A stretch of 64,000 nt of DNA from an uncultured Bacteroidales bacterium (GCA_946405575.1 CAMJHP010000001.1:62001-126000); one strand, 5' to 3'. Shown: positions 1 to 64,000, counted from the first letter of the stretch. The notes: generated by a model not told the origin, from the letters alone. Numbers and translations are program-made.

Positions 1-8
1 CAAAGGTA
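1..8 (-). promoter_or_regulatory. Bacteroidetes-type -7 box (TACCTTTG on minus strand) for a gene left of the window
   Basis: caaaggta at 1-8 is the reverse complement of TACCTTTG. Confidence 0.45.
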
Positions 9-117
9 CAACTTTTTTTTATTACGACGTTTTTTTTCGGTTTTTTGGGTGGTTTCGAAATAAAAACATCCCAATTCAATTGAAACTTCGTAATTTTACC
101 CCCTCAAACGAAACACC

Positions 118-2964
118 ATGGAAAACACAGATAAAAAACTCTTCCTCTTAGATGCCTACGCACTGATATACAGGGCTTTCTTCGCCATGAGCAAGAACCC
201 TCGGATGAACTCGAAAGGCCTCAACACTTCGGCAGTGATGGGCTTCTTGAACTCACTTTACGAGATTCTGCAGAAAGAGAAACCCACCCACATCGGTGTG
301 GCCTTCGACGTGTCTGGCACCGCCCAACGGCAGGCCGAATACAGCGAATACAAAGCCAACCGCGAGAAGATGCCCGACGACCTTCGCGACTCCATACCTT
401 ATATCATCAGGCTCATCGAGGCCTTCAACATCCCCGTCTATGGCGTGGAGGGCTACGAGGCCGACGACGTCATCGGCACCCTTTCGAAAAAAGCCGAACA
501 GCAGGGCTTCCTCACCTATATGATGACCCCCGACAAGGACTTTGGACAACTGGTAACCGACCGAATCCTGCTCTACAAACCTGCCAAGTTCGGCGAACCT
601 GCCCAGGTTTGGGGCCCCAAAGAGGTCTGCGAACGCTATGGCATCAAAGAACCCAAACAACTCATCGACATCCTAGGTCTTTGGGGCGATGCTGCCGACA
701 ACATCCCAGGCATTCCTGGTATTGGTGAGAAGACCGCTTCTACTTTAGTGGGTCGATACGGCAGCGTGGAAAATCTCATTGCCCACACCGACGAACTAAA
801 AGGCAAGCAAAAGGAGAATGTCGTGAATTTTGCCGAACAAGGCCTGATGTCGAAGAAGCTGGCTACCATCAACCTGGAGGTGCCTGTCGAGTTCAACGAA
901 GAAGAACTGCGTGCCAAAGAGCCCGACGTGCCTACGCTAATGGCATTGTTTGAGGAACTGGAGTTCAGGACCTTTGCCAAACGCTTCTTAGAAGATTATA
1001 AGGAGAGATTCGGGGGTGACTCCCCCCTGCCCCCCTCCCAGAGGGTGAATCAAGCCAAAGAAACAAATCTACAACCCAATCTCTTTTCTCCTAACGCAAC
1101 CTTCGACCTCTTCAACCAAGACGACAACGACGGCCTGCTCGAGTTCTCTGACAAGGAATCAGCAAAGACCGTACAACACGAATACAAACTGGTGGAAAGC
1201 GAAGAAGACATCAAAGCATTGGCGGAAATGTTATCCATGCAGAGCCGATTCGTTTTCGACACCGAAACGACCCATATCGACGTGTATTCTGCTGAGTTGG
1301 TAGGGCTTTCTTTTGCCATTAAAGCCCATGAGGCCTGGTATCTGCCTATGCCTACCGAGCGCGGTGACTGCCAAAAAAAGCTGGAGTTATTAAGACCTTT
1401 GTTCGAGGACGAAAACATTCTGAAAATCGGGCAAAACCTGAAATACGACATCTCTATGCTTGCACGATACGGCATTAGCGTGAAAGGCAAGATGTTTGAC
1501 ACTATGCTGGCTCACTACCTGTTGGAGCCCGAACAACGTCACAATATGGACTATTTGGCCGAGATTTACCTCAACTACCTCACCATCCCCATCGAGGACC
1601 TGATTGGCAAAGGCCGACAACAGAAGACGATGCGCGAAGTGCCTAAAGAGACAGTGAAAGAATATGCTGCGGAGGATGCCGACATCACGCTCCAACTCTA
1701 CGAGAAGCTGCTGCCTCTATTAAAGGAAAATGGCGTGGAGAAACTATTCTATGAGCTTGAGATGCCGCTGGTGCCCGTACTCAGTCGTATGGAAGCCAAC
1801 GGCGTGAAGATTGACACAGGAAACCTACAGCAAATCAGTGAAACCTTTGGAAGTGAGATTCATAAGATTGAAGGACAAATCTACGAAGCCGCTGGAACAC
1901 CCTTCAACATTGCCTCACCGAAACAGTTGGGTGAAATCCTCTTCGAGAAACTGAGAATCGATGAGAAAGCAAAGAAAACCAAGACAGGGCAATATGCTAC
2001 AGGTGAGGATGTCCTTCAAAAACTCGCCCACAAGCATCCTATCATTAACCTGATTTTGGACTACCGCTCGTTCACCAAGCTGAAATCGACTTATTTGGAT
2101 GCACTGCCAGCTTTGGTCAATCCGAGGGACGGGCTCATCCACACCTCTTATAACCAAGCGGTTACGGCAACTGGACGTTTGAGTTCCAACAACCCTAACC
2201 TGCAAAACATCCCCGTGCGCACAGAGAAAGGCCGTGAAATCCGTCGCGCTTTTGTACCGCGCAGTCCACAATACACCCTTTTGGCCGCTGACTACAGCCA
2301 AATCGAGTTGCGTATCATCGCCCATTTGAGCCAAGACCCAGCTATGGTGAACGACTTCAACCTTGGTCACGACATACATGCAGCCACGGCTGCCAAAGTG
2401 TTCCATGTGCCGATGGACCAAGTCACCAAAGAGCAGCGCAGCCGTGCCAAGGCGGTCAACTTCGGCATCATCTATGGCATGTCCGCCTTTGGCTTGGCAG
2501 AACGTATGGAATTGTCGCGCAGCGAGGCTGCCGACATCATCAAAAAGTACTTCGAGGAGTATGCTGGCATCAAGGAATATATGAACCGCAGCATCGCCTT
2601 GGCACGGGAACGTGGTTATGCAGAGACCATTCTAGGTCGCCGGCGCTACCTGCGCGACATTAACGGTGCGAACAGCGTGGTGCGTGGTTTCGCCGAGCGC
2701 AATGCCATCAACGCGCCTATCCAGGGCAGCTCTGCCGACATGATCAAGATTGCTATGATTGGCATCCACCAAGAGATGGAACGACTAAAGATGCAATCGA
2801 AGATGATTTTACAGGTACATGACGAACTGGTGTTCGACGCACATCTCGATGAATTAGATGCCTTGAAGACTATCGTTCAGGATAAGATGGTGAATGCCTT
2901 GCCGCTGTCAGTGCCGGTCATCGTTGAAATGAATACTGGTGCCAACTGGCTGGAGGCGCATTAG
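118..2964 (+). CDS. polA: DNA polymerase I
   Basis: 948 aa with N-terminal 5'-3' exonuclease motifs (LLDAYALIYRAFFA, DNIPGIPGIGEKTA), 3'-5' exo FDTETT, polymerase motifs DYSQIELRIIAHLS and VHDELVF. Confidence 0.98.
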   Translation: MENTDKKLFLLDAYALIYRAFFAMSKNPRMNSKGLNTSAVMGFLNSLYEILQKEKPTHIGVAFDVSGTAQRQAEYSEYKANREKMPDDLRDSIPYIIRLIEAFNIPVYGVEGYEADDVIGTLSKKAEQQGFLTYMMTPDKDFGQLVTDRILLYKPAKFGEPAQVWGPKEVCERYGIKEPKQLIDILGLWGDAADNIPGIPGIGEKTASTLVGRYGSVENLIAHTDELKGKQKENVVNFAEQGLMSKKLATINLEVPVEFNEEELRAKEPDVPTLMALFEELEFRTFAKRFLEDYKERFGGDSPLPPSQRVNQAKETNLQPNLFSPNATFDLFNQDDNDGLLEFSDKESAKTVQHEYKLVESEEDIKALAEMLSMQSRFVFDTETTHIDVYSAELVGLSFAIKAHEAWYLPMPTERGDCQKKLELLRPLFEDENILKIGQNLKYDISMLARYGISVKGKMFDTMLAHYLLEPEQRHNMDYLAEIYLNYLTIPIEDLIGKGRQQKTMREVPKETVKEYAAEDADITLQLYEKLLPLLKENGVEKLFYELEMPLVPVLSRMEANGVKIDTGNLQQISETFGSEIHKIEGQIYEAAGTPFNIASPKQLGEILFEKLRIDEKAKKTKTGQYATGEDVLQKLAHKHPIINLILDYRSFTKLKSTYLDALPALVNPRDGLIHTSYNQAVTATGRLSSNNPNLQNIPVRTEKGREIRRAFVPRSPQYTLLAADYSQIELRIIAHLSQDPAMVNDFNLGHDIHAATAAKVFHVPMDQVTKEQRSRAKAVNFGIIYGMSAFGLAERMELSRSEAADIIKKYFEEYAGIKEYMNRSIALARERGYAETILGRRRYLRDINGANSVVRGFAERNAINAPIQGSSADMIKIAMIGIHQEMERLKMQSKMILQVHDELVFDAHLDELDALKTIVQDKMVNALPLSVPVIVEMNTGANWLEAH
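1007..1051. repeat. G/C-rich palindromic insert inside polA linker
   Basis: gattcgggggtgactccccc...gagggtgaatc; inverted arms ggggg/ccccc and gattc/gaatc; encodes low-complexity RFGGDSPLPPSQRVNQ between domains. Confidence 0.4.
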
Positions 2965-3058
2965 CGAATACGGCGAAGATATACAACGGCGAATTAGACA
3001 AATTTTGCGAATTTAATGGGCAACAAATGCAATTCGTTTCATTCGGGTAATTCGCCGA
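2963..3058. repeat. left copy of ~95-bp hairpin repeat flanking GxxExxY gene
   Basis: acggcgaagatatacaacggcgaattagacaaattttgcgaattt...attcgggtaattcgccg; inverted-repeat ends; homologous to 3466-3560. Confidence 0.8.
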
Positions 3059-3073
3059 CAAAAATATAAACCT

Positions 3074-3463
3074 ATGGAGGACAGAATACTATTCAAGGAA
3101 GAATCTTATAAAATTATCGGAGCAGCAATGGAAGTACACAAAGTGCTCGGTTGTGGCTTTACAGAGCCTGTTTATCAAGAGGCTTTGGAACTTGAATTCC
3201 AATTGCGCAACATTCCGTATGTACGTGAAAAGAAATTCCAAATAACTTATAAAGGCCGACTTTTGGACAAAGATTTTCGGCCTGATTTTGTTTGTTACGA
3301 TGAAATCATCGTTGAATTGAAAGCGGTTTCGGATTTTACCGATGAGCATTACGCCCAAGTTTACAATTACTTGAAAGCCTGCGAAATGGACTTAGGTCTG
3401 CTTATCAACTTCGGCAAAAAGTCTTTGGAACATAAACGAATCCCTTGCACCCAAAAATGGTAG
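3074..3463 (+). CDS. GxxExxY family protein (PD-(D/E)XK nuclease-like)
   Basis: EVHKVLGCGFTEPVYQEALELEF, DFVCYDEIIVELKAV, YLKACEMDLGLLINFG. Confidence 0.92.
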   Translation: MEDRILFKEESYKIIGAAMEVHKVLGCGFTEPVYQEALELEFQLRNIPYVREKKFQITYKGRLLDKDFRPDFVCYDEIIVELKAVSDFTDEHYAQVYNYLKACEMDLGLLINFGKKSLEHKRIPCTQKW

Positions 3464-3465
3464 CA

Positions 3466-3560
3466 GAACGGCAAATTATGTAACAACGGCAAATTAGACG
3501 AATTCTGCGAATTTGGTTTTGTGATGAATGCGATTCGCCTAATTCGAATAATTCGCCGTT
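3466..3560. repeat. right copy of ~95-bp hairpin repeat flanking GxxExxY gene
   Basis: acggcaaattatgtaacaacggcaaattagacgaattctgcgaattt...attcgaataattcgccg; aligns to 2963-3058 in direct orientation. Confidence 0.8.
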
Positions 3561-3580
3561 GAAAGAAATCAAACCGTTCC

Positions 3581-5641
3581 TTAGCCAACGCTACATCCCG
3601 GCGCGACCAAGTCGCTAGGCGTCAGCAGCACAAGGCGACCATCCTTGTCCTCAGCAGAAAGAATCATACCCTCGCTGACCACACCCTTCAGCTTGCGCGG
3701 CTCGAAGTTGGCAACGAAACAGACCTGCTTGCCAACGAGCTTCTCAGGCTCGGTGTAATACTTGGCGATGCCGCTGACTATGGTGCGTTTCTGCATACCG
3801 TCGTCGATGAGGAATTGTAGCAACTTGTCGGCCTTCGGCACCTTCTGGCACTCAAGGACGGTACCCACACGGACATCCACCTTCATATAGTCGTCGAAAC
3901 TGACCACGGGTTTTACCGCAGCGGGTTTCCAAGCATTCAGCTGATTAGCCTTCTTGGTGTCCTCCAATTTTTGCAACTGTGCAGCCACCACACTGTCCTC
4001 GACCTTCTCGAACAACAGCTCGGGCTGGTTGATGAGATGGCCTTCAGGCAGCAAGACAGTGTTCTCGGCATCGTTCCAGCCCTTCACTTCGAGGTCAATC
4101 ATCTGCTGGAGCTTCTTTGCGCTGAACGGCAGGAAAGGCTCGCTGAGGATAGCCAAGTGCGCCACAATCTGTAAAGACAAAGCCATCACGGTCTTCACAC
4201 GCTCAGGGTCGGTTTTGATTTGCTTCCAAGGCTCGTTATCGGTGAGGTATTTGTTACCGAGGCGGGCCAAGTTCATCAGCTCTGACAAAGCTTCGCGGAA
4301 CTTGTAGGTATCCAACAGATGACCGATTTTGGCAGGATAAGCGTTCATCTCTTCGATGACGGCTTTGTCGGTGTCGTTGAGGTCGCCCAAAGCAGACACG
4401 GCACCTTCATAATACTTATGCGTCAACACCAAGGTACGATTGACGAAGTTACCGAAGATGGCTAACAGCTCGTTGTTGTTGCGGTCCTGATAGTCCTTCC
4501 AAGTGAAGTTGTTGTCCTTAGTCTCGGGAGCGTTTGCGGTCAAAACGTAACGCAGCACATCCTGCTTGCCCGGGAACTCCTCAAGGTATTCGTGTAGCCA
4601 CACGGCCCAGTTGCGCGAAGTCGAGATCTTGTCGTTCTCGAGATTGAGGAACTCGTTGGCGGGCACATTGTCAGGCATGATATAGTCGCCGTAGGCTTTC
4701 ATCATACAGGGGAAGATGATGCAGTGGAACACGATATTGTCCTTGCCGATGAAATGCACCAGCTTGGTCTCGGGGTCTTTCCACCACTTCTCCCAGTCGT
4801 CGCAGCGTTGTTCGCAGATCTCCTTGGTGTTGGAGATGTAGCCGATGGGCGCGTCAAACCAGACGTAAAGCACTTTGCCTTCGGCACCCTCAATCGGGAC
4901 GGGAACGCCCCAATCCAAGTCACGGGTGACGGCACGAGGCTGCAAGCCGCCGTCGAGCCAGCTCTTCACCTGACCGTAGACATTCGACTTCCACTCCTTG
5001 TGGCCTTCGAGGATCCATTCACGGAGCCAAGGCTCGTATTGGTCGAGAGGCAGATACCAATGTTTGGTCGGCTTCTTCACCAAGGCCGCGCCGCTGAGTT
5101 GCGAATGCGGATTGATGAGTTCGTCAGGACTCAATGAGCTGCCGCATTTTTCGCATTGGTCGCCGTAGGCTCCTTCAGCACCACATTTCGGACAGGTGCC
5201 AACGATATATCTGTCACTCAAGAACTTCTGACGTTCGGGGTCAAAATATTGTTCGGTCTCCTTCTCAATAAACTTACCCTCGTCGTAGAGTTTTTTGAAG
5301 AACTCTTGGGCCGTAACGCGGTGCATTTTAGAAGAAGTGCGTGAGTAAATATCGTAACTGATACCCAACTCCTCGAATGATTTTTTTATGATTTCGTGGT
5401 AACGGTCTACAATATCCTGAGGCGTAACGCCCTCTTTTTCAGCTTTGATGGTAATCGGAACACCGTGCTCGTCGGAACCACCGACAAACAGAACGTCCTC
5501 GCCGCGCATTCGCAGATATCGGACATAAGTGTCGGCGGGAATATAGACACCGGCTAAGTGACCGATGTGGACGGGGCCATTGGCATAGGGCAAAGCCGTA
5601 GTTACGGTGTAACGCTTAAAGTGTTTGTTCGTTGATTCCAT
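3581..5641 (-). CDS. metG: methionyl-tRNA synthetase
   Basis: [18 protein letters not shown], zinc knuckle [24 protein letters not shown]-terminal tRNA-binding domain; start taken at [22 protein letters not shown] rather than the ORF-track upstream start. Confidence 0.96.
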
Positions 5642-5794
5642 AGTGTTATTGTATTTGAAAAACGGGTGCAAAGGTAAAGATATTTGTTGATTTTTGAATT
5701 GTTTATTTGTTGAATTGTTGATGGGAAAGCCGAAAATACGGTATTTTTGTAGGCTGAAACCTGCATTTGATAGATGGGCATAAGTATACATATT

Positions 5795-5857
5795 GGACGC
5801 GAGACCGCGAGATTACGGGACATTGGCTTGTCTCGAAGTCCCGACGTCGCGTGTTCC
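5795..5857. repeat. palindromic intergenic repeat
   Basis: ggacgcgagaccgcgagattacgggacattggcttgtctcgaagtcccgacgtcgcg; arms cgggac/gtcccg. Confidence 0.45.
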
Positions 5858-5899
5858 GAAGTCAAAAGATTAGCAGTTTAATTTTGAACAGTTACTCAA

Positions 5900-7306
5900 A
5901 TGAGAAAAAAAGACCTCATTTTGTTGGCTATCTTACTAATAACGGCCAACGCTTTTGCCCAAATCACGGGCAAATTTGGAACCTACTACGATCAGCGTGA
6001 GCTGCTGTTTGAGGCTATGCCAACCTCCGAAAACGACATCATCTTCCTCGGCAACAGCATCACCGACGGAGGCGAATGGTGCGAACTATTCGAAAACCCC
6101 AATTGCAAGAACCGAGGCATCAGCGGCGACATTGTGGCAGGTGTGCTCAACAGGCTTGAGACCATCACCAAGGGACAGCCTGCTATGATTTTCCTGATGA
6201 TTGGCACCAACGATATGAACCACGGCATCAATAACGACAGCATCGCACTCGGCGTGCGCGAGGTGGTGCAACGCATCAAACGGGAATCGCCACATACCCA
6301 TATCATCGTGCAGAGCATCCTACCCACCAACGATTGTTATGGCCTCTTCACGGGCCACACCAAACGTTGGCAGGATGTGGCTGTCATCAACAATATGATC
6401 AAGACTATGACGGAAGAAGAAAATGTCACTTATCTTGATTTATACAACCATTTTGCCACCGAAGAAGGCAAGATGGATCCGAAATACAGCAACGATGGCT
6501 TGCACCTTAACGCATTGGGATACCAACTCTGGAAAGAGATTGTAGATGACGAAATTGGCACGTTGCCTCAACCCGTGCGAAAGAGCAAAATGCCAATTTG
6601 GCTCAACCTCTCGGCTGGCGGCAACATTGCAGACTGCTACGACAATGGAACTTTGCCCTTTCGTTATTTAGGAATAGGAGGCAACCTATGTCTTGGAATC
6701 ACTTTTGAATGGCGACGCTGCCACATCCAAAACGAGACGCGACTATTTTACAATATATTGAAAATCAACGGATATTCTATCGACATAGACAACAAGACAG
6801 AATTTCTTTACCGTTTTTATGACAGCGAGCGCAACCATTTGCACCTATGGATGGGGGGATCTCTCCAAAGTTATTATAACAACAAGGAGATACCTGCAAT
6901 GATGAATGCTTCATCAGGTAGAACCGTTTTCGAGAACCTCTGCGCCGAGGCGATGTTGAGTTATGACTTTGCCTTCATTCATGGTGGCAGCCATAATTTG
7001 CTAACCGCCTACGGCAAACTGACGCTACCTTTGGCTGGCTTGGCGATACGTCCTGGCTATGCCTATGTAGACAACTACACCAGCAACATCTATGAATCCA
7101 GCACCATTATGAAGGATTACAAGGTCTTTTGCAAGTTTTTCCCTGGCATTGAAACAAATACTGGATTGTATTTCAATCTTTTGAATGGCAATCGCATTGG
7201 ATTATCCTATCGTTGGAACTACCTCTCAACAGGCAAAAAGGGCAACTACCGTTTTGACAATGCTTTACATTCCATCTACCTTAGCTTTATGTTTAACATT
7301 AATTGA
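5900..7306 (+). CDS. SGNH/GDSL hydrolase with C-terminal putative outer-membrane beta-barrel
   Basis: FLGNSITDGGEW, MIGTNDMNHG, NDGLHLNALGYQLW; C-terminal ~240 aa of alternating amphipathic strands ending SIYLSFMFNIN. Confidence 0.8.
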   Translation: MRKKDLILLAILLITANAFAQITGKFGTYYDQRELLFEAMPTSENDIIFLGNSITDGGEWCELFENPNCKNRGISGDIVAGVLNRLETITKGQPAMIFLMIGTNDMNHGINNDSIALGVREVVQRIKRESPHTHIIVQSILPTNDCYGLFTGHTKRWQDVAVINNMIKTMTEEENVTYLDLYNHFATEEGKMDPKYSNDGLHLNALGYQLWKEIVDDEIGTLPQPVRKSKMPIWLNLSAGGNIADCYDNGTLPFRYLGIGGNLCLGITFEWRRCHIQNETRLFYNILKINGYSIDIDNKTEFLYRFYDSERNHLHLWMGGSLQSYYNNKEIPAMMNASSGRTVFENLCAEAMLSYDFAFIHGGSHNLLTAYGKLTLPLAGLAIRPGYAYVDNYTSNIYESSTIMKDYKVFCKFFPGIETNTGLYFNLLNGNRIGLSYRWNYLSTGKKGNYRFDNALHSIYLSFMFNIN

Positions 7307-8340
7307 TGAAAGTCATGAGAAAAAAGCATTTTCCTATACTCTGTTTATCAATTCTCTTTTTTGCGTCCTGCGAACGTGCTTTTATGGAACAGGACGAGCC
7401 TAAAGATCCCATCAGTGTGTTCGATTATCTATGGAACAAAGTGGACCAGCAGTATGCCTTTTTCGATGTGAAAGGTGTGGACTGGGACTCGGTGCGTGAA
7501 ATATACCGACCAAAAGTACACGATGATATGGATAAAGAGAGCCTTTTCCATATTTGCGCCGCGATGCTCAACACCCTGCAAGATGGCCATACCAACCTAT
7601 TTTCTAGTTTTGACGTCTCACGCAACGACTCGGTGTACTATAGGATGATTGCCCATAAAAACATCGATGAAAAAGTAGTAATACTCAACTATTTAACACT
7701 AAACCATCATTCCACTGGTGCGTTTTCCCACAATGCCATCTGCAACGGGAAAGTGGCCTATGTACGCTATGACTCATTTGAGAACACCATCAGCGAGGAT
7801 GTTTTGAAAAACATCGTGAACCGTTACAAAGACTGCCAAGGTATGATTATCGACCTGCGACAGAACAGCGGCGGCAGCATAAACAACATCCGCATCTTGC
7901 TCAGCATCTTCGACAACCACAAACAGCCATTGTATGCCACACAAATCAAATCAGGGAAAGAGCATGATGCATTCACAGATCTTGAAACCGTTTGTGCCAC
8001 GGACACTTGTATTTTGGAAACGCCATACAACAAACCTGTTGCAGTATTGATTGACCGAGGCTCATACAGCGCAACTTCGTTCTTTGCCCTCTGCACGATG
8101 GGCTATCCTAACATTCGCTTGTTTGGTGACTACAGCGGCGGTGGACTCGGACTTCCCAACGGAGGTGCCCTACCCAACGGCTGGGTATATCGTTTCAGTA
8201 TCACACGCACCATCGCTATCGACGGCCACAACTACGAAAATGGCGTACCACCCACCGAACGAGTCATCCTCGACCCCACCTGCGTTGCCCAAGGCATCGA
8301 CAATGTGATTGAAGCTGCAGCGGACTGGATTCTTAATTAA
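7306..8340 (+). CDS. S41 family peptidase (lipoprotein)
   Basis: signal peptide with FASCER lipobox; IIDLRQNSGGS, VLIDRGSYSATSFFAL; ATG overlaps upstream stop (TGATG). Confidence 0.85.
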   Translation: MKVMRKKHFPILCLSILFFASCERAFMEQDEPKDPISVFDYLWNKVDQQYAFFDVKGVDWDSVREIYRPKVHDDMDKESLFHICAAMLNTLQDGHTNLFSSFDVSRNDSVYYRMIAHKNIDEKVVILNYLTLNHHSTGAFSHNAICNGKVAYVRYDSFENTISEDVLKNIVNRYKDCQGMIIDLRQNSGGSINNIRILLSIFDNHKQPLYATQIKSGKEHDAFTDLETVCATDTCILETPYNKPVAVLIDRGSYSATSFFALCTMGYPNIRLFGDYSGGGLGLPNGGALPNGWVYRFSITRTIAIDGHNYENGVPPTERVILDPTCVAQGIDNVIEAAADWILN

Positions 8341-8550
8341 GTAAATTGGCATAATTAGTCAACATATTCGGACAATGACAGAATACTGTACATTAATTTC
8401 GAACGATTACTTGTCCATATCTATTATACATAGTTGTTTAGTTGACCTAAGACGGACGAATACCTAACATCAAAACAATTTTCCATAAAACAGCAATAAA
8501 AGAGAAATCCAGCCGTTAAACCGTCAAATCGATATATTGGAATTTGTTCT

Positions 8551-10956
8551 ATGAAACCTCATTTTTCTTGCCGATGGCTCATCATCGGCTTCGTGTTGGC
8601 TTGTTTACCAACACACGCACAGAAACACACCATCAGCGGTTATGTGATGGATGCCGCCAGCAAGGAAACCCTCATCGGGGCGACTGTTTTCGACAAAAAC
8701 TCAGGCAAGGGCTGCGCTACCAACAACTATGGATTCTACACCCTCACCTTGAACCAAGGCGAAGTGGATTTGCAGGTTTCCTACGTGGGCTATTTGCAAC
8801 AAGACAAGCTCCTCAGCCTGAAGGAAAACCTGAACCTCAACTTTATGCTCGAAACCAACACCACTTTGGACGAAGTGGTGATTGAAGGCACCCGCGCCAC
8901 GGTGAGTGCCCGAAGCCCACAAATGAGCGTGGTGGAACTGCCCGTGCAACAAATCAAGAGCATCCCAACACTTTTTGGCGAAACCGATGTACTGAAAGCC
9001 ATCCAGTTGCTGCCTGGCGTACAGAATGGCTCGGAAGGTTCGGCAGGTATGTATGTGCGCGGCGGCGGCCCTGACGAGAATTTGTTGCTGCTTGACGGCG
9101 TCCCCGTCTACAATGTCAACCATATGCTCGGCTTCTTCTCCGTCTTCAACCCTGACGCTTTGAAGAATGTCACCTTGTATAAAGGAAGCTTTCCTGCGCA
9201 TTTTGGTGGCCGCCTCTCATCGGTGGTCGACATTCGTATGAAGGAAGGCGATATGCAAAAGTACCACGGCAACGCCAGCATCGGCCTGATTTCCTCAAAG
9301 TTCAACTTTGAAGGCCCGATTGTGAAAGATAAATTGTCGTTCAACCTGTCATACCGCCGTACCTACGGCGACCTGCTCATCAAGCCCGCCCTATGGATTG
9401 CTTCGTGGAGCACACCTGAAATCAGCAAGCTGAGCGTAGGTTATTATTTCTACGACTTCAACGCCAAACTCAACTGGAAGATTTCGGACAAGGACCGACT
9501 TTATCTGAGTTTCTACACGGGCGATGATGCCATCTATTTCGGTGTGAAAAACAAGGACTTCGTGTCGGACAGCACACAATACACGCATCGTATCAAGTTG
9601 AACTGGAAATGGGGCAACAAAGTGGCCGCCTTGCGCTGGAATCATGTCGTTTCGCAAAAGCTTTTCATGGACGCTTCTGTCAATTATACGCAATACCGCC
9701 ACAACCTCGGTATGGACTTGATTGAGGAGGACACCTATCTCCCGACCAACACCTTGATGAAAAACGATTTCAATATGGTCTATAAATCAGGCATCAACGA
9801 CCTGACGGCCAAAGTCGATTTCGATTACTCGCCTTTGCCCAATCACGAAATCCGTTTTGGTGGCAACTACACCTACCACTTATTCCGCCCCGAGGTGCAG
9901 TCGATGAAATATGCACAAGACAACTTCGCCGTCGACACCGTTATAGGTTCTTCCAACATTTACGCCCACGAAACCGCCATTTATGCCGAGGACAACATAA
10001 CCTTGGGCGACATCTTCCGCGTGAATTTGGGCGCACATTATTCGACCTTCACTGTTGAAAGCAAGACCTATCAAAGTGTGCAGCCACGTTTGAGCACCAG
10101 TGTGATGCTGGCCTCCAATTTCTCGCTCAAGGCGGGCTATGCCTATATGACACAATACGTTCACCTGCTTTCGAACAGCAGCCTCAGCCTGCCCACCGAC
10201 CTTTGGGTTCCGGTCACGGCTAAAATCGTCCCAATGAACGCTCACCAATGGTCGGCCGGAGCATTCTATGAGTTGCCGCGCCTGTTCGATATCTCGCTTG
10301 AAGGCTACTACAAGACCATGGACAACTTGCTGGAATATAAGGATGGTGCTTCGTTTTTCGGCTCCTCGGAGCGTTGGGACGAGAAAGTTTGTATGGGCAA
10401 AGGCTGGGCCTACGGTGTGGAGTTTCTCGTGCAACGCAGCTTTGGCAAGACCACGGGCTGGATTGGCTACACTTGGGCACACTCGAAGCGGCAGTTTGAC
10501 CGTGAAGGCATGGTTATCAACAATGGAAAAGTTTTTCCAGCCAAATATGACCGCCGTCACGACATCAGCATTACTGTGCAGCACAAGTTCAGCGACCGAT
10601 TCGATCTCAGTGGCACTTGGGTCTTCAGCAGCGGCAATTGCGGCACCCTCGGCACGCAGCTTTATGAAGGTTTCCATAACGAATGGGGGGTGCCGACCAT
10701 ACAAGCCTTGGAACGCAACAACTTTCGCTTGGGCAACTACCACCGCCTCGACTTAGGTGCCAATTTCCACATTCCTTTTGAATATGGAACTAGCACCATC
10801 AATGTCAGCGTGTACAATATCTATAACCACAACAATCCCTTCCTCGTTTATTCAGTTTATGTTTACGATGAAGCTACACTACAGCCCGAAAAAAAGCTGA
10901 TGCAAGTCAGTATTTTCCCCATCATTCCTTCAGTCAGTTTCAGTTATAAGTTTTAG
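8551..10956 (+). CDS. TonB-dependent receptor with carboxypeptidase-like regulatory domain
   Basis: TISGYVMDAASKETLIGATVF, plug LLPGVQNGSEGSAGMYVRGGGPDENLLLLDGVPVYN, C-terminal SVSFSYKF. Confidence 0.95.
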   Translation: MKPHFSCRWLIIGFVLACLPTHAQKHTISGYVMDAASKETLIGATVFDKNSGKGCATNNYGFYTLTLNQGEVDLQVSYVGYLQQDKLLSLKENLNLNFMLETNTTLDEVVIEGTRATVSARSPQMSVVELPVQQIKSIPTLFGETDVLKAIQLLPGVQNGSEGSAGMYVRGGGPDENLLLLDGVPVYNVNHMLGFFSVFNPDALKNVTLYKGSFPAHFGGRLSSVVDIRMKEGDMQKYHGNASIGLISSKFNFEGPIVKDKLSFNLSYRRTYGDLLIKPALWIASWSTPEISKLSVGYYFYDFNAKLNWKISDKDRLYLSFYTGDDAIYFGVKNKDFVSDSTQYTHRIKLNWKWGNKVAALRWNHVVSQKLFMDASVNYTQYRHNLGMDLIEEDTYLPTNTLMKNDFNMVYKSGINDLTAKVDFDYSPLPNHEIRFGGNYTYHLFRPEVQSMKYAQDNFAVDTVIGSSNIYAHETAIYAEDNITLGDIFRVNLGAHYSTFTVESKTYQSVQPRLSTSVMLASNFSLKAGYAYMTQYVHLLSNSSLSLPTDLWVPVTAKIVPMNAHQWSAGAFYELPRLFDISLEGYYKTMDNLLEYKDGASFFGSSERWDEKVCMGKGWAYGVEFLVQRSFGKTTGWIGYTWAHSKRQFDREGMVINNGKVFPAKYDRRHDISITVQHKFSDRFDLSGTWVFSSGNCGTLGTQLYEGFHNEWGVPTIQALERNNFRLGNYHRLDLGANFHIPFEYGTSTINVSVYNIYNHNNPFLVYSVYVYDEATLQPEKKLMQVSIFPIIPSVSFSYKF

Positions 10957-10959
10957 GCC

Positions 10960-11988
10960 ATGAAAAACACTATCTTAATTCTTATCGCAACCTCATTACT
11001 ACTCACCTCTTGCGAAAAGGAAATCGAGTTCAAGGGCGAACAAACGGGTTCCAGATTGGTCGTCAACAGCATTGTGGAAACGGGACAACCCGTCAAAGCA
11101 CGTATCAGCAAGAGTGTCTTTTTTTTGGATAATGAGCAGAACACAGATGCACCCGCCGACCTTGTGGCAACGCTTTATGTGAACGGCAACCTGATAGGCC
11201 AAATGACGCCAAAAACCGATACCGTTTGGGATCCTGTTTATTATTGGACTTTGGAACCCAGCTATTACCTATGGGAGACCTACAAATATCCCTACATCCC
11301 TGCTGTGGGTGACGTGGTAAAAATCACGGCTTCCGCCAATGGTTTCGACGATGTGGTCGGCTCAACGGATGCACTGCCCGACTTCCCGAATTGCCGAATC
11401 AAGGACATTCGGTTGACGGAGAGCGAGTCGTGGCCAGTTTCAGACGATCCAATCGATACCTTGGATTGGCATCATAACGACACCTACGAATTGTCTCTTG
11501 AAATCACGGATTTGCATCCTGGCACGACCAACTTCTACAGACTGAGCATCGACGAAAGTCACCATTTCTTTGAAGACTACGACCCTTATCAGAACTTTTG
11601 CACCGCATTTATAAAAGAATACTCCGACCCGATTTTTGGGACATCTTCGCTCACAAGCGTCGACCTGATTGAGTACCAGATGGACGAACCTAACGGCACC
11701 TTCACCGACCAGCTTTTCGACGGACGAACCTACACTATCAAGTTGCCCATCTGTTTCCATTACACCAAAAACGGCGACTTCGAATCAGGCCCTTGCCGCG
11801 TGGCGGTCTATGTGGAACACCTCACCAAGGACTATTACAAATACCTGAACACCTGCCAGCAAGGCGATGAGGTCGACCAATTTTTTGCCGAACCCATTCA
11901 GACGCATACCAACGTAAACGGTGGCTACGGCATCGTGGGCGGAAGAACAATGGATACCTTGTGGTTTGCCTTGGAGTTGTCGGAATAA
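10960..11988 (+). CDS. DUF4249 family lipoprotein
   Basis: lipobox LLTSCEKEIEF, position directly after TonB receptor, typical length and architecture. Confidence 0.85.
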   Translation: MKNTILILIATSLLLTSCEKEIEFKGEQTGSRLVVNSIVETGQPVKARISKSVFFLDNEQNTDAPADLVATLYVNGNLIGQMTPKTDTVWDPVYYWTLEPSYYLWETYKYPYIPAVGDVVKITASANGFDDVVGSTDALPDFPNCRIKDIRLTESESWPVSDDPIDTLDWHHNDTYELSLEITDLHPGTTNFYRLSIDESHHFFEDYDPYQNFCTAFIKEYSDPIFGTSSLTSVDLIEYQMDEPNGTFTDQLFDGRTYTIKLPICFHYTKNGDFESGPCRVAVYVEHLTKDYYKYLNTCQQGDEVDQFFAEPIQTHTNVNGGYGIVGGRTMDTLWFALELSE

Positions 11989-11992
11989 AACA

Positions 11993-12022
11993 TGTAGGGC
12001 TGTCACATGTGGCAGCCCTACA
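11993..12022. repeat. 30-bp near-perfect palindrome (family C, copy 1), possible bidirectional terminator
   Basis: TGTAGGGCTGTCACATGTGGCAGCCCTACA between convergent genes. Confidence 0.75.
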
Positions 12023-12042
12023 AGGATTCGCAAAAAATCAAA

Positions 12043-12663
12043 TTATTTCACCGTCGCAGCCCATCGCTCGATGTCGGCCTTGTTGATGCTGTTGAGCAAC
12101 TTGCCTTCGCCAAACTTGTAGTTCGGATAGGCGGTTTGCAGGTCTTCACAAGCCTTCTTGATGTTGCTACCACCCGAGGTGGCGAAAGGCACGATGGTCT
12201 TGCCCGTGAAATCGTTGGCCTCGATAAAGGTGTTGATGATGGTCGGGGCGGTGTACCACCAGATGGGGAAGCCCACATAGACCACCTCATATTGGTCGAG
12301 GTTCTCAACCTTGCCGCCATCCTTAATGGCTGGACGCGAGTTCTTGTCGTTCATCTCAATAGTCGAGCGTGATTGTTTGTCGCGCCAATCAAGGTCGGCA
12401 TCGGTGTAGAGCTGTTCGGGGGTGATTTCAAAAAGGTCGGCACCGATGATGTCGGCCACTTGTTTTGCGGCATTGCGGGTGACACCCGAAGCCGAGAAGT
12501 AGGTAACTAATGCTTTCATGTTTGTTTCTTGTTGGGTTTGTTCAGTTTCGGTCGCTGAGCCCTGCGCTTGTTGAAGGGCGTCATTTTGTTCCGTTTTCTT
12601 GTTTTGGGCGTTGCTGCAGCCGACGAGTGCTGCGAGCACCATGATGAATGCAAATTTCTTCAT
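12043..12663 (-). CDS. flavodoxin-like protein with N-terminal lipoprotein signal
   Basis: MKKFAFIMVLAALVGCSNAQ signal/lipobox followed by MKALVTYFSASGVTRNAAKQVA and VYVGFPIWWYTAPTIINTFIE. Confidence 0.85.
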   Translation of the reverse strand: MKKFAFIMVLAALVGCSNAQNKKTEQNDALQQAQGSATETEQTQQETNMKALVTYFSASGVTRNAAKQVADIIGADLFEITPEQLYTDADLDWRDKQSRSTIEMNDKNSRPAIKDGGKVENLDQYEVVYVGFPIWWYTAPTIINTFIEANDFTGKTIVPFATSGGSNIKKACEDLQTAYPNYKFGEGKLLNSINKADIERWAATVK

Positions 12664-12830
12664 TGTTGATAACATTTTTGGTATTAATTGAAGTTGCAAA
12701 ATTAATAAAATTGGAATTGCGAACGGTTTTTTTGTAATTTTGCGGTTGGATTGCCAAAGAAAATGCAATTCCACCTCATACCAATCCCACAATTAAACAA
12801 TTAAACAACCAACAATTAAACATATCTATT

Positions 12831-13355
12831 ATGGACTTAACCAACATCTTAGGCACGCTTACAGGCAATGATGCCATCGGTGCCATTTCACAAAACCTCA
12901 AGATTGACCAAAATCAAGTGTCATCTGTTATCACCAACGCATTGCCCTCACTGCTGGGTGCCATGCAAAAGAATGCTTCCACACCTGGCGGTGCCGAGGC
13001 CTTGGCCAAAGCTCTTGGCGACCATGCAGGCAACGCAGGCAATATCATCAACAACCTTAAAGGTGCCGACCTTGTCGATGGCTCCAAAATTCTGGGTCAT
13101 ATCTTTGGTGGCGACCTGTCATCCGTATTAAGTGGCATCTCCAAGCAAACGGGAGTGTCTTCTAACGCAGTAGGCAACATCCTTTCATCCATCGCTCCCA
13201 GCCTGCTCGCTCTCCTTGGCAAGCAGAACGGCAATTCTGGTGCAACTGGTTTGGGCGGCTTACTCGGTGCTCTCCTTGGTGGCGGCTCACAAAACCAAAG
13301 CACTGGCGGCCTTGGCAGTATCTTAGGCGGCTTAGGCAGCATCTTTGGGAAGTAG
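12831..13355 (+). CDS. DUF937 domain protein
   Basis: LGTLTGNDAIGAISQNLKIDQNQVSSVITNALPSLLGAMQKNA; Gly-rich C-terminus. Confidence 0.8.
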   Translation: MDLTNILGTLTGNDAIGAISQNLKIDQNQVSSVITNALPSLLGAMQKNASTPGGAEALAKALGDHAGNAGNIINNLKGADLVDGSKILGHIFGGDLSSVLSGISKQTGVSSNAVGNILSSIAPSLLALLGKQNGNSGATGLGGLLGALLGGGSQNQSTGGLGSILGGLGSIFGK

Positions 13356-13425
13356 CAAACCCTATTTGAAAAGACGTTCTTCCACTGCACACCCACCTTG
13401 CAGATTTGACTAATACCTTGTAATT

Positions 13426-14622
13426 ATGAAAAATGATTCATCATTATGCAAAAAAGCAGCATACGTTGTTTTATCCATTCTTTTTCTGGGAGTTATGGGG
13501 ATTCAGCATCTGAATGCACAAGACATTTTCTCCGTAGGAGATTTTTATTATCAAATCAATGATGACGGTGTTTCTGCAACGCTTATCAGCCATATTGACG
13601 GCCCGGCAGCGACTGGTGAGTTAAGCATCCCGACAACCATCAGTTATAATGGAAACAACTATGCTGTGACAAGGATTGGAAAAAACGCATTCATTTCGTG
13701 CGGAAACCTAACAGGTCTCTTGACCATTCCAAATTCCGTGACCTGTCTTGGTGAAAACGCATTCTTGGGTTGCAGTGGATTGACAGAATTAGACTTGGGA
13801 GATGCCTTGGATACCATTGGGTCTGCGGCATTTTATGGCTGCAAAGGTTTGACCGGCTCCCTGACTATCCCCAATTCGGTAAAATCCATGGAAACTGCGG
13901 CATTTTATGGCTGCACTGGTTTTACCGGTGCACTGACTATCGGTAATGGTTTGGAACGTATCGAAAAGGCGGCGTTTTATAGGTGCAGCGGTTTTTCCAG
14001 TTTGGATCTCGGCGATGCAGTGACATCCATCGGCACTTCTGCCTTTTGGGGTTGCAAAGGTTTCTCAGGTTCCCTGACCATCCCAAATTCCGTGAGCAGT
14101 ATTGAGCCTAATGCGTTCAACAACTGTAGCGGTTTTACAGGCACATTAACTCTTGGAAACGCATTGCAAAGCATTGGTGGAATGGCATTCTATCATTGCA
14201 GCGGGTTTACTGAAGTCATTACTTTGGCCACAGAACCACCGGTATTCACATTTGAAGATGTGTTTGAAGGATTCAACTGCACAACGCTCACCGTACCTTG
14301 TCACTGCATCCCTGCATACCAAAACTCGGATTGGAATGGCTATTTCACCACAATCATCGACGATTGCAATAATGTACCGGAACTTGATGAAAACATGGCA
14401 GCCGTTTATCCCAATCCGACCAGCGGAACAATTCAAATTGAGGCTGAAAATATCGAAGCCATCAGCATATACAATATGTTGGGTGAAAAGTTGATTGAAA
14501 CTTCAACAAGTGGAAACAACTTCGAGTATGATTTTAGTCCTCATAAGGTAGGCATTTATATTGTCAAAATCCAAACTAAGAAAGGGATTTTGACAAAACG
14601 GGTTATGGTAAAAGACAAATGA
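13426..14622 (+). CDS. BspA-like leucine-rich repeat (LRR_5) protein with T9SS-type C-terminal domain
   Basis: repeats of GSLTIPNSVKSMETAAFYGCTGFTGALTIGNGLERIEKAAFYRCSGF; C-term VYPNPTSGTIQIE...GIYIVKIQTKKGILTKRVMVK. Confidence 0.92.
   Translation: MKNDSSLCKKAAYVVLSILFLGVMGIQHLNAQDIFSVGDFYYQINDDGVSATLISHIDGPAATGELSIPTTISYNGNNYAVTRIGKNAFISCGNLTGLLTIPNSVTCLGENAFLGCSGLTELDLGDALDTIGSAAFYGCKGLTGSLTIPNSVKSMETAAFYGCTGFTGALTIGNGLERIEKAAFYRCSGFSSLDLGDAVTSIGTSAFWGCKGFSGSLTIPNSVSSIEPNAFNNCSGFTGTLTLGNALQSIGGMAFYHCSGFTEVITLATEPPVFTFEDVFEGFNCTTLTVPCHCIPAYQNSDWNGYFTTIIDDCNNVPELDENMAAVYPNPTSGTIQIEAENIEAISIYNMLGEKLIETSTSGNNFEYDFSPHKVGIYIVKIQTKKGILTKRVMVKDK
13700..14215 (+). repeat. tandem ~69-bp (23-aa) leucine-rich repeats
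   Basis: repeated ...AFYGCxGFTGxLTIxNxVxSIExx... units in the translation. Confidence 0.8.
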
Positions 14623-14649
14623 AAAAAGGCGGCTTAGCCGCCTTTTTTC
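14622..14649. terminator. bidirectional intrinsic terminator
   Basis: aaaaaaggcggcttagccgccttttttc between convergent genes, overlapping both stop codons. Confidence 0.9.
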
Positions 14650-16783
14650 ATTCTACTATTGTCATCTCGTCAATCAAATGTCCCGCTCCTGCGAATTTGT
14701 CGATGATGAAGAGCACATAGCGGATGTCGACGCTGATGTTGCGGCAGATGTCAGGGTCGTAGATGAGGTCGCTCATCGTGCCTTCCCAACAACGGTCGAA
14801 GTTGAGGCCGAGGAGCTGGCCTTCGGCGTTTAAAATGGGGCTGCCTGAGTTGCCTCCCGTGGTGTGTACGCTGGCAGTGAAAGCCACATGCATGGTGCCG
14901 TCCTTGTCGGCATAACGGCCGTAGTCCTTATTATTATACAGCTGCTTCAGGCGCGGTTCCACCACATAGTCGTAGATGTCGGGGTTCTCCTTCTGCATAA
15001 TGCCTTCGAGCGTAGTAAAGTGGCGGTAGGTCTTGCCGTCCTGAGGCTTGAAACCTTCCACTTTACCGTAAGTGACACGCAAAGTGAAGTTGGCATCGGG
15101 GAAGAACCGTTTCTCGGGCTGCATCTCCATCTGGCCTTTCATGTAGATGCGGCGCAGACGGTCGTTGTCTTTGGTGATGCTTGAAATGTGGTCGTATACA
15201 TTGTCGCGATAAAAACCGATCAAGCTCTGATAGACCTTCAGCGCGGGGTCGTTGGCCAATTTCTTGGCATCCTTCAACTTGAAATTGTCCAGCAATGCAT
15301 TCACTTTAGCCTCATCAGTAAACATCGACTTGTCGAAGAGCTTGCCAACAAACTCGTTCACATCCTTGATGTCGTTGAGGAAAGCAGGACGGAAGTCAGC
15401 GGGCTGGGCCTTCAGGTATTCGCTGAGTGCCATGACAGCCACCTCACGGTCGATGGGCTCATAATAGTCCTTGAAGAAAGTGGCAGTGGTACCTTTCAAC
15501 TGGTTCAACATACGGTCGATGTCTTCCTGTGGGGTGACTTTAGTTACCTCAGAAAGTCGGGCGAAACGTCCTGCAAAACTGACCAACTCGATGCGCATTC
15601 CTGCCTCGACCATATAGGTGTAGGCCAGTTCATAAGGTTCCAATTCCTTATAGTTTTTCTTGAAATACTTCAGCAAGTCGATGTACATATAACGGTTGCG
15701 AGCACCCAAGGCCCATTCCTGGAAGTCCTTCTCAAAGGCTTGTTTCTTCTCCACGCCACGGAAGTGGTTGATGCCTTCGGTCACGCCCATCCATTTCTTC
15801 CAACCGTTGCCAAGGCCCGCATGTTTGGAGGCATATTGGATACGCACTTTGGGGTCTTGTTCCTGATATTTGTTGTAGATGTCAAGCACCTTACCACGCA
15901 GGTCAACGGTGATGGGGTCGATAAGATTGGCTTCCTGGTCCACAGCAACGGAAGGCAAATATTCGTTAGTGCGAGCAGGATAGCCGAACACGAAGGCGAA
16001 GTCGCCTTCCTCGGCACCTTTCAAAGAAATGTCCAAGTGTTTGGCAGGCTTGTAAGGCACGTTGTCCTTGTCGTAAACAGCTGGATGGCCGTCTTTATCA
16101 GCGTAGACACGGAAGATGCTGAAGTCGCCGGTGTGACGGGGCCAGACCCAGTTGTCGGTGTCGCCGCCAAACTTGCCGATGTTGCTCGGCGGACAACCCA
16201 CAAGGCGCACGTCGGTGTAAACCTCGTTGAGTAGCAAGTAATACTCGTTGCCCAAGAAGAACGGCTTGATGCTGACCTTATAGGTGGTTTCTTTCTCAAC
16301 TTGGGCGATGAGCTTTTTTATGTTCTCATCAGTTTTGGCCTGACGTTCGTTTTCAGGCATATCGGGTGTGATGCCAAGCAACACTTTTTCAGTCACGTCG
16401 CGCATCTCGCGGAGGAAGGTGACGCTGAGGCCAGGGCAAGGCAGTTCCTCGCCACGGTTCATTGCCCAAAAGCCGTTGGTGAGATAGTCGTGCTCCACCG
16501 AGCTGTGCTTTTGGATATAGTCGTAGCCACAATGGTGGTTGGTGAGCAACAGGCCATAGTCGCTGACGATTTCGCCGGTGCAGCCGCCGCCAAAGAGCAC
16601 AATGGCATCTTTCAAACTGCTGTGGTTGATGCTGTAGATGTCTTCAGCAGTGATTTTCATACCCATTTCCTGCATTTCTTTCTCGTTGTATTGCAGTAAC
16701 ATGGGAATCCACATACCTTCGCCTGCGAAAAGCAAGGCTGGGAAAAGGACCAAGATGGTCAACAGAAATGAATAACGTTTCAT
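14648..16783 (-). CDS. dpp11: S46 family dipeptidyl peptidase, DPP11-like (acidic P1 specificity predicted)
   Basis: catalytic TGGNSGSPILNAEGQLLGLNFDR: the residue 18 after catalytic Ser is Arg (Arg673-equivalent of DPP11); LTNHHCGYDYIQ. Confidence 0.88.
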   Translation of the reverse strand: MKRYSFLLTILVLFPALLFAGEGMWIPMLLQYNEKEMQEMGMKITAEDIYSINHSSLKDAIVLFGGGCTGEIVSDYGLLLTNHHCGYDYIQKHSSVEHDYLTNGFWAMNRGEELPCPGLSVTFLREMRDVTEKVLLGITPDMPENERQAKTDENIKKLIAQVEKETTYKVSIKPFFLGNEYYLLLNEVYTDVRLVGCPPSNIGKFGGDTDNWVWPRHTGDFSIFRVYADKDGHPAVYDKDNVPYKPAKHLDISLKGAEEGDFAFVFGYPARTNEYLPSVAVDQEANLIDPITVDLRGKVLDIYNKYQEQDPKVRIQYASKHAGLGNGWKKWMGVTEGINHFRGVEKKQAFEKDFQEWALGARNRYMYIDLLKYFKKNYKELEPYELAYTYMVEAGMRIELVSFAGRFARLSEVTKVTPQEDIDRMLNQLKGTTATFFKDYYEPIDREVAVMALSEYLKAQPADFRPAFLNDIKDVNEFVGKLFDKSMFTDEAKVNALLDNFKLKDAKKLANDPALKVYQSLIGFYRDNVYDHISSITKDNDRLRRIYMKGQMEMQPEKRFFPDANFTLRVTYGKVEGFKPQDGKTYRHFTTLEGIMQKENPDIYDYVVEPRLKQLYNNKDYGRYADKDGTMHVAFTASVHTTGGNSGSPILNAEGQLLGLNFDRCWEGTMSDLIYDPDICRNISVDIRYVLFIIDKFAGAGHLIDEMTIVE

Positions 16784-16825
16784 AACAGTAATTATTGATG
16801 TTGCAAAGATATAGTTTTTTGTGTT

Positions 16826-17131
16826 CTACACGCAATCCCAAAAATAAAAGAAACTCACCACACGACAAAACAACTCACGATACCAAACCTGCTTCAGCTC
16901 AAGGTCGACGTCTTTAGTGCGACTTCGGAAGATATGAATCCTATAGAAGAAATTATGCGACCGCCACTCGCGAACCTGCGACTCAATATCGCGCTGATTA
17001 ACGGCCATCTCAGGTGCCGATGCTTCACGCAAACTTTCCAAATAGGCACGCATATCGGCCTTGCTTTTCACCATGCACGAATCCATAATGTGCGTATTAG
17101 TCGGGGTCACTATGGCATTGTCGATTTGCAT
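16826..17131 (-). CDS. small conserved-looking hypothetical protein
   Basis: 101-aa ORF with no competing frame in a gap between two minus-strand genes; WRSHNFFYRIHIFRSRTKDVDLE. Confidence 0.5.
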   Translation of the reverse strand: MQIDNAIVTPTNTHIMDSCMVKSKADMRAYLESLREASAPEMAVNQRDIESQVREWRSHNFFYRIHIFRSRTKDVDLELKQVWYRELFCRVVSFFYFWDCV

Positions 17132-17149
17132 ATTTTATTTGGTATCGCA

Positions 17150-17213
17150 GGTCGTGGAGCCTGCCGAAACGCCGTCTTTATTCAGTCGGCACTTCGACGG
17201 GTTCATGGAACTT
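17150..17213. repeat. degenerate inverted repeat (family B-like)
   Basis: ggtcgtggagcctgccgaaacgcc ... ggcacttcgacgggttcatgg imperfect inverted arms. Confidence 0.4.
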
Positions 17214-18582
17214 AACTATCTGAGGGTTTGAACACGTGCCGTTGAGTAAGCATAAGTAAGAAAGCAAGTAAGGCACCTAGCGCATCAGAGATGGTCATAG
17301 AGGCCCATACACCTGTCAGACCATTACTGCCCACATTGACGAAAATTGGCGGAATGATGTAAATCATCGGGGCGAGGAACAGCACCTGACGCGAAAGGCT
17401 GGTGACGATGGCAATCCAAGGTTTGTCGATGCTTTGAAAGAAATTGGAATTGGTAATGGTAAAGCCCACCAAGGGGAACATCACCAGCATGAAACGCATG
17501 GCAGGCACAGCGATTTGGATGAGGTCGTCCTCTTTGGTAAAGGCGCGGAGCAATAATTGGGGTATGGTCAAAGCCAATATCGCGCCAACAAAGCCAATCA
17601 ACACATTGACCTTCATCGTCAAGGTGTAAACGGATTTCAATCGTTGTGGATGCCCAGCACCATAGTTATAACCCGCTATGGGCTGCATTCCCTGACACAC
17701 CCCAAGAATGAGCATAATGCTGAGGCTTCCAAAAGTATTGACTATTCCGTATGCTCCTACAGCAAGGTCGCCACCATAGTGAATGAGCTGACTATTAAGC
17801 AGTGCCACCACACCCGAGGCGGCCACATTCATCAAGAAAGGACTCATACCGATAAGCAGGATGTTACGGAAGATGTATAATTTGGGTTGCCATGAATGAC
17901 GACGGAAACGGATAAAAGAACTGCGTTGCAGGAAGTGCCACACCGCCACAATGCCTGAACAAGTCATAGAAATGGTGGTAGCCCAAGCCGCACCACCAAT
18001 GCCCCAGTCCAAAACATAGATGAACAACGCGTCAAGGACAATATTGAGGATGGCACCGCCTGCCAAGATCCACATCGACTTAGTAGGATAGCCTGTGGCA
18101 CGAATCAAACCCGTAAGGTTGAAGGTGACAGTGGTCATAAACATTCCGGGCAAAACAATGTCCATATATTCGCGGGCATACGCAATTGTATCAGGTGAAG
18201 CTCCGAACATAGTCAGAATCTTATCCATAAAGAGATAGCCACCTGTAACGAACAAGAAACCGAAGATAAAGGTCAGTAGCATACTGTTACCCAAGATGTC
18301 TTCGGCCCATTTGTAGTCTTTTTTTCCCAACACAATCGACATTCGGGCAGAGGATCCCACGCCCACTAGCGAGCCAAAAGCATGAATGATATTCATAATC
18401 GGCATTGTGATAGCCAAACCGGCAATGGCCAAGGAGCCCACACACTGGCCCAAAAACACACGGTCAACAATATTATAAACTGATGCAATAATCTGGCTGA
18501 CTATGCTTGGCAGTGCATAAACCCACAACAAATGTCTGATACTCTTGGTTTCTAACTCTAATGTCCTATCAAGTTGTTGCAT
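17212..18582 (-). CDS. MATE family efflux transporter
   Basis: 12-TM protein; LPSIVSQIIASVYNIVDRVFLGQ, GMQPIAGYNYGA. Confidence 0.93.
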   Translation of the reverse strand: MQQLDRTLELETKSIRHLLWVYALPSIVSQIIASVYNIVDRVFLGQCVGSLAIAGLAITMPIMNIIHAFGSLVGVGSSARMSIVLGKKDYKWAEDILGNSMLLTFIFGFLFVTGGYLFMDKILTMFGASPDTIAYAREYMDIVLPGMFMTTVTFNLTGLIRATGYPTKSMWILAGGAILNIVLDALFIYVLDWGIGGAAWATTISMTCSGIVAVWHFLQRSSFIRFRRHSWQPKLYIFRNILLIGMSPFLMNVAASGVVALLNSQLIHYGGDLAVGAYGIVNTFGSLSIMLILGVCQGMQPIAGYNYGAGHPQRLKSVYTLTMKVNVLIGFVGAILALTIPQLLLRAFTKEDDLIQIAVPAMRFMLVMFPLVGFTITNSNFFQSIDKPWIAIVTSLSRQVLFLAPMIYIIPPIFVNVGSNGLTGVWASMTISDALGALLAFLLMLTQRHVFKPSDS

Positions 18583-18669
18583 TCCCTAAAGAATTTAAGG
18601 TGCAAAAGTAGCAAAAAAATGAATATTGAGTTTATCAAAATAGCGTGTTCTCAATCCAAAAGAAATGTG

Positions 18670-18677
18670 TATTTTTG
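18670..18677 (+). promoter_or_regulatory. -7 box TATTTTTG upstream of the SLT/SGNH/MBOAT operon
   Basis: TATTTTTGCC ~75 bp upstream of the first ATG. Confidence 0.5.
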
Positions 18678-18751
18678 CCACTCATTTCGCGAACCCTGCT
18701 TTACAAGTTATGCAACCTGTTGAAGTATAGTTTATAAAACCATTTAAAATA

Positions 18752-19429
18752 ATGAGATTCAAGGTATTATTCTTTTTTTGGTCGTGCTTTTTTTGTCTTG
18801 CGGCAAACAATTGCTGTGTGTCGTCGGGCAAAGATAGTATTGCTAAAGAATTGAAAAGCATGGAAAAAGACATTCCTTTGCCTTATCATTTAACCTTGGA
18901 CAAAACGGTGAAACAGTTGGCCAACAAAAGCCTTCCAAAAACTTTCAAAATGTATGAGGCTTTTATTGATTCTGCCTTGCTACAACGAAATATGCCTTTG
19001 GAAATCAAATATTTGCCTTATGCTCTCAGCGGAATGAAAACCAACTATTCGAAAGGTGACCGCTGCGGCTATTGGGCTTTGCCCTCCTTAGTGGGGATGC
19101 ATTATGGCCTTCTTATTGATAGAAACGAAGATGAGAGGCTTCAAATGGAAGCGTCAACTCTGGCCGCTTTGGATTATCTTAACGATTTGAACAAGAAATA
19201 CAACAACTGGTGGTACAGCATTTTGGCATACGCCAACAGCCCTACCTCGCTGAGCCATACGCTGATACATTATGGCAACGAGCCAGCACTTTGGGATTTC
19301 TATGAACATCGGCTGTTGTCTAATACTCAAGTCATTGCCGACTTCATTGCCTGCATTTATCTCGGCCATCAAAATCGTCTCAACTTTACCACCTCTGATA
19401 ATAAAAAAACAAAAATTGACAATCAATAA
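18752..19429 (+). CDS. lytic transglycosylase (SLT)-like exported protein, predicted catalytically inactive
   Basis: MltD-like NMPLEIKYLPYALSGM...GYWALPSLVGMHYGLLIDRNEDERLQMEASTLAALDYLNDLNKKYNNWWYSILAYANSP; position of catalytic Glu is Leu. Confidence 0.7.
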   Translation: MRFKVLFFFWSCFFCLAANNCCVSSGKDSIAKELKSMEKDIPLPYHLTLDKTVKQLANKSLPKTFKMYEAFIDSALLQRNMPLEIKYLPYALSGMKTNYSKGDRCGYWALPSLVGMHYGLLIDRNEDERLQMEASTLAALDYLNDLNKKYNNWWYSILAYANSPTSLSHTLIHYGNEPALWDFYEHRLLSNTQVIADFIACIYLGHQNRLNFTTSDNKKTKIDNQ

Positions 19430-19432
19430 ACG

Positions 19433-20950
19433 ATGAAATCGATACGCACTTTGGTATTTATTTTTTCAGTGATACTCCTATTAGGGGTAGCCTGGTATTT
19501 TTTCCCCGCCGAAGGTCTTGCCATTGGCAAACACTCCTTACGTTTTCCGTCATATGCCGAAGACGTTGCTCCTGCCCAACAGGAAGTGGATGTGGATGCC
19601 GTTATTGACAAGGTGAACAAGAGTTTTGAGATGACTTGCTCTGATAATCTTTTAGACAGCATGCGCTTCTTCCGCTATTACTTGAAAGAAAACCCGAACC
19701 GTATTTACCTTCCCAACGATGACTATACTTTCTTCGACACTTTGTTCTGTCAATTGGAACATGCCAACGAAGAAAACAAGATCTACCGCATTATGTATTA
19801 TGGCGATTCGCAGATTGAGATGGACCGTATTTCTTCTGTGCTGAGACAAAAGTTGCAGGAATTATTTGGAGGATCGGGGCCAAATATGATACCTGCCATC
19901 CAACCTGTGGCTACCATCTCAGTAACCCAACATGCCTCCAATTTGACACGTTATATGGTGTATGGTGATGCTGCCCGTGCTTCGCACAATCGCTATGGAG
20001 TGATGTCACAGTTCGGTCAAGTGATAGGTAACGGCAGCATTTCGTTTTCGCGAACCAACCATTCACAGGCGTTTGCAAAAGCCAAAGAGATCTCCACGGT
20101 TTCGGTGCTGTTGGGCAAAAACAGTAAGAATTTCAAAGCTACGCTAAAATGTGACACCATATCACCCGAAACCAAAGTGCTGCCTGCCAACGACAGTGTA
20201 TCGCTCATCACTTGGATTTTGCCCACTAATGTCAAACACGGTGTCATCAGTTTCAAGGGCAACGCCGAAATCTATGCCGTGCTGTTGGATGGTGACACGG
20301 GTGTTGCCGTCGACAATGTGGCCTTGCGTGGCTGCTCAGGCACCATCTTCACTCGCCTCAATGAGGTCACCTTACGACAGTCATTCGATTTGCTTAACAC
20401 CCGGCTCATCATTATGCAATTTGGCGGCAACCGTATGGCAGGTATTACCTCTTCAAAGAATATTACTCCCTATATTGCCGAACTAGAGAAGCAAATCCAA
20501 TATATGAAGCAGGTTGCGCCTCAAGCCACTTTGCTCTTCATTGGTCCCGCTGACATGGGTAAAAGTTACAATGGTAAAATGGGTACTTTGAAAGGTCTCC
20601 CAGAGTTGAACGACTCACTACGAGCCATGTCTCTACGCAACGATATGGCCTATTGGGATATGTTCAACGTGATGGGTGGTGAAGGCTCGATGGCACAATG
20701 GGTAAAGCACAAACCTCCTATGGCTGGCCCAGATTATGTGCATTTCACATTCAAAGGCGCTCAAGAAATAGGCTCTGATTTGGCGAAATCTTTTACCACC
20801 TATTACGATTTTTACAAATTGCGTCAACACATGCCAAGTGAGAAGGTCATCGAGTTCATCAATCTTGACCAAAAAGAAGACTCAATCCGTACTTCCGGCC
20901 GAGTCAAAATGCCTTTTTATCAACCCCAGTATATTTCAATGAATCAATGA
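19433..20950 (+). CDS. SGNH/GDSL hydrolase family protein (O-acetylation associated)
   Basis: N-terminal TM; YYGDSQIEMDR (block I), DYVHFTFKGAQEIG (block V). Confidence 0.8.
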   Translation: MKSIRTLVFIFSVILLLGVAWYFFPAEGLAIGKHSLRFPSYAEDVAPAQQEVDVDAVIDKVNKSFEMTCSDNLLDSMRFFRYYLKENPNRIYLPNDDYTFFDTLFCQLEHANEENKIYRIMYYGDSQIEMDRISSVLRQKLQELFGGSGPNMIPAIQPVATISVTQHASNLTRYMVYGDAARASHNRYGVMSQFGQVIGNGSISFSRTNHSQAFAKAKEISTVSVLLGKNSKNFKATLKCDTISPETKVLPANDSVSLITWILPTNVKHGVISFKGNAEIYAVLLDGDTGVAVDNVALRGCSGTIFTRLNEVTLRQSFDLLNTRLIIMQFGGNRMAGITSSKNITPYIAELEKQIQYMKQVAPQATLLFIGPADMGKSYNGKMGTLKGLPELNDSLRAMSLRNDMAYWDMFNVMGGEGSMAQWVKHKPPMAGPDYVHFTFKGAQEIGSDLAKSFTTYYDFYKLRQHMPSEKVIEFINLDQKEDSIRTSGRVKMPFYQPQYISMNQ

Positions 20951-22218
20951 AAAAGTGGTTGGTTTTCATAGGATTGCTGCTGTCCTATGGGCAGCTTTTC
21001 ACACAAACTTTGCCATGGGTTAAATCTGTGCCCGATTACAAGTTTGCCCATTTTGGACACAACACCATCCTTTATCCTGGCGATAGTTTGGCCATAGAAC
21101 GCTTTTTCCGAAAAATGGATTCCGTTGTTTTCTTTGGCGAGGGCAACGTGAGCATCATACACATTGGTGGTTCACATGTGCAAGCGGGTGTATTTACCCA
21201 ACAATTCCGTGACAACCTATTGAGTATCAGCCCAGATTTGATTGGGGGACAATTTTTTGTATTTCCATTTTCAACAGGGGGCACCAACAACCCCACCCAT
21301 TACATTGTCAGGTCAACAGGAACCTGGACCTACTGCCGCAATGCGGTTCGTAGAGAAACAGACAAACGTATGGGACTGGCTGGTGCGGCCATCACTACCA
21401 ATGACCCTACAGCTACAGTAAGCATCATAACGAGGGAGAAATACCCCAACGACCTCACTCCCGACTTTGACTTTAACAAAGTGACCATTATCGGATTCTC
21501 TGAGACAGAAAACGTGATTCCTGTAATCAGCTATAACAGCAACACCCTCCACGGAAAGTACGACGAATGGCAGTCGACATACATGTTCTCCCTACCCGAT
21601 TTTACTGACTCCATCTGCATTAGATTCGATTCTGTTCCAGGTGAGTTTACCTTGACAGGTATTCTACTCGAAAACGATATGCCTGGCATCAGCGTCCATG
21701 GTGTAGGAGTCAATGGTGCCAGTGTCCCCTCCTATCTCCGTTGCGATGACTTCGAACGCGACCTCAACCTCATCCGCCCTGACCTTATCATCTTTGGCAT
21801 CGGCATCAATGATGCATCAGAAAAAGACTTTGAAAAAAATAACTTCAAGAAAAACTATGACGAACTGATTAAGGTCATCAAACGCGTCAATCCCGATTGT
21901 GCCCTGCTCTTTATTACCAACAATGACAGTTACAAAAAAGTGAAAGTCAAGCGAAAAACCCGATATGAAGTCAATCCCAACGGAAAAATTGTGGAAGACG
22001 CTTTTATGGAAATGGGAAAGAAATACAATGCTGCCGTTTGGAATCAATTCGACATCATGGGTGGCCTGAAATCCATGCAGGATTGGGAGAAAATTGGTTT
22101 GGCCAAGAAAGACAAGGTACATTTCACCAATGAGGGTTACAAACTTTTGGGCGACTTGTTTTACAACGCTTTGATTACTAGATATATTGAACACATCCAA
22201 CTGAACGCCAAACAATAA
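20947..22218 (+). CDS. SGNH/GDSL hydrolase family protein (O-acetylation associated)
   Basis: signal peptide; IHIGGSHVQAGVF, IIFGIGINDASEKDF, KDKVHFTNEGYKLLGDLF; overlaps upstream stop. Confidence 0.8.
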   Translation: MKKWLVFIGLLLSYGQLFTQTLPWVKSVPDYKFAHFGHNTILYPGDSLAIERFFRKMDSVVFFGEGNVSIIHIGGSHVQAGVFTQQFRDNLLSISPDLIGGQFFVFPFSTGGTNNPTHYIVRSTGTWTYCRNAVRRETDKRMGLAGAAITTNDPTATVSIITREKYPNDLTPDFDFNKVTIIGFSETENVIPVISYNSNTLHGKYDEWQSTYMFSLPDFTDSICIRFDSVPGEFTLTGILLENDMPGISVHGVGVNGASVPSYLRCDDFERDLNLIRPDLIIFGIGINDASEKDFEKNNFKKNYDELIKVIKRVNPDCALLFITNNDSYKKVKVKRKTRYEVNPNGKIVEDAFMEMGKKYNAAVWNQFDIMGGLKSMQDWEKIGLAKKDKVHFTNEGYKLLGDLFYNALITRYIEHIQLNAKQ

Positions 22219-22221
22219 AAG

Positions 22222-24087
22222 ATGCCACAGGGAACCGAAATAGCTTTAGACTTCCTCACCCGAGTCTTTTCGTTCGACAAGGCACATCCCTTGTTGTTCA
22301 CCCAGTTTTATTTCTGGGCATTTTTTGCCATTGTATTCGCCTTCTTCTGTCTGTTCAAAAACAAGTGCCTGCTGCGCAATACCTTCCTGTTCTTTGTAAG
22401 CCTTTTCTTCTATTACAAGACCAGCGGACTCTTCACTTTAATTCTAGTTTTCATTACCTTATATAATTTCTTCGCGGGCAAATGGATGCATACGCGAAAG
22501 AAGCATAGCAGCCGTAATTTTGTGCTGGCACTCAGTGTGATTGTCAACCTTTCAACGCTATGCTACTTCAAATATGCCTATTTTCTCACTGACGTACTTA
22601 ACAATCTGACAGGCTTTGAATTCCGCGTGTTCGATATTTTCTCATGGGTGGGCAACCAAATTACAGGCGACAACCGATTCAGTGTGGATACCATCCTGCT
22701 CCCAGTGGGTATCTCTTTCTACACCTTCCAGGCTATCAGCTATATTATGGATGTGTATCGCAAACGCATCGAACCTGTGCGGAATATCTTTGATTTCGGA
22801 TTTTATGTAAGTTTTTTCCCACAATTGGTTGCAGGCCCCATCGTGAGAGCCAACGAGTTCATTCCCCAGCTGCACAAGAAATACTTCCTCAGCCGTAATC
22901 AGTTTGGCATTGCCGTGTTCTGGATTATGAATGGCTTGGTGAAGAAAATCGTGCTCAGTGACTATATCGCGGTCAACTTCATCGACCGTGTGTTTGAACA
23001 GCCTTTGCTTTACACTGGCTTTGAAAATCTGACAGCCTTGTTTGGATATTCATTGCAAGTTTATGCCGACTTCTCTGGTTACACCGACATTGCCATCGGT
23101 GTGGCTATGCTGATGGGATTTTACTTGCCTAAAAACTTCAATTCGCCTTACAAAGCAAAAAGCCCGGGCGAGTTTTGGAACCGTTGGCATATGTCCCTCT
23201 CCCGCTGGCTGAAAGACTACCTATACATTCCCTTAGGAGGCAATCGCAACGCCACTTTCGGCTCATTTTGCATTATCATCGTGATTTCCGCAATTGCTGT
23301 GTTTCTATCTGGTAGTTGGTGGGTTGGCTTGGGCGTAGGTGTTGTGGCCTTGATTTTGGCTCTAGTGGCCATTTTCATCCCCGAAAAACGGATAAAAATC
23401 ACCTCCGATATCAACCGAATGGACACTATGCTCTTAGGTGGTTTATGGCATGGTGCCTCGTGGAACTTTATGATATGGGGTGGACTGAACGGTATCGGCC
23501 TGATATTTTACAGGTTCTGGAAAGATTGGAGCATTTATGGTCGCACCTTGTTTATTATGGCGGTCACCTTCTTGTTGCGAGTGCTATGCGTTTTCGTACC
23601 ACAGCCCGTTTTCAATGTGCTGTTTGTGTGGTGTATGATTATCCTAGTCGGCAACATAATTCGAATGCTTTACAACCTGTTTGGAGGCAAAAAGGCTTGG
23701 CAGTGGCTGCAAGACATTTGGGCCATCTTCCAAACTTTCACTTTCATCACCTTCACGCGATTGTTCTTCCGTAGCGGCTCCAACCTCAACCCTGCCGAAG
23801 CTAATGAAACCGCCTGGAATACCGCCAAAAATATGGTCAACCAAATGGGCAGCCACTGGGACTGGAGCAAGATTCCGACCATTATTGTCCACTATCAAAA
23901 TGTGTTCATCCTCATTTTGATAGGCTTGATTATTCACTGGCTACCTGAAAATTTCAAACGACGTTATCGCATTTGGTTCGCCAAGATGCCGTTACCACTG
24001 ATGATTGTAGTCTGCGCCCTTATCGTGTTTGTCATCTATCAATTCATCACTGCCGACTTGCAAACATTCATCTATTTCCAATTCTGA
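22222..24087 (+). CDS. MBOAT family O-acyltransferase
   Basis: multi-TM; LPVGISFYTFQAISYIMDVYR, FFPQLVAGPIVRA, LGGLWHGASWNFMIWGGLNG with conserved His. Confidence 0.95.
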   Translation: MPQGTEIALDFLTRVFSFDKAHPLLFTQFYFWAFFAIVFAFFCLFKNKCLLRNTFLFFVSLFFYYKTSGLFTLILVFITLYNFFAGKWMHTRKKHSSRNFVLALSVIVNLSTLCYFKYAYFLTDVLNNLTGFEFRVFDIFSWVGNQITGDNRFSVDTILLPVGISFYTFQAISYIMDVYRKRIEPVRNIFDFGFYVSFFPQLVAGPIVRANEFIPQLHKKYFLSRNQFGIAVFWIMNGLVKKIVLSDYIAVNFIDRVFEQPLLYTGFENLTALFGYSLQVYADFSGYTDIAIGVAMLMGFYLPKNFNSPYKAKSPGEFWNRWHMSLSRWLKDYLYIPLGGNRNATFGSFCIIIVISAIAVFLSGSWWVGLGVGVVALILALVAIFIPEKRIKITSDINRMDTMLLGGLWHGASWNFMIWGGLNGIGLIFYRFWKDWSIYGRTLFIMAVTFLLRVLCVFVPQPVFNVLFVWCMIILVGNIIRMLYNLFGGKKAWQWLQDIWAIFQTFTFITFTRLFFRSGSNLNPAEANETAWNTAKNMVNQMGSHWDWSKIPTIIVHYQNVFILILIGLIIHWLPENFKRRYRIWFAKMPLPLMIVVCALIVFVIYQFITADLQTFIYFQF

Positions 24088-24235
24088 TAGGTCATTGCGA
24101 AGAACGGAACAATCCAGAAATCCAATTCTTTGCTCTGAATCATTGATTGATTACATCAAATCTCCGATTGGCTACGCTGAAATCGTAGATTCGATGTAAT
24201 CAGTGCTAGGCATTTCGACGATGCGAAGCGGGTCT
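24088..24235. repeat. composite intergenic repeat region with 22-bp-stem hairpin
   Basis: gtcattgcgaagaacggaacaatcc (24091-24115) plus arms TGATTACATCAAATCTCCGATT (24148-24169) / AATCGTAGATTCGATGTAATCA (24181-24202). Confidence 0.75.
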
Positions 24236-25090
24236 TTAATGCGTCAAAATCTCAAGTCCTGTCTCGGTCATTAGGAAAGTATGTTCCCATTGCGCTGAAG
24301 GCAGCTCGTCCTCAGTAATGACAGTCCAGCCGTCGGCACTGTCGACGAAGACTCTCCACGTGCCCATATTAATCATCGGCTCAATAGTGAACACCATACC
24401 TGGGACAAGTAGCATACCAGTGCCCTTCTTACCATAGTGTAACACCTCGGGATCGTCGTGAAATTTGACGCCTACGCCGTGTCCGCAGAGGTCGCGCACC
24501 ACGCTGAAACCATTTTTGTGGGCGTGTTGCTGAATGGCATTGCCAATGTCGCCAACGAAGCCGAAAGGCTTGGCGGCTTCCATACCGATATATAGGCATT
24601 CTTTGGCCACATCAACCAGCTTTTGCTTTCGTGCAGAGGTTTGCCCGATGACATACATTCGAGAGGCATCGGCATAATAACCGTCCAAAATGGTGGTGCA
24701 ATCCACATTGACAATGTCACCTTCCTTGAGGATTTCCTTGGCAGAAGGGATGCCGTGACAAACCACCTCATTGATGGAAACACAAACGCTCTTGGGGAAG
24801 CCTTCATAACCCAAAGTGGCTGGAATGGCCCCGTGTTCTATGGTATAGTTATGCACAAGGTCGTTGATTTCAAGGGTACTCATTCCTGCGTGGATCTTCT
24901 CGCCCACAAGGTCGAGGATGGCTGTGTTGATGACACCACTCTTTTTAATACCTTCAATCTCTTCAGGGGTGCGGATGAGGCTGCGCTTAGGCACCATTGC
25001 ACCTTTGGCCTCCATAGCCATCACCTTTTTGTCCAATGCTGTCGGTTCCTGTCCGGCCGGCACACGCCATCTTTTACGCTTGGTAAACAT
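24236..25090 (-). CDS. map: type I methionine aminopeptidase
   Basis: SLIRTPEEIEGIKKSG, VCHGIPSAKEILKEGDIVNVDCTTILDGYYADASRMYVIG, GHGVGVKFHDDPEV. Confidence 0.96.
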   Translation of the reverse strand: MFTKRKRWRVPAGQEPTALDKKVMAMEAKGAMVPKRSLIRTPEEIEGIKKSGVINTAILDLVGEKIHAGMSTLEINDLVHNYTIEHGAIPATLGYEGFPKSVCVSINEVVCHGIPSAKEILKEGDIVNVDCTTILDGYYADASRMYVIGQTSARKQKLVDVAKECLYIGMEAAKPFGFVGDIGNAIQQHAHKNGFSVVRDLCGHGVGVKFHDDPEVLHYGKKGTGMLLVPGMVFTIEPMINMGTWRVFVDSADGWTVITEDELPSAQWEHTFLMTETGLEILTH

Positions 25091-25159
25091 AGTGCTTATT
25101 AATTTGGGCGCAAAAATAGTGTTTTTTTAGATACGGCCATTCGACAATTAATCCGTCCC

Positions 25160-25219
25160 TTCGACAGGCTCAGAATCTTTGGATTTATTTCAGAGTTAAG
25201 TGTGTCTGAGCACGTCGAA
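25160..25219. repeat. inverted repeat (family B)
   Basis: TTCGACAGGCTCAGA ... TCTGAGCACGTCGAA, arms 13/15 complementary. Confidence 0.7.
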
Positions 25220-25227
25220 AACCCCGA

Positions 25228-27183
25228 CTATTTCGCTATTACAATCCCCAACTCCTTATTAATTTGCCTACGGATATCATCAAGGTCTTTCTTCTGTTTC
25301 AGCAAAATAATTTGATCGACAGCATCGGTAGCGGTTTTCAACTCCTCTTCAATGGCCTTGCGCCGCTCTTCGATGATAAGATCCTTGTAACGGTAAAGCG
25401 AAGAAAACACCGTTGCACGCAACACATCCTCTTCCTGTTTGACAAAGATGCCGTACTTCTCCCATTGGTCAAGCTTGTAAGGCGTCAAAAGCAGATCGGC
25501 AGCAAGTCCGGCGACAGTCTCATCCTCGTTGGATGTGAAGAATTGACCATCAGGGATATAACCTTTGTCAATGGCTTGGTCGAAGATATCGAATATCTTT
25601 TTGTTGACAACATTTGTAAACACAAAGCCATCCATCTTGAGGTCATCGACAATCAATTGAGCCACAGATACTTGTTCGTAGACTTTTTCACCATTCTCAT
25701 CCGTACGCTCGTCCACAATCATTTCCTTACCGTACATCAACAGCAGCTTCACCAACTCTCGTTCCTGATAATAACCTGCAGGTAGCTGGTCCTCGACTGT
25801 CTCCTCCTGTTTAGGCGTCACTGTCGTGGTATCCGTCACGGGAACCACATTATCCTCAATGCCTAACGTCTTCTTCAGTTTAGAACGCAGTATCTTGTTC
25901 AGCTCGTTGGTGAGCGTCTGTTCGGGCATGTCCAAGAGGCGGCTGCATTCTTTCACATAAGTGATTCGGAAGATGCTGTCGGGGATGACGGAGATGGTTT
26001 CCACGATGTCGCGGATGACCTGACCACGCTTGATGGGGTCGTTTTCGGCGTCCTTCAGCAGCAACTCAGTCTTGAAGCGAATGAAGTCTTTGGCATTCTC
26101 TTTCAGATAATTGCTTACATATTCAACCGAAAACTCCTTGCCGAAGGTGTCGGGGTCGTGTTCAGGAGGCAACACCACCACGCGGACGTTCATACCCTCG
26201 GAGAGAATCATGTCGGTACCACGCAGGGCCGCATGAATGCCGGCTGCATCACCATCGTAAAGCATAGTGATGTTCTTCGTATAGCGCTTCACGAGACGGA
26301 TCTGCTCCATCGTCAGCGATGTGCCGCTACTGGCTACCACGTTCTCAATACCGATTTGATGCATCCGCAGCACATCGAAGTAGCCCTCCACAAGGATGCA
26401 CTCGTCTTGCTTGGCGATGGCGTTTTTGGCGAAATAGATGCCGTAGAGCGTTTGTTTCTTGTCGTAAATCTCCGACTCGGGCGAGTTCTGGTATTTCGGG
26501 CTCTTCTTGTCGTTGGTGAGGATACGCCCACCAAAGCCAATGACGCGCCCCGTCAAGCTGTGAATAGGAAACATTACGCGACCATGGTAGCGGTCATAAA
26601 GGCCGTTCTGCCCTTTAATGGACAGGCCGATTTGCTCCAAAAGCTCTTCAGAATAGCCGTTTTTCTTGGCATGTTCGGTAAAGGCGTCCCATTTGGCGGG
26701 ATTGTAGCCAAGGTGAAATTTTTCAATAATCGGGTCGAAATAGCCACGCTCACGGAAATACTCAAGGCCTATGGTCTTGCCTTCATCGGTATTCCACAGC
26801 GTATCAACGAAATACTTGTCGGCAAACTCGTTGATGTTGAACATCTTCTCACGGATGCTCTGCTGCATAATCTCCTCTGCAGTCTGTTGCTTCTCCTCGA
26901 TTTTGATGTTGTACTTCTTGGCAAGATAGCGTAGCGCCTCAGGATAGGTAAAATGCTCATGTTCCATCAGGAACTTGGCCGAGTCGCCAGCCTTTCCGCA
27001 ACCGAAGCATTTGAAGATGTTTCGCGCTGGATTGACACTGAACGAGGGCGTCTTCTCATTGTGGAACGGACAATTGCCCCACATATTCGACCCACGCTTC
27101 TTCAGCGTGACGAACTCACCTACAACCTCCTCGATGTGAGCGGCTTGTAGGATTTGCTCCACTGTTTCCCTTGGAATGGCCAT
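25228..27183 (-). CDS. dnaG: DNA primase
   Basis: zinc finger CPFHNEKTPSFSVNPARNIFKCFGCGKAGD; TOPRIM CILVEGYFDVLRMHQIGIENVVASSGTSLT. Confidence 0.98.
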   Translation of the reverse strand: MAIPRETVEQILQAAHIEEVVGEFVTLKKRGSNMWGNCPFHNEKTPSFSVNPARNIFKCFGCGKAGDSAKFLMEHEHFTYPEALRYLAKKYNIKIEEKQQTAEEIMQQSIREKMFNINEFADKYFVDTLWNTDEGKTIGLEYFRERGYFDPIIEKFHLGYNPAKWDAFTEHAKKNGYSEELLEQIGLSIKGQNGLYDRYHGRVMFPIHSLTGRVIGFGGRILTNDKKSPKYQNSPESEIYDKKQTLYGIYFAKNAIAKQDECILVEGYFDVLRMHQIGIENVVASSGTSLTMEQIRLVKRYTKNITMLYDGDAAGIHAALRGTDMILSEGMNVRVVVLPPEHDPDTFGKEFSVEYVSNYLKENAKDFIRFKTELLLKDAENDPIKRGQVIRDIVETISVIPDSIFRITYVKECSRLLDMPEQTLTNELNKILRSKLKKTLGIEDNVVPVTDTTTVTPKQEETVEDQLPAGYYQERELVKLLLMYGKEMIVDERTDENGEKVYEQVSVAQLIVDDLKMDGFVFTNVVNKKIFDIFDQAIDKGYIPDGQFFTSNEDETVAGLAADLLLTPYKLDQWEKYGIFVKQEEDVLRATVFSSLYRYKDLIIEERRKAIEEELKTATDAVDQIILLKQKKDLDDIRRQINKELGIVIAK

Positions 27184-27221
27184 CGTTGTGTTTTGTTTTG
27201 CAAAACTACGAAATTAATTTA

Positions 27222-27229
27222 TACCTTTG
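27222..27229 (+). promoter_or_regulatory. -7 box TACCTTTG upstream of GH92 gene
   Basis: TACCTTTGC 25 bp upstream of MKKSPYLL start. Confidence 0.55.
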
Positions 27230-27253
27230 CAAATTGAATCAATTCAATGGGCA

Positions 27254-29635
27254 ATGAAAAAGTCACCATATTTGTTGATTGTTTTGAGCATTATCCTCAT
27301 AGGATGTGCCAAACAGCCTAAGGCCGTCGTTAAAAACAACGACACCACAAATTACATCCAATATGTCAACCCCATCATCGGGACCAACGGCATGGGACAT
27401 ACTTTTCCGGGGGCATGTGCGCCTTTCGGCATCGTGCAACTCAGCCCTGACACCGACACCGTGCCGCACAACATCGACGGCGTTTATCAACCGAGAGTGT
27501 ATGAATATTGCGCTGGCTATCAACATAAAGACAGTACCATCGTAGGCTTTAGCCACACCCATTTTAGCGGCACGGGGCATTCCGATTTGGGAGACATTTT
27601 GGTGATGCCTGTCACGGGAGAAATCAAGTTCAATCCTGGAACACAAACCAACCCCGATGTAGGCTATCGCTCGCGTTTCAACCACGATACTGAGATTGCC
27701 GTGCCAGGCTATTACGAGGTCTTCTTGCTGGATTACGGCGTCAAAGCCCAACTGACAGCCACTGAACACGCTGGCATCCATCGCTATACCTATCCGGAAG
27801 GCCAAGACGGCAGCATCATCCTTGACTTGCAGCACGGCATCTACAACTACGACGGCAAGACCCTCTGGGCCAACCTCCGCGTGGAAAACGACACCTTGCT
27901 AACTGGTTACCGCATCACCAACGGCTGGGCACGTACAAATTACACCTACTTCGCTATCAGCTTCAACCAACCTATCAAGGACTACGGCTATCGCGAGCTG
28001 GAAAAGCCCAAATACAACGGTGGCTGGGGCAAGTTTGATGTCAAACATAATTTCCCCGAGATGACGGGGCGCAAGATTGTGGCTTATTTCACCTTCGACA
28101 ATCCTCAGACCTTGGAGATGAAAGTTGCCCTGTCTGCCACCAGCACCGAAAGTGCTTTGCGCAACCTCCACGCCGAGACCGATTGTCGCGACTTTGAGCA
28201 ATTGTTGGCCGAAACGCAATCCAAATGGAACAAGGAACTCTCCATCCTGCAAGCGGAAGGCACTGAAGACCAGAAGGCGATGCTGTACACTTCGCTTTAT
28301 CATACTATGATCAATCCCTCCATCTATATGGATGTAGATGGCCAATACCGTGGCCTCGACCATAACATCCACCAAGCCGAGGGCTTTACCAACTATACCG
28401 TGTTCTCGCTTTGGGACACCTACCGCGCCTTGCATCCGCTTTTCAATGTGCTGCAACCACAACGCAATGCCGACATGGTGCAATCCATGCTGAAACACAG
28501 CGAGCAGAGCGTCCACGGGCTGCTACCCGTGTGGTCGCACATGGGCAACGACAATTGGTGCATGATTGGCTACCATGCAGTGTCCGTGCTTTCGGATGCC
28601 TATGCCAAGGACGTAGTCCGTCATTGCGAGGAGGAACGACGAAGCAATCCAGATGAAAAAGCGATGCTAAACGCCATGCAACGCAGTTCGACTTGTCCCT
28701 ATTACGTCAACCTTGATGACTACCAAAATCTAGGATATGTGCCTTTCGACAAAAACAACGGTTGTGTCTCCATCACTTTGGAATATGCCTATGACGATTG
28801 GGCCATCTATCAAGCTGCATTGAAAGCCGGAAACCAAGAAATGGCTAACATCTACAAGCAGCGCGCTGCCAACTGGCGCAACACCTTCGACACCGAACTG
28901 GGTTTCGCCCGTCCCAAGATGAGCGACGGCACTTGGAAAGCACCTTTCAGCCTCTTCGACACCGAGGGCGAAGGCTTCGTGGAGGGCAACTCCTGGGTGT
29001 ATTCGTTCTATGTGCCGCAAGATGTGAAAGGTCTCATTGAGGCTATGGGCGGCGATGCACAATTCAACCACAATCTCGACACTTTATTTGTCATGCAACT
29101 GCCGCCCGAGTTCTTTGAGAATACGGAAGACGTCACTGAAGAGGGTCTTATGGGCTGCTACAATCATGGAAACGAACCCGCACACCATATCGCCTACCTT
29201 TACAACTGGACCTCACAACCCTACAAGACCCAATACTGGCTGCGCGAAATCATGAACCGTTTCTACAAGAACAACATCGACGGCCTCTGCGGTAACGACG
29301 ACTGCGGCCAGATGTCAGCCTGGTACATCTTCTCTGCGATGGGCTTCTATCCCGTCTGTCCAGGTAGTGACCAATATGTGTTTGGAGCACCTTATCTGCC
29401 TTATCTGAAAGTGCGCTTGGGCAATGGCAAGACCTTGGAAATCAAGGCTCCCAACGTAAGCAATGAAAACCGCTATGTGCAGAAAGTGACACTTAATGGA
29501 CAGGAAATCACCAAGCTTTACCTCACGCACGAGCAATTGATGCAAGGTGGTGAACTCGTTTTCGAGATGGATAGCAAACCGAATGTGAAACGTGGTCTGA
29601 AGCCTGAGGACAAACCTTATTCCTTGTCCGAATGA
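27254..29635 (+). CDS. GH92 family glycoside hydrolase (alpha-mannosidase-like lipoprotein)
   Basis: IIGTNGMGHTFPGACAPFGIVQLSPDT, FSHTHFSGTGHSDLGD, LWDTYRALHPL, GNDDCGQMSAWYIFSAMGFYPVCPG. Confidence 0.96.
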   Translation: MKKSPYLLIVLSIILIGCAKQPKAVVKNNDTTNYIQYVNPIIGTNGMGHTFPGACAPFGIVQLSPDTDTVPHNIDGVYQPRVYEYCAGYQHKDSTIVGFSHTHFSGTGHSDLGDILVMPVTGEIKFNPGTQTNPDVGYRSRFNHDTEIAVPGYYEVFLLDYGVKAQLTATEHAGIHRYTYPEGQDGSIILDLQHGIYNYDGKTLWANLRVENDTLLTGYRITNGWARTNYTYFAISFNQPIKDYGYRELEKPKYNGGWGKFDVKHNFPEMTGRKIVAYFTFDNPQTLEMKVALSATSTESALRNLHAETDCRDFEQLLAETQSKWNKELSILQAEGTEDQKAMLYTSLYHTMINPSIYMDVDGQYRGLDHNIHQAEGFTNYTVFSLWDTYRALHPLFNVLQPQRNADMVQSMLKHSEQSVHGLLPVWSHMGNDNWCMIGYHAVSVLSDAYAKDVVRHCEEERRSNPDEKAMLNAMQRSSTCPYYVNLDDYQNLGYVPFDKNNGCVSITLEYAYDDWAIYQAALKAGNQEMANIYKQRAANWRNTFDTELGFARPKMSDGTWKAPFSLFDTEGEGFVEGNSWVYSFYVPQDVKGLIEAMGGDAQFNHNLDTLFVMQLPPEFFENTEDVTEEGLMGCYNHGNEPAHHIAYLYNWTSQPYKTQYWLREIMNRFYKNNIDGLCGNDDCGQMSAWYIFSAMGFYPVCPGSDQYVFGAPYLPYLKVRLGNGKTLEIKAPNVSNENRYVQKVTLNGQEITKLYLTHEQLMQGGELVFEMDSKPNVKRGLKPEDKPYSLSE
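28619..28650. repeat. dispersed repeat copy translated in frame within GH92 (VRHCEEERRSNP)
   Basis: cgtcattgcgaggaggaacgacgaagcaatcc; related to intergenic copy at 24091-24115. Confidence 0.75.
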
Positions 29636-29661
29636 CAATTGTGATTTCCATATAAGTCAAT

Positions 29662-29704
29662 AAAAAACTGGTGCCGTAGCAATCTCCACGGCACCAGTCA
29701 TTTT
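29662..29704. terminator. bidirectional intrinsic terminator
   Basis: actggtgccgt agcaatctcc acggcaccagt between convergent genes with flanking A/T tracts. Confidence 0.85.
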
Positions 29705-29734
29705 ACACCTCGTACAAACACGAAGTGAATCTTA

Positions 29735-32700
29735 TCAGTCGATGACAATCTTCTGAGTCTTCACAGTGTTGCCATTGCTCAGACGGAGAACATACACACC
29801 AGCACTCAGATTGAGGCTATTGTTATAGCTGCCATTGATTTGCTCGTTGCTGAGCACGCGTCCCATCATATCGATGATTTGCAGGGTAGCTTCACCTTCG
29901 TTGTTGATGACCAGGTTGTTGCCATTGAAGAAAGCGAAAATTTCACTTTCGTTGATGCCGTTACTGGCACTGAACACCAAACGGAAGCGATTGGCATTGT
30001 CGGCGGCGTTGGCCTCAAAGGTATAGCTCGGAGTGGCAAGCAGGTCGACATCCGTGTTGGCCTTATTGTCAATCAGGTGCAGGTAGGCGAACTCCACGTT
30101 CTCGCTGCTCATGCTAATGGTGTAGCGACCGCTCTCCTCTGCCTTGAAGCTCACGGGAACCTCTCCCACCTCTTCGCTGCGAACCACCGCGTACTCTTGG
30201 CCGTCCACTGTGATGTAGAGCTTCGTCCCGTTCGGGTTGAGTTGGATCTTGTGAAGCTGGCGGCTCTCTCCGAAGCGAACCATGGCGCGGTCGAGAAGGC
30301 CGTTATTGCCGCTCAGGTTGAGGGACAACACTGACTTGCCATTGTTGGGGTCCTCGGTGGTGAAGGTCAAGGCCTCATTGTTCGATTCAGCCTCGACAAA
30401 CACGCCTTCCATAGGTTGGAGGCTCCTGTTAGTGGCTAGCATAAGGTTGGTGCCTGCACCGTTCATCGTGTAGAAGTCGCGGCCATCGGCAACGTAAGCA
30501 ATATCAGCGAAGGGGTTGCCCACCAGGTTCCAGCCCGACCATTCCGCGTTTTCGGTCTTGGCCAACCTGACCTCGTACTCGGCGCCCTCGATTGGCATGC
30601 CGCTGAAGGTGATGCTCGTTGAGTCTTGGCTGGCATAGAGGTAGCCCTTGCCTGAAACGAGGTTGAACTGGTTCGGGTCGTAATTAATCCACTCCTTACC
30701 CTCGTCGTCGCCTGCCTCATTGAAATAGTACAGGTCGAAGGCTTCGGTAATCATACCGTCAATGGTAGTGGGATCCACACCGTTCTCTCCGCTGTTGAAG
30801 GGGAATGCGATAAGGCTGTAGTTGCCTTTGCCTCCCTTGTGACCAACAATGTTGAGGGTATAGGTCTCAGTAGTGGCTTCAACTTTTTTCTTGTAGAAAG
30901 AGAAAGTCTGGCCAGCGATGTTTCCAGTAGTGTTTGTATAGCATCTCCAATCTTGTGAATTGTAAATACCAAGATAACGAGAAGTGGCGACATTCTTAAG
31001 ATAACCACTTTCATTATCAAGAACGAAAACATTGTTGGCATCCGTTCCTACGCGAACTCCATTGTTGGAGTTGGTGCAATACAGCCAAGTCTCAGTTTCA
31101 CCATTCGGATAGAAGGTATAACCATCATCAGTAATGCTGATGTTCCACTGGAGGTTGGCAGCAGGTTCGGCCGACAGCGTGCCTTCAACCACAGTAACAG
31201 CAACAGCGGCAGGTGCGCCATTACCACCATCAACAGGCATAGCATAAGTGTCGCCGTTGTCACCCACGATGACGAAAACATCGTCCTCAGTGAGGTCAGC
31301 AAGGTTAGTCAGCACCCAAGTGCCAGGAGTTACAGGAACGTCCTCAACAGCCGTAGCGCTGATGGTAACATTCTCGCCAGGCATTTCGAAGGTGTAGGTG
31401 AAGTCGTCGGCAATATCATTGACATGGTTCACACCATTCACCATCAAGGTTTCCATTACATAACCCTCGTTGGCAACAATGCTCAGCATGATTCCGTCGC
31501 CTTCAGTCACTTGAATCTCGCCGTCACCTTCCATGACCATTTCGTCATTCACGAAGGTGATGAGCTCGAGGTTCTCGAAAGGCTCAACCGTCAGGGTGTA
31601 TTGCTGAGGTTCAGTGTATTCAGCAAGAGCGATGTTGCCCAAACCGACATTGCCACTGACCTTTTCAGTGTAGATCCACTTGATATAACGAACGTTTTCG
31701 CCCAAGTTGGTGAACTCTTCGTTTTGGGTTCCGCTTATTTCAGTGTAAGTCTTCAAATCAGTGAAAGTAACACCATTTTCTGACGTCTGCACTTTAAAAG
31801 AACCTCCAGAGAAGCTGTTGTTCTTGATATCGAAAGTGAGGGTGCCGGGGCGCTCGTTGAATTGGAGCAGCAACCAGTCGCCAGTGTTGTCGAATTTCAG
31901 TTGGGTATTAGGATTAGTCGATGCGTTATAATCCGAGCCGAGACCTTCCTGGTAGAGACCATCTGTCTCTTCAATGGCAGCCTTGCCGTCGTTAAATGAG
32001 AAGGGCAGTTCAGCGTATGTGGGAGCCACATATTCCTCTTGGTTGACAGTGACGATGGCATAAACTTCTTCCAAATTATCATCAAAGGTATATACCTTCA
32101 TGTAAGCCGTGCGGGCTGCGCCGTTGTTGGCATCGATGATGTAATCGAGGGTGTAAGTATCATTGTTTTCATTGATTTCAGCATTAATCCAATCAGGATC
32201 GTTGCCTTCGAGTTCAACGCCATTGGCATCGCAGAAATAGTAATCGAAGCTGATGAAGTTTTCGATGTTTTCGTAGGTGATTGCAAGGGCGCCGTCAGCA
32301 CCTTCAGCAGGAGCATTGATGGTGTTGGGAGTCACGGTCACGATAGGATCAACGACGGCAGGATGTGTCAAAGAAACCAGTTGGCAATCTTGACTGAACT
32401 CGTAAGTCGAACCATATTTGGTCAAATTGCCATAAACCACGACGATATCATTAACTGCAACGTTAGCAGCCTCTGTCCCACCGCAACGATAAGCACGAAG
32501 AGTAGCGCTATTACCAACTTCATCAACGATATCAAATGTGATGTTTCCATAAGTTGAATTATACGCAGTTACAATCTCCGAAACAATACCTGTGGCATAC
32601 ACGCCAGTAACACCCACATTGGCATCAATGGCAGCGCGGGCATCAGCCACAGTGTAAGGATCTTCTAATGTGCCGGCATGGTTCAAAGTGATGAAAGCGT

Positions 32701-33487
32701 ATTCGGCAGCGGCAACAGCACTGTTGTCATATCCAGATTTGGCAGCCATGGCCTTAATGGTCGTATTAGTACTGACATTGATAGCTCCAGAATAAACCGT
32801 GCTGTTTGTGGTAGGATCTTGGCCATTGGTAGTGTAGTAAATCGTGGCGCCATCGGTAGTGCAGCTGATGCTCACGCTTTGAGCTTCAGTGTAAGTACCA
32901 GCAGCGGGGCTGAAGGTGGGAGTAGCGCAGGTGGGATTGCCGCCAGCATTGTAGTAATATTCAATCTTTGAAACCGTAATTAATCCATTACTAGAACCCG
33001 AAGCACATTCAAATTCAATCTTATAATACTGATCGGCAGTAGGGTTGGCCAATGTCACAGTCTGAACACCTGTCGATTTAGTATAAGTACCTGCTTCAGT
33101 CCAATTAGAACCATTTGAACTGCTATACAATTTAATTGAGTTAATTTTACTAGCAGTGATTGCATCGATTGTCAAATCAACTTTAGTAATTGACTGACTG
33201 TATGCAATAGAAGTAGTGACTGAACCTACCGAAGTGACATTTTTACGACCAAATTTGACATAATTCCAATTCTGACCATTCGTGTTACCATTTGCAACAG
33301 ACCAGCTAAAATCGCCATTGCTTGCAGTCCAAGCTGAAGTGTAGTCGTTATTTGTTCCATGAGTTCCACCGAACAAGCAAGTCGAATAGACTGCTTCGGC
33401 TCTTGTCTGTCCCCTCATCCCCATCGGGATAGCGAGAATTACGAGCAGCGCGAGGGCTGCAGTTAGGATTGTAGATCTCCTTTTCAT
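29735..33487 (-). CDS. large secreted multidomain protein with chitobiase-like domain, OB-fold-like domain and T9SS C-terminal domain
   Basis: CATPTFSPAAGTYTEAQSVSISCTTDGATIYYTTNGQDPT; VGVTGVYATGIVSEIVTAYNSTYGNITFDIVDE; C-term NLSAGVYVLRLSNGNTVKTQKIVID. Confidence 0.85.
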   Translation of the reverse strand: MKRRSTILTAALALLVILAIPMGMRGQTRAEAVYSTCLFGGTHGTNNDYTSAWTASNGDFSWSVANGNTNGQNWNYVKFGRKNVTSVGSVTTSIAYSQSITKVDLTIDAITASKINSIKLYSSSNGSNWTEAGTYTKSTGVQTVTLANPTADQYYKIEFECASGSSNGLITVSKIEYYYNAGGNPTCATPTFSPAAGTYTEAQSVSISCTTDGATIYYTTNGQDPTTNSTVYSGAINVSTNTTIKAMAAKSGYDNSAVAAAEYAFITLNHAGTLEDPYTVADARAAIDANVGVTGVYATGIVSEIVTAYNSTYGNITFDIVDEVGNSATLRAYRCGGTEAANVAVNDIVVVYGNLTKYGSTYEFSQDCQLVSLTHPAVVDPIVTVTPNTINAPAEGADGALAITYENIENFISFDYYFCDANGVELEGNDPDWINAEINENNDTYTLDYIIDANNGAARTAYMKVYTFDDNLEEVYAIVTVNQEEYVAPTYAELPFSFNDGKAAIEETDGLYQEGLGSDYNASTNPNTQLKFDNTGDWLLLQFNERPGTLTFDIKNNSFSGGSFKVQTSENGVTFTDLKTYTEISGTQNEEFTNLGENVRYIKWIYTEKVSGNVGLGNIALAEYTEPQQYTLTVEPFENLELITFVNDEMVMEGDGEIQVTEGDGIMLSIVANEGYVMETLMVNGVNHVNDIADDFTYTFEMPGENVTISATAVEDVPVTPGTWVLTNLADLTEDDVFVIVGDNGDTYAMPVDGGNGAPAAVAVTVVEGTLSAEPAANLQWNISITDDGYTFYPNGETETWLYCTNSNNGVRVGTDANNVFVLDNESGYLKNVATSRYLGIYNSQDWRCYTNTTGNIAGQTFSFYKKKVEATTETYTLNIVGHKGGKGNYSLIAFPFNSGENGVDPTTIDGMITEAFDLYYFNEAGDDEGKEWINYDPNQFNLVSGKGYLYASQDSTSITFSGMPIEGAEYEVRLAKTENAEWSGWNLVGNPFADIAYVADGRDFYTMNGAGTNLMLATNRSLQPMEGVFVEAESNNEALTFTTEDPNNGKSVLSLNLSGNNGLLDRAMVRFGESRQLHKIQLNPNGTKLYITVDGQEYAVVRSEEVGEVPVSFKAEESGRYTISMSSENVEFAYLHLIDNKANTDVDLLATPSYTFEANAADNANRFRLVFSASNGINESEIFAFFNGNNLVINNEGEATLQIIDMMGRVLSNEQINGSYNNSLNLSAGVYVLRLSNGNTVKTQKIVID

Positions 33488-33668
33488 TTTCTGTTTTGTT
33501 GATTTTTAATGATTAGTAATATGTTATTTGATTGTATTTCAATGTTTTAATTAGATTTGTGGAAATCCTTTAAAGCGGGTGCAAAATTAGAAAAAAAAAC
33601 TATGTTTTTAACACCAATTAGAATTTTTTTTCGAAGTCCTCATCATCATTCATTTTCAGGAAAATGTG

Positions 33669-33676
33669 TACCTTTG
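33669..33676 (+). promoter_or_regulatory. -7 box TACCTTTG abutting mnmA ATG
   Basis: TACCTTTGCAGCC|ATG: box ends 5 bp before the ATG. Confidence 0.5.
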
Positions 33677-33681
33677 CAGCC

Positions 33682-34767
33682 ATGAATATTGCCGCATTGG
33701 TTTCGGGGGGTGTCGACAGCTCCGTGGTGGTGCCACTGCTGAAGGAGCAGGGCTACAATCCACATATCTTCTATATTAAAATAGGTATGGAAGGCAAAGA
33801 AGACCTGTCGAGCTGCCCGTCGGAGGAAGACATTGAAATCACGACCTACATCGCTAAGAAATACGGTTGCAAGTTCGACATTGTGGACTTGCAGCACGAG
33901 TACTTCGAGACCGTTGGACGTTACACTATGGAGATGGTGCGCAAAGGCCTCACCCCTAACCCAGACGTAATGTGCAACCGTTGGATTAAATTGGGTGCCT
34001 TCGAGGAAAAGGAAGGTCATAATTTCGACAAAATAGCCACAGGACATTACGCCCGCTCTTGGGAAGACGAGAATGGTTTTTTTTGGCTCGGCACAGCTGC
34101 TGATACCATTAAAGATCAAACCTATTTCCTGAGCCGCATCACCTATGCCCAGCTGAGTAAGGTCATCTTTCCCATCGGCGACATCCCCAAAACTGAAGTA
34201 CGCCGATTGGCCGCACAATACAAACTGCCAAGTGCAGAACGCCATGACAGTCAAGGGATCTGTTTCTTGGGCAAAATCAACTACAACGACTATATCCGCG
34301 AATACCTCGGCGAAATGCCTGGCGACATTGTGGAACTGGAAACAGGCAAGAAACTAGGACACCATAAAGGCTTTTGGTTCCATACCATCGGGCAGCGCAA
34401 AGGTCTTGGTCTTGGAGGCGGACCGTGGTTTGTAGTAAAAAAGGACATCCCGAACAACATCGTCTATGTGTCGCAGGGTTACGACCCCGTGGCGCAATAC
34501 ACCAACATTGTTCCCTTGGGCGACTTGCAACCTATGAATCCCTCCTTGCAGTTCGTTGACGGACAACGTGTTCGTTTCAAGATCCGGCATCAGCCCGAGT
34601 TCACCTATGGTACGATCTGTCTCACAGAACGTGGTGCCGACATCGTCTCGGAGGTGGCCATCTCAGGTGTGGCACCTGGGCAGTTTGGCGTGGTTTATCA
34701 TGAGGTGGAGCCGTATGTTGTTGGTAGTGGCGTTATTTGCGAGTCGGAGGAGTCGTTGACGGGTTAA
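33682..34767 (+). CDS. mnmA: tRNA-specific 2-thiouridylase
   Basis: MNIAALVSGGVDSSVVVPLL, GLTPNPDVMCNRWIKLGAF, ATGHYAR, DSQGICFLGKINYNDYI. Confidence 0.96.
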   Translation: MNIAALVSGGVDSSVVVPLLKEQGYNPHIFYIKIGMEGKEDLSSCPSEEDIEITTYIAKKYGCKFDIVDLQHEYFETVGRYTMEMVRKGLTPNPDVMCNRWIKLGAFEEKEGHNFDKIATGHYARSWEDENGFFWLGTAADTIKDQTYFLSRITYAQLSKVIFPIGDIPKTEVRRLAAQYKLPSAERHDSQGICFLGKINYNDYIREYLGEMPGDIVELETGKKLGHHKGFWFHTIGQRKGLGLGGGPWFVVKKDIPNNIVYVSQGYDPVAQYTNIVPLGDLQPMNPSLQFVDGQRVRFKIRHQPEFTYGTICLTERGADIVSEVAISGVAPGQFGVVYHEVEPYVVGSGVICESEESLTG

Positions 34768-34797
34768 ACTCGGGAAACAGCGGGCTTTCTTCTGCCC

Positions 34798-34810
34798 TCC
34801 CTACGGGACT
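34798..34810. repeat. left 13-bp inverted repeat flanking the Y1 transposase
   Basis: TCCCTACGGGACT; exact reverse complement of 35313-35325. Confidence 0.8.
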
Positions 34811-34857
34811 TGGCTGAGACAGGCGAGCCAGACTAGAACACAGAAAACATAAACACT

Positions 34858-35307
34858 ATGGCAAACACCTACACAAAACTCAATATCCACATCGTGTTCC
34901 ATATAAAAAGCACTGGCATCTGCATAAAGAAAGAAGACCTGCCTCAAGTCTTCGCTTATATAGGAGGTATCATACGAAATGTTGATGGCTATCCTGTTAC
35001 CGTTGGCGGCATAGAAAACCAAATCCATATCTTAGCCACCATGCCGAAAACCATAAGCGTGTCCGAGTTTGTGCAGAAAATCAAAGCCAATAGCAGTAGG
35101 TGGATAAAGTCTCTTGGCAAATACTACGAATCGTTTGCCTGGCAAGAAGGCTACGGTGCATTCTGCGTCAGTCCATCGCTTCTGAAAAAGACCATACATT
35201 ATATCGAGACACAAGAAGAACACCACAACAAAGAATCCGTACGTGCCGAATTCATACGATTCCTCCAAGAAAACGGCATCGAATTTGATGAACGTTATCT
35301 CCTCTAA
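34858..35307 (+). mobile_element. Y1 (IS200-like / REP-associated tyrosine) transposase with degenerate HUH motif
   Basis: YTKLNIHIVFHIKS, GGIENQIHILATMPKTISVSEFVQKIKANSSRWIKS, YIETQEEHH; HUH position reads Q-I-H. Confidence 0.9.
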
Positions 35308-35312
35308 CCCAG

Positions 35313-35361
35313 AGTCCCGTAGGGACGACAGACCAGTAAGCAGGCGACTTAAGTCCCTGCT
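35313..35361. repeat. right inverted repeat plus second hairpin flanking the Y1 transposase
   Basis: AGTCCCGTAGGGA (35313-35325) and agcaggcgacttaagtccctgct palindrome. Confidence 0.75.
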
Positions 35362-35376
35362 CTTAAACATATGACA

Positions 35377-36060
35377 ATGAGCAATATAAGCAATAGAATC
35401 CTCTACGAAGACAACCACCTCATCGTGGTCAACAAGCTCCCCTCAGAAATCGTACAAGGCGACAAGACTGGCGACAAGTGCCTCCTTGATGACGTCAAGG
35501 AGTACATCAAGGTGAAGTACGACAAGCCAGGCAACGTGTTTGCTGGCCTTGTCCATCGTATCGACCGCCCAGTGAGTGGTGTCGTGGTGTTCGCCAAGAC
35601 GAGCAAGGCCCTGTCGCGTATGACGGTGAAGGTAAAAGACCGTGACTTCCGCAAGACCTATCTGGCTCTAGTAAAAAACCATCCACCTAAACAAGCCGAT
35701 GTACTCGAGGACTACCTGGTCAAGAACGAGAAGATGAACAAGTCGTTCGTTGTGCCTGAAGGGACAAAAGAAGCCAAACTGGCACGACTCAGCTATCGTG
35801 TCATTGGAAAATCAGATACATTCTATCTACTTGAGGTCGAGTTATACACTGGTCGTCATCATCAGATTCGCTGCCAATTGGCGCATATCGGATGCCCCAT
35901 CCGTGGCGACTTGAAATACGGTTATCCGCGCAGCAATCCCGATGCATCCATTAGCCTGCATGCCTGGCGCATCGCTTTTGAGCACCCTGTTTTAAAGAAT
36001 CAAATCGTAATCACTGCACCATTGCCTACAACGGCTCCTTGGACCGCATTCGAGGTATAA
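35377..36060 (+). CDS. RluA family pseudouridine synthase
   Basis: LVHRIDRPVSGVVVFAKTSKALSRM, YTGRHHQIRCQLAHIGCPIRGDLKYG. Confidence 0.95.
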   Translation: MSNISNRILYEDNHLIVVNKLPSEIVQGDKTGDKCLLDDVKEYIKVKYDKPGNVFAGLVHRIDRPVSGVVVFAKTSKALSRMTVKVKDRDFRKTYLALVKNHPPKQADVLEDYLVKNEKMNKSFVVPEGTKEAKLARLSYRVIGKSDTFYLLEVELYTGRHHQIRCQLAHIGCPIRGDLKYGYPRSNPDASISLHAWRIAFEHPVLKNQIVITAPLPTTAPWTAFEV

Positions 36061-36065
36061 AATAA

Positions 36066-36785
36066 TTATAGCAGGTTTACAATTCCTTTCAAGAAAATGA
36101 AATAGATACCACACACCACGAGCAGTATACCGGCACAGCGATTCATTATTGTGGTACGTTGAGGATTAAAAAACACCTTCAGTTTAGCTGCTCCCCAAGC
36201 CTTTAGCAACTCACACATCAAAGTGGTGCCAAGGATAAGAGCGAAAAACACTATCGTGTTGACCTTGTTGCCGCCCATACTGCCTGCCACAACTGCCACG
36301 GCAGAAAACCAAAAAATCCAGACAAATGGATTCAATAAGTTGAGAACAAACCCTTTACCGAGCATCAAAAGCCACGAAGGCTTGTCATCCTTTTTCTCCA
36401 ATATCTCGTTGGTGTGTTTCTCTAAAATCGATTCCTTCTCCTCCACCTTTCGTCGAAAAGTGAAAATGCCGAACAACACCAAGATAACGCCCGCCCCAAT
36501 ACTAAACAGCGTCACTTCAAGCTCTGAGCGCATTACCACTTGCACCGAGGTCAGGATGTATAACGAAATGATGATGGCATCGTTCAAAACGACTCCTGAG
36601 ATGAACCATGCCGCCGACCTGAATCCCCGATGAAGGCTAGTCTGCACCAAAGTAATAAAGGCCGGACCCATATTCACAATTAAGGAAAGAAACAAACCTA
36701 TTACGACGGCCCATATCACAAAACTAAACGACCAGATACGGCTAAATTCAGGTAGTTTCTCAAAAATATCAGAAGTGTTTTCCAT
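36066..36785 (-). CDS. LysE family translocator
   Basis: ~240 aa multi-TM; NMGPAFITLVQTSLHRGFRSA, NLLNPFVWIFW. Confidence 0.82.
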   Translation of the reverse strand: MENTSDIFEKLPEFSRIWSFSFVIWAVVIGLFLSLIVNMGPAFITLVQTSLHRGFRSAAWFISGVVLNDAIIISLYILTSVQVVMRSELEVTLFSIGAGVILVLFGIFTFRRKVEEKESILEKHTNEILEKKDDKPSWLLMLGKGFVLNLLNPFVWIFWFSAVAVVAGSMGGNKVNTIVFFALILGTTLMCELLKAWGAAKLKVFFNPQRTTIMNRCAGILLVVCGIYFIFLKGIVNLL

Positions 36786-36796
36786 CACTTAAACCA

Positions 36797-38380
36797 TTAA
36801 AATTCAATGTTTTTCACATATTCCTTCCACATTTCAAGCCGTTTGCCTTTCAACACACGCGGAAACTTGGTAGCACCGCCCCATTTACCAATTTTCTGCT
36901 CCATAAATTCATAGAAATATTTGGTGGGGAGCACATCCACAAACAACTCCTTGATGGCTTGTGTACGCTCTACGGCATAATCATCGTTCAACTTGCACAG
37001 ATGCTCGTCAATGAGTTTCAAAGCCTTCTGCTTGTCGATGGGCTCATCACAGCCTAAATACCAATGGTGTGCATACATCGTATCGTAACGAATGCCCGCC
37101 ACTGTGAATTCGGTGATTTCAACCCCGAGTTCCTCTGCCATCATATCGACGGCACGGGTCATGTTGTCCTGCGAAAGATGCTCGCCCGTGATACTCAAAA
37201 ACTGCTTGGTTCGTCCCGTAATAACAATTTCGCAATCCTTGGTATTGAGGAATTTTATCGTGTCGCCAATGAGATAACGCCATGTGCCAGCACAAGTGGA
37301 AAGCAACAAGGCATAATCCACACCTTCCTTCACCTCCGAAAGCAACAAAGTCTTAGGATGCTCCACAATGGCGCCTTCTTCATCGAAATTCTCCTCATTG
37401 AAAGGCACAAACTCGAAATAGATGCCATTGTCGACCAAAAGCTGCATCACGCGCTTCTTCAGGTCAACTTGATAAGCGATGTAACCCTCTGAGGCCAAGT
37501 AACTTTCAACATAAATCACTTCCTTACCAAAAATCCGCTCAAAACTCTTCTCGTAAGGCGCAAAAGCCACACCGCTATGCACATACACCATCAAATTCGG
37601 CCAAATGTCATGAATGGTCTTGAGGTTGTATTCCTTGATGATGCGTTCAAGAAGGATTTGTACCCAAGCCGGCACACCCACGATGACGCCAATGTCCCAC
37701 TTGGGAGCGGCTTTTACCATAAGGTCCATCTTCTCGGCCCAGTCTTTTACCTTCGAGATCTTCTGTCCTGGCTTGTAGAAAGCCTCGAACCATGATGGGA
37801 TTTTCCCTGCTGAGATGCCTGAGAGGTCACCGGCATAATAGCCAAACTCTTCGTTGTATTGCAAGTCGGTGCTGCCACCAATCATCAGGACACCACGGTT
37901 GTAGAAACTCACAGGGAAATCGTAGCGTGTGGCAGAAACCAACTGGCGTATGCCAGCGCGGGTGATTTTGTTATTCAAACCTTTGGTGATTGGAATGTAT
38001 TTGCTGGCTGCCTCAGAGGTACCTGAACTCAATGCAAAATACTTGATTTTTCCGGGCCATGCTATGTTGCGCTTACCCTGTAAGTTAAGGTACCACCACT
38101 CGTCATGCATCTTGTTGTAGTCGAACACAGGTACGCGCTTGCGATATTCTTCAAGGATGTCTCTCGACAACAGAATCTCATCAAAATGATAGAACTTGCC
38201 GAATTCTGTAAACTGCGCCTTAACCAACAGTTTCCGTAACTCTCGCTTCTGTGCACGTATAGGGTCGGTGTGGTTTTGACGAATTTCGACTGGTATATTC
38301 TTAATCTCCGCAGCGGCTTTCACTAAAGCACCAACGACGGGAATGGGCATATTTTTTCTTCCAATAATCGGTAATTTCAT
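36797..38380 (-). CDS. GH3 auxin-responsive promoter family (adenylate-forming) protein
   Basis: YFALSSGTSEAASKYIPIT, YLASEGYIAYQ, LLSTCAGTWRYLIGDTIKF; start at MKLPIIGRKN. Confidence 0.92.
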   Translation of the reverse strand: MKLPIIGRKNMPIPVVGALVKAAAEIKNIPVEIRQNHTDPIRAQKRELRKLLVKAQFTEFGKFYHFDEILLSRDILEEYRKRVPVFDYNKMHDEWWYLNLQGKRNIAWPGKIKYFALSSGTSEAASKYIPITKGLNNKITRAGIRQLVSATRYDFPVSFYNRGVLMIGGSTDLQYNEEFGYYAGDLSGISAGKIPSWFEAFYKPGQKISKVKDWAEKMDLMVKAAPKWDIGVIVGVPAWVQILLERIIKEYNLKTIHDIWPNLMVYVHSGVAFAPYEKSFERIFGKEVIYVESYLASEGYIAYQVDLKKRVMQLLVDNGIYFEFVPFNEENFDEEGAIVEHPKTLLLSEVKEGVDYALLLSTCAGTWRYLIGDTIKFLNTKDCEIVITGRTKQFLSITGEHLSQDNMTRAVDMMAEELGVEITEFTVAGIRYDTMYAHHWYLGCDEPIDKQKALKLIDEHLCKLNDDYAVERTQAIKELFVDVLPTKYFYEFMEQKIGKWGGATKFPRVLKGKRLEMWKEYVKNIEF

Positions 38381-38402
38381 GACTCGCTTTTGAAAAACGG
38401 TG

Positions 38403-38410
38403 CAAAGGTA
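38403..38410 (-). promoter_or_regulatory. -7 box TACCTTTG (minus) for GH3 gene
   Basis: caaaggta on plus strand, 22 bp upstream of the GH3 start. Confidence 0.55.
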
Positions 38411-38422
38411 ATGAAAAAGCCT

Positions 38423-38430
38423 TACTTTTG
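38423..38430 (+). promoter_or_regulatory. -7 box TACTTTTG for beta-helix gene
   Basis: TACTTTTGC upstream of ATG at 38458; divergent, 12 bp from the GH3 box. Confidence 0.55.
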
Positions 38431-38457
38431 CACCATATTCTTTCAAATCATATTACG

Positions 38458-40038
38458 ATGAAAACACGTTTTTTATTGTTCTTTCTGTTGGGCTGCCTCT
38501 TTTCTAAAGCCCAAAACATTGAAGTAAATGGCTTGCAATCAGGTGTTTGGGAAGCTGATACGGTTTTCGTCACAGGCAATGTCGTTGTTCAGAATTCGTT
38601 GGACATTGTTCCTGGAACCACCGTTATCTTCAATGGTCATTATGGAATCAGCATCGAAGATGGAGCCATGATGAACGCTCTTGGGGCGGAAAACGATTCC
38701 ATCCTTTTTACTATAGTCGATACCACCGGATTTCACTTCTTCAACCTAGGCCGAGGTGGCTGGAATGGCATCCGCATAGAAAAAGCTGGTAGATGTAAAT
38801 TTGATTACTGTCGTTTTCAATATGGCAAAGCCGCCCTTGATAATGACCAAGACGGCGGTGCCTTGCGCATCTTCAACTGCGACAATGTGGAAATCAGCCA
38901 CAGCACCTTGTTTTGCAACTTCTCGCGCGAACATGGAGGTGCATTGAATGCTGAATGGTCGAAAATAATGATACACGATTGTGAAGTGAATAACAATTTG
39001 ACTTACACAGAATTGGACACAGTTTACTTTATGTATGGCGGAGGCCTACGTTTCATCAACTGCGAGGTAGACATCACCGACACGGACTTCCGTTACAATA
39101 ATGGTCAAAGTGCCATCGGCGGGGCTTTGAGCCTTGATAGCTGTTCTGTCAACATCGACCGCTGCCGATTTGAGTACAATTATGGCATCAACGGGGGCGG
39201 ACTCTACCTGATTCGGTGTTACGACAACCCTTGCAGTATCACCAACTCGCTTTTTGCCAACAACATATCGGGGCACTTTGGCGGTGGCTTTGCCATCAGC
39301 GACTCCTCGCCTTTGGTCAGCAATCTCACTGTGGTCAACAACCTATCCATCGGCGTCAATTGTGGCGGCATCTTCTTCTATCAGCAGAGTTCACCCCAAG
39401 TATGGAACTGCCTAATATATGGCAACGCCAACAACATCCCGTTGGACGAACCCGTTCAAATGTGGTCTTGGACCTACGACGGTTATGCGCCTGAGTTTCA
39501 CAACTGTCTGGTTCAGTATGGTTTAGATAATATCTCAAATTATGAAGTTATTAACACTTATGAGAACTGCATCAACGAAGACCCTCTCTTCGCTGACCCT
39601 GATAATGAGAATTACCGACTGAGTTCCGAAAGTCCATGCATCAACGCCGGCTCGCTTATGACACCTGCTGATATTCTCAACGGCCTCGACTTGGATGGCC
39701 ACCATCGGGTCAGCAACAACCGTATTGATATAGGTGCCTACGAATTCGACTTCACGGGCGTTCAAGAAACTGCTCAAAAAGAAAACTTTATCCGCATTGT
39801 TGGCAATCCCGTTACCATTTCAAGTTACGCCGAAATCGAGTTTGACAACGAGAATTGTTTGATGGCAAGCATTTATTCCATAGATGGGAAAGCGTTGATT
39901 AACAAGGATTTGGGATATACCCAAAAGGGCATTAACCGTCTCGAAATTGGAGAGATGTTTTCCTCGTTGTCCGCAGGAACCTATTTGTTTGTTGTTAAAA
40001 CTGCTGAAAAAGCATTTGTAGCCAAAGTCGTTAAATGA
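38458..40038 (+). CDS. right-handed beta-helix repeat protein with T9SS C-terminal domain
   Basis: signal peptide; GGALNAEWSKIMIHDCEVNNN, GGALSLDSCSVNIDRCRFEYNYGINGGGLYLI; choice of anchor-like INAGSLMTPADILNGLDLDGHHRVSNNRIDIGAYE. Confidence 0.9.
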   Translation: MKTRFLLFFLLGCLFSKAQNIEVNGLQSGVWEADTVFVTGNVVVQNSLDIVPGTTVIFNGHYGISIEDGAMMNALGAENDSILFTIVDTTGFHFFNLGRGGWNGIRIEKAGRCKFDYCRFQYGKAALDNDQDGGALRIFNCDNVEISHSTLFCNFSREHGGALNAEWSKIMIHDCEVNNNLTYTELDTVYFMYGGGLRFINCEVDITDTDFRYNNGQSAIGGALSLDSCSVNIDRCRFEYNYGINGGGLYLIRCYDNPCSITNSLFANNISGHFGGGFAISDSSPLVSNLTVVNNLSIGVNCGGIFFYQQSSPQVWNCLIYGNANNIPLDEPVQMWSWTYDGYAPEFHNCLVQYGLDNISNYEVINTYENCINEDPLFADPDNENYRLSSESPCINAGSLMTPADILNGLDLDGHHRVSNNRIDIGAYEFDFTGVQETAQKENFIRIVGNPVTISSYAEIEFDNENCLMASIYSIDGKALINKDLGYTQKGINRLEIGEMFSSLSAGTYLFVVKTAEKAFVAKVVK

Positions 40039-40042
40039 TTGC

Positions 40043-40108
40043 CTTGTAGGGCTGTCACACTGTGGCAGCCGCAATGTTTCGGCTGCCGTAATACGACAAT
40101 CCTACAAG
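40043..40108. repeat. palindromic repeat (family C, copy 2), possible bidirectional terminator
   Basis: CTTGTAGGGCTGTCACACTGTGGCAGCCGCAATGTTTCGGCTGCCGTAATACGACAATCCTACAAG. Confidence 0.75.
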
Positions 40109-40734
40109 CCTGTTTTTATAGCCTCGTCGTAAAATTGCCGTCTTTGTTCGCGACTGACTTTGTATTTTTTGTATTGCCCAGTCTCGAGGTTGCAGTCGAA
40201 CAGCGTTTGGATTTGTGAGATAAAGAGGCGTGAATAAAATAGATTTTGGTAGGCCTGCTTCTCCATCATAAAGGTAATGGTCTGCTTGATTTGATTTAGG
40301 TCCAAATCTTCTTTGGTGAAAACGAAGAGGCCAAACTCATTGAATTCACCATAAAAGCCATTATTCACCTTATCCATCTTGATTTCGAGAATGCGCTTCA
40401 GAGGCAAAGCCAACGACCAGAATTCATACTCGTTGCGACCGATGAGTGTGCCGTCACCCAAACCATAGGCATAACCGCTTTGGTTGATATGACGCAAGTC
40501 TTCTGCATTCACCTCCTTGACATCTTCGCCAGCCATCTCATTGACTAGGGCATTGGCCACGTTTTTGTTTTCGCGGATGGCTCGTGTCACTTCGATACCG
40601 ATACTTTGTTCCTCATCCTGCAAGTCAGGCCGGTCGCGGTTGACCAAATGGGCATAATGCTCGCCCAGCAGTGTGGCCAACGAAACCATGGCATAACGCT
40701 CAAAGAAACAGGTATCGAATTTCGGGGTCAGCAT
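40102..40734 (-). CDS. hypothetical protein
   Basis: 210-aa ORF, dense, no competing frame; no recognised motif. Confidence 0.7.
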   Translation of the reverse strand: MLTPKFDTCFFERYAMVSLATLLGEHYAHLVNRDRPDLQDEEQSIGIEVTRAIRENKNVANALVNEMAGEDVKEVNAEDLRHINQSGYAYGLGDGTLIGRNEYEFWSLALPLKRILEIKMDKVNNGFYGEFNEFGLFVFTKEDLDLNQIKQTITFMMEKQAYQNLFYSRLFISQIQTLFDCNLETGQYKKYKVSREQRRQFYDEAIKTGL

Positions 40735-40746
40735 CGGTTTTACATT

Positions 40747-41850
40747 TTATTTTGTCAGTAATAGTTTCTGTACTTTACCGTTTTCGCCTTTGATGAAATA
40801 CAAGCCTTCGGGAAGGTCGCCCAAATCGATTCGATGAGTGCCAGGCGTCAAATTGTATTTGGCCACTGAACGGCCTTGCAAATCCATCACTTCGAGGTTT
40901 GTAGCGGCTTCTACTTTAATGGAGAAACAGCCTGAAGTCGGGTTGGGCCAAAGATCCAAATGATGATCCTCAGATTCGGCGATGCCCTCGCCTCCTCCAC
41001 CATTGCCAACGAAAAACTTGTGTATTTCGGTCATATAACCGATGTCGTATTGGTTTTCGCTCATATACCAATTGTGATTGCCGCCAATAACCTTGATGTG
41101 TTGCAGTTCGGCATCACCCTCGTAAGTATATCGCACAAAACGCAATCCATCGTTTTTGAGATCGGGGAAGGTGTCGATGACGGGTTCGCCGACACAACCG
41201 TTGGCATTTTTCCAATAATCAAGAATAGCATCGACGCTGAGTCCCAAGTTACCACCAAAGTATTGCGAATTGCCATCGTAACCCACCACAGGATCCGTAG
41301 TGCCATGAATGTGCAACATCCTCACGGGTGCTACGGCCGTTTGATTCGCCATGGAATGCGTAATCAGTCCGCTGACAGGTGCACAAGCGGTGATGCGATC
41401 ACCATACTCGATGGCCATGCGATGCGTCATGAAACCGCCCATCGAAAAGCCCGTGAAGAAGACACTGTCTAGATTTATGGGATATTGCTCGGCCAATGAA
41501 TCAAGAAGCGCCATCAAGAAGCCTGAGTCATCGATGCTGCTTGCCATCAGTCCAGCATTCCACATGGTTGCACCCGACTGAGATAATGCTTGAGGAATCA
41601 CAACTGCCCATTGAAACTCATCGGCCACCTGTTGGAAATGGAACTCATTGTCCAACCGAGTGATGTTGTCGCCCAAACCATGCAAGAAATACAGGATGGG
41701 CATCGTCTCAGAATGGTTTTCTGGTATCTTAATGAGATATTGCCGCTGCGTGCCTTGCCATTCAAAAGTCTGAATCTGTGAGAAGAGTTGACCGCAAAGC
41801 AGTAGAAAAGCTGATAACACACTGATTTTAAATATGTTTCTTGTTTTCAT
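40747..41850 (-). CDS. PHB-depolymerase/feruloyl-esterase-like alpha/beta hydrolase with T9SS C-terminal domain
   Basis: PILYFLHGLGDN, VFFTGFSMGGFMTHRMAIEYGDRITACAPVSG, MLHIHGTTDPVVGY; C-term LWPNPTSGCFSIKVE...GLYFIKGENGKVQKLLLTK. Confidence 0.9.
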   Translation of the reverse strand: MKTRNIFKISVLSAFLLLCGQLFSQIQTFEWQGTQRQYLIKIPENHSETMPILYFLHGLGDNITRLDNEFHFQQVADEFQWAVVIPQALSQSGATMWNAGLMASSIDDSGFLMALLDSLAEQYPINLDSVFFTGFSMGGFMTHRMAIEYGDRITACAPVSGLITHSMANQTAVAPVRMLHIHGTTDPVVGYDGNSQYFGGNLGLSVDAILDYWKNANGCVGEPVIDTFPDLKNDGLRFVRYTYEGDAELQHIKVIGGNHNWYMSENQYDIGYMTEIHKFFVGNGGGGEGIAESEDHHLDLWPNPTSGCFSIKVEAATNLEVMDLQGRSVAKYNLTPGTHRIDLGDLPEGLYFIKGENGKVQKLLLTK

Positions 41851-41896
41851 AGTGATAAATGCGATTGGATTATTTTTGGCAAAGATACGCTTTTTC

Positions 41897-42934
41897 CTAT
41901 TGCTTGACTATTCTTTTGACTACAATTCCTTGATGCGTAACCACTTTGAGAAGATAGACGCCAGTGGGCATCCCGTCCAACGAAAGACGAGTGGTGCCTT
42001 GTGCGGTTTTGTGCAAAAGGATTCTATTATCGACACTGAAAAGAAAAATGTCGGCTTTTATCCCTTCAGGCAAATGAAGCGTCACTTCACCACGGGTCGG
42101 ATTCGGGCTAACATCAATCTCAGGAGCTTGTCCATCGATAGGCAACGCACTCGGCACTGGACGCTGCCATTTCCACAACGAGTCGTAAACCACATCATGA
42201 ACGGCCGAACGAATGTGATGAGCTGTCTTCGGACTTAAACCTACTTCGTATGTAATGCTGTCAGGGTCGCGACCAAACATCATGGCATAGAAAGCACAGG
42301 CGGCGGCATAGCTTCCCGCCATAGAAGGATGACTTTCATCAGACATATACAACTCTATTTCAATATGTTTGTCGCGGAGATAATGCCACACGCGACCCAC
42401 GGGACACACCGAAGCATCGTTGGCCTCGGCCATATATATGTAACGCGCATAGAGCAGGCTGTCCATACCCTCGTAAGTACTCATCATAGGATACATCAAA
42501 CCATATTCAGTGTCGCCATTCTTGCGGCCCCAGGTCATATAAAACATAGCCTCGCCTTCAGGATTGAAAGCGTAGATGGAATCGACCAAACGTTCCGCAA
42601 AAGGATAGACCATCTCCTCCACCATTTCAATAGGGAAAGCCGGCAACTGGCTCTGTTCCTGCAGCACCACGAAATCCCATCCGCCTTGACAAATCTTGTC
42701 CATCGAAGCGTTGGAACAATGCATCTCGAAGGTGCAAGCACCAGGTATATTGCTTGCATATACCAACTCATCGCCCATACTTTGTGCTATGTCGGCCACC
42801 ATCCGAGGCAACTCGTTAACCGAAGTGTAGCTGTTGCCCGCAAAAAACACCCGTTTGCTTTGTTGCGCCCACAGCGGTCCACAGCAAAGCAAAACAATAA
42901 GTATAATGCTGATTTTAATGCAGTTAGTCTTCAT
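41897..42934 (-). CDS. SGNH-like (DUF4886-type) protein with T9SS C-terminal domain
   Basis: VFFAGNSYTSVNELPRMVADIA, WDFVVLQEQSQLPAF; C-term VSPNPTRGEVTLHLPEG...GVYLLKVVTHQGIVVKRIVKQ. Confidence 0.85.
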   Translation of the reverse strand: MKTNCIKISIILIVLLCCGPLWAQQSKRVFFAGNSYTSVNELPRMVADIAQSMGDELVYASNIPGACTFEMHCSNASMDKICQGGWDFVVLQEQSQLPAFPIEMVEEMVYPFAERLVDSIYAFNPEGEAMFYMTWGRKNGDTEYGLMYPMMSTYEGMDSLLYARYIYMAEANDASVCPVGRVWHYLRDKHIEIELYMSDESHPSMAGSYAAACAFYAMMFGRDPDSITYEVGLSPKTAHHIRSAVHDVVYDSLWKWQRPVPSALPIDGQAPEIDVSPNPTRGEVTLHLPEGIKADIFLFSVDNRILLHKTAQGTTRLSLDGMPTGVYLLKVVTHQGIVVKRIVKQ

Positions 42935-43449
42935 CGTTTGATTTCCAGCCTCATCACTCGTGTCGGTTTTGTCGTCCCCGTCAGTTTCTCGTCGATGCAT
43001 GTCTCACCAGTAGGCTTGAACCCGCATTTCTCCATCACTTTTCCTGAGGCTGGATTGTCGAAATAATGGCTGCTGATCAGCGATTTGATGTCTGTTGTCT
43101 TACGAATATGGTCGAGCATTAATGCAAGAGCTTCCGTGCAGATGCCTTGGTTCCAATAGGGTTTGCCCACCCAATAGCCCACCAATGGCTCGCCTTCTCG
43201 TGCCGGGAGCTCACTTTCGGGCGCAAGCAAATAGCCTATTGCACCGATGGCTTCGCCTGTCGCTTTGAGTTCAATAGCCCAATTGGTGTTGTTATGAAAC
43301 ACAGTGTGGATAATCTCCAGGCTCTCTTCCACACTCTTATGCGGTGGCCAGCCGGCACGAGGACCGACATCAGGGTCGGAGGCGTATTTGAAAAGTGCAG
43401 CCGCGTCATCATCGCGCCAGGGGCGGAGTAAGATTCTCTCGGTTTCCAT
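42931..43449 (-). CDS. GNAT family N-acetyltransferase
   Basis: ETERILLRPWRDDDAAALFKYASDPDV, GYWVGKPYWNQGICTEALALML; 4-bp overlap with downstream gene. Confidence 0.93.
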   Translation of the reverse strand: METERILLRPWRDDDAAALFKYASDPDVGPRAGWPPHKSVEESLEIIHTVFHNNTNWAIELKATGEAIGAIGYLLAPESELPAREGEPLVGYWVGKPYWNQGICTEALALMLDHIRKTTDIKSLISSHYFDNPASGKVMEKCGFKPTGETCIDEKLTGTTKPTRVMRLEIKR

Positions 43450-43455
43450 TTTTTA

Positions 43456-44685
43456 TCATTTGTTTTGTCTTTTCTTCCTATCGTAGTATTCTGCCGTAGC
43501 CGTGAAGAACACATCACCACTACTGTTCAGTGCGGTCTCGACTGAGTCTTGAACCACGCCGATGATGAAGCCGACGGCGACTGCTTGCATGGCCACATCA
43601 TTGCCGATGCCAAAGAATGAGCAGGCCATAGGAATGAGCAGCAATGATCCACCAGCCACACCTGAGGCACCGCAGGCGCCGAGGGTGGCGACGAGTCCCA
43701 AAAAGACCGCCGAGGCAAAACTGACCTCCACACCCACGGTATGCGCCACGGCGAGTGCAAAGACAGTAATAGTCACAGCGGCACCATCCATATTAATGGT
43801 GGCACCCAAAGGGATGCTCACGGAATAGAAATCTTCGTCAAGGTTGAGTTTCTTGCACAAAGCCATGTTGATGGGAATGTTGGCCGCCGATGAGCGTGTG
43901 AAGAAAGCACTCAGTCCACTTTCTTTCAAACAGGTGAACAAAAGCGGATAAGGGTTTTTGCGCAGCATCGCAAAGGAAATAAGCGGATTGAAAACCAAGG
44001 TGTTGACCAACATACAACCCACCAAGAGAAGCAGCAGGTGACCGTAAGTGGTGAAGACTTCAAGGCCGTTTTCCGATACCGTTGTAAAGACCAGTCCTAG
44101 AATACCGAACGGCGCAAACTCAATGATCCATTTCACCACTTTGGAGATAATCGTGGCAAAATCGTGGACCATAGCAATGGTAGATTTATTGGCTAACTTC
44201 TTGAGGGCAATGCCGATGATGATGGACCAAAACAAGATGGCGATGTAGTTGGCATTGGCGATGGCCATAATGGGGTTGGCCAGCATACCCGTCAGCAGAT
44301 TGGTGAACACCTCCGACAACAAACCCACGGCTCCTTCCATCTCGGTCACCTTGCCCAGCTGCAAAGTCACGGGGAACATGAAACTACCCACCACAGCACA
44401 GAAGGCCGCGATGAAAGTGCTCAGCATATATACTGAAATCAAGGCGGCAAAACGATGTCCGTGCCCTTTGCCCGCCTTGGCGATGGAAGAAGTCACCAAC
44501 ACCGCCACCAATACGGGAGCGATACCTTTCAAGGCACTGACGAACATCCTGCCAAGGATACCGATGCCTGTCCACGAAGGCACTAGCAAACCCAACAGCG
44601 CACCGATAATCAATCCAATAAAGATACGCAACATCAGGCTGACGTTGGTGTATTTCTTTATGATGTATGTGGGCTTATTCATCAT
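43456..44685 (-). CDS. sstT: serine/threonine:Na+ symporter-like dicarboxylate/amino acid:cation symporter
   Basis: GLIIGALLGLLVP, STIAMVHDFATIISKVV, SSAANIPINMALCKKLNLDEDFYSVSIPLGATINMDGAAVTI. Confidence 0.9.
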   Translation of the reverse strand: MMNKPTYIIKKYTNVSLMLRIFIGLIIGALLGLLVPSWTGIGILGRMFVSALKGIAPVLVAVLVTSSIAKAGKGHGHRFAALISVYMLSTFIAAFCAVVGSFMFPVTLQLGKVTEMEGAVGLLSEVFTNLLTGMLANPIMAIANANYIAILFWSIIIGIALKKLANKSTIAMVHDFATIISKVVKWIIEFAPFGILGLVFTTVSENGLEVFTTYGHLLLLLVGCMLVNTLVFNPLISFAMLRKNPYPLLFTCLKESGLSAFFTRSSAANIPINMALCKKLNLDEDFYSVSIPLGATINMDGAAVTITVFALAVAHTVGVEVSFASAVFLGLVATLGACGASGVAGGSLLLIPMACSFFGIGNDVAMQAVAVGFIIGVVQDSVETALNSSGDVFFTATAEYYDRKKRQNK

Positions 44686-44687
44686 AA

Positions 44688-45569
44688 TTACCATATTTCT
44701 TGATTGTTAAGCCACTCCAAAGCATTCTCAAAAGGTGTTTCCGTCCACACATCAGGAGCAATGGGGTCGTCACAAAAAGCTTCTCCCGTGCGGGCAATGT
44801 CTTCGCCAATGGTGAGCACAAGTTGTGAACCACCAGGAAGCGCAAAAGGTTGATTGCAAGAGCAATAACCCGCTGTAGGCGAGCCAAAGGTGCGCGTATT
44901 GGTCAACCCTCTGAAGCAAATCAGGACGGCTTCGCCCGAGCTGCCTGTCCAATCGTCGGTCAGCAGGGCGACAGGGCAATTGATGGGTGCTTGTTTTTCC
45001 AATCCAACCGTTTGCAAGACAAAGAAATTGTTGACACTCATTGGTCTTGTACGCGAAGAGAATTTCAAGATGACATCATCAGGAAGGAAGCGATGCACTG
45101 CAGCAATCATCGGATACATATTGCCGCCTCGGTTGCCACGTAGGTCGATAATGGCACCTTGTAAGGCGTCGGGAAGGTCGTTAAGCACCGTGTTGGCGTA
45201 TTTAAGGCCCTCATCCGAATTTCCAGAGAATGCTGGTAACTTGATGAAAGCAATGTTGTTTTCCAGCAATTCAACCGTCGGCATTTTCCAAGAGGAAGTG
45301 TCGTTCACTGTCACTTCATCGGTAGTCATCAGGTAGGTATGCTTACCTCCTGCCACCTTGCCCGCTTGGACGACAATTTCTTGTGCCTCATCAAGACTTG
45401 ATGGCTTTGCCGAGAGCGCTTCTTGTTTGGCTTTTTCCCATTCAGGTCCTTGGGCAAAGATGCCGTGTTTGTCCATAATGCGTACGGCTTTCTTGACATA
45501 CTTTGCGTTCGGGTCGGTGCAGGAGGATAGGACAAGGAGAGTCAGTAATAGGATTAGGGTTTTTCGCAT
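44688..45569 (-). CDS. S41 family peptidase (lipoprotein)
   Basis: lipobox VLSSCTDPN; IIDLRGNRGGNMYPMI, LLTDDWTGSSGEAVLICFRG. Confidence 0.85.
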   Translation of the reverse strand: MRKTLILLLTLLVLSSCTDPNAKYVKKAVRIMDKHGIFAQGPEWEKAKQEALSAKPSSLDEAQEIVVQAGKVAGGKHTYLMTTDEVTVNDTSSWKMPTVELLENNIAFIKLPAFSGNSDEGLKYANTVLNDLPDALQGAIIDLRGNRGGNMYPMIAAVHRFLPDDVILKFSSRTRPMSVNNFFVLQTVGLEKQAPINCPVALLTDDWTGSSGEAVLICFRGLTNTRTFGSPTAGYCSCNQPFALPGGSQLVLTIGEDIARTGEAFCDDPIAPDVWTETPFENALEWLNNQEIW

Positions 45570-45944
45570 GATAAGAAAATTTGATTGCAAAAATACAGTA
45601 TAAGCCTTGTTCCCGCAAGTTTTTGGGATATTTGTGAAAGAATTCTATCTTTGCAGTGTAAAAGCGACGAATCATCTGCATGAAAAGAGAAACCTACGAA
45701 GCACAGAAAGCCTTTGCTGGCGAGAAGAAGCCATCTATGCTTCGCCGCTGTGTAGGCATAACTGTCAAATCTAATACCCACTATACCCCTTCCCTACTGG
45801 AATTGGCCGACACGGTAGGCAGCGACCGACCAATTTGCTCATCACTTGTGACAGCTATTTCGACCATTGTTTTTTTTGCACTATAACCTCCGATTAAACG
45901 CTATATATCACTTGGATTGGAAAGGGACCCACATTGAGCTCTAC

Positions 45945-47480
45945 TCATTCCCTCAAGACCCAATCAATATCCTTATTGATAGCCTCGTCAATGGTTATAT
46001 TTGACAAGGCGGCTTTTTCCCTAATGGAATTCAGCCATTCTTCGTTCTCAAGCATTTGCCTTCGGATACGATCACGCTCTGGATTATTGATTTCCATAAG
46101 TACCTTGTCGATACGACTGTTGCGGCATTCGGGAACAGCAGCTCCATTGAACTCATCAAAATAAAGCCCTGGCTGACTCATCAACAAGTATCGCGCATTG
46201 TCTTCAATGGACTGCTCCACATCCAGTCCGTTGGCAATGGCATTTTGCTCGATACTGCCATACCATTCCGGTGTGTTCCTGATATCCTCCTTGATTTTCT
46301 CGACCTTATTTTCCACAATGCCTTCATCGAAATAAAAAGCGCAAAGCGCATTTGTCAAAAAATTACGGTTCAAATCATATAAGTTGTTCGCAGAATAAAG
46401 CAGCATTACTACATCTGTCGATAACAATTCCCTTAACAAATCCACTTCTTTTACATTTGAATGCAAAGGATCGTCAAAAACCGTGTTGTTGTAATACCAA
46501 AAATGATGGGTGTCAAACATTTGATCCAAAGGTAGGCTGTACTGCCATTCCCAATAATACGAATCTCCTACCACTAGCCACTTTGGCTTCATAGCCGTTG
46601 TGTCATTATCAACCATAACATCAACATAGTAGTTTTCATCCGTTTCAATAGGCCACATCAGATTCATCACCCCCTCAAGATCAGCGTCAGGATTACGCGT
46701 TTTGGCTAAATAGGGTACACTAAAAGACAAGTTATACATATTATGTCCGCTCAACGCCTCCATATAGCGAACCAAAGTGTCGGCTGCATAACAAGCCGAT
46801 TGTATGCTCCAATGAAAAGAAGACTTTAGGTATAGCGGATAAGAAACTGTATCTTTTATTTGCATATAATAATTGGCGAGATTCAAATAATTAATACCCA
46901 AAGAGTCAAACAACGGAGTAAAGAATTCCATTGCCTGTACTCCTGAAGGACGGTTGTATTTCCTTTTTTTTTCCAAAAGATACTCTTCGCAGACTTTGTC
47001 TTTACAAGGCGGTAGGCATACGAAGAAAGAAACACCTTGCTCCTTTAGAACCTTCTGAAGTTGGTACAACATAATGGCGGAAGCCCTCATTCGACGAACC
47101 ACTTCCTCATTGTGCTCGCCATAATCATAAACCAATTGGTGGTCGTGGTTTCTGACCATAGCCTCATCGAAAAGCCATCTTTCCTTACCCACATATATCG
47201 ATTTGTTCTGAGCCTTTCGGAACAACGACCACGACATTTGGTTGTAGCAACGGACAAGCAGCTCACGAAAACCGATGTTCTCCGACAAATACTGCTCTTC
47301 CTGCTTCTGAAACGTCCCGTTCATCCAATTCTTGAAGTTTAACTGAGGCTGCTCAACTTTTTCCGTCACACCATTCAGCGGCTTGAAATCGAACAATTTG
47401 GCATATTGCTGCACGGCAGGAAAAGCCAGTAGCATCACAGAAAGGACGAAAAGCACAGTATAAGACACCTTTTGTTTCAT
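45945..47480 (-). CDS. AlgX/AlgJ (DHHW)-like SGNH-fold exported protein with two C-terminal ~40-aa modules
   Basis: LSENIGFRELLVRCYNQ, SIYVGKERWLFDE, SSFHWSIQSACYAADTL, WLVVGDSYYWEW; two IRxxxEWxxSIxxxA units. Confidence 0.78.
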   Translation of the reverse strand: MKQKVSYTVLFVLSVMLLAFPAVQQYAKLFDFKPLNGVTEKVEQPQLNFKNWMNGTFQKQEEQYLSENIGFRELLVRCYNQMSWSLFRKAQNKSIYVGKERWLFDEAMVRNHDHQLVYDYGEHNEEVVRRMRASAIMLYQLQKVLKEQGVSFFVCLPPCKDKVCEEYLLEKKRKYNRPSGVQAMEFFTPLFDSLGINYLNLANYYMQIKDTVSYPLYLKSSFHWSIQSACYAADTLVRYMEALSGHNMYNLSFSVPYLAKTRNPDADLEGVMNLMWPIETDENYYVDVMVDNDTTAMKPKWLVVGDSYYWEWQYSLPLDQMFDTHHFWYYNNTVFDDPLHSNVKEVDLLRELLSTDVVMLLYSANNLYDLNRNFLTNALCAFYFDEGIVENKVEKIKEDIRNTPEWYGSIEQNAIANGLDVEQSIEDNARYLLMSQPGLYFDEFNGAAVPECRNSRIDKVLMEINNPERDRIRRQMLENEEWLNSIREKAALSNITIDEAINKDIDWVLRE

Positions 47481-47549
47481 AATTCCAGCATCTGAACTGC
47501 AAAAATACGTTTTTTTCAATTTCATTTCATATTTGCCCCTCAAAACCGA

Positions 47550-50048
47550 CTATCGTTTTGCCGTGACCCTAATACGAAGATTGTCATATAACATCGTAGT
47601 CTTGTCATAGTTGCGCAAATATGCTTTCATAACCTTCCCTTGGCTTTCACCAGGCACCGCAATGGAGATATGGGCTTGAAAGCGCTCCCTTCTCCCCGTA
47701 TTCAAGGATGTTTCTTCCTCAGAATTCAGCAATACTGACGCATAATAGTCGCCTAGTTCCACCACCAGCAAAGGTAGCTCCCTCAAAGTGTCGAGTCCAT
47801 GAAGATCGAAGGCAATGTCGAGATACACGTCTTTGTAATTCATATTCAGTTTCAAATCCTGAAGCAAAGGCCCGAACATCTTGGTGGTGTCAACAAAAGC
47901 CGAATGATTATCACCTATTTTCTTGACATAATATTTGTAATACTTGTCGTATCGGGATTCAAAATCAACGTCAAGACTTCTCAAGACCTCAAACTCTTTA
48001 TTATTGATATTCAAATGATTATGTAACACAGCAAATTGGCTGATGATGGTGTAATCTGCCAATTCCGACTTCAACTGACTAAGACGGTTTTCATCCTGAA
48101 CCTGATGCGTCAATAATTCCTCATCCAATGAGAAAACTCGATTAATAGATAGCAAAAACTGATTATCGACATACTCTACCACATCACGGTTATTAAGCAT
48201 GAAAGCCTGCTTTCTTGTATTCCGGAAAGTCCTCATAGTATCCAAGGACCTACCCATCCAGTGACACTCTGAGTTGATATGGTAGTCGTAGTTCGCTTGA
48301 AGATATGCATTCAAAGTCGGCGCGATATCAAGATGAGAGACCACAGCCTTCATCGACCGTGGCTGCTTGACCATCGGAGAAAACAATAAAAGTGGAACAT
48401 GGTATTTGCTCAATGTTCCAGTGAAGTTCAAAAGCCCCATACGGTGGTCTCCCGTGAGAATGAATAAGGTATTACCATATTCAGGCAGGGTTTTATAGTA
48501 ACCCAAAAGCTCACGAATACAATCGTCCATATAGCGGAAACACGCATAGACATTCGCATTCTTCACGATGATGTCCCGTTCCCGTTCCGACACCTCAGGG
48601 TGCTGTGACACTATTTCCATAACAAGGCGCTCATAGGCTTCCACCTCCTGAAAAAGGAATGGCTCGTGGGTAGTGAGTGTCATAAGGATATCGGCTCTGG
48701 GTCGAACATAAAGTTCCTTTTGCTTGTTCCCAATCATTTGACGAACCGACTCCCTATCATCTAGTCCCCAACGATGGGCCTCATTCAACAATTGATAGTT
48801 AGTGCTGTCAATATTACGCGCATCGGGAAGACAAATCTCATCCACTTTATTAGCCTCCAAAAATACATCATATCGGCCATACGAAGGAATACAGCCATAA
48901 TAATACGATATCGTATAGCCGTTGTCTTTCAAGTCACGCAACAAAGAATGATGGTCGGGCATAGGCCTGCTGGAAGTACAGAAACCATATTTCCCATAGG
49001 GTGCGGAGACAAAGATTGAAGGCAAGACCCCAAAAGTCCGTTCAGCAGTTGACAGACAGTTTTCCCAATAAAGACCTTGTTGTTTCAGGCTGTCGATGAA
49101 CGGAGTGAAGGATATCGCTGGGGTTTCGACACCAGTAAGATGCTGGCCAAAACCTTCGATGATGATGAAAACTAAGTTGGGAGGCAAGCTGTCACTGGTT
49201 TGCTCAAGCAAAGTGCCCAACACATCAGGATCGTCTGCCTTACGATAGAAAGGATATTCCGGGTCGAGAAAAACAAACTCAGGGTGCAAGGCTTGATAAC
49301 GCTTGGCAGCCTCAATTACGGACTGGCTCACCTCCTCATCAAGCATAGTGAAGCTATTTCGTGTTTCTCGAAGATAATCCGTGATTTTGATATAAGCATA
49401 CGAAGGCTGATTGACGGCCAAACAGAAATCTTGGTGTTCTCTATAATAACGCTCTTCGCGAATCAGCTTCTTATATGGTATGCTGCAACTCCATACCAAA
49501 GCGGTTAGAAGCAGCAACACAGAAAGGCGGAATCCTATCGTCATCTTCTTCCACAGCAAACTCAGTGTTACCAATACCGCAATGGTGGAGACAAACCATA
49601 GGAATGGCGTGGCAGTGACCGAAGCCGAAGAAGTCGCTGCACCTTTTACCTCTTCGGGCGTATACACCAAAACCACATGGTCCAAAGGCATAGAAAGGTT
49701 ACAATAATACTCTGTCAACAAAGCCGACACTATTCCGTAGAGGATAATCAATCCAAAATAAACCCTTTGGGTCGTCTTTGGAAAAAAGAAATGAAACAGC
49801 AGATAAGGAAGCGCAAGAAAGGCTATAATACGGCACAATAACGTCAAGTCGAAAAGCGAACCGCCCAAAATTCCCCAAAAATGGGAAGCATCGATGCCGA
49901 GACGAATATGAACTTCAGCGATAAAAAAGAGGCGGAGCACCATCATAAAAAACAACAGAAGAAGGTTCTGTCGCAACCAAGAACAAATGCCCTCACGCAT
50001 TGGCTGAGGGAAGACAGACTCTATTGCACCCCCTTTCATCTCCTTCAT
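47550..50048 (-). CDS. LTA synthase family (phosphoglycerol transferase-like) membrane sulfatase-fold protein
   Basis: N-terminal TM segments; FIIIEGFGQHLTG, SFTPFIDSLKQQGLYWENCLSTAERTFGVLPSIF, LFILTGDHRMG; start not certain. Confidence 0.88.
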   Translation of the reverse strand: MKEMKGGAIESVFPQPMREGICSWLRQNLLLLFFMMVLRLFFIAEVHIRLGIDASHFWGILGGSLFDLTLLCRIIAFLALPYLLFHFFFPKTTQRVYFGLIILYGIVSALLTEYYCNLSMPLDHVVLVYTPEEVKGAATSSASVTATPFLWFVSTIAVLVTLSLLWKKMTIGFRLSVLLLLTALVWSCSIPYKKLIREERYYREHQDFCLAVNQPSYAYIKITDYLRETRNSFTMLDEEVSQSVIEAAKRYQALHPEFVFLDPEYPFYRKADDPDVLGTLLEQTSDSLPPNLVFIIIEGFGQHLTGVETPAISFTPFIDSLKQQGLYWENCLSTAERTFGVLPSIFVSAPYGKYGFCTSSRPMPDHHSLLRDLKDNGYTISYYYGCIPSYGRYDVFLEANKVDEICLPDARNIDSTNYQLLNEAHRWGLDDRESVRQMIGNKQKELYVRPRADILMTLTTHEPFLFQEVEAYERLVMEIVSQHPEVSERERDIIVKNANVYACFRYMDDCIRELLGYYKTLPEYGNTLFILTGDHRMGLLNFTGTLSKYHVPLLLFSPMVKQPRSMKAVVSHLDIAPTLNAYLQANYDYHINSECHWMGRSLDTMRTFRNTRKQAFMLNNRDVVEYVDNQFLLSINRVFSLDEELLTHQVQDENRLSQLKSELADYTIISQFAVLHNHLNINNKEFEVLRSLDVDFESRYDKYYKYYVKKIGDNHSAFVDTTKMFGPLLQDLKLNMNYKDVYLDIAFDLHGLDTLRELPLLVVELGDYYASVLLNSEEETSLNTGRRERFQAHISIAVPGESQGKVMKAYLRNYDKTTMLYDNLRIRVTAKR

Positions 50049-50121
50049 AATCCTACAGACTTGATAAAACACTTCATCAGAAACTCCGTATCACGCTCCA
50101 TCCAACTTTAATTTCCGAATA

Positions 50122-52095
50122 TCATTCGACGACAATCTCATAAACGCGTCCTTCGATGTCCGACTTGTTGTAGGGAATCAACCCCTGCTCCCAAACGATG
50201 GGTGGCCACCATTCGCTGTAATGGTATTCCTGTGTAACAATGGCTTTCATTTGGTTGTTCGGAATCGAGGTGAACTCGTTGTTCATATAGCCCATCACCC
50301 GCATTTTGTCAGGGCTGGGGCCGAGACGCCAAATGATTTCAGTGGGCTTCCACTCTATTTCGTAGTAATACCATGATTCCTTGAAATCCTTGTTGCTCAT
50401 CGGAGCGCGCTCGGTGAGTGCCTTGTAGAGCTTGTACCAACGAAGGGTTTCAAACTTATGGTTCTTGCCGTAAGGGATGCTGTCGATGCCCCAAGAGAAA
50501 TATTTGGGAGAAGGTACGGCGAGGTCCCAGTTGGTGCAACAGTACATCACGTCGTCGTTCAAGGTTTCGTCCTGCTCAACGCAAATCGAGTCGGCACGAC
50601 GGCCATAGTAGTTTTTAGGCCAAAAACGAGAGGCTTTCACAATTTCAATATCAATCTCTGAATAATGGTAGTCAGGATGACGGACTGGGGTTTCCGAATC
50701 ATCGTTCTTGTCCACATAGCCACCTTCGGCCTCATCGTGACGACGGTTGTTCCAAGCGTGGTTATCGCTGTAAATCAACCAAAAAGCATATGTCAAGCCA
50801 TTCCAAATGTTCTCCTCGTTGAGCATCACAGGAAATTTGATTTTGCCACGAAACTTGCCGTAGGTAAAGCCAACGCGAGTACGGATGCCTGTCGACTCTT
50901 TGCGCAGATGGTCCAGGTCGTCGTTGCCTGGATTGATAAGGGAAATATAACTACCGTCATCAGAAAGACGCACGGTTTGACACGGCGTTTCAGTAGTCAC
51001 GGGCCAATTCATCTGTAATTCGGTGCTGTCGAAGCGATGACGGTTGACTTCGTATTGTTCACGAGTATAAGGATCATCTCCCCCAACCACATCCTGGATG
51101 ACAGGGATGTTGCGCAAGGTGTATTGCCGACTCACCTCACTGAAAAACTGCTCATATAGCGCCGATCGGTACAATGAATCATCATTGCCACAATGGCAAC
51201 TGGTAGTATCCAACTGATAACCCATATTGTTCACCTTTGACTCGTCAATGAAAACGCCTTTGTCGACAGAAATAACAGCCCGCGTCTTCAGCTTTCGCCT
51301 TGAACGGATGACTTTAATGTTTTTCGAGGGATGCGTCTCAAACCAGCCGTAAGGGTTCACAAACTGTCCATTTTCGTCGGTCTGCCCAATATATTGCACA
51401 TAATCAGGGATTTCTTTCAAGCCTTCCTCTTTGCAGAGCACAAGAATGAAGCTGTATTCGCCCACACGAGGGTTGCGTTTCCAGCGGTGGTTCACCTCGC
51501 CTTGGTTCTTTTGGTCGTTGATGACCCATAAGGCATCTTTGTAAAGCTGTTCGTCCGCACTGCAACCATTCTTTTCCGCCTTCTCAACGATGGAATTATA
51601 CCAAAGTTCCTGATTCCGAATAGATTCCATCACTTTCTGGATATGCACCTCACTGAAACTATTCTCCGAGAGATCGGCACCATAGTATTTCTTTTCGTCG
51701 CGCGGGTTACCCACAATGCGGAAGACATCTTTCGTGCGGTGGTGCTCAATAGGTTTGAATCCGATGCTCACGTCCTCCCAACTGCCGTAGAAATTCTCGT
51801 TAGCCAATACCGAGGTGTCGGGAAACTTGTAGCTCTCGTTCTGATAGTAAATCTTATAGTATTTATATTTCTTGGACAAAGTAAAAAACCTGAATTCGAA
51901 CAAACCTGAACCGTCCTTGGTCTGTTTCACCGAAGGTAGTGTAACGCCCTCAAGCACAGCGCTGTCTAAGTCCATATCAAGTGTGACGGTTTTATTGCGC
52001 CCGAAGTTCGACATTGGACGGAAATAGTTGGTCTTCAACAAGATCAAACCCAGTAAAAGCAGTAACCACCAGTATTTCTTTTTCTTGTCTTCCAT
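50122..52095 (-). CDS. membrane-anchored protein with GH16-like (concanavalin-fold) C-terminal domain
   Basis: N-terminal TM (KKKKYWWLLLLLGLILL); HYSEIDIEIVK matches GH16 ExDxE signature; SWYYYEIEWKPTEIIWRLG. Confidence 0.65.
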   Translation of the reverse strand: MEDKKKKYWWLLLLLGLILLKTNYFRPMSNFGRNKTVTLDMDLDSAVLEGVTLPSVKQTKDGSGLFEFRFFTLSKKYKYYKIYYQNESYKFPDTSVLANENFYGSWEDVSIGFKPIEHHRTKDVFRIVGNPRDEKKYYGADLSENSFSEVHIQKVMESIRNQELWYNSIVEKAEKNGCSADEQLYKDALWVINDQKNQGEVNHRWKRNPRVGEYSFILVLCKEEGLKEIPDYVQYIGQTDENGQFVNPYGWFETHPSKNIKVIRSRRKLKTRAVISVDKGVFIDESKVNNMGYQLDTTSCHCGNDDSLYRSALYEQFFSEVSRQYTLRNIPVIQDVVGGDDPYTREQYEVNRHRFDSTELQMNWPVTTETPCQTVRLSDDGSYISLINPGNDDLDHLRKESTGIRTRVGFTYGKFRGKIKFPVMLNEENIWNGLTYAFWLIYSDNHAWNNRRHDEAEGGYVDKNDDSETPVRHPDYHYSEIDIEIVKASRFWPKNYYGRRADSICVEQDETLNDDVMYCCTNWDLAVPSPKYFSWGIDSIPYGKNHKFETLRWYKLYKALTERAPMSNKDFKESWYYYEIEWKPTEIIWRLGPSPDKMRVMGYMNNEFTSIPNNQMKAIVTQEYHYSEWWPPIVWEQGLIPYNKSDIEGRVYEIVVE

Positions 52096-52153
52096 AAGAA
52101 TAGTTTTAAGAAACAAAAATAGGTATTTTCGTCCAAACGAAGAAAAAAACAGC

Positions 52154-53977
52154 TTAATATCTCACGATTCTTTGGGTATAGTCACCAATTTTCAATAAAT
52201 AGACACCTTTCGACAAACGTGGATGGATGGTTATCCTGTTTTCACCAGTGGCAAGCAAGCAAGGCATAACGAAGACTTTCTTGCCCATCATATTGTAAGC
52301 GACGATTTCGGTGGCGGAGAAACGCTCAGCATCAACGACAATGTGTATTTCATCTGAAAAAGGATTAGGATAACATTGGAAACCAACCAATTTTGACTCC
52401 TCAATAGATACAAATGCATTTAATTCCTCAATGATAACCTGAGGCCTCTCTCTCAAAAAAAGATCAATAACAGCCATACAATAATTCTCCCATATGGGAT
52501 AATTTCCCGGATTATTAAAACGATCAATCTGACGGGGAACCTCATTCATCAATGTCTGAAAGATATAATCGAAATAGGGTTTCGTGTCCTGATAGGAAAA
52601 GGTCGTGAAAGCCAATTGGTTGAATCGGCTAACAAACCGTTCCAGAAACTGTTCGTTTTGAAGCAATCTTCTAAAAAACAATGTAGCTCTTCGACTTGAA
52701 GGCCATGTGGCATCGCCTTCATAAGTAGCATTGGCAAAAGCATTCAGTCCCTGCTCTTCGAGACAGCCATCTCCATCATAGAAAATCCAACGCCATTTGC
52801 CGCCATCTTCTTGCCAACATCGCAGGTTGGTAGCAGGCCAGTCAACGTTCTCCACAAAAATCTCAAAAATAAAATAGTCAATAAAATTCGAAATATCAAT
52901 GTGCGCTTCAGCGTAAGCATATTGTTCAGGGTCGGCAAGGTCAGCCTGCTCCATCCACGCATATAGTGCATCAAAGTTGGCTGGGTCGCCACATTCAACT
53001 TCTTCCCATTCCTTGATGATGGTTAAATCATCCTTATCAACACCCAAATGGTCGGCCAAGTAATGCTCATCGGGCTTCTCTTCCACATAATAAACGCCCC
53101 AATATTCGCCATTGATGAACAAGACACTAGGCCGCGACGACAGACTCTCCACATCAAGAGACTCAACGATGCGGTTGCAGATGTAGTCCTTGCAGCCCGA
53201 TCCGTTCCATGCACTCATATAGGGTCGCAGAACCAAGCGTTTGAAACTTGCTATCAGTGTGGTTTCAAAAAATCTGTAATTGATGCGTTTATGGCCATAT
53301 TCTTCTCTGGCATAGAGTGTATAACCTTTTTGACTTCGCCAACGCGACTGTTTCCCATGGGTGCGCAACCCGAGTTGTTGACTCACACCCCTATTGTCAA
53401 GCTCATAGAATTCGAAATTGCTCATACGTTCCCATTCACGACCTTTCATAAAATAATTGCCCGTGAAATAAGGATTCAGTGAGTCGTAATAGATTCCTGG
53501 CACAAAAATACCTGTCTCAAAATCAAACAAATCCAAGGAGTCAGCACAAAGTGAGACGGCAGGCAAGCCATGAGTATCACAGCCCAAGGCACGGATGAAA
53601 TAACTATTTGTCACCACCTGACTCACGCAGCTATCGTTTTCATCAAACACTGCCGCCCGAATCACAATGCAATGTTGCACCGAATCGGGGAGATAAAACT
53701 CGTTTTCCGGACAATTGACAATAGTGTAAATGTCTGATTTCGAATAAAGTCGTTGATCCAAAACCAAAGCCTCTTCGTATAAAGGCGACTGTGGTGTCGG
53801 ACGGTTACCATTAGTGGTGTAACGGATATGGTTTTGCGGAAAACTATGATTCAATTCCAATGAAAAGACATCGTCATAAAAACCACCATGCACCGAAAAG
53901 ACCACCGTGTCGTTTTGTGCGTTCGCAAAAAACGCGGTAAACAAAATAAATCCTATGAACCACAAACTTCTTTTCAT
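52154..53977 (-). CDS. CotH kinase family protein with T9SS C-terminal domain
   Basis: GLRTHGKQSRWRSQKGYTLYAREEYG, VLFINGEYWGVYYVEEKPDEHYLADHLG, NLRCWQEDGGKWRWIFYDGDGCLE; C-term GVYLLKIGDYTQRIVRY. Confidence 0.92.
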   Translation of the reverse strand: MKRSLWFIGFILFTAFFANAQNDTVVFSVHGGFYDDVFSLELNHSFPQNHIRYTTNGNRPTPQSPLYEEALVLDQRLYSKSDIYTIVNCPENEFYLPDSVQHCIVIRAAVFDENDSCVSQVVTNSYFIRALGCDTHGLPAVSLCADSLDLFDFETGIFVPGIYYDSLNPYFTGNYFMKGREWERMSNFEFYELDNRGVSQQLGLRTHGKQSRWRSQKGYTLYAREEYGHKRINYRFFETTLIASFKRLVLRPYMSAWNGSGCKDYICNRIVESLDVESLSSRPSVLFINGEYWGVYYVEEKPDEHYLADHLGVDKDDLTIIKEWEEVECGDPANFDALYAWMEQADLADPEQYAYAEAHIDISNFIDYFIFEIFVENVDWPATNLRCWQEDGGKWRWIFYDGDGCLEEQGLNAFANATYEGDATWPSSRRATLFFRRLLQNEQFLERFVSRFNQLAFTTFSYQDTKPYFDYIFQTLMNEVPRQIDRFNNPGNYPIWENYCMAVIDLFLRERPQVIIEELNAFVSIEESKLVGFQCYPNPFSDEIHIVVDAERFSATEIVAYNMMGKKVFVMPCLLATGENRITIHPRLSKGVYLLKIGDYTQRIVRY

Positions 53978-53995
53978 ATTCATTTTATTATCCTG

Positions 53996-54003
53996 CAAAA
54001 ATA
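53996..54003 (-). promoter_or_regulatory. -7 box TATTTTTG (minus) upstream of CotH gene
   Basis: caaaaata on plus strand. Confidence 0.5.
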
Positions 54004-54126
54004 CGCAATAAATTGCAACACAAGTCGAAAGAAAGGCTTTGTCTATCTATTTAAAACAACAAATTATTAAAAATCAAATTATTGCACCACTGCAATTACT
54101 AGCGTTGTCTATCTTCTTTGCAAAAA

Positions 54127-54157
54127 GAAAGGCAGAGGTCGCACCCCTCCGCCTTTC
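54127..54157 (-). terminator. intrinsic terminator downstream of the S46 gene
   Basis: gaaaggcagagg tcgcacc cctccgcctttc; T-run on minus strand. Confidence 0.75.
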
Positions 54158-54176
54158 CAAAAATAATAGACCTATG

Positions 54177-56393
54177 TTAGATTTTCTCTTCCTCTTCAAC
54201 GCGCAACGGCTTCGGCTCGCTCTTGCGGATGTCGAGCTCGTCAATCAAATTGGTAGCACCGGCGTACTTGTCGATGATGAAGAGCACGTAGCGGACATCC
54301 ACGTTGATGGTGCGTTGGAGTTTAGGCTCAAAGTTGACATCACCGCTCATGGCTTCCCAGTTGCCATCGAAGGCCAGACCGATGAGTTCGCCCTTGCCAT
54401 TCATGATGGGGCTGCCGGAATTGCCACCAGTGATGTCGTTGGTCGACAGGAAGCACACGACGAGTTCACCGTTGTCATCGGCATAGGCTCCAAAGTCTTT
54501 CTTCTCGATGAGTTCAATGAGGTGCTTAGGAGCATCAAACTCGTAATCGCCAGGGACATACTTTTCAAGGATGCCGTTGGCGGTGCAGATGTAATCGTAG
54601 TGTACGGCATCGGCAGGCATATAATCCTGAACAGAACCGTAGCTCATTCTCATCGTCGAGTTGGCATCGGGATAGAGGCTCTTGCCAGGTTGAGTGGCAG
54701 CATAATACTCACGCAGACCCTTCACAAAGATATGGTCGTTCTCGCTTACGGCTTGCATCGCTGAGCGATACTCACCCATATGATTCATGATGACTTCCAT
54801 CATCGAGGTGTTCATGATGTAGGCATAGTCCTTACCGATTTTCTTCGGATTGGGCTTGGCCAAGAAAGCCTTGATACTCTCAGGCGTGGCGAAGATGGAG
54901 TTGGTATAGACATCCTCAGCAAAGGCATCAATGTTGCCCTTGAACTTCTTGTCGATAATCGAGTAGATTTCAGGCAGTTCCTCGCCCTTGAAGGCATTCT
55001 TGTAGGTCTTCAGCATCTCAGCGAAGGTCTTCTTCTCCACTTGCGGGTCGGTCTCGGCGAAGAGTTCGTCGACATTCATACCTTGGAGCAGCATAAGAGC
55101 CATTTCCTGGGCTTCCTTGTCCTTGCTTTGGTAGGCCTCGTAATAGGAAGCAAACTGGGCAGCAATGCCTGCGGCACCCACATTGGACACGAAGTTGGGA
55201 TAATAGATATACTTGGCCACGTTGCCCAGGTTCTTATAAGCAGCTTTCAAGTTGGGGAGGGCGTTCTTGTATTCGGTCTTGTTGTTTTTGTTCACCCAAT
55301 TGGTGAAGTCTTTTTCCATAGCGACCTTGGTTTCGCTCACCTTGTTCTTGCGGAGCATCTTGCACTGGCCGATGAAGTTCTTCCAAGTGTTGGCGAGACC
55401 TGCGTGATTGTCGGCATACATCAGGTTGATGTGGTCATCGACCTTCATATATTCTTCCATCACTTCGAGTTGCTTGCCAAAGATGTCGATGATGGTGGGA
55501 TAGAAAGTGTCAACATTGTAGTCGATACCATAGCTCGACATATAACGTTCGGTGCTGCCCGGGAAACCCCAAATCATGGTGAAGTCATCTTTCTGCACAC
55601 CATCGAGGCTGATGGGCAGATGATGCTTGGGAGTCAACGGCACATTGTCCTTGCTGTAGGCGGCAGGATTGCCGTCCTTATCGGCATAGACGCGGAAGAT
55701 TGAGAAGTCGCCTGTGTGACGGGGCCACATCCAGTTGTCGGTGTCGCCACCAAACTTACCAATCGAAGAGTTGGCCACGCCTACGAGACGCACATCGGGG
55801 AACACTTGATAGACAAACATGTAGTACTCGTTGCCCTCAAAGAAGCCCTTGATAACTGGGTTGTACTTGCCGTCTTCTGAAGCCGCAGTTTCCAATTCCT
55901 TGATTTTCTTGCGGATAGCAGACTGTTGGTCTTGATAATCCATATCATCAGTGACCACGCCGAGGATGTCCTTGGTCACATCTTCCATACGGACGAGGAA
56001 GCTGGCTGTCATTTCGGGAGCGGGCAGTTCTTCGCCATAGTTCTTGGCCCAAAAGCCGTCGCGGAGATAGTCATGTTGGTCGGAGCTGAGTTTTTGGATA
56101 GCACCATAACCGCAGTGGTGGTTGGTGAAGAGCAGGCCGTGCTCGCTCACAATCTCACCTGTGCAGAAAAAGCCACGAGGCATAGCATCGCTACCAAGAC
56201 CCACGATAGCGTCTTTCAGACTGCTGTGGTTGATGCTGTAAAGCTCTTCAGGGGTCAGTTGCAGCCCCATCTTCTGCATGTCAACATAGTTCAGGCGCTC
56301 GACGAACATCGGGAGCCACATGCCTTCATCGGCATACACGCGACCCACCGAAACCATGATGGCCATCGCGATGATTCCTAATACTTTCTTCAT
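54177..56393 (-). CDS. dpp7: S46 family dipeptidyl peptidase, DPP7-like (hydrophobic P1 specificity predicted)
   Basis: ITGGNSGSPIMNGKGELIGLAFDGNWEAMSGDVNFEP: Gly 18 residues after catalytic Ser (Gly673-equivalent of DPP7); LFTNHHCGYGAIQ. Confidence 0.9.
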   Translation of the reverse strand: MKKVLGIIAMAIMVSVGRVYADEGMWLPMFVERLNYVDMQKMGLQLTPEELYSINHSSLKDAIVGLGSDAMPRGFFCTGEIVSEHGLLFTNHHCGYGAIQKLSSDQHDYLRDGFWAKNYGEELPAPEMTASFLVRMEDVTKDILGVVTDDMDYQDQQSAIRKKIKELETAASEDGKYNPVIKGFFEGNEYYMFVYQVFPDVRLVGVANSSIGKFGGDTDNWMWPRHTGDFSIFRVYADKDGNPAAYSKDNVPLTPKHHLPISLDGVQKDDFTMIWGFPGSTERYMSSYGIDYNVDTFYPTIIDIFGKQLEVMEEYMKVDDHINLMYADNHAGLANTWKNFIGQCKMLRKNKVSETKVAMEKDFTNWVNKNNKTEYKNALPNLKAAYKNLGNVAKYIYYPNFVSNVGAAGIAAQFASYYEAYQSKDKEAQEMALMLLQGMNVDELFAETDPQVEKKTFAEMLKTYKNAFKGEELPEIYSIIDKKFKGNIDAFAEDVYTNSIFATPESIKAFLAKPNPKKIGKDYAYIMNTSMMEVIMNHMGEYRSAMQAVSENDHIFVKGLREYYAATQPGKSLYPDANSTMRMSYGSVQDYMPADAVHYDYICTANGILEKYVPGDYEFDAPKHLIELIEKKDFGAYADDNGELVVCFLSTNDITGGNSGSPIMNGKGELIGLAFDGNWEAMSGDVNFEPKLQRTINVDVRYVLFIIDKYAGATNLIDELDIRKSEPKPLRVEEEEKI

Positions 56394-56541
56394 ATAATCA
56401 AAATTTAAGATTTAAAATTTAGAATTCAAGATTCGCATAAAGCGGCGGCAAATTTAGAAAAATAAATCGTATCTCCCCTCGAAATTTTCCTTGATTCAAC
56501 AATAAAACGATTCAACACTTCAACGATTCAACAATAAACCT

Positions 56542-56549
56542 TATTTTTG
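56542..56549 (+). promoter_or_regulatory. -7 box TATTTTTG upstream of THUMP methyltransferase gene
   Basis: TATTTTTGCC 17 bp before ATG. Confidence 0.5.
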
Positions 56550-56565
56550 CCGCAAATTACCACTC

Positions 56566-57741
56566 ATGGAAGACAATTACCAACTGATTACCAAAACTGC
56601 TGCTGGACTCGAAGACGTGCTGGCAGCCGAGATAAAGGCTTTAGGAGCAAAAAACGTGCGCCCCATGCATCGCGCCGTCATTTGCGAAGGCAACAAGGAA
56701 TTGATGTACCGTATTAATTACGAGGTACGCACCGCTCTAAAAGTGCTGAAGCCATTCAAGAACTTCTTCGCCAAGAACCCCGATGACTTATACAATAAGG
56801 TAAAGGAAATCAACTGGTGCGAGTTGCTCCGCACCGACCAAACTTTCTGCATCGATGCCGTGACGAGCGGGCGGTTTTTCACCCACTCGCAATACGCCGG
56901 ACTGACTGTGAAAGATGCCATTGTCGACCTATTTCGCGATGTATATGGCATCCGTCCAAATATCAACACTTTGAATCCAGATCTTCGCATCAACCTGCAT
57001 ATCCGCGAGGACAAGGTGACCATCCTTTTCGACAGTTCTGGTGAATCGCTGCACCACCGCGGCTACCGCAAACAAGTCGACAAAGCCCCAATGAATGAGG
57101 TTTTGGCGGCAGGCCTCATTCAACTCTCGGGCTGGAAGGCTGACAGCAATTTCTTGGACTGCATGTGCGGTTCGGGCACATTACCCATCGAGGCAGCGAT
57201 GTATGCTATGAAGATTCCTCCAGGCTACTACCGCAAGCAATGGGGTTTTATGAAATGGGATGATTACGATGCCGACCTTTGGCAACGCATCCGCCAAGAA
57301 GCTGATGAAAAGATTTGCGATTTCGACCACGAAATCTGGGCTTCGGACCGCTCACCTAAAGCTGTGGCCATCGCCGAGGGCAATATCAACTATGCCCATC
57401 TACAACACGACATCCATCTGATGAAGAAGGATATGCACGACCTCACCCCACCTGAAGGCGGCGGCATCCTCATCATCAACCCGCCATACGGCGACCGTTT
57501 GGAGGAAGACGACATCGACACCCTATATGAGGAAATCGGACACACTCTGAAACACAACTTCCAAGGCTTCCAGTGCTGGCTCATCACCGACGATGCCGTG
57601 GCCTTGCGCCATGTGGGATTGAAGCCCACGGCCAAAATACCTGTCTGGAATGGACCATTGGAGTGCCGTTTTGTGAGGTTCGATATTTTTGAAGGATCGC
57701 TGAAAGACAAGAAGGCTCGAGAGGCGGAAGAAGACAATTAA
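56566..57741 (+). CDS. THUMP-domain class I SAM-dependent RNA methyltransferase (RlmL-like)
   Basis: TAAGLEDVLAAEIKALGAKN, LHHRGYRKQVDKAPMNEVLAAGLIQLSGW, FLDCMCGSGTLPIEAAMYA, IINPPYGDRLEE. Confidence 0.93.
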   Translation: MEDNYQLITKTAAGLEDVLAAEIKALGAKNVRPMHRAVICEGNKELMYRINYEVRTALKVLKPFKNFFAKNPDDLYNKVKEINWCELLRTDQTFCIDAVTSGRFFTHSQYAGLTVKDAIVDLFRDVYGIRPNINTLNPDLRINLHIREDKVTILFDSSGESLHHRGYRKQVDKAPMNEVLAAGLIQLSGWKADSNFLDCMCGSGTLPIEAAMYAMKIPPGYYRKQWGFMKWDDYDADLWQRIRQEADEKICDFDHEIWASDRSPKAVAIAEGNINYAHLQHDIHLMKKDMHDLTPPEGGGILIINPPYGDRLEEDDIDTLYEEIGHTLKHNFQGFQCWLITDDAVALRHVGLKPTAKIPVWNGPLECRFVRFDIFEGSLKDKKAREAEEDN

Positions 57742-58301
57742 CGCTTATTAAACTGATTCATCGTCCGATCCACCCCTTGGGTGACAAAGCTCTTGATGAT
57801 TTCGACGGCTTCGTCCACTTTTTGGTCAACGATGGGCTCTTCCGAGGGTTTCCATTGGCCCAGAACAAAGTCAATCTGACGGCCGCGCGGGAAGTCATCG
57901 CCAAGGCCGAAACGCAGACGGCAGAACACATTAGTGCCTAACTTCTCGATGATGTCGGTCAGGCCGTTGTGGCCACCATCGGCACCCTGTTTGCGGAGGC
58001 GCAATGAGCCCAAAGGCAAAGCAATGTCATCGTTGACAACCAACAGATTCTCCATCGGAATCTTTTCCTGCTGCAGCCAATACTTCACCGCCTTACCGCT
58101 CAGGTTCATGTAGGTCGTCGGCTTAATGACCAGCAGAGTCTTGCCCTTGTATTTCATCTCTGAAGTCTGGGCAAGACGGTTCGTAGTGAAAGTACCCTCA
58201 AGGTCTTTCGCCAAGCGGTCGGCAATCTTGAAGCCAATATTATGACGGGTGTTGTCGTATTCGGCGCCGATGTTTCCCAAACAGGCTATCAGGTATTTCA
58301 T
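57738..58301 (-). CDS. pth: peptidyl-tRNA hydrolase
   Basis: MKYLIACLGNIGAEYDNTRHNIGFKIADRLA, KPTTYMNLSGKAVKYW, VNDDIALPLGSLRLRKQGADGGHNGLTDI. Confidence 0.96.
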   Translation of the reverse strand: MKYLIACLGNIGAEYDNTRHNIGFKIADRLAKDLEGTFTTNRLAQTSEMKYKGKTLLVIKPTTYMNLSGKAVKYWLQQEKIPMENLLVVNDDIALPLGSLRLRKQGADGGHNGLTDIIEKLGTNVFCRLRFGLGDDFPRGRQIDFVLGQWKPSEEPIVDQKVDEAVEIIKSFVTQGVDRTMNQFNKR

Positions 58302-58445
58302 ATTGTTTTCTGTTTTTGGGGATTGTCTTGCGGACAAGAAATCTTTCAAAAATCTTTTCTTCAAAAATCTATCAAAACACATATCCTGAATTAACTATGA
58401 TTTTATTTCAATTTTGATGGATTTCTTGCAAAGCAATCCTAAATT

Positions 58446-58473
58446 AAAAAAAAGGCCGCCCGAAGACGGCCTA
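58446..58473 (-). terminator. intrinsic terminator downstream of rplY
   Basis: minus strand aggccgtcttcgggcggcct followed by T-run. Confidence 0.85.
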
Positions 58474-58494
58474 TTCGTATGATTAAATAAATGA

Positions 58495-59070
58495 TTACCC
58501 TTCAGCTTCGTCAGCAACGACAGCACCACGGGCAGAATTGACAGCGAAGATAACCGTATAACCGGGAGTGATGGGTGTCACGTTCTCGATGTTGAGGTCT
58601 TTCACCTTGATGGCCTCGTTGATGTTCACGTTGTTGATGTTGACCTTCACATAATCCGGGAGGTCCTTAATCAGACCACAAACCTTCACCTTCTTGATAC
58701 CCATCTTGGGCTTACCACCGCGCATCACGCCAGCAGCAGAGCCTTCGAGAGCGATAGGCAGCACAACGGTGACGGGCTTGTCTTCCTTCACGATGAGGAA
58801 ATCAGCATGCAACACCTTGTCGGTCACAGGGTGATACTGGATGTCCTGAAGGATGGTCTTGTAGTTCTTACCTTTGATTTCGAAGTCGATAATGTAAGTT
58901 TCAGGAGTGAAGAGAATCTTGGTAAAGTTCTTCTCTGAAGTGGCAAAGTGAATTTGCTGTTCACCAGCACCATACATAACACATGGGACCATTTCGGCTT
59001 TGCGCAAAGCCTTAGTATCCTTTTTCCCTACGTTCTCGCGGAGAGAACCGCTCAATGATACAGTTTTCAT
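58495..59070 (-). CDS. rplY: 50S ribosomal protein L25/general stress protein Ctc
   Basis: MKTVSLSGSLRENVGKKDTKALRKAEMVPCVMYG, YKTILQDIQYHPVTDKVLHADFLIV. Confidence 0.96.
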   Translation of the reverse strand: MKTVSLSGSLRENVGKKDTKALRKAEMVPCVMYGAGEQQIHFATSEKNFTKILFTPETYIIDFEIKGKNYKTILQDIQYHPVTDKVLHADFLIVKEDKPVTVVLPIALEGSAAGVMRGGKPKMGIKKVKVCGLIKDLPDYVKVNINNVNINEAIKVKDLNIENVTPITPGYTVIFAVNSARGAVVADEAEG

Positions 59071-59146
59071 TGTGTTTAATTGTTAATTTGTTTAATTGTT
59101 TATTGTGTTTAGAGGCAAAACATTGCATCTCTACTAGTATACATTA

Positions 59147-60088
59147 TTATATGAACAATGAGCTGATAGACTCATACGACTCCACACGATGGATAACATC
59201 GGCAAACAATGAAGCTGTGCTAACTACCCTAATCTTCTTAGAAGCTGTGGCTGGCAATGGGATGGAGTCAGTGACGACTACCTCGCTAAACACCGAATTA
59301 TCCAAACGTTCCATCGCGGGACCGCTGCAAACAGCATGGGTAGCAAAGGCACGGACGCTCTTGGCACCATTGTCCATCATCAACTGACCGGCTTTTACGA
59401 TGGTGCCAGCCGTGTCAATGATATCATCAATAAGGATGACATTCTTGTCTTTCACATCTCCAATGAGGGTCATACTGTCGACTACATTGGCACGTGGACG
59501 ATGCTTATGGCAGATGGCAAAATCGCAACCGAGACGTTTGGCATAGGCCGAAGCGCGCTTTGAAGCACCCAGGTCAGGAGCTGCAATCAGTAGATCTTCT
59601 ATCTGCATATTCTTGATATGGTCGATAAAAAGACTGGAGGCATAAAGAGCATCCACAGGTATATCGAAGAAACCTTGGATCTGGTCGGCGTGGAGGTCAA
59701 GGGTAATGATACGGTTGACACCCGCTGCTGTCAAAAGGTTGGCTACCAATTTGGCACCGATGCTCACTCGAGGTTGGTCCTTGCGATCCTGACGCGCCCA
59801 ACCGAAATAAGGCATCACAGCAATAATCTTATGTGCCGATGCACGCTTCGCGGCATCAATCATCAGTAATAATTCCATAAGATTGTCGGTGGAAGGCATA
59901 GTGGATTGCACGATATACACATGACGACCGCGTATGCTTTCATCATACGAAGGCTGAAACTCGCCATCGGAAAAGACAGCCACCGATGACTTACCCAAAT
60001 GAGTACCAATACCATAGGCTTCGGCAATTTTGCTGCCCAATTCCTTGGTAGCCCTACCGGCAAAAATGGAAACGAATCTTTCTGACAT
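59147..60088 (-). CDS. prs: ribose-phosphate pyrophosphokinase
   Basis: IRGRHVYIVQSTMPSTDNLMELLLMIDAAKRASAHKIIAVMPYFGWARQDRKDQPR, NVILIDDIIDTAGTIVKA. Confidence 0.97.
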   Translation of the reverse strand: MSERFVSIFAGRATKELGSKIAEAYGIGTHLGKSSVAVFSDGEFQPSYDESIRGRHVYIVQSTMPSTDNLMELLLMIDAAKRASAHKIIAVMPYFGWARQDRKDQPRVSIGAKLVANLLTAAGVNRIITLDLHADQIQGFFDIPVDALYASSLFIDHIKNMQIEDLLIAAPDLGASKRASAYAKRLGCDFAICHKHRPRANVVDSMTLIGDVKDKNVILIDDIIDTAGTIVKAGQLMMDNGAKSVRAFATHAVCSGPAMERLDNSVFSEVVVTDSIPLPATASKKIRVVSTASLFADVIHRVESYESISSLFI

Positions 60089-60121
60089 TTATGTGGGATG
60101 TTGTGAATGAATAACTCCGTT

Positions 60122-60164
60122 GAAATCGAAGATTTGACGTTAGTTAATGCTTCGCATTTCGGGC
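60122..60164. repeat. partial copy of the 24181-24225-type repeat
   Basis: gaaatcgaagatttgacgttagttaatgcttcgcatttcgg resembles gaaatcgtagattcgatgtaatcagtgctaggcatttcga. Confidence 0.45.
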
Positions 60165-60247
60165 TGCAAAATTAGGCATTTTATTGATGGGAGCAATACA
60201 TTTTCAGAAATTTTTCCCAATAATATTGCGGTGAATAAAAAAATCCG

Positions 60248-60255
60248 TATTTTTG
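60248..60255 (+). promoter_or_regulatory. -7 box TATTTTTG upstream of tRNA-Leu
   Basis: TATTTTTGCA 29 bp upstream of tRNA 5' end. Confidence 0.55.
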
Positions 60256-60283
60256 CAGCCGCGTTTGACGCAAGAAACCACGT

Positions 60284-60367
60284 GCCGAAGTGGCGGAATC
60301 GGTAGACGCGTCGGTCTCAAAAACCGATGAGGTAACACTCGTGCCGGTTCGATCCCGGCCTTCGGTA
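60284..60367 (+). tRNA. tRNA-Leu (anticodon CAA)
   Basis: GCCGAAG acceptor pairing with CTTCGGT, anticodon stem TCGGT/ACCGA with loop CTCAAAA, long variable arm GATGAGGTAACACTCGT, T-arm CCGGTTCGATCCCGG; CCA not encoded. Confidence 0.95.
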
Positions 60368-60376
60368 CTCACAAAA

Positions 60377-60419
60377 GAACCCCTCTTAATCAGTGATTTT
60401 GAGGGGTTCCGTTTTTTTA
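60377..60419 (+). terminator. intrinsic terminator after tRNA-Leu
   Basis: aacccctcttaatcagtgattttgaggggttccgttttttt. Confidence 0.88.
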
Positions 60420-60449
60420 TTTATGGCGTACTTCTGGAGTAAAATGCAA

Positions 60450-62294
60450 TCATTCAACTGTCACCGACTTGGCCAAATTGCGCGGCTGGTCAACATTGCA
60501 GCCTCGCATCACAGCAATATGATAAGCCAAAATTTGAAGCGGCACTGTCGCTAACAAGGGCGAATAAAGACATTCCGTCTCAGGAATTTCAATCACATAA
60601 TCTGCCATTTTTCGAGCCAAAATATCCTTTTCACTTATCACAGCTATGATTTTGCCATTACGTGCCTTCACTTCTTGAATATTACTGAGAACTTTTTCGT
60701 AGGTGCTATGGTTGGTGGCAATGAACACCACGGGCATATCATTGTCAATCAAGGCAATAGGACCGTGTTTCATCTCAGCAGCGGGATAGCCCTCAGCATG
60801 TATGTAGGAAATCTCCTTCAGTTTCAAGGCACCTTCAAGAGCAACAGGATAGTTCTGCAAGCGCCCAAGATACAACATATTGCGAACATCCTTATATTTC
60901 TCGGCAATATCCTTCACGTGGCCGCTATGGTCAAGTGTCCATTGAATTTTTTCGGGAATACGGTCAAGTTCCTGAATGAACTTAAGGCGTTCTTCGTCTT
61001 TCATTGAACCTTTCAACTCAGCCAGACGCAAAGCCAACATAGCCATCACCGTCACCTGTGAAGTGAAAGCTTTAGTAGAAGCCACACCGATTTCAGGACC
61101 TGCATGGGTATAAATGCCAGCATCAGTAGCTCTCGAAATGGATGAACCAATGACGTTGCAGATGCCCAACACGACTGCGCCTTTCTCCTTCGCCAACTGA
61201 ATGGCGGCCAAGGTGTCGGCGGTCTCACCCGATTGTGACACGGCAATCACTACATCGTGTGGCGTGACCACAGGGTCGCGGTAACGGAACTCAGAGGCAT
61301 ATTCAACTTTCACACGAATCTTGGCAAGCTTCTCAATAAGATAACTCCCCACCAAACTTGCATGCCACGAGGTACCGCAAGCCACAAAAACGATATTATC
61401 GGCATAAAGCAACTGTTTCTCATATTTTGCAACGCCACCTAGACGAACCGTATTGTTCTCAGGATGCAAACGTCCGCGCATTGTGTCGCGCACGATGGTC
61501 GGTTGCTCGTAAATTTCCTTCATCATAAAGTGGTCGAAGCCCGCTTTCTCAATGCTGTCGAGGTTCATCTTCAGTTCCTGAACGTATGGGATGGCCTCCA
61601 CGTCTTGTATGGTCTTGATGTGCAGCTCATCGCCCAACTTGATTCTGACAACTTGCTCATCCTCAAGGTAAACTACCTTTTGGGTACGACCCACAATAGG
61701 TGTGGCATCAGACGCAATATAATACTCACCATCACCGATGCCTATCACCATAGGGCTCCCCTTTCGAGCCGCAATCAACTCTTCGGGATGACCTTTTTCC
61801 ACAATGACAATGGCATAGGCTCCCACCACGTGGTTCAAGGCAATGCGCACTGCTTCAAACAAATCAACATGCTCGCTTTGTTGCACATCCTCGATGAGGT
61901 TGGTCAACACTTCTGTATCTGTTGACGAAAGGAAGGTGAAACCACGCTTTTCCAATTCCTTGCGCAGGCTCAGATAGTTTTCAATAATGCCATTGTGAAT
62001 CAAAGCGAGATTGCCCGATTGCGAACGATGCGGGTGAGCATTCACCTGATTGGGTTCTCCGTGAGTAGCCCAACGGGTATGCGCAATGCCAATGTGTCCA
62101 CTGACATCTTTAGAAGAAGCAAAGGTCTCCAAATCAGAGACCTTGCCTTTAGCTTTGTATACATTTAGTTCGTTAGCCTCATTAAGCAATGCCACACCAG
62201 CACTATCGTAACCACGATATTCGAGGCGCTTCAAGCCCTCAATGAGGATGGGATAGGCCTCTTGATGGCCTACATAAGCTACTATTCCACACAT
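60450..62294 (-). CDS. glmS: glutamine--fructose-6-phosphate aminotransferase (isomerizing)
   Basis: MCGIVAYVGHQEAYPILIEGLKRLEYRGYDSAG, IGIAHTRWATHGEPNQVNAHPH, C-terminal RNLAKSVTVE. Confidence 0.98.
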   Translation of the reverse strand: MCGIVAYVGHQEAYPILIEGLKRLEYRGYDSAGVALLNEANELNVYKAKGKVSDLETFASSKDVSGHIGIAHTRWATHGEPNQVNAHPHRSQSGNLALIHNGIIENYLSLRKELEKRGFTFLSSTDTEVLTNLIEDVQQSEHVDLFEAVRIALNHVVGAYAIVIVEKGHPEELIAARKGSPMVIGIGDGEYYIASDATPIVGRTQKVVYLEDEQVVRIKLGDELHIKTIQDVEAIPYVQELKMNLDSIEKAGFDHFMMKEIYEQPTIVRDTMRGRLHPENNTVRLGGVAKYEKQLLYADNIVFVACGTSWHASLVGSYLIEKLAKIRVKVEYASEFRYRDPVVTPHDVVIAVSQSGETADTLAAIQLAKEKGAVVLGICNVIGSSISRATDAGIYTHAGPEIGVASTKAFTSQVTVMAMLALRLAELKGSMKDEERLKFIQELDRIPEKIQWTLDHSGHVKDIAEKYKDVRNMLYLGRLQNYPVALEGALKLKEISYIHAEGYPAAEMKHGPIALIDNDMPVVFIATNHSTYEKVLSNIQEVKARNGKIIAVISEKDILARKMADYVIEIPETECLYSPLLATVPLQILAYHIAVMRGCNVDQPRNLAKSVTVE

Positions 62295-62363
62295 ATTTGC
62301 ATTGTTTAAAAGGTGCAAAAATAGTGGATTGGAAAAAACGATGCAAGACTTTTTTTATTTTTT

Positions 62364-62954
62364 TTATTGGAACAAATCCTTCACATCAGGAGCTTTATCG
62401 GCACCTTCTGAAGCCTCGAAATAAGGTTTCTTGTCGAAACCAAACATTCCTGCGATGATGTTGTTTGGGAAACGGCGCACGGCTGTGTTATAGTCACGAG
62501 CCGTCTCGTTGAACTCCCTACGGGCATTTGCAATGGCGTTTTCGCAACCTTCCAACTGCGACTGCAAATCAAGATAGTTTTGATTGGCTTTCAAGTCAGG
62601 ATATTGTTCCACCGTCACCAACAGACGCGAAAGTGCACCCGACATCTCGTCTTGGGCTGCTTGGAAAGCTTTCAGGTTTTCCTCAGTGAGATTCTTGGCA
62701 TCAAGGGTAGTAGCAGTTGCTTTAGCTCTGGCTTCTACTACAGCTTTCAAAGTGCCAGCTTCATATTCGGCATAGTTTTTCACTGTGGCAACAAGGTTCG
62801 GGATGAGGTCTGCACGCTTTTGGTAAGTCGTTTGCACATTACCGACAGCTTTTTCAACGCTTTCTTGTTTGGAAACCAATCCGTTGTAAGCACCAACACC
62901 CCAAATGACCAACACTGCCAAAAGGGCAATAATGATGAGAATTCCTTTTTTCAT
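62364..62954 (-). CDS. lemA: LemA family protein
   Basis: YNGLVSKQESVEKAVGNVQTTYQKRADLIPNLVATVKNYAEYE, ARREFNETARDYNTAVRRFPNNIIAGMFGF. Confidence 0.95.
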   Translation of the reverse strand: MKKGILIIIALLAVLVIWGVGAYNGLVSKQESVEKAVGNVQTTYQKRADLIPNLVATVKNYAEYEAGTLKAVVEARAKATATTLDAKNLTEENLKAFQAAQDEMSGALSRLLVTVEQYPDLKANQNYLDLQSQLEGCENAIANARREFNETARDYNTAVRRFPNNIIAGMFGFDKKPYFEASEGADKAPDVKDLFQ

Positions 62955-63009
62955 AATAATCAAATTTTGATTTATACAATACGATTCTTTGCTATGTTTT
63001 ATCAGAGTG

Positions 63010-63017
63010 CAAAGGTA
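63010..63017 (-). promoter_or_regulatory. -7 box TACCTTTG (minus) for lemA
   Basis: caaaggta on plus strand. Confidence 0.5.
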
Positions 63018-63031
63018 AACAATTTTTTTTG

Positions 63032-63039
63032 TACTTTTG
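63032..63039 (+). promoter_or_regulatory. -7 box TACTTTTG for ricT-like gene
   Basis: TACTTTTGC 36 bp before ATG at 63075. Confidence 0.5.
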
Positions 63040-63074
63040 CAATTTATATATACTTACTAAATCCATTTTACCAA

Positions 63075-64000
63075 ATGTCTGAAAATCAGCAAAAGAACGA
63101 TATTAATAGCATTGATGGGCAGTTGTTGAACCGTGGATGCACTCTTGGAACAACCTACAATACGGGACAAAAAGTGCTTTCATGCGGTCGTTGCAAATTG
63201 AGTCAATTCGATTGGCTTAAAGACTATGAGAACCAAGAGATTAAAGGGAATGTATGCTTAGCTGAGGTGCGTTTCAAAAACGACCGTAAGGACTATTTCA
63301 CTTACCCAGAAGACCTTGAGTTAGAAGTAGGCGAATTTGTGGCTGTCGAAACTGCCATCGGACATGATATAGGAATCGTCACCCTATTGGGTGAAATCGT
63401 GAAACACCAGTTAAAGCGCAAGAAATTCCGTACCCCATTGGCAGAGATGAAGAAAATCTACAGACGCGCAAAAGTAGCCGATGTGGAAAAGTTTTTGTCT
63501 GCCATCAAGCTAGAAGACAGTACTCTAGCTCGCACACGCACCATCATCGACAACCTCGGTTTGGAAATGAAACTCAACGATGTGGAGTATCAAGGCGACA
63601 AGACTAAGGCCATCTTCTACTACACTGCTGACGGCCGAGTCGACTTCCGCGAACTCATCAAGAAACTAGCTGAGGAGTTCCATATCAGAATTGAAATGCG
63701 GCAAATCGGTGTGAGGCAGGAGTCAGCAAAATTGGGTGGCATAGGCTCTTGTGGACGCGAACTGTGTTGCGCCTCCTGGATTACCGACTTCCAATCAGTG
63801 ACCACAGGGGTGGCCCGCGTGCAACAACTTTCGCCCAACCCTCAAAAGTTGGCCGGCCAATGCGGCAAGCTGAAATGTTGCCTCAATTTCGAGTATGAAG
63901 CATACGTTGAGGCTCTCAAAGCCTTCTCCGACCCCAATATCGTGCTGCATTTTGAGAGTGGTGATGCCGTACACCAAAAAAACGACGTTTTTAAAGGCAT
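63075..64000 (+). CDS. RicT/PSP1-domain protein, 3'-truncated by the window edge
   Basis: frame open from ATG 63075 to window end: MSENQQKNDINSIDGQLLNRGC..., GGIGSCGRELCCASWITDFQSVTTGVARVQQLSPNPQKLAGQCGKLKCCLNFE; absent from the ORF track because no stop is reached. Confidence 0.92.
   Translation, partial: MSENQQKNDINSIDGQLLNRGCTLGTTYNTGQKVLSCGRCKLSQFDWLKDYENQEIKGNVCLAEVRFKNDRKDYFTYPEDLELEVGEFVAVETAIGHDIGIVTLLGEIVKHQLKRKKFRTPLAEMKKIYRRAKVADVEKFLSAIKLEDSTLARTRTIIDNLGLEMKLNDVEYQGDKTKAIFYYTADGRVDFRELIKKLAEEFHIRIEMRQIGVRQESAKLGGIGSCGRELCCASWITDFQSVTTGVARVQQLSPNPQKLAGQCGKLKCCLNFEYEAYVEALKAFSDPNIVLHFESGDAVHQKNDVFKG

Follow-up and report, generated by a model that had tools for sequence, protein, structure and literature searches.

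A predicted dead lytic transglycosylase heads a probable peptidoglycan O-acetylation operon in Bacteroidales

Introduction

Why would a gene related to lytic transglycosylases stand at the head of an operon for acetylating a glycan? Lytic transglycosylases require the free C6 hydroxyl of MurNAc, which O-acetylation blocks (PMC1199599). How peptidoglycan O-acetylation is aimed is itself an open question in the field: a 2025 study of PatA and PatB, in which PatB has no wall-binding domain, left unanswered whether the target is nascent or crosslinked wall (PMC12148441). In gut Bacteroidales, O-acetylation bears on lysozyme resistance and on the release of wall fragments.

We analyzed such a locus in a 64,000-nucleotide stretch of DNA from an uncultured Bacteroidales bacterium, which we call the window. 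(The source genome assembly is 74% complete, with 3.09 Mb in 114 contigs.) We argue that the locus is probably a Bacteroidales operon for the O-acetylation and de-O-acetylation of peptidoglycan (ape1b-ape1c-pat), with a gene for a dedicated pseudo-lytic transglycosylase (pseudo-LT) at its head.

Layout of the operon

Positions 18752-24087 hold four open reading frames, all on the plus strand, with junctions of +3, -4, and +3 bp:

18670..18677, plus strand: possible operon promoter, TATTTTTG, which fits the Bacteroidetes -7 element (pattern match only)
18752..19429, plus strand: predicted pseudo-lytic transglycosylase with an MltD-like SLT fold (225 amino acids; N-terminal export signal)
19433..20950, plus strand: SGNH1, in the Ape1b position (505 amino acids; N-terminal membrane anchor; Ape1-type SGNH fold)
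20947..22218, plus strand: SGNH2, in the Ape1c position (423 amino acids; cleavable-type signal peptide; Ape1-type)
22222..24087, plus strand: PatA-type MBOAT acetyltransferase (621 amino acids)
23248..23421, plus strand: insert in the MBOAT, with two hydrophobic stretches, directly before the catalytic His (alignment and hydropathy)

A preliminary description of this DNA had the coordinates and junctions exactly right. Its account of the products (an exported SLT-like protein, two SGNH proteins, and an MBOAT) is borne out by the reading frames and by Pfam, with E-values for the four genes in order of 2.9e-06 (SLT), 1.1e-07 and 4.1e-11 (both Lipase_GDSL_2), and 4.6e-18 (MBOAT). The flanking genes, both on the minus strand, encode a MATE transporter (divergent) and a type I methionyl aminopeptidase (convergent). 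The four-gene order is not due to chance, since it is found again within the window's genus and in further Bacteroidales families.

The consensus for the Bacteroidetes -7 element is TAnnTTTG. The first start codon is about 75 bp downstream of the putative element TATTTTTG, which is weak evidence for a promoter; we did not see a clear -33 element with it. Scans of the operon for sigma-70 promoters and terminators gave no informative signal.

The last three genes match a known O-acetylation cluster

In content and order, the last three genes match the ape1b-ape1c-pat (OAP) cluster that Weadge, Pfeffer, and Clarke described in 2005 in Bacteroides and Porphyromonas, which belong to the same phylum (PMC1199599; we compared gene order). 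So the core three-gene machinery has been known since 2005. Both B. fragilis and B. thetaiotaomicron have ape1b-ape1c-pat, and their peptidoglycan is O-acetylated, with measured levels of 69% and 27%, respectively (PMC1199599). The window differs in its first gene: we found no lytic transglycosylase gene reported for Bacteroides or Porphyromonas in that study. The SGNH1-SGNH2-MBOAT triad is widespread: of 294 genomes in the order, 161 match SGNH1 at E <= 1e-40, and of 395 genomes across the phylum, 77 match it at E <= 1e-20. The triad is also present in Fibrobacter-labelled contigs, at about 35% identity (L076, L101, L105, L106, and L109).

In the MBOAT, His410 (codon 23449-23451) is at the catalytic His position, and the C-terminus is FIYFQF, with Tyr618 at codon 24073-24075. 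The pattern FxYxxF ends 156 of 160 complete relatives. In C. jejuni PatA, acetyl-Tyr forms within an FxYxxF motif, and the N. gonorrhoeae PatA-type motif FIYANF gives acetyl to PatB (PMC12148441). Judged by sequence, the window's FIYFQF is the acyl-tyrosine shuttle motif of PatA. A profile search of solved structures matched the MBOAT to DltB. The MBOAT insert (about 50 residues) is absent from some relatives (L021, L026), and MBOAT lengths group near 505, 555, and 620 amino acids.

The MBOAT's His and FIYFQF, together with Ape1-type SGNH proteins (see below), support glycan O-acetylation, as had been proposed in the preliminary description. Since the last three genes match the OAP cluster of Bacteroides and Porphyromonas, peptidoglycan is by far the likeliest substrate. 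Two kinds of linkage also tie these genes to peptidoglycan: in about 20 loci the cluster is preceded by an MltD with LysM, and in 8 loci (L028, L119, L134-L137, L200, and L208) SGNH2 carries one or two fused LysM domains at its C-terminus. The earlier choice of peptidoglycan is thus upheld by both the cluster match and the MltD and LysM linkage. The acceptor could instead be a different glycan of the envelope (a capsule or an exopolysaccharide, for example): MBOAT/SGNH pairs act on many glycans, and this genome encodes at least three other MBOATs. We consider this most improbable given the Ape1-type folds, the linkage to MltD, the LysM fusions, and the O-acetylated peptidoglycan measured in Bacteroides that share this gene order.

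SGNH1 and SGNH2 probably divide the labor

Both SGNH proteins have the expected residues (Ser126, Gly300, Asn333, Asp434, and His437 in SGNH1; Ser76, Gly257, Asn288, Asp389, and His392 in SGNH2). The Ser and Gly blocks are about 180 residues apart in both proteins. (The Ape1c of 2005 was without a segment of about 100 residues after motif I.) In profile searches of solved structures, the top match was Ape1 from N. meningitidis (3.3e-33 for SGNH1 and 6.4e-42 for SGNH2), and Ape1 from C. jejuni was second for both; PatB was not among the PDB matches of SGNH1. The structural model of SGNH1 (pLDDT 85.7) covers nearly the full length of both Ape1 structures, with E-values of 1e-23 to 4e-21 and TM-scores to the target of 0.73-0.81, and the next fold match is at 2e-09.

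The two proteins differ in topology. SGNH1 has a helix at residues 3-23 (hydropathy 2.4) with no obvious cleavage site, which is an N-terminal anchor before the SGNH domain. SGNH2 has a cleavable-type signal, which ends in A-Q in many relatives. Among SGNH1+MBOAT loci with enough downstream DNA, SGNH2 is present in 127 of 143 and absent from 16; SGNH1 was the search anchor, so this count covers SGNH1+MBOAT loci only. The known system pairs PatA with PatB, which is modelled as anchored; its Ape1 is a periplasmic protein that binds to the wall. We propose that SGNH1 is the PatB-like acetyltransferase, because it is anchored and is alone with the MBOAT in some loci, and that SGNH2 is the O-acetylpeptidoglycan esterase, because it is exported and, in 8 loci, fused to LysM. 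A weak point is that SGNH1 is similar, in both sequence and fold, to the esterase Ape1 and not to a known transferase.

That similarity, and the names Ape1b and Ape1c given in 2005 (PMC1199599), would fit a scheme in which both SGNH proteins are esterases and the MBOAT's transferase partner is encoded elsewhere. But the cluster holds no further SGNH gene, SGNH1 and the MBOAT occur without SGNH2 in those 16 loci, and SGNH1 has an anchor like PatB's. Names can also mislead: Ape2 was first called an esterase and later shown to be PatB (PMC6174289). We think that two esterases are quite unlikely.

The preliminary description instead had both SGNH proteins acting in series in transfer, like AlgJ and AlgX. 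Two intact SGNH active sites do adjoin a single MBOAT, and alginate acetylation by AlgI/AlgJ/AlgX likewise uses one MBOAT and two SGNH proteins. However, the window's SGNH proteins are of another type, and alginate is a different glycan. The Ape1-type similarity of both proteins, the export of SGNH2 without an anchor, its fusion to LysM in relatives, and the loci with a single SGNH gene all argue against two transfer steps, which we consider very unlikely; the topology suggests one anchored transferase and one exported esterase.

On our preferred assignment of a transferase and an esterase, the system resembles PatA/PatB/Ape1 of Neisseria and Campylobacter in the MBOAT's His and C-terminal acyl-Tyr motif and in having one anchored and one exported SGNH protein. 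It differs in that pat comes first there, in that both SGNH proteins of the window are Ape1-like, and in that Bacteroidales add a pseudo-LT or a LysM partner.

The first gene encodes a predicted dead MltD

The first protein's best NCBIfam model is MltD (3e-12, far under the equivalog cut-off), and phmmer matches it to MltD (8rhe). In a Foldseek search with the predicted structure (pLDDT 87.1), the top six matches are all P. aeruginosa MltD (E = 3e-05 to 2e-04). So, in fold and sequence family, it is like P. aeruginosa MltD (PDB 8rhe, 8rhf, and 8rhi). Unlike MltD, it has lost the catalytic Glu of the ES motif (Leu92, codon 19025-19027) as well as the Gln (Ala109, codon 19076-19078) and the Asn (Ala161, codon 19232-19234). 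From these replacements we predict a catalytically dead lytic transglycosylase, in agreement with the preliminary description's "pseudo-enzyme". A separate MltD in the same genome (L210) has the Glu, Gln, and Asn intact and two LysM domains.

Relatives of the first protein keep LysM, whereas the window's copy (225 amino acids) has lost the linker and LysM through a shortened end. In two other lineages (L016 and L018/L039), LysM is kept and half of the SLT domain is lost. Neither half is indispensable, since each has been lost somewhere.

The Glu-less copies form a single clade

Elsewhere, in many families, SGNH1 is preceded by the gene for a full MltD, with the Glu, Gln, and Asn and usually with two LysM domains. 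Such an intact MltD is mostly part of a parB-DUF5683-mltD locus. (The cluster stands directly behind these chromosome-partitioning genes in many Bacteroidales families, as in L026, L151, and L154.) Three loci have tandem pairs of mltD (L022, L151, and L201), in which the copy on the par side is intact and the copy on the cluster side lacks the Glu.

In a tree of 61 SLT domains, the Glu-less copies form one side of one branch (support 98/95), so that a single change between intact and Glu-less is needed. The split still holds (98/97) once the motif columns and the longest branches are taken out. We therefore reject many independent losses of the Glu as the default reading; the Glu-less copies have a single-clade origin. 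Several of the Glu-less sequences are on long branches, which leaves a small chance of attraction among them. The pseudo-LT probably descends by duplication from the mltD of the parB-DUF5683-mltD locus, after which the par locus would have retained an active copy and the other copy would have kept a binding role only.

What is new here is the dead MltD paralogue of single origin tied to the OAP cluster, the par-mltD-OAP arrangement, and the SGNH2-LysM fusions. We did not find these in the literature that we searched, nor any relevant paper that treats inactive lytic transglycosylases or that links parB with mltD in Bacteroidetes. (Most subscription journals were outside the search.)

The pseudo-LT is conserved but accessory

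Is the pseudo-LT still in use? For a close, unsaturated pair of loci (L030/L059), dN/dS is 0.18 for the first gene versus 0.16, 0.10, and 0.11 for the other three. Pairs that include the window have dN/dS of 0.08 to 0.23, with dS saturated. The window's copy has no excess of private changes over its relatives (22:18, 22:25, and 20:15). The pseudo-LT is under purifying selection, and we reject a decaying pseudogene on dN/dS, relative rate, and the intact modelled fold. Within the genus, matches to the pseudo-LT above 140 bits are found only in genomes that have the cluster or, in one case (G017), a fragment of its MBOAT. In the eight genomes of the genus without the cluster, the match is at most 41 bits.

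By the preliminary description's own yardstick, which is whether an SLT-like gene adjoins most such clusters, the outcome is mixed. We surveyed how often an SLT gene precedes SGNH1 in four sets of loci, which overlap slightly and were taken from best matches. It does so in 9 of the 14 near relatives, 21 of the 72 named loci, 30 of the 59 Bacteroidales loci (in 20 of these the nearest copy has the Glu), and 2 of the 39 loci phylum-wide. So the order holds in most loci of the window's genus and, among the best-scoring Bacteroidales loci, in about half, but as a universal feature of Bacteroidetes it is rejected. The pseudo-LT is an accessory that is missing beside most clusters of the phylum. Many triads stand without it, even in the window's genus (L011, L013, L014, and L150), so the acetylation chemistry does not need it.

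These absences, the window copy's loss of LysM, and the truncation of other copies raise the idea that the SLT-like gene is a dispensable leftover beside a working OAP cluster, of which only the last three genes matter. We think that this is unlikely. The pseudo-LT is one old clade, which several families have kept at the cluster, and the purifying selection, the lack of a rate increase in the window's copy, and the confident, intact fold also argue against it.

A possible role for the pseudo-LT

In the mechanism that we propose, the MBOAT would take acetyl groups from acetyl-CoA through His410 and load them onto the C-terminal Tyr618. The anchored SGNH1 would accept the acetyl group on Ser126 and pass it to the C6 hydroxyl of MurNAc (the role of PatB), and the exported SGNH2 would take acetyl groups off where needed (the role of Ape1). 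The pseudo-LT would most likely bind the glycan, an SGNH partner, or both, and place or stimulate that partner, as LtgA does for Ape1.

In the LtgA-Ape1 complex of N. meningitidis, LtgA stimulates Ape1 on a substrate that LtgA itself cannot use (PMC7083599). There, a lytic transglycosylase is the partner of a peptidoglycan O-acetylesterase. However, LtgA is active, whereas the window's lytic transglycosylase is predicted to be dead and is co-encoded with acetylation genes. An ancestral MltD that adjoined acetylation genes would gain from coupling of this kind. By analogy, the pseudo-LT may be a scaffold or guide for the acetylation enzymes. Contact with a partner or the glycan is a likelier use for the window's copy than targeting by LysM, because the conserved part is the SLT-like domain. 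The preliminary description's targeting subunit is only plausible; the window's copy is without the LysM of its relatives.

Our fullest account is tentative, and we would put it a little short of an even chance: a family of dead MltD proteins, which arose as a duplicate of the par-locus mltD and lost the Glu once, would now be a dedicated O-acetylation accessory that positions or stimulates SGNH enzymes on the glycan. The pseudo-LT would then be a natural case of a lytic transglycosylase retained for a purpose other than cutting. The same acetylation chemistry is repeatedly linked to LysM domains or to a lytic transglycosylase, whether intact or dead, and this linkage offers a genetic handle on how O-acetylation is targeted.

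Other genes in the window

The window also encodes an AlgX-type SGNH-domain protein (45945-47543, minus strand), which adjoins a gene with a sulfatase domain (47550-50072); within the window, no MBOAT gene lies beside it. Two S46-family peptidases are encoded at 14648-16783 and 54177-56393.
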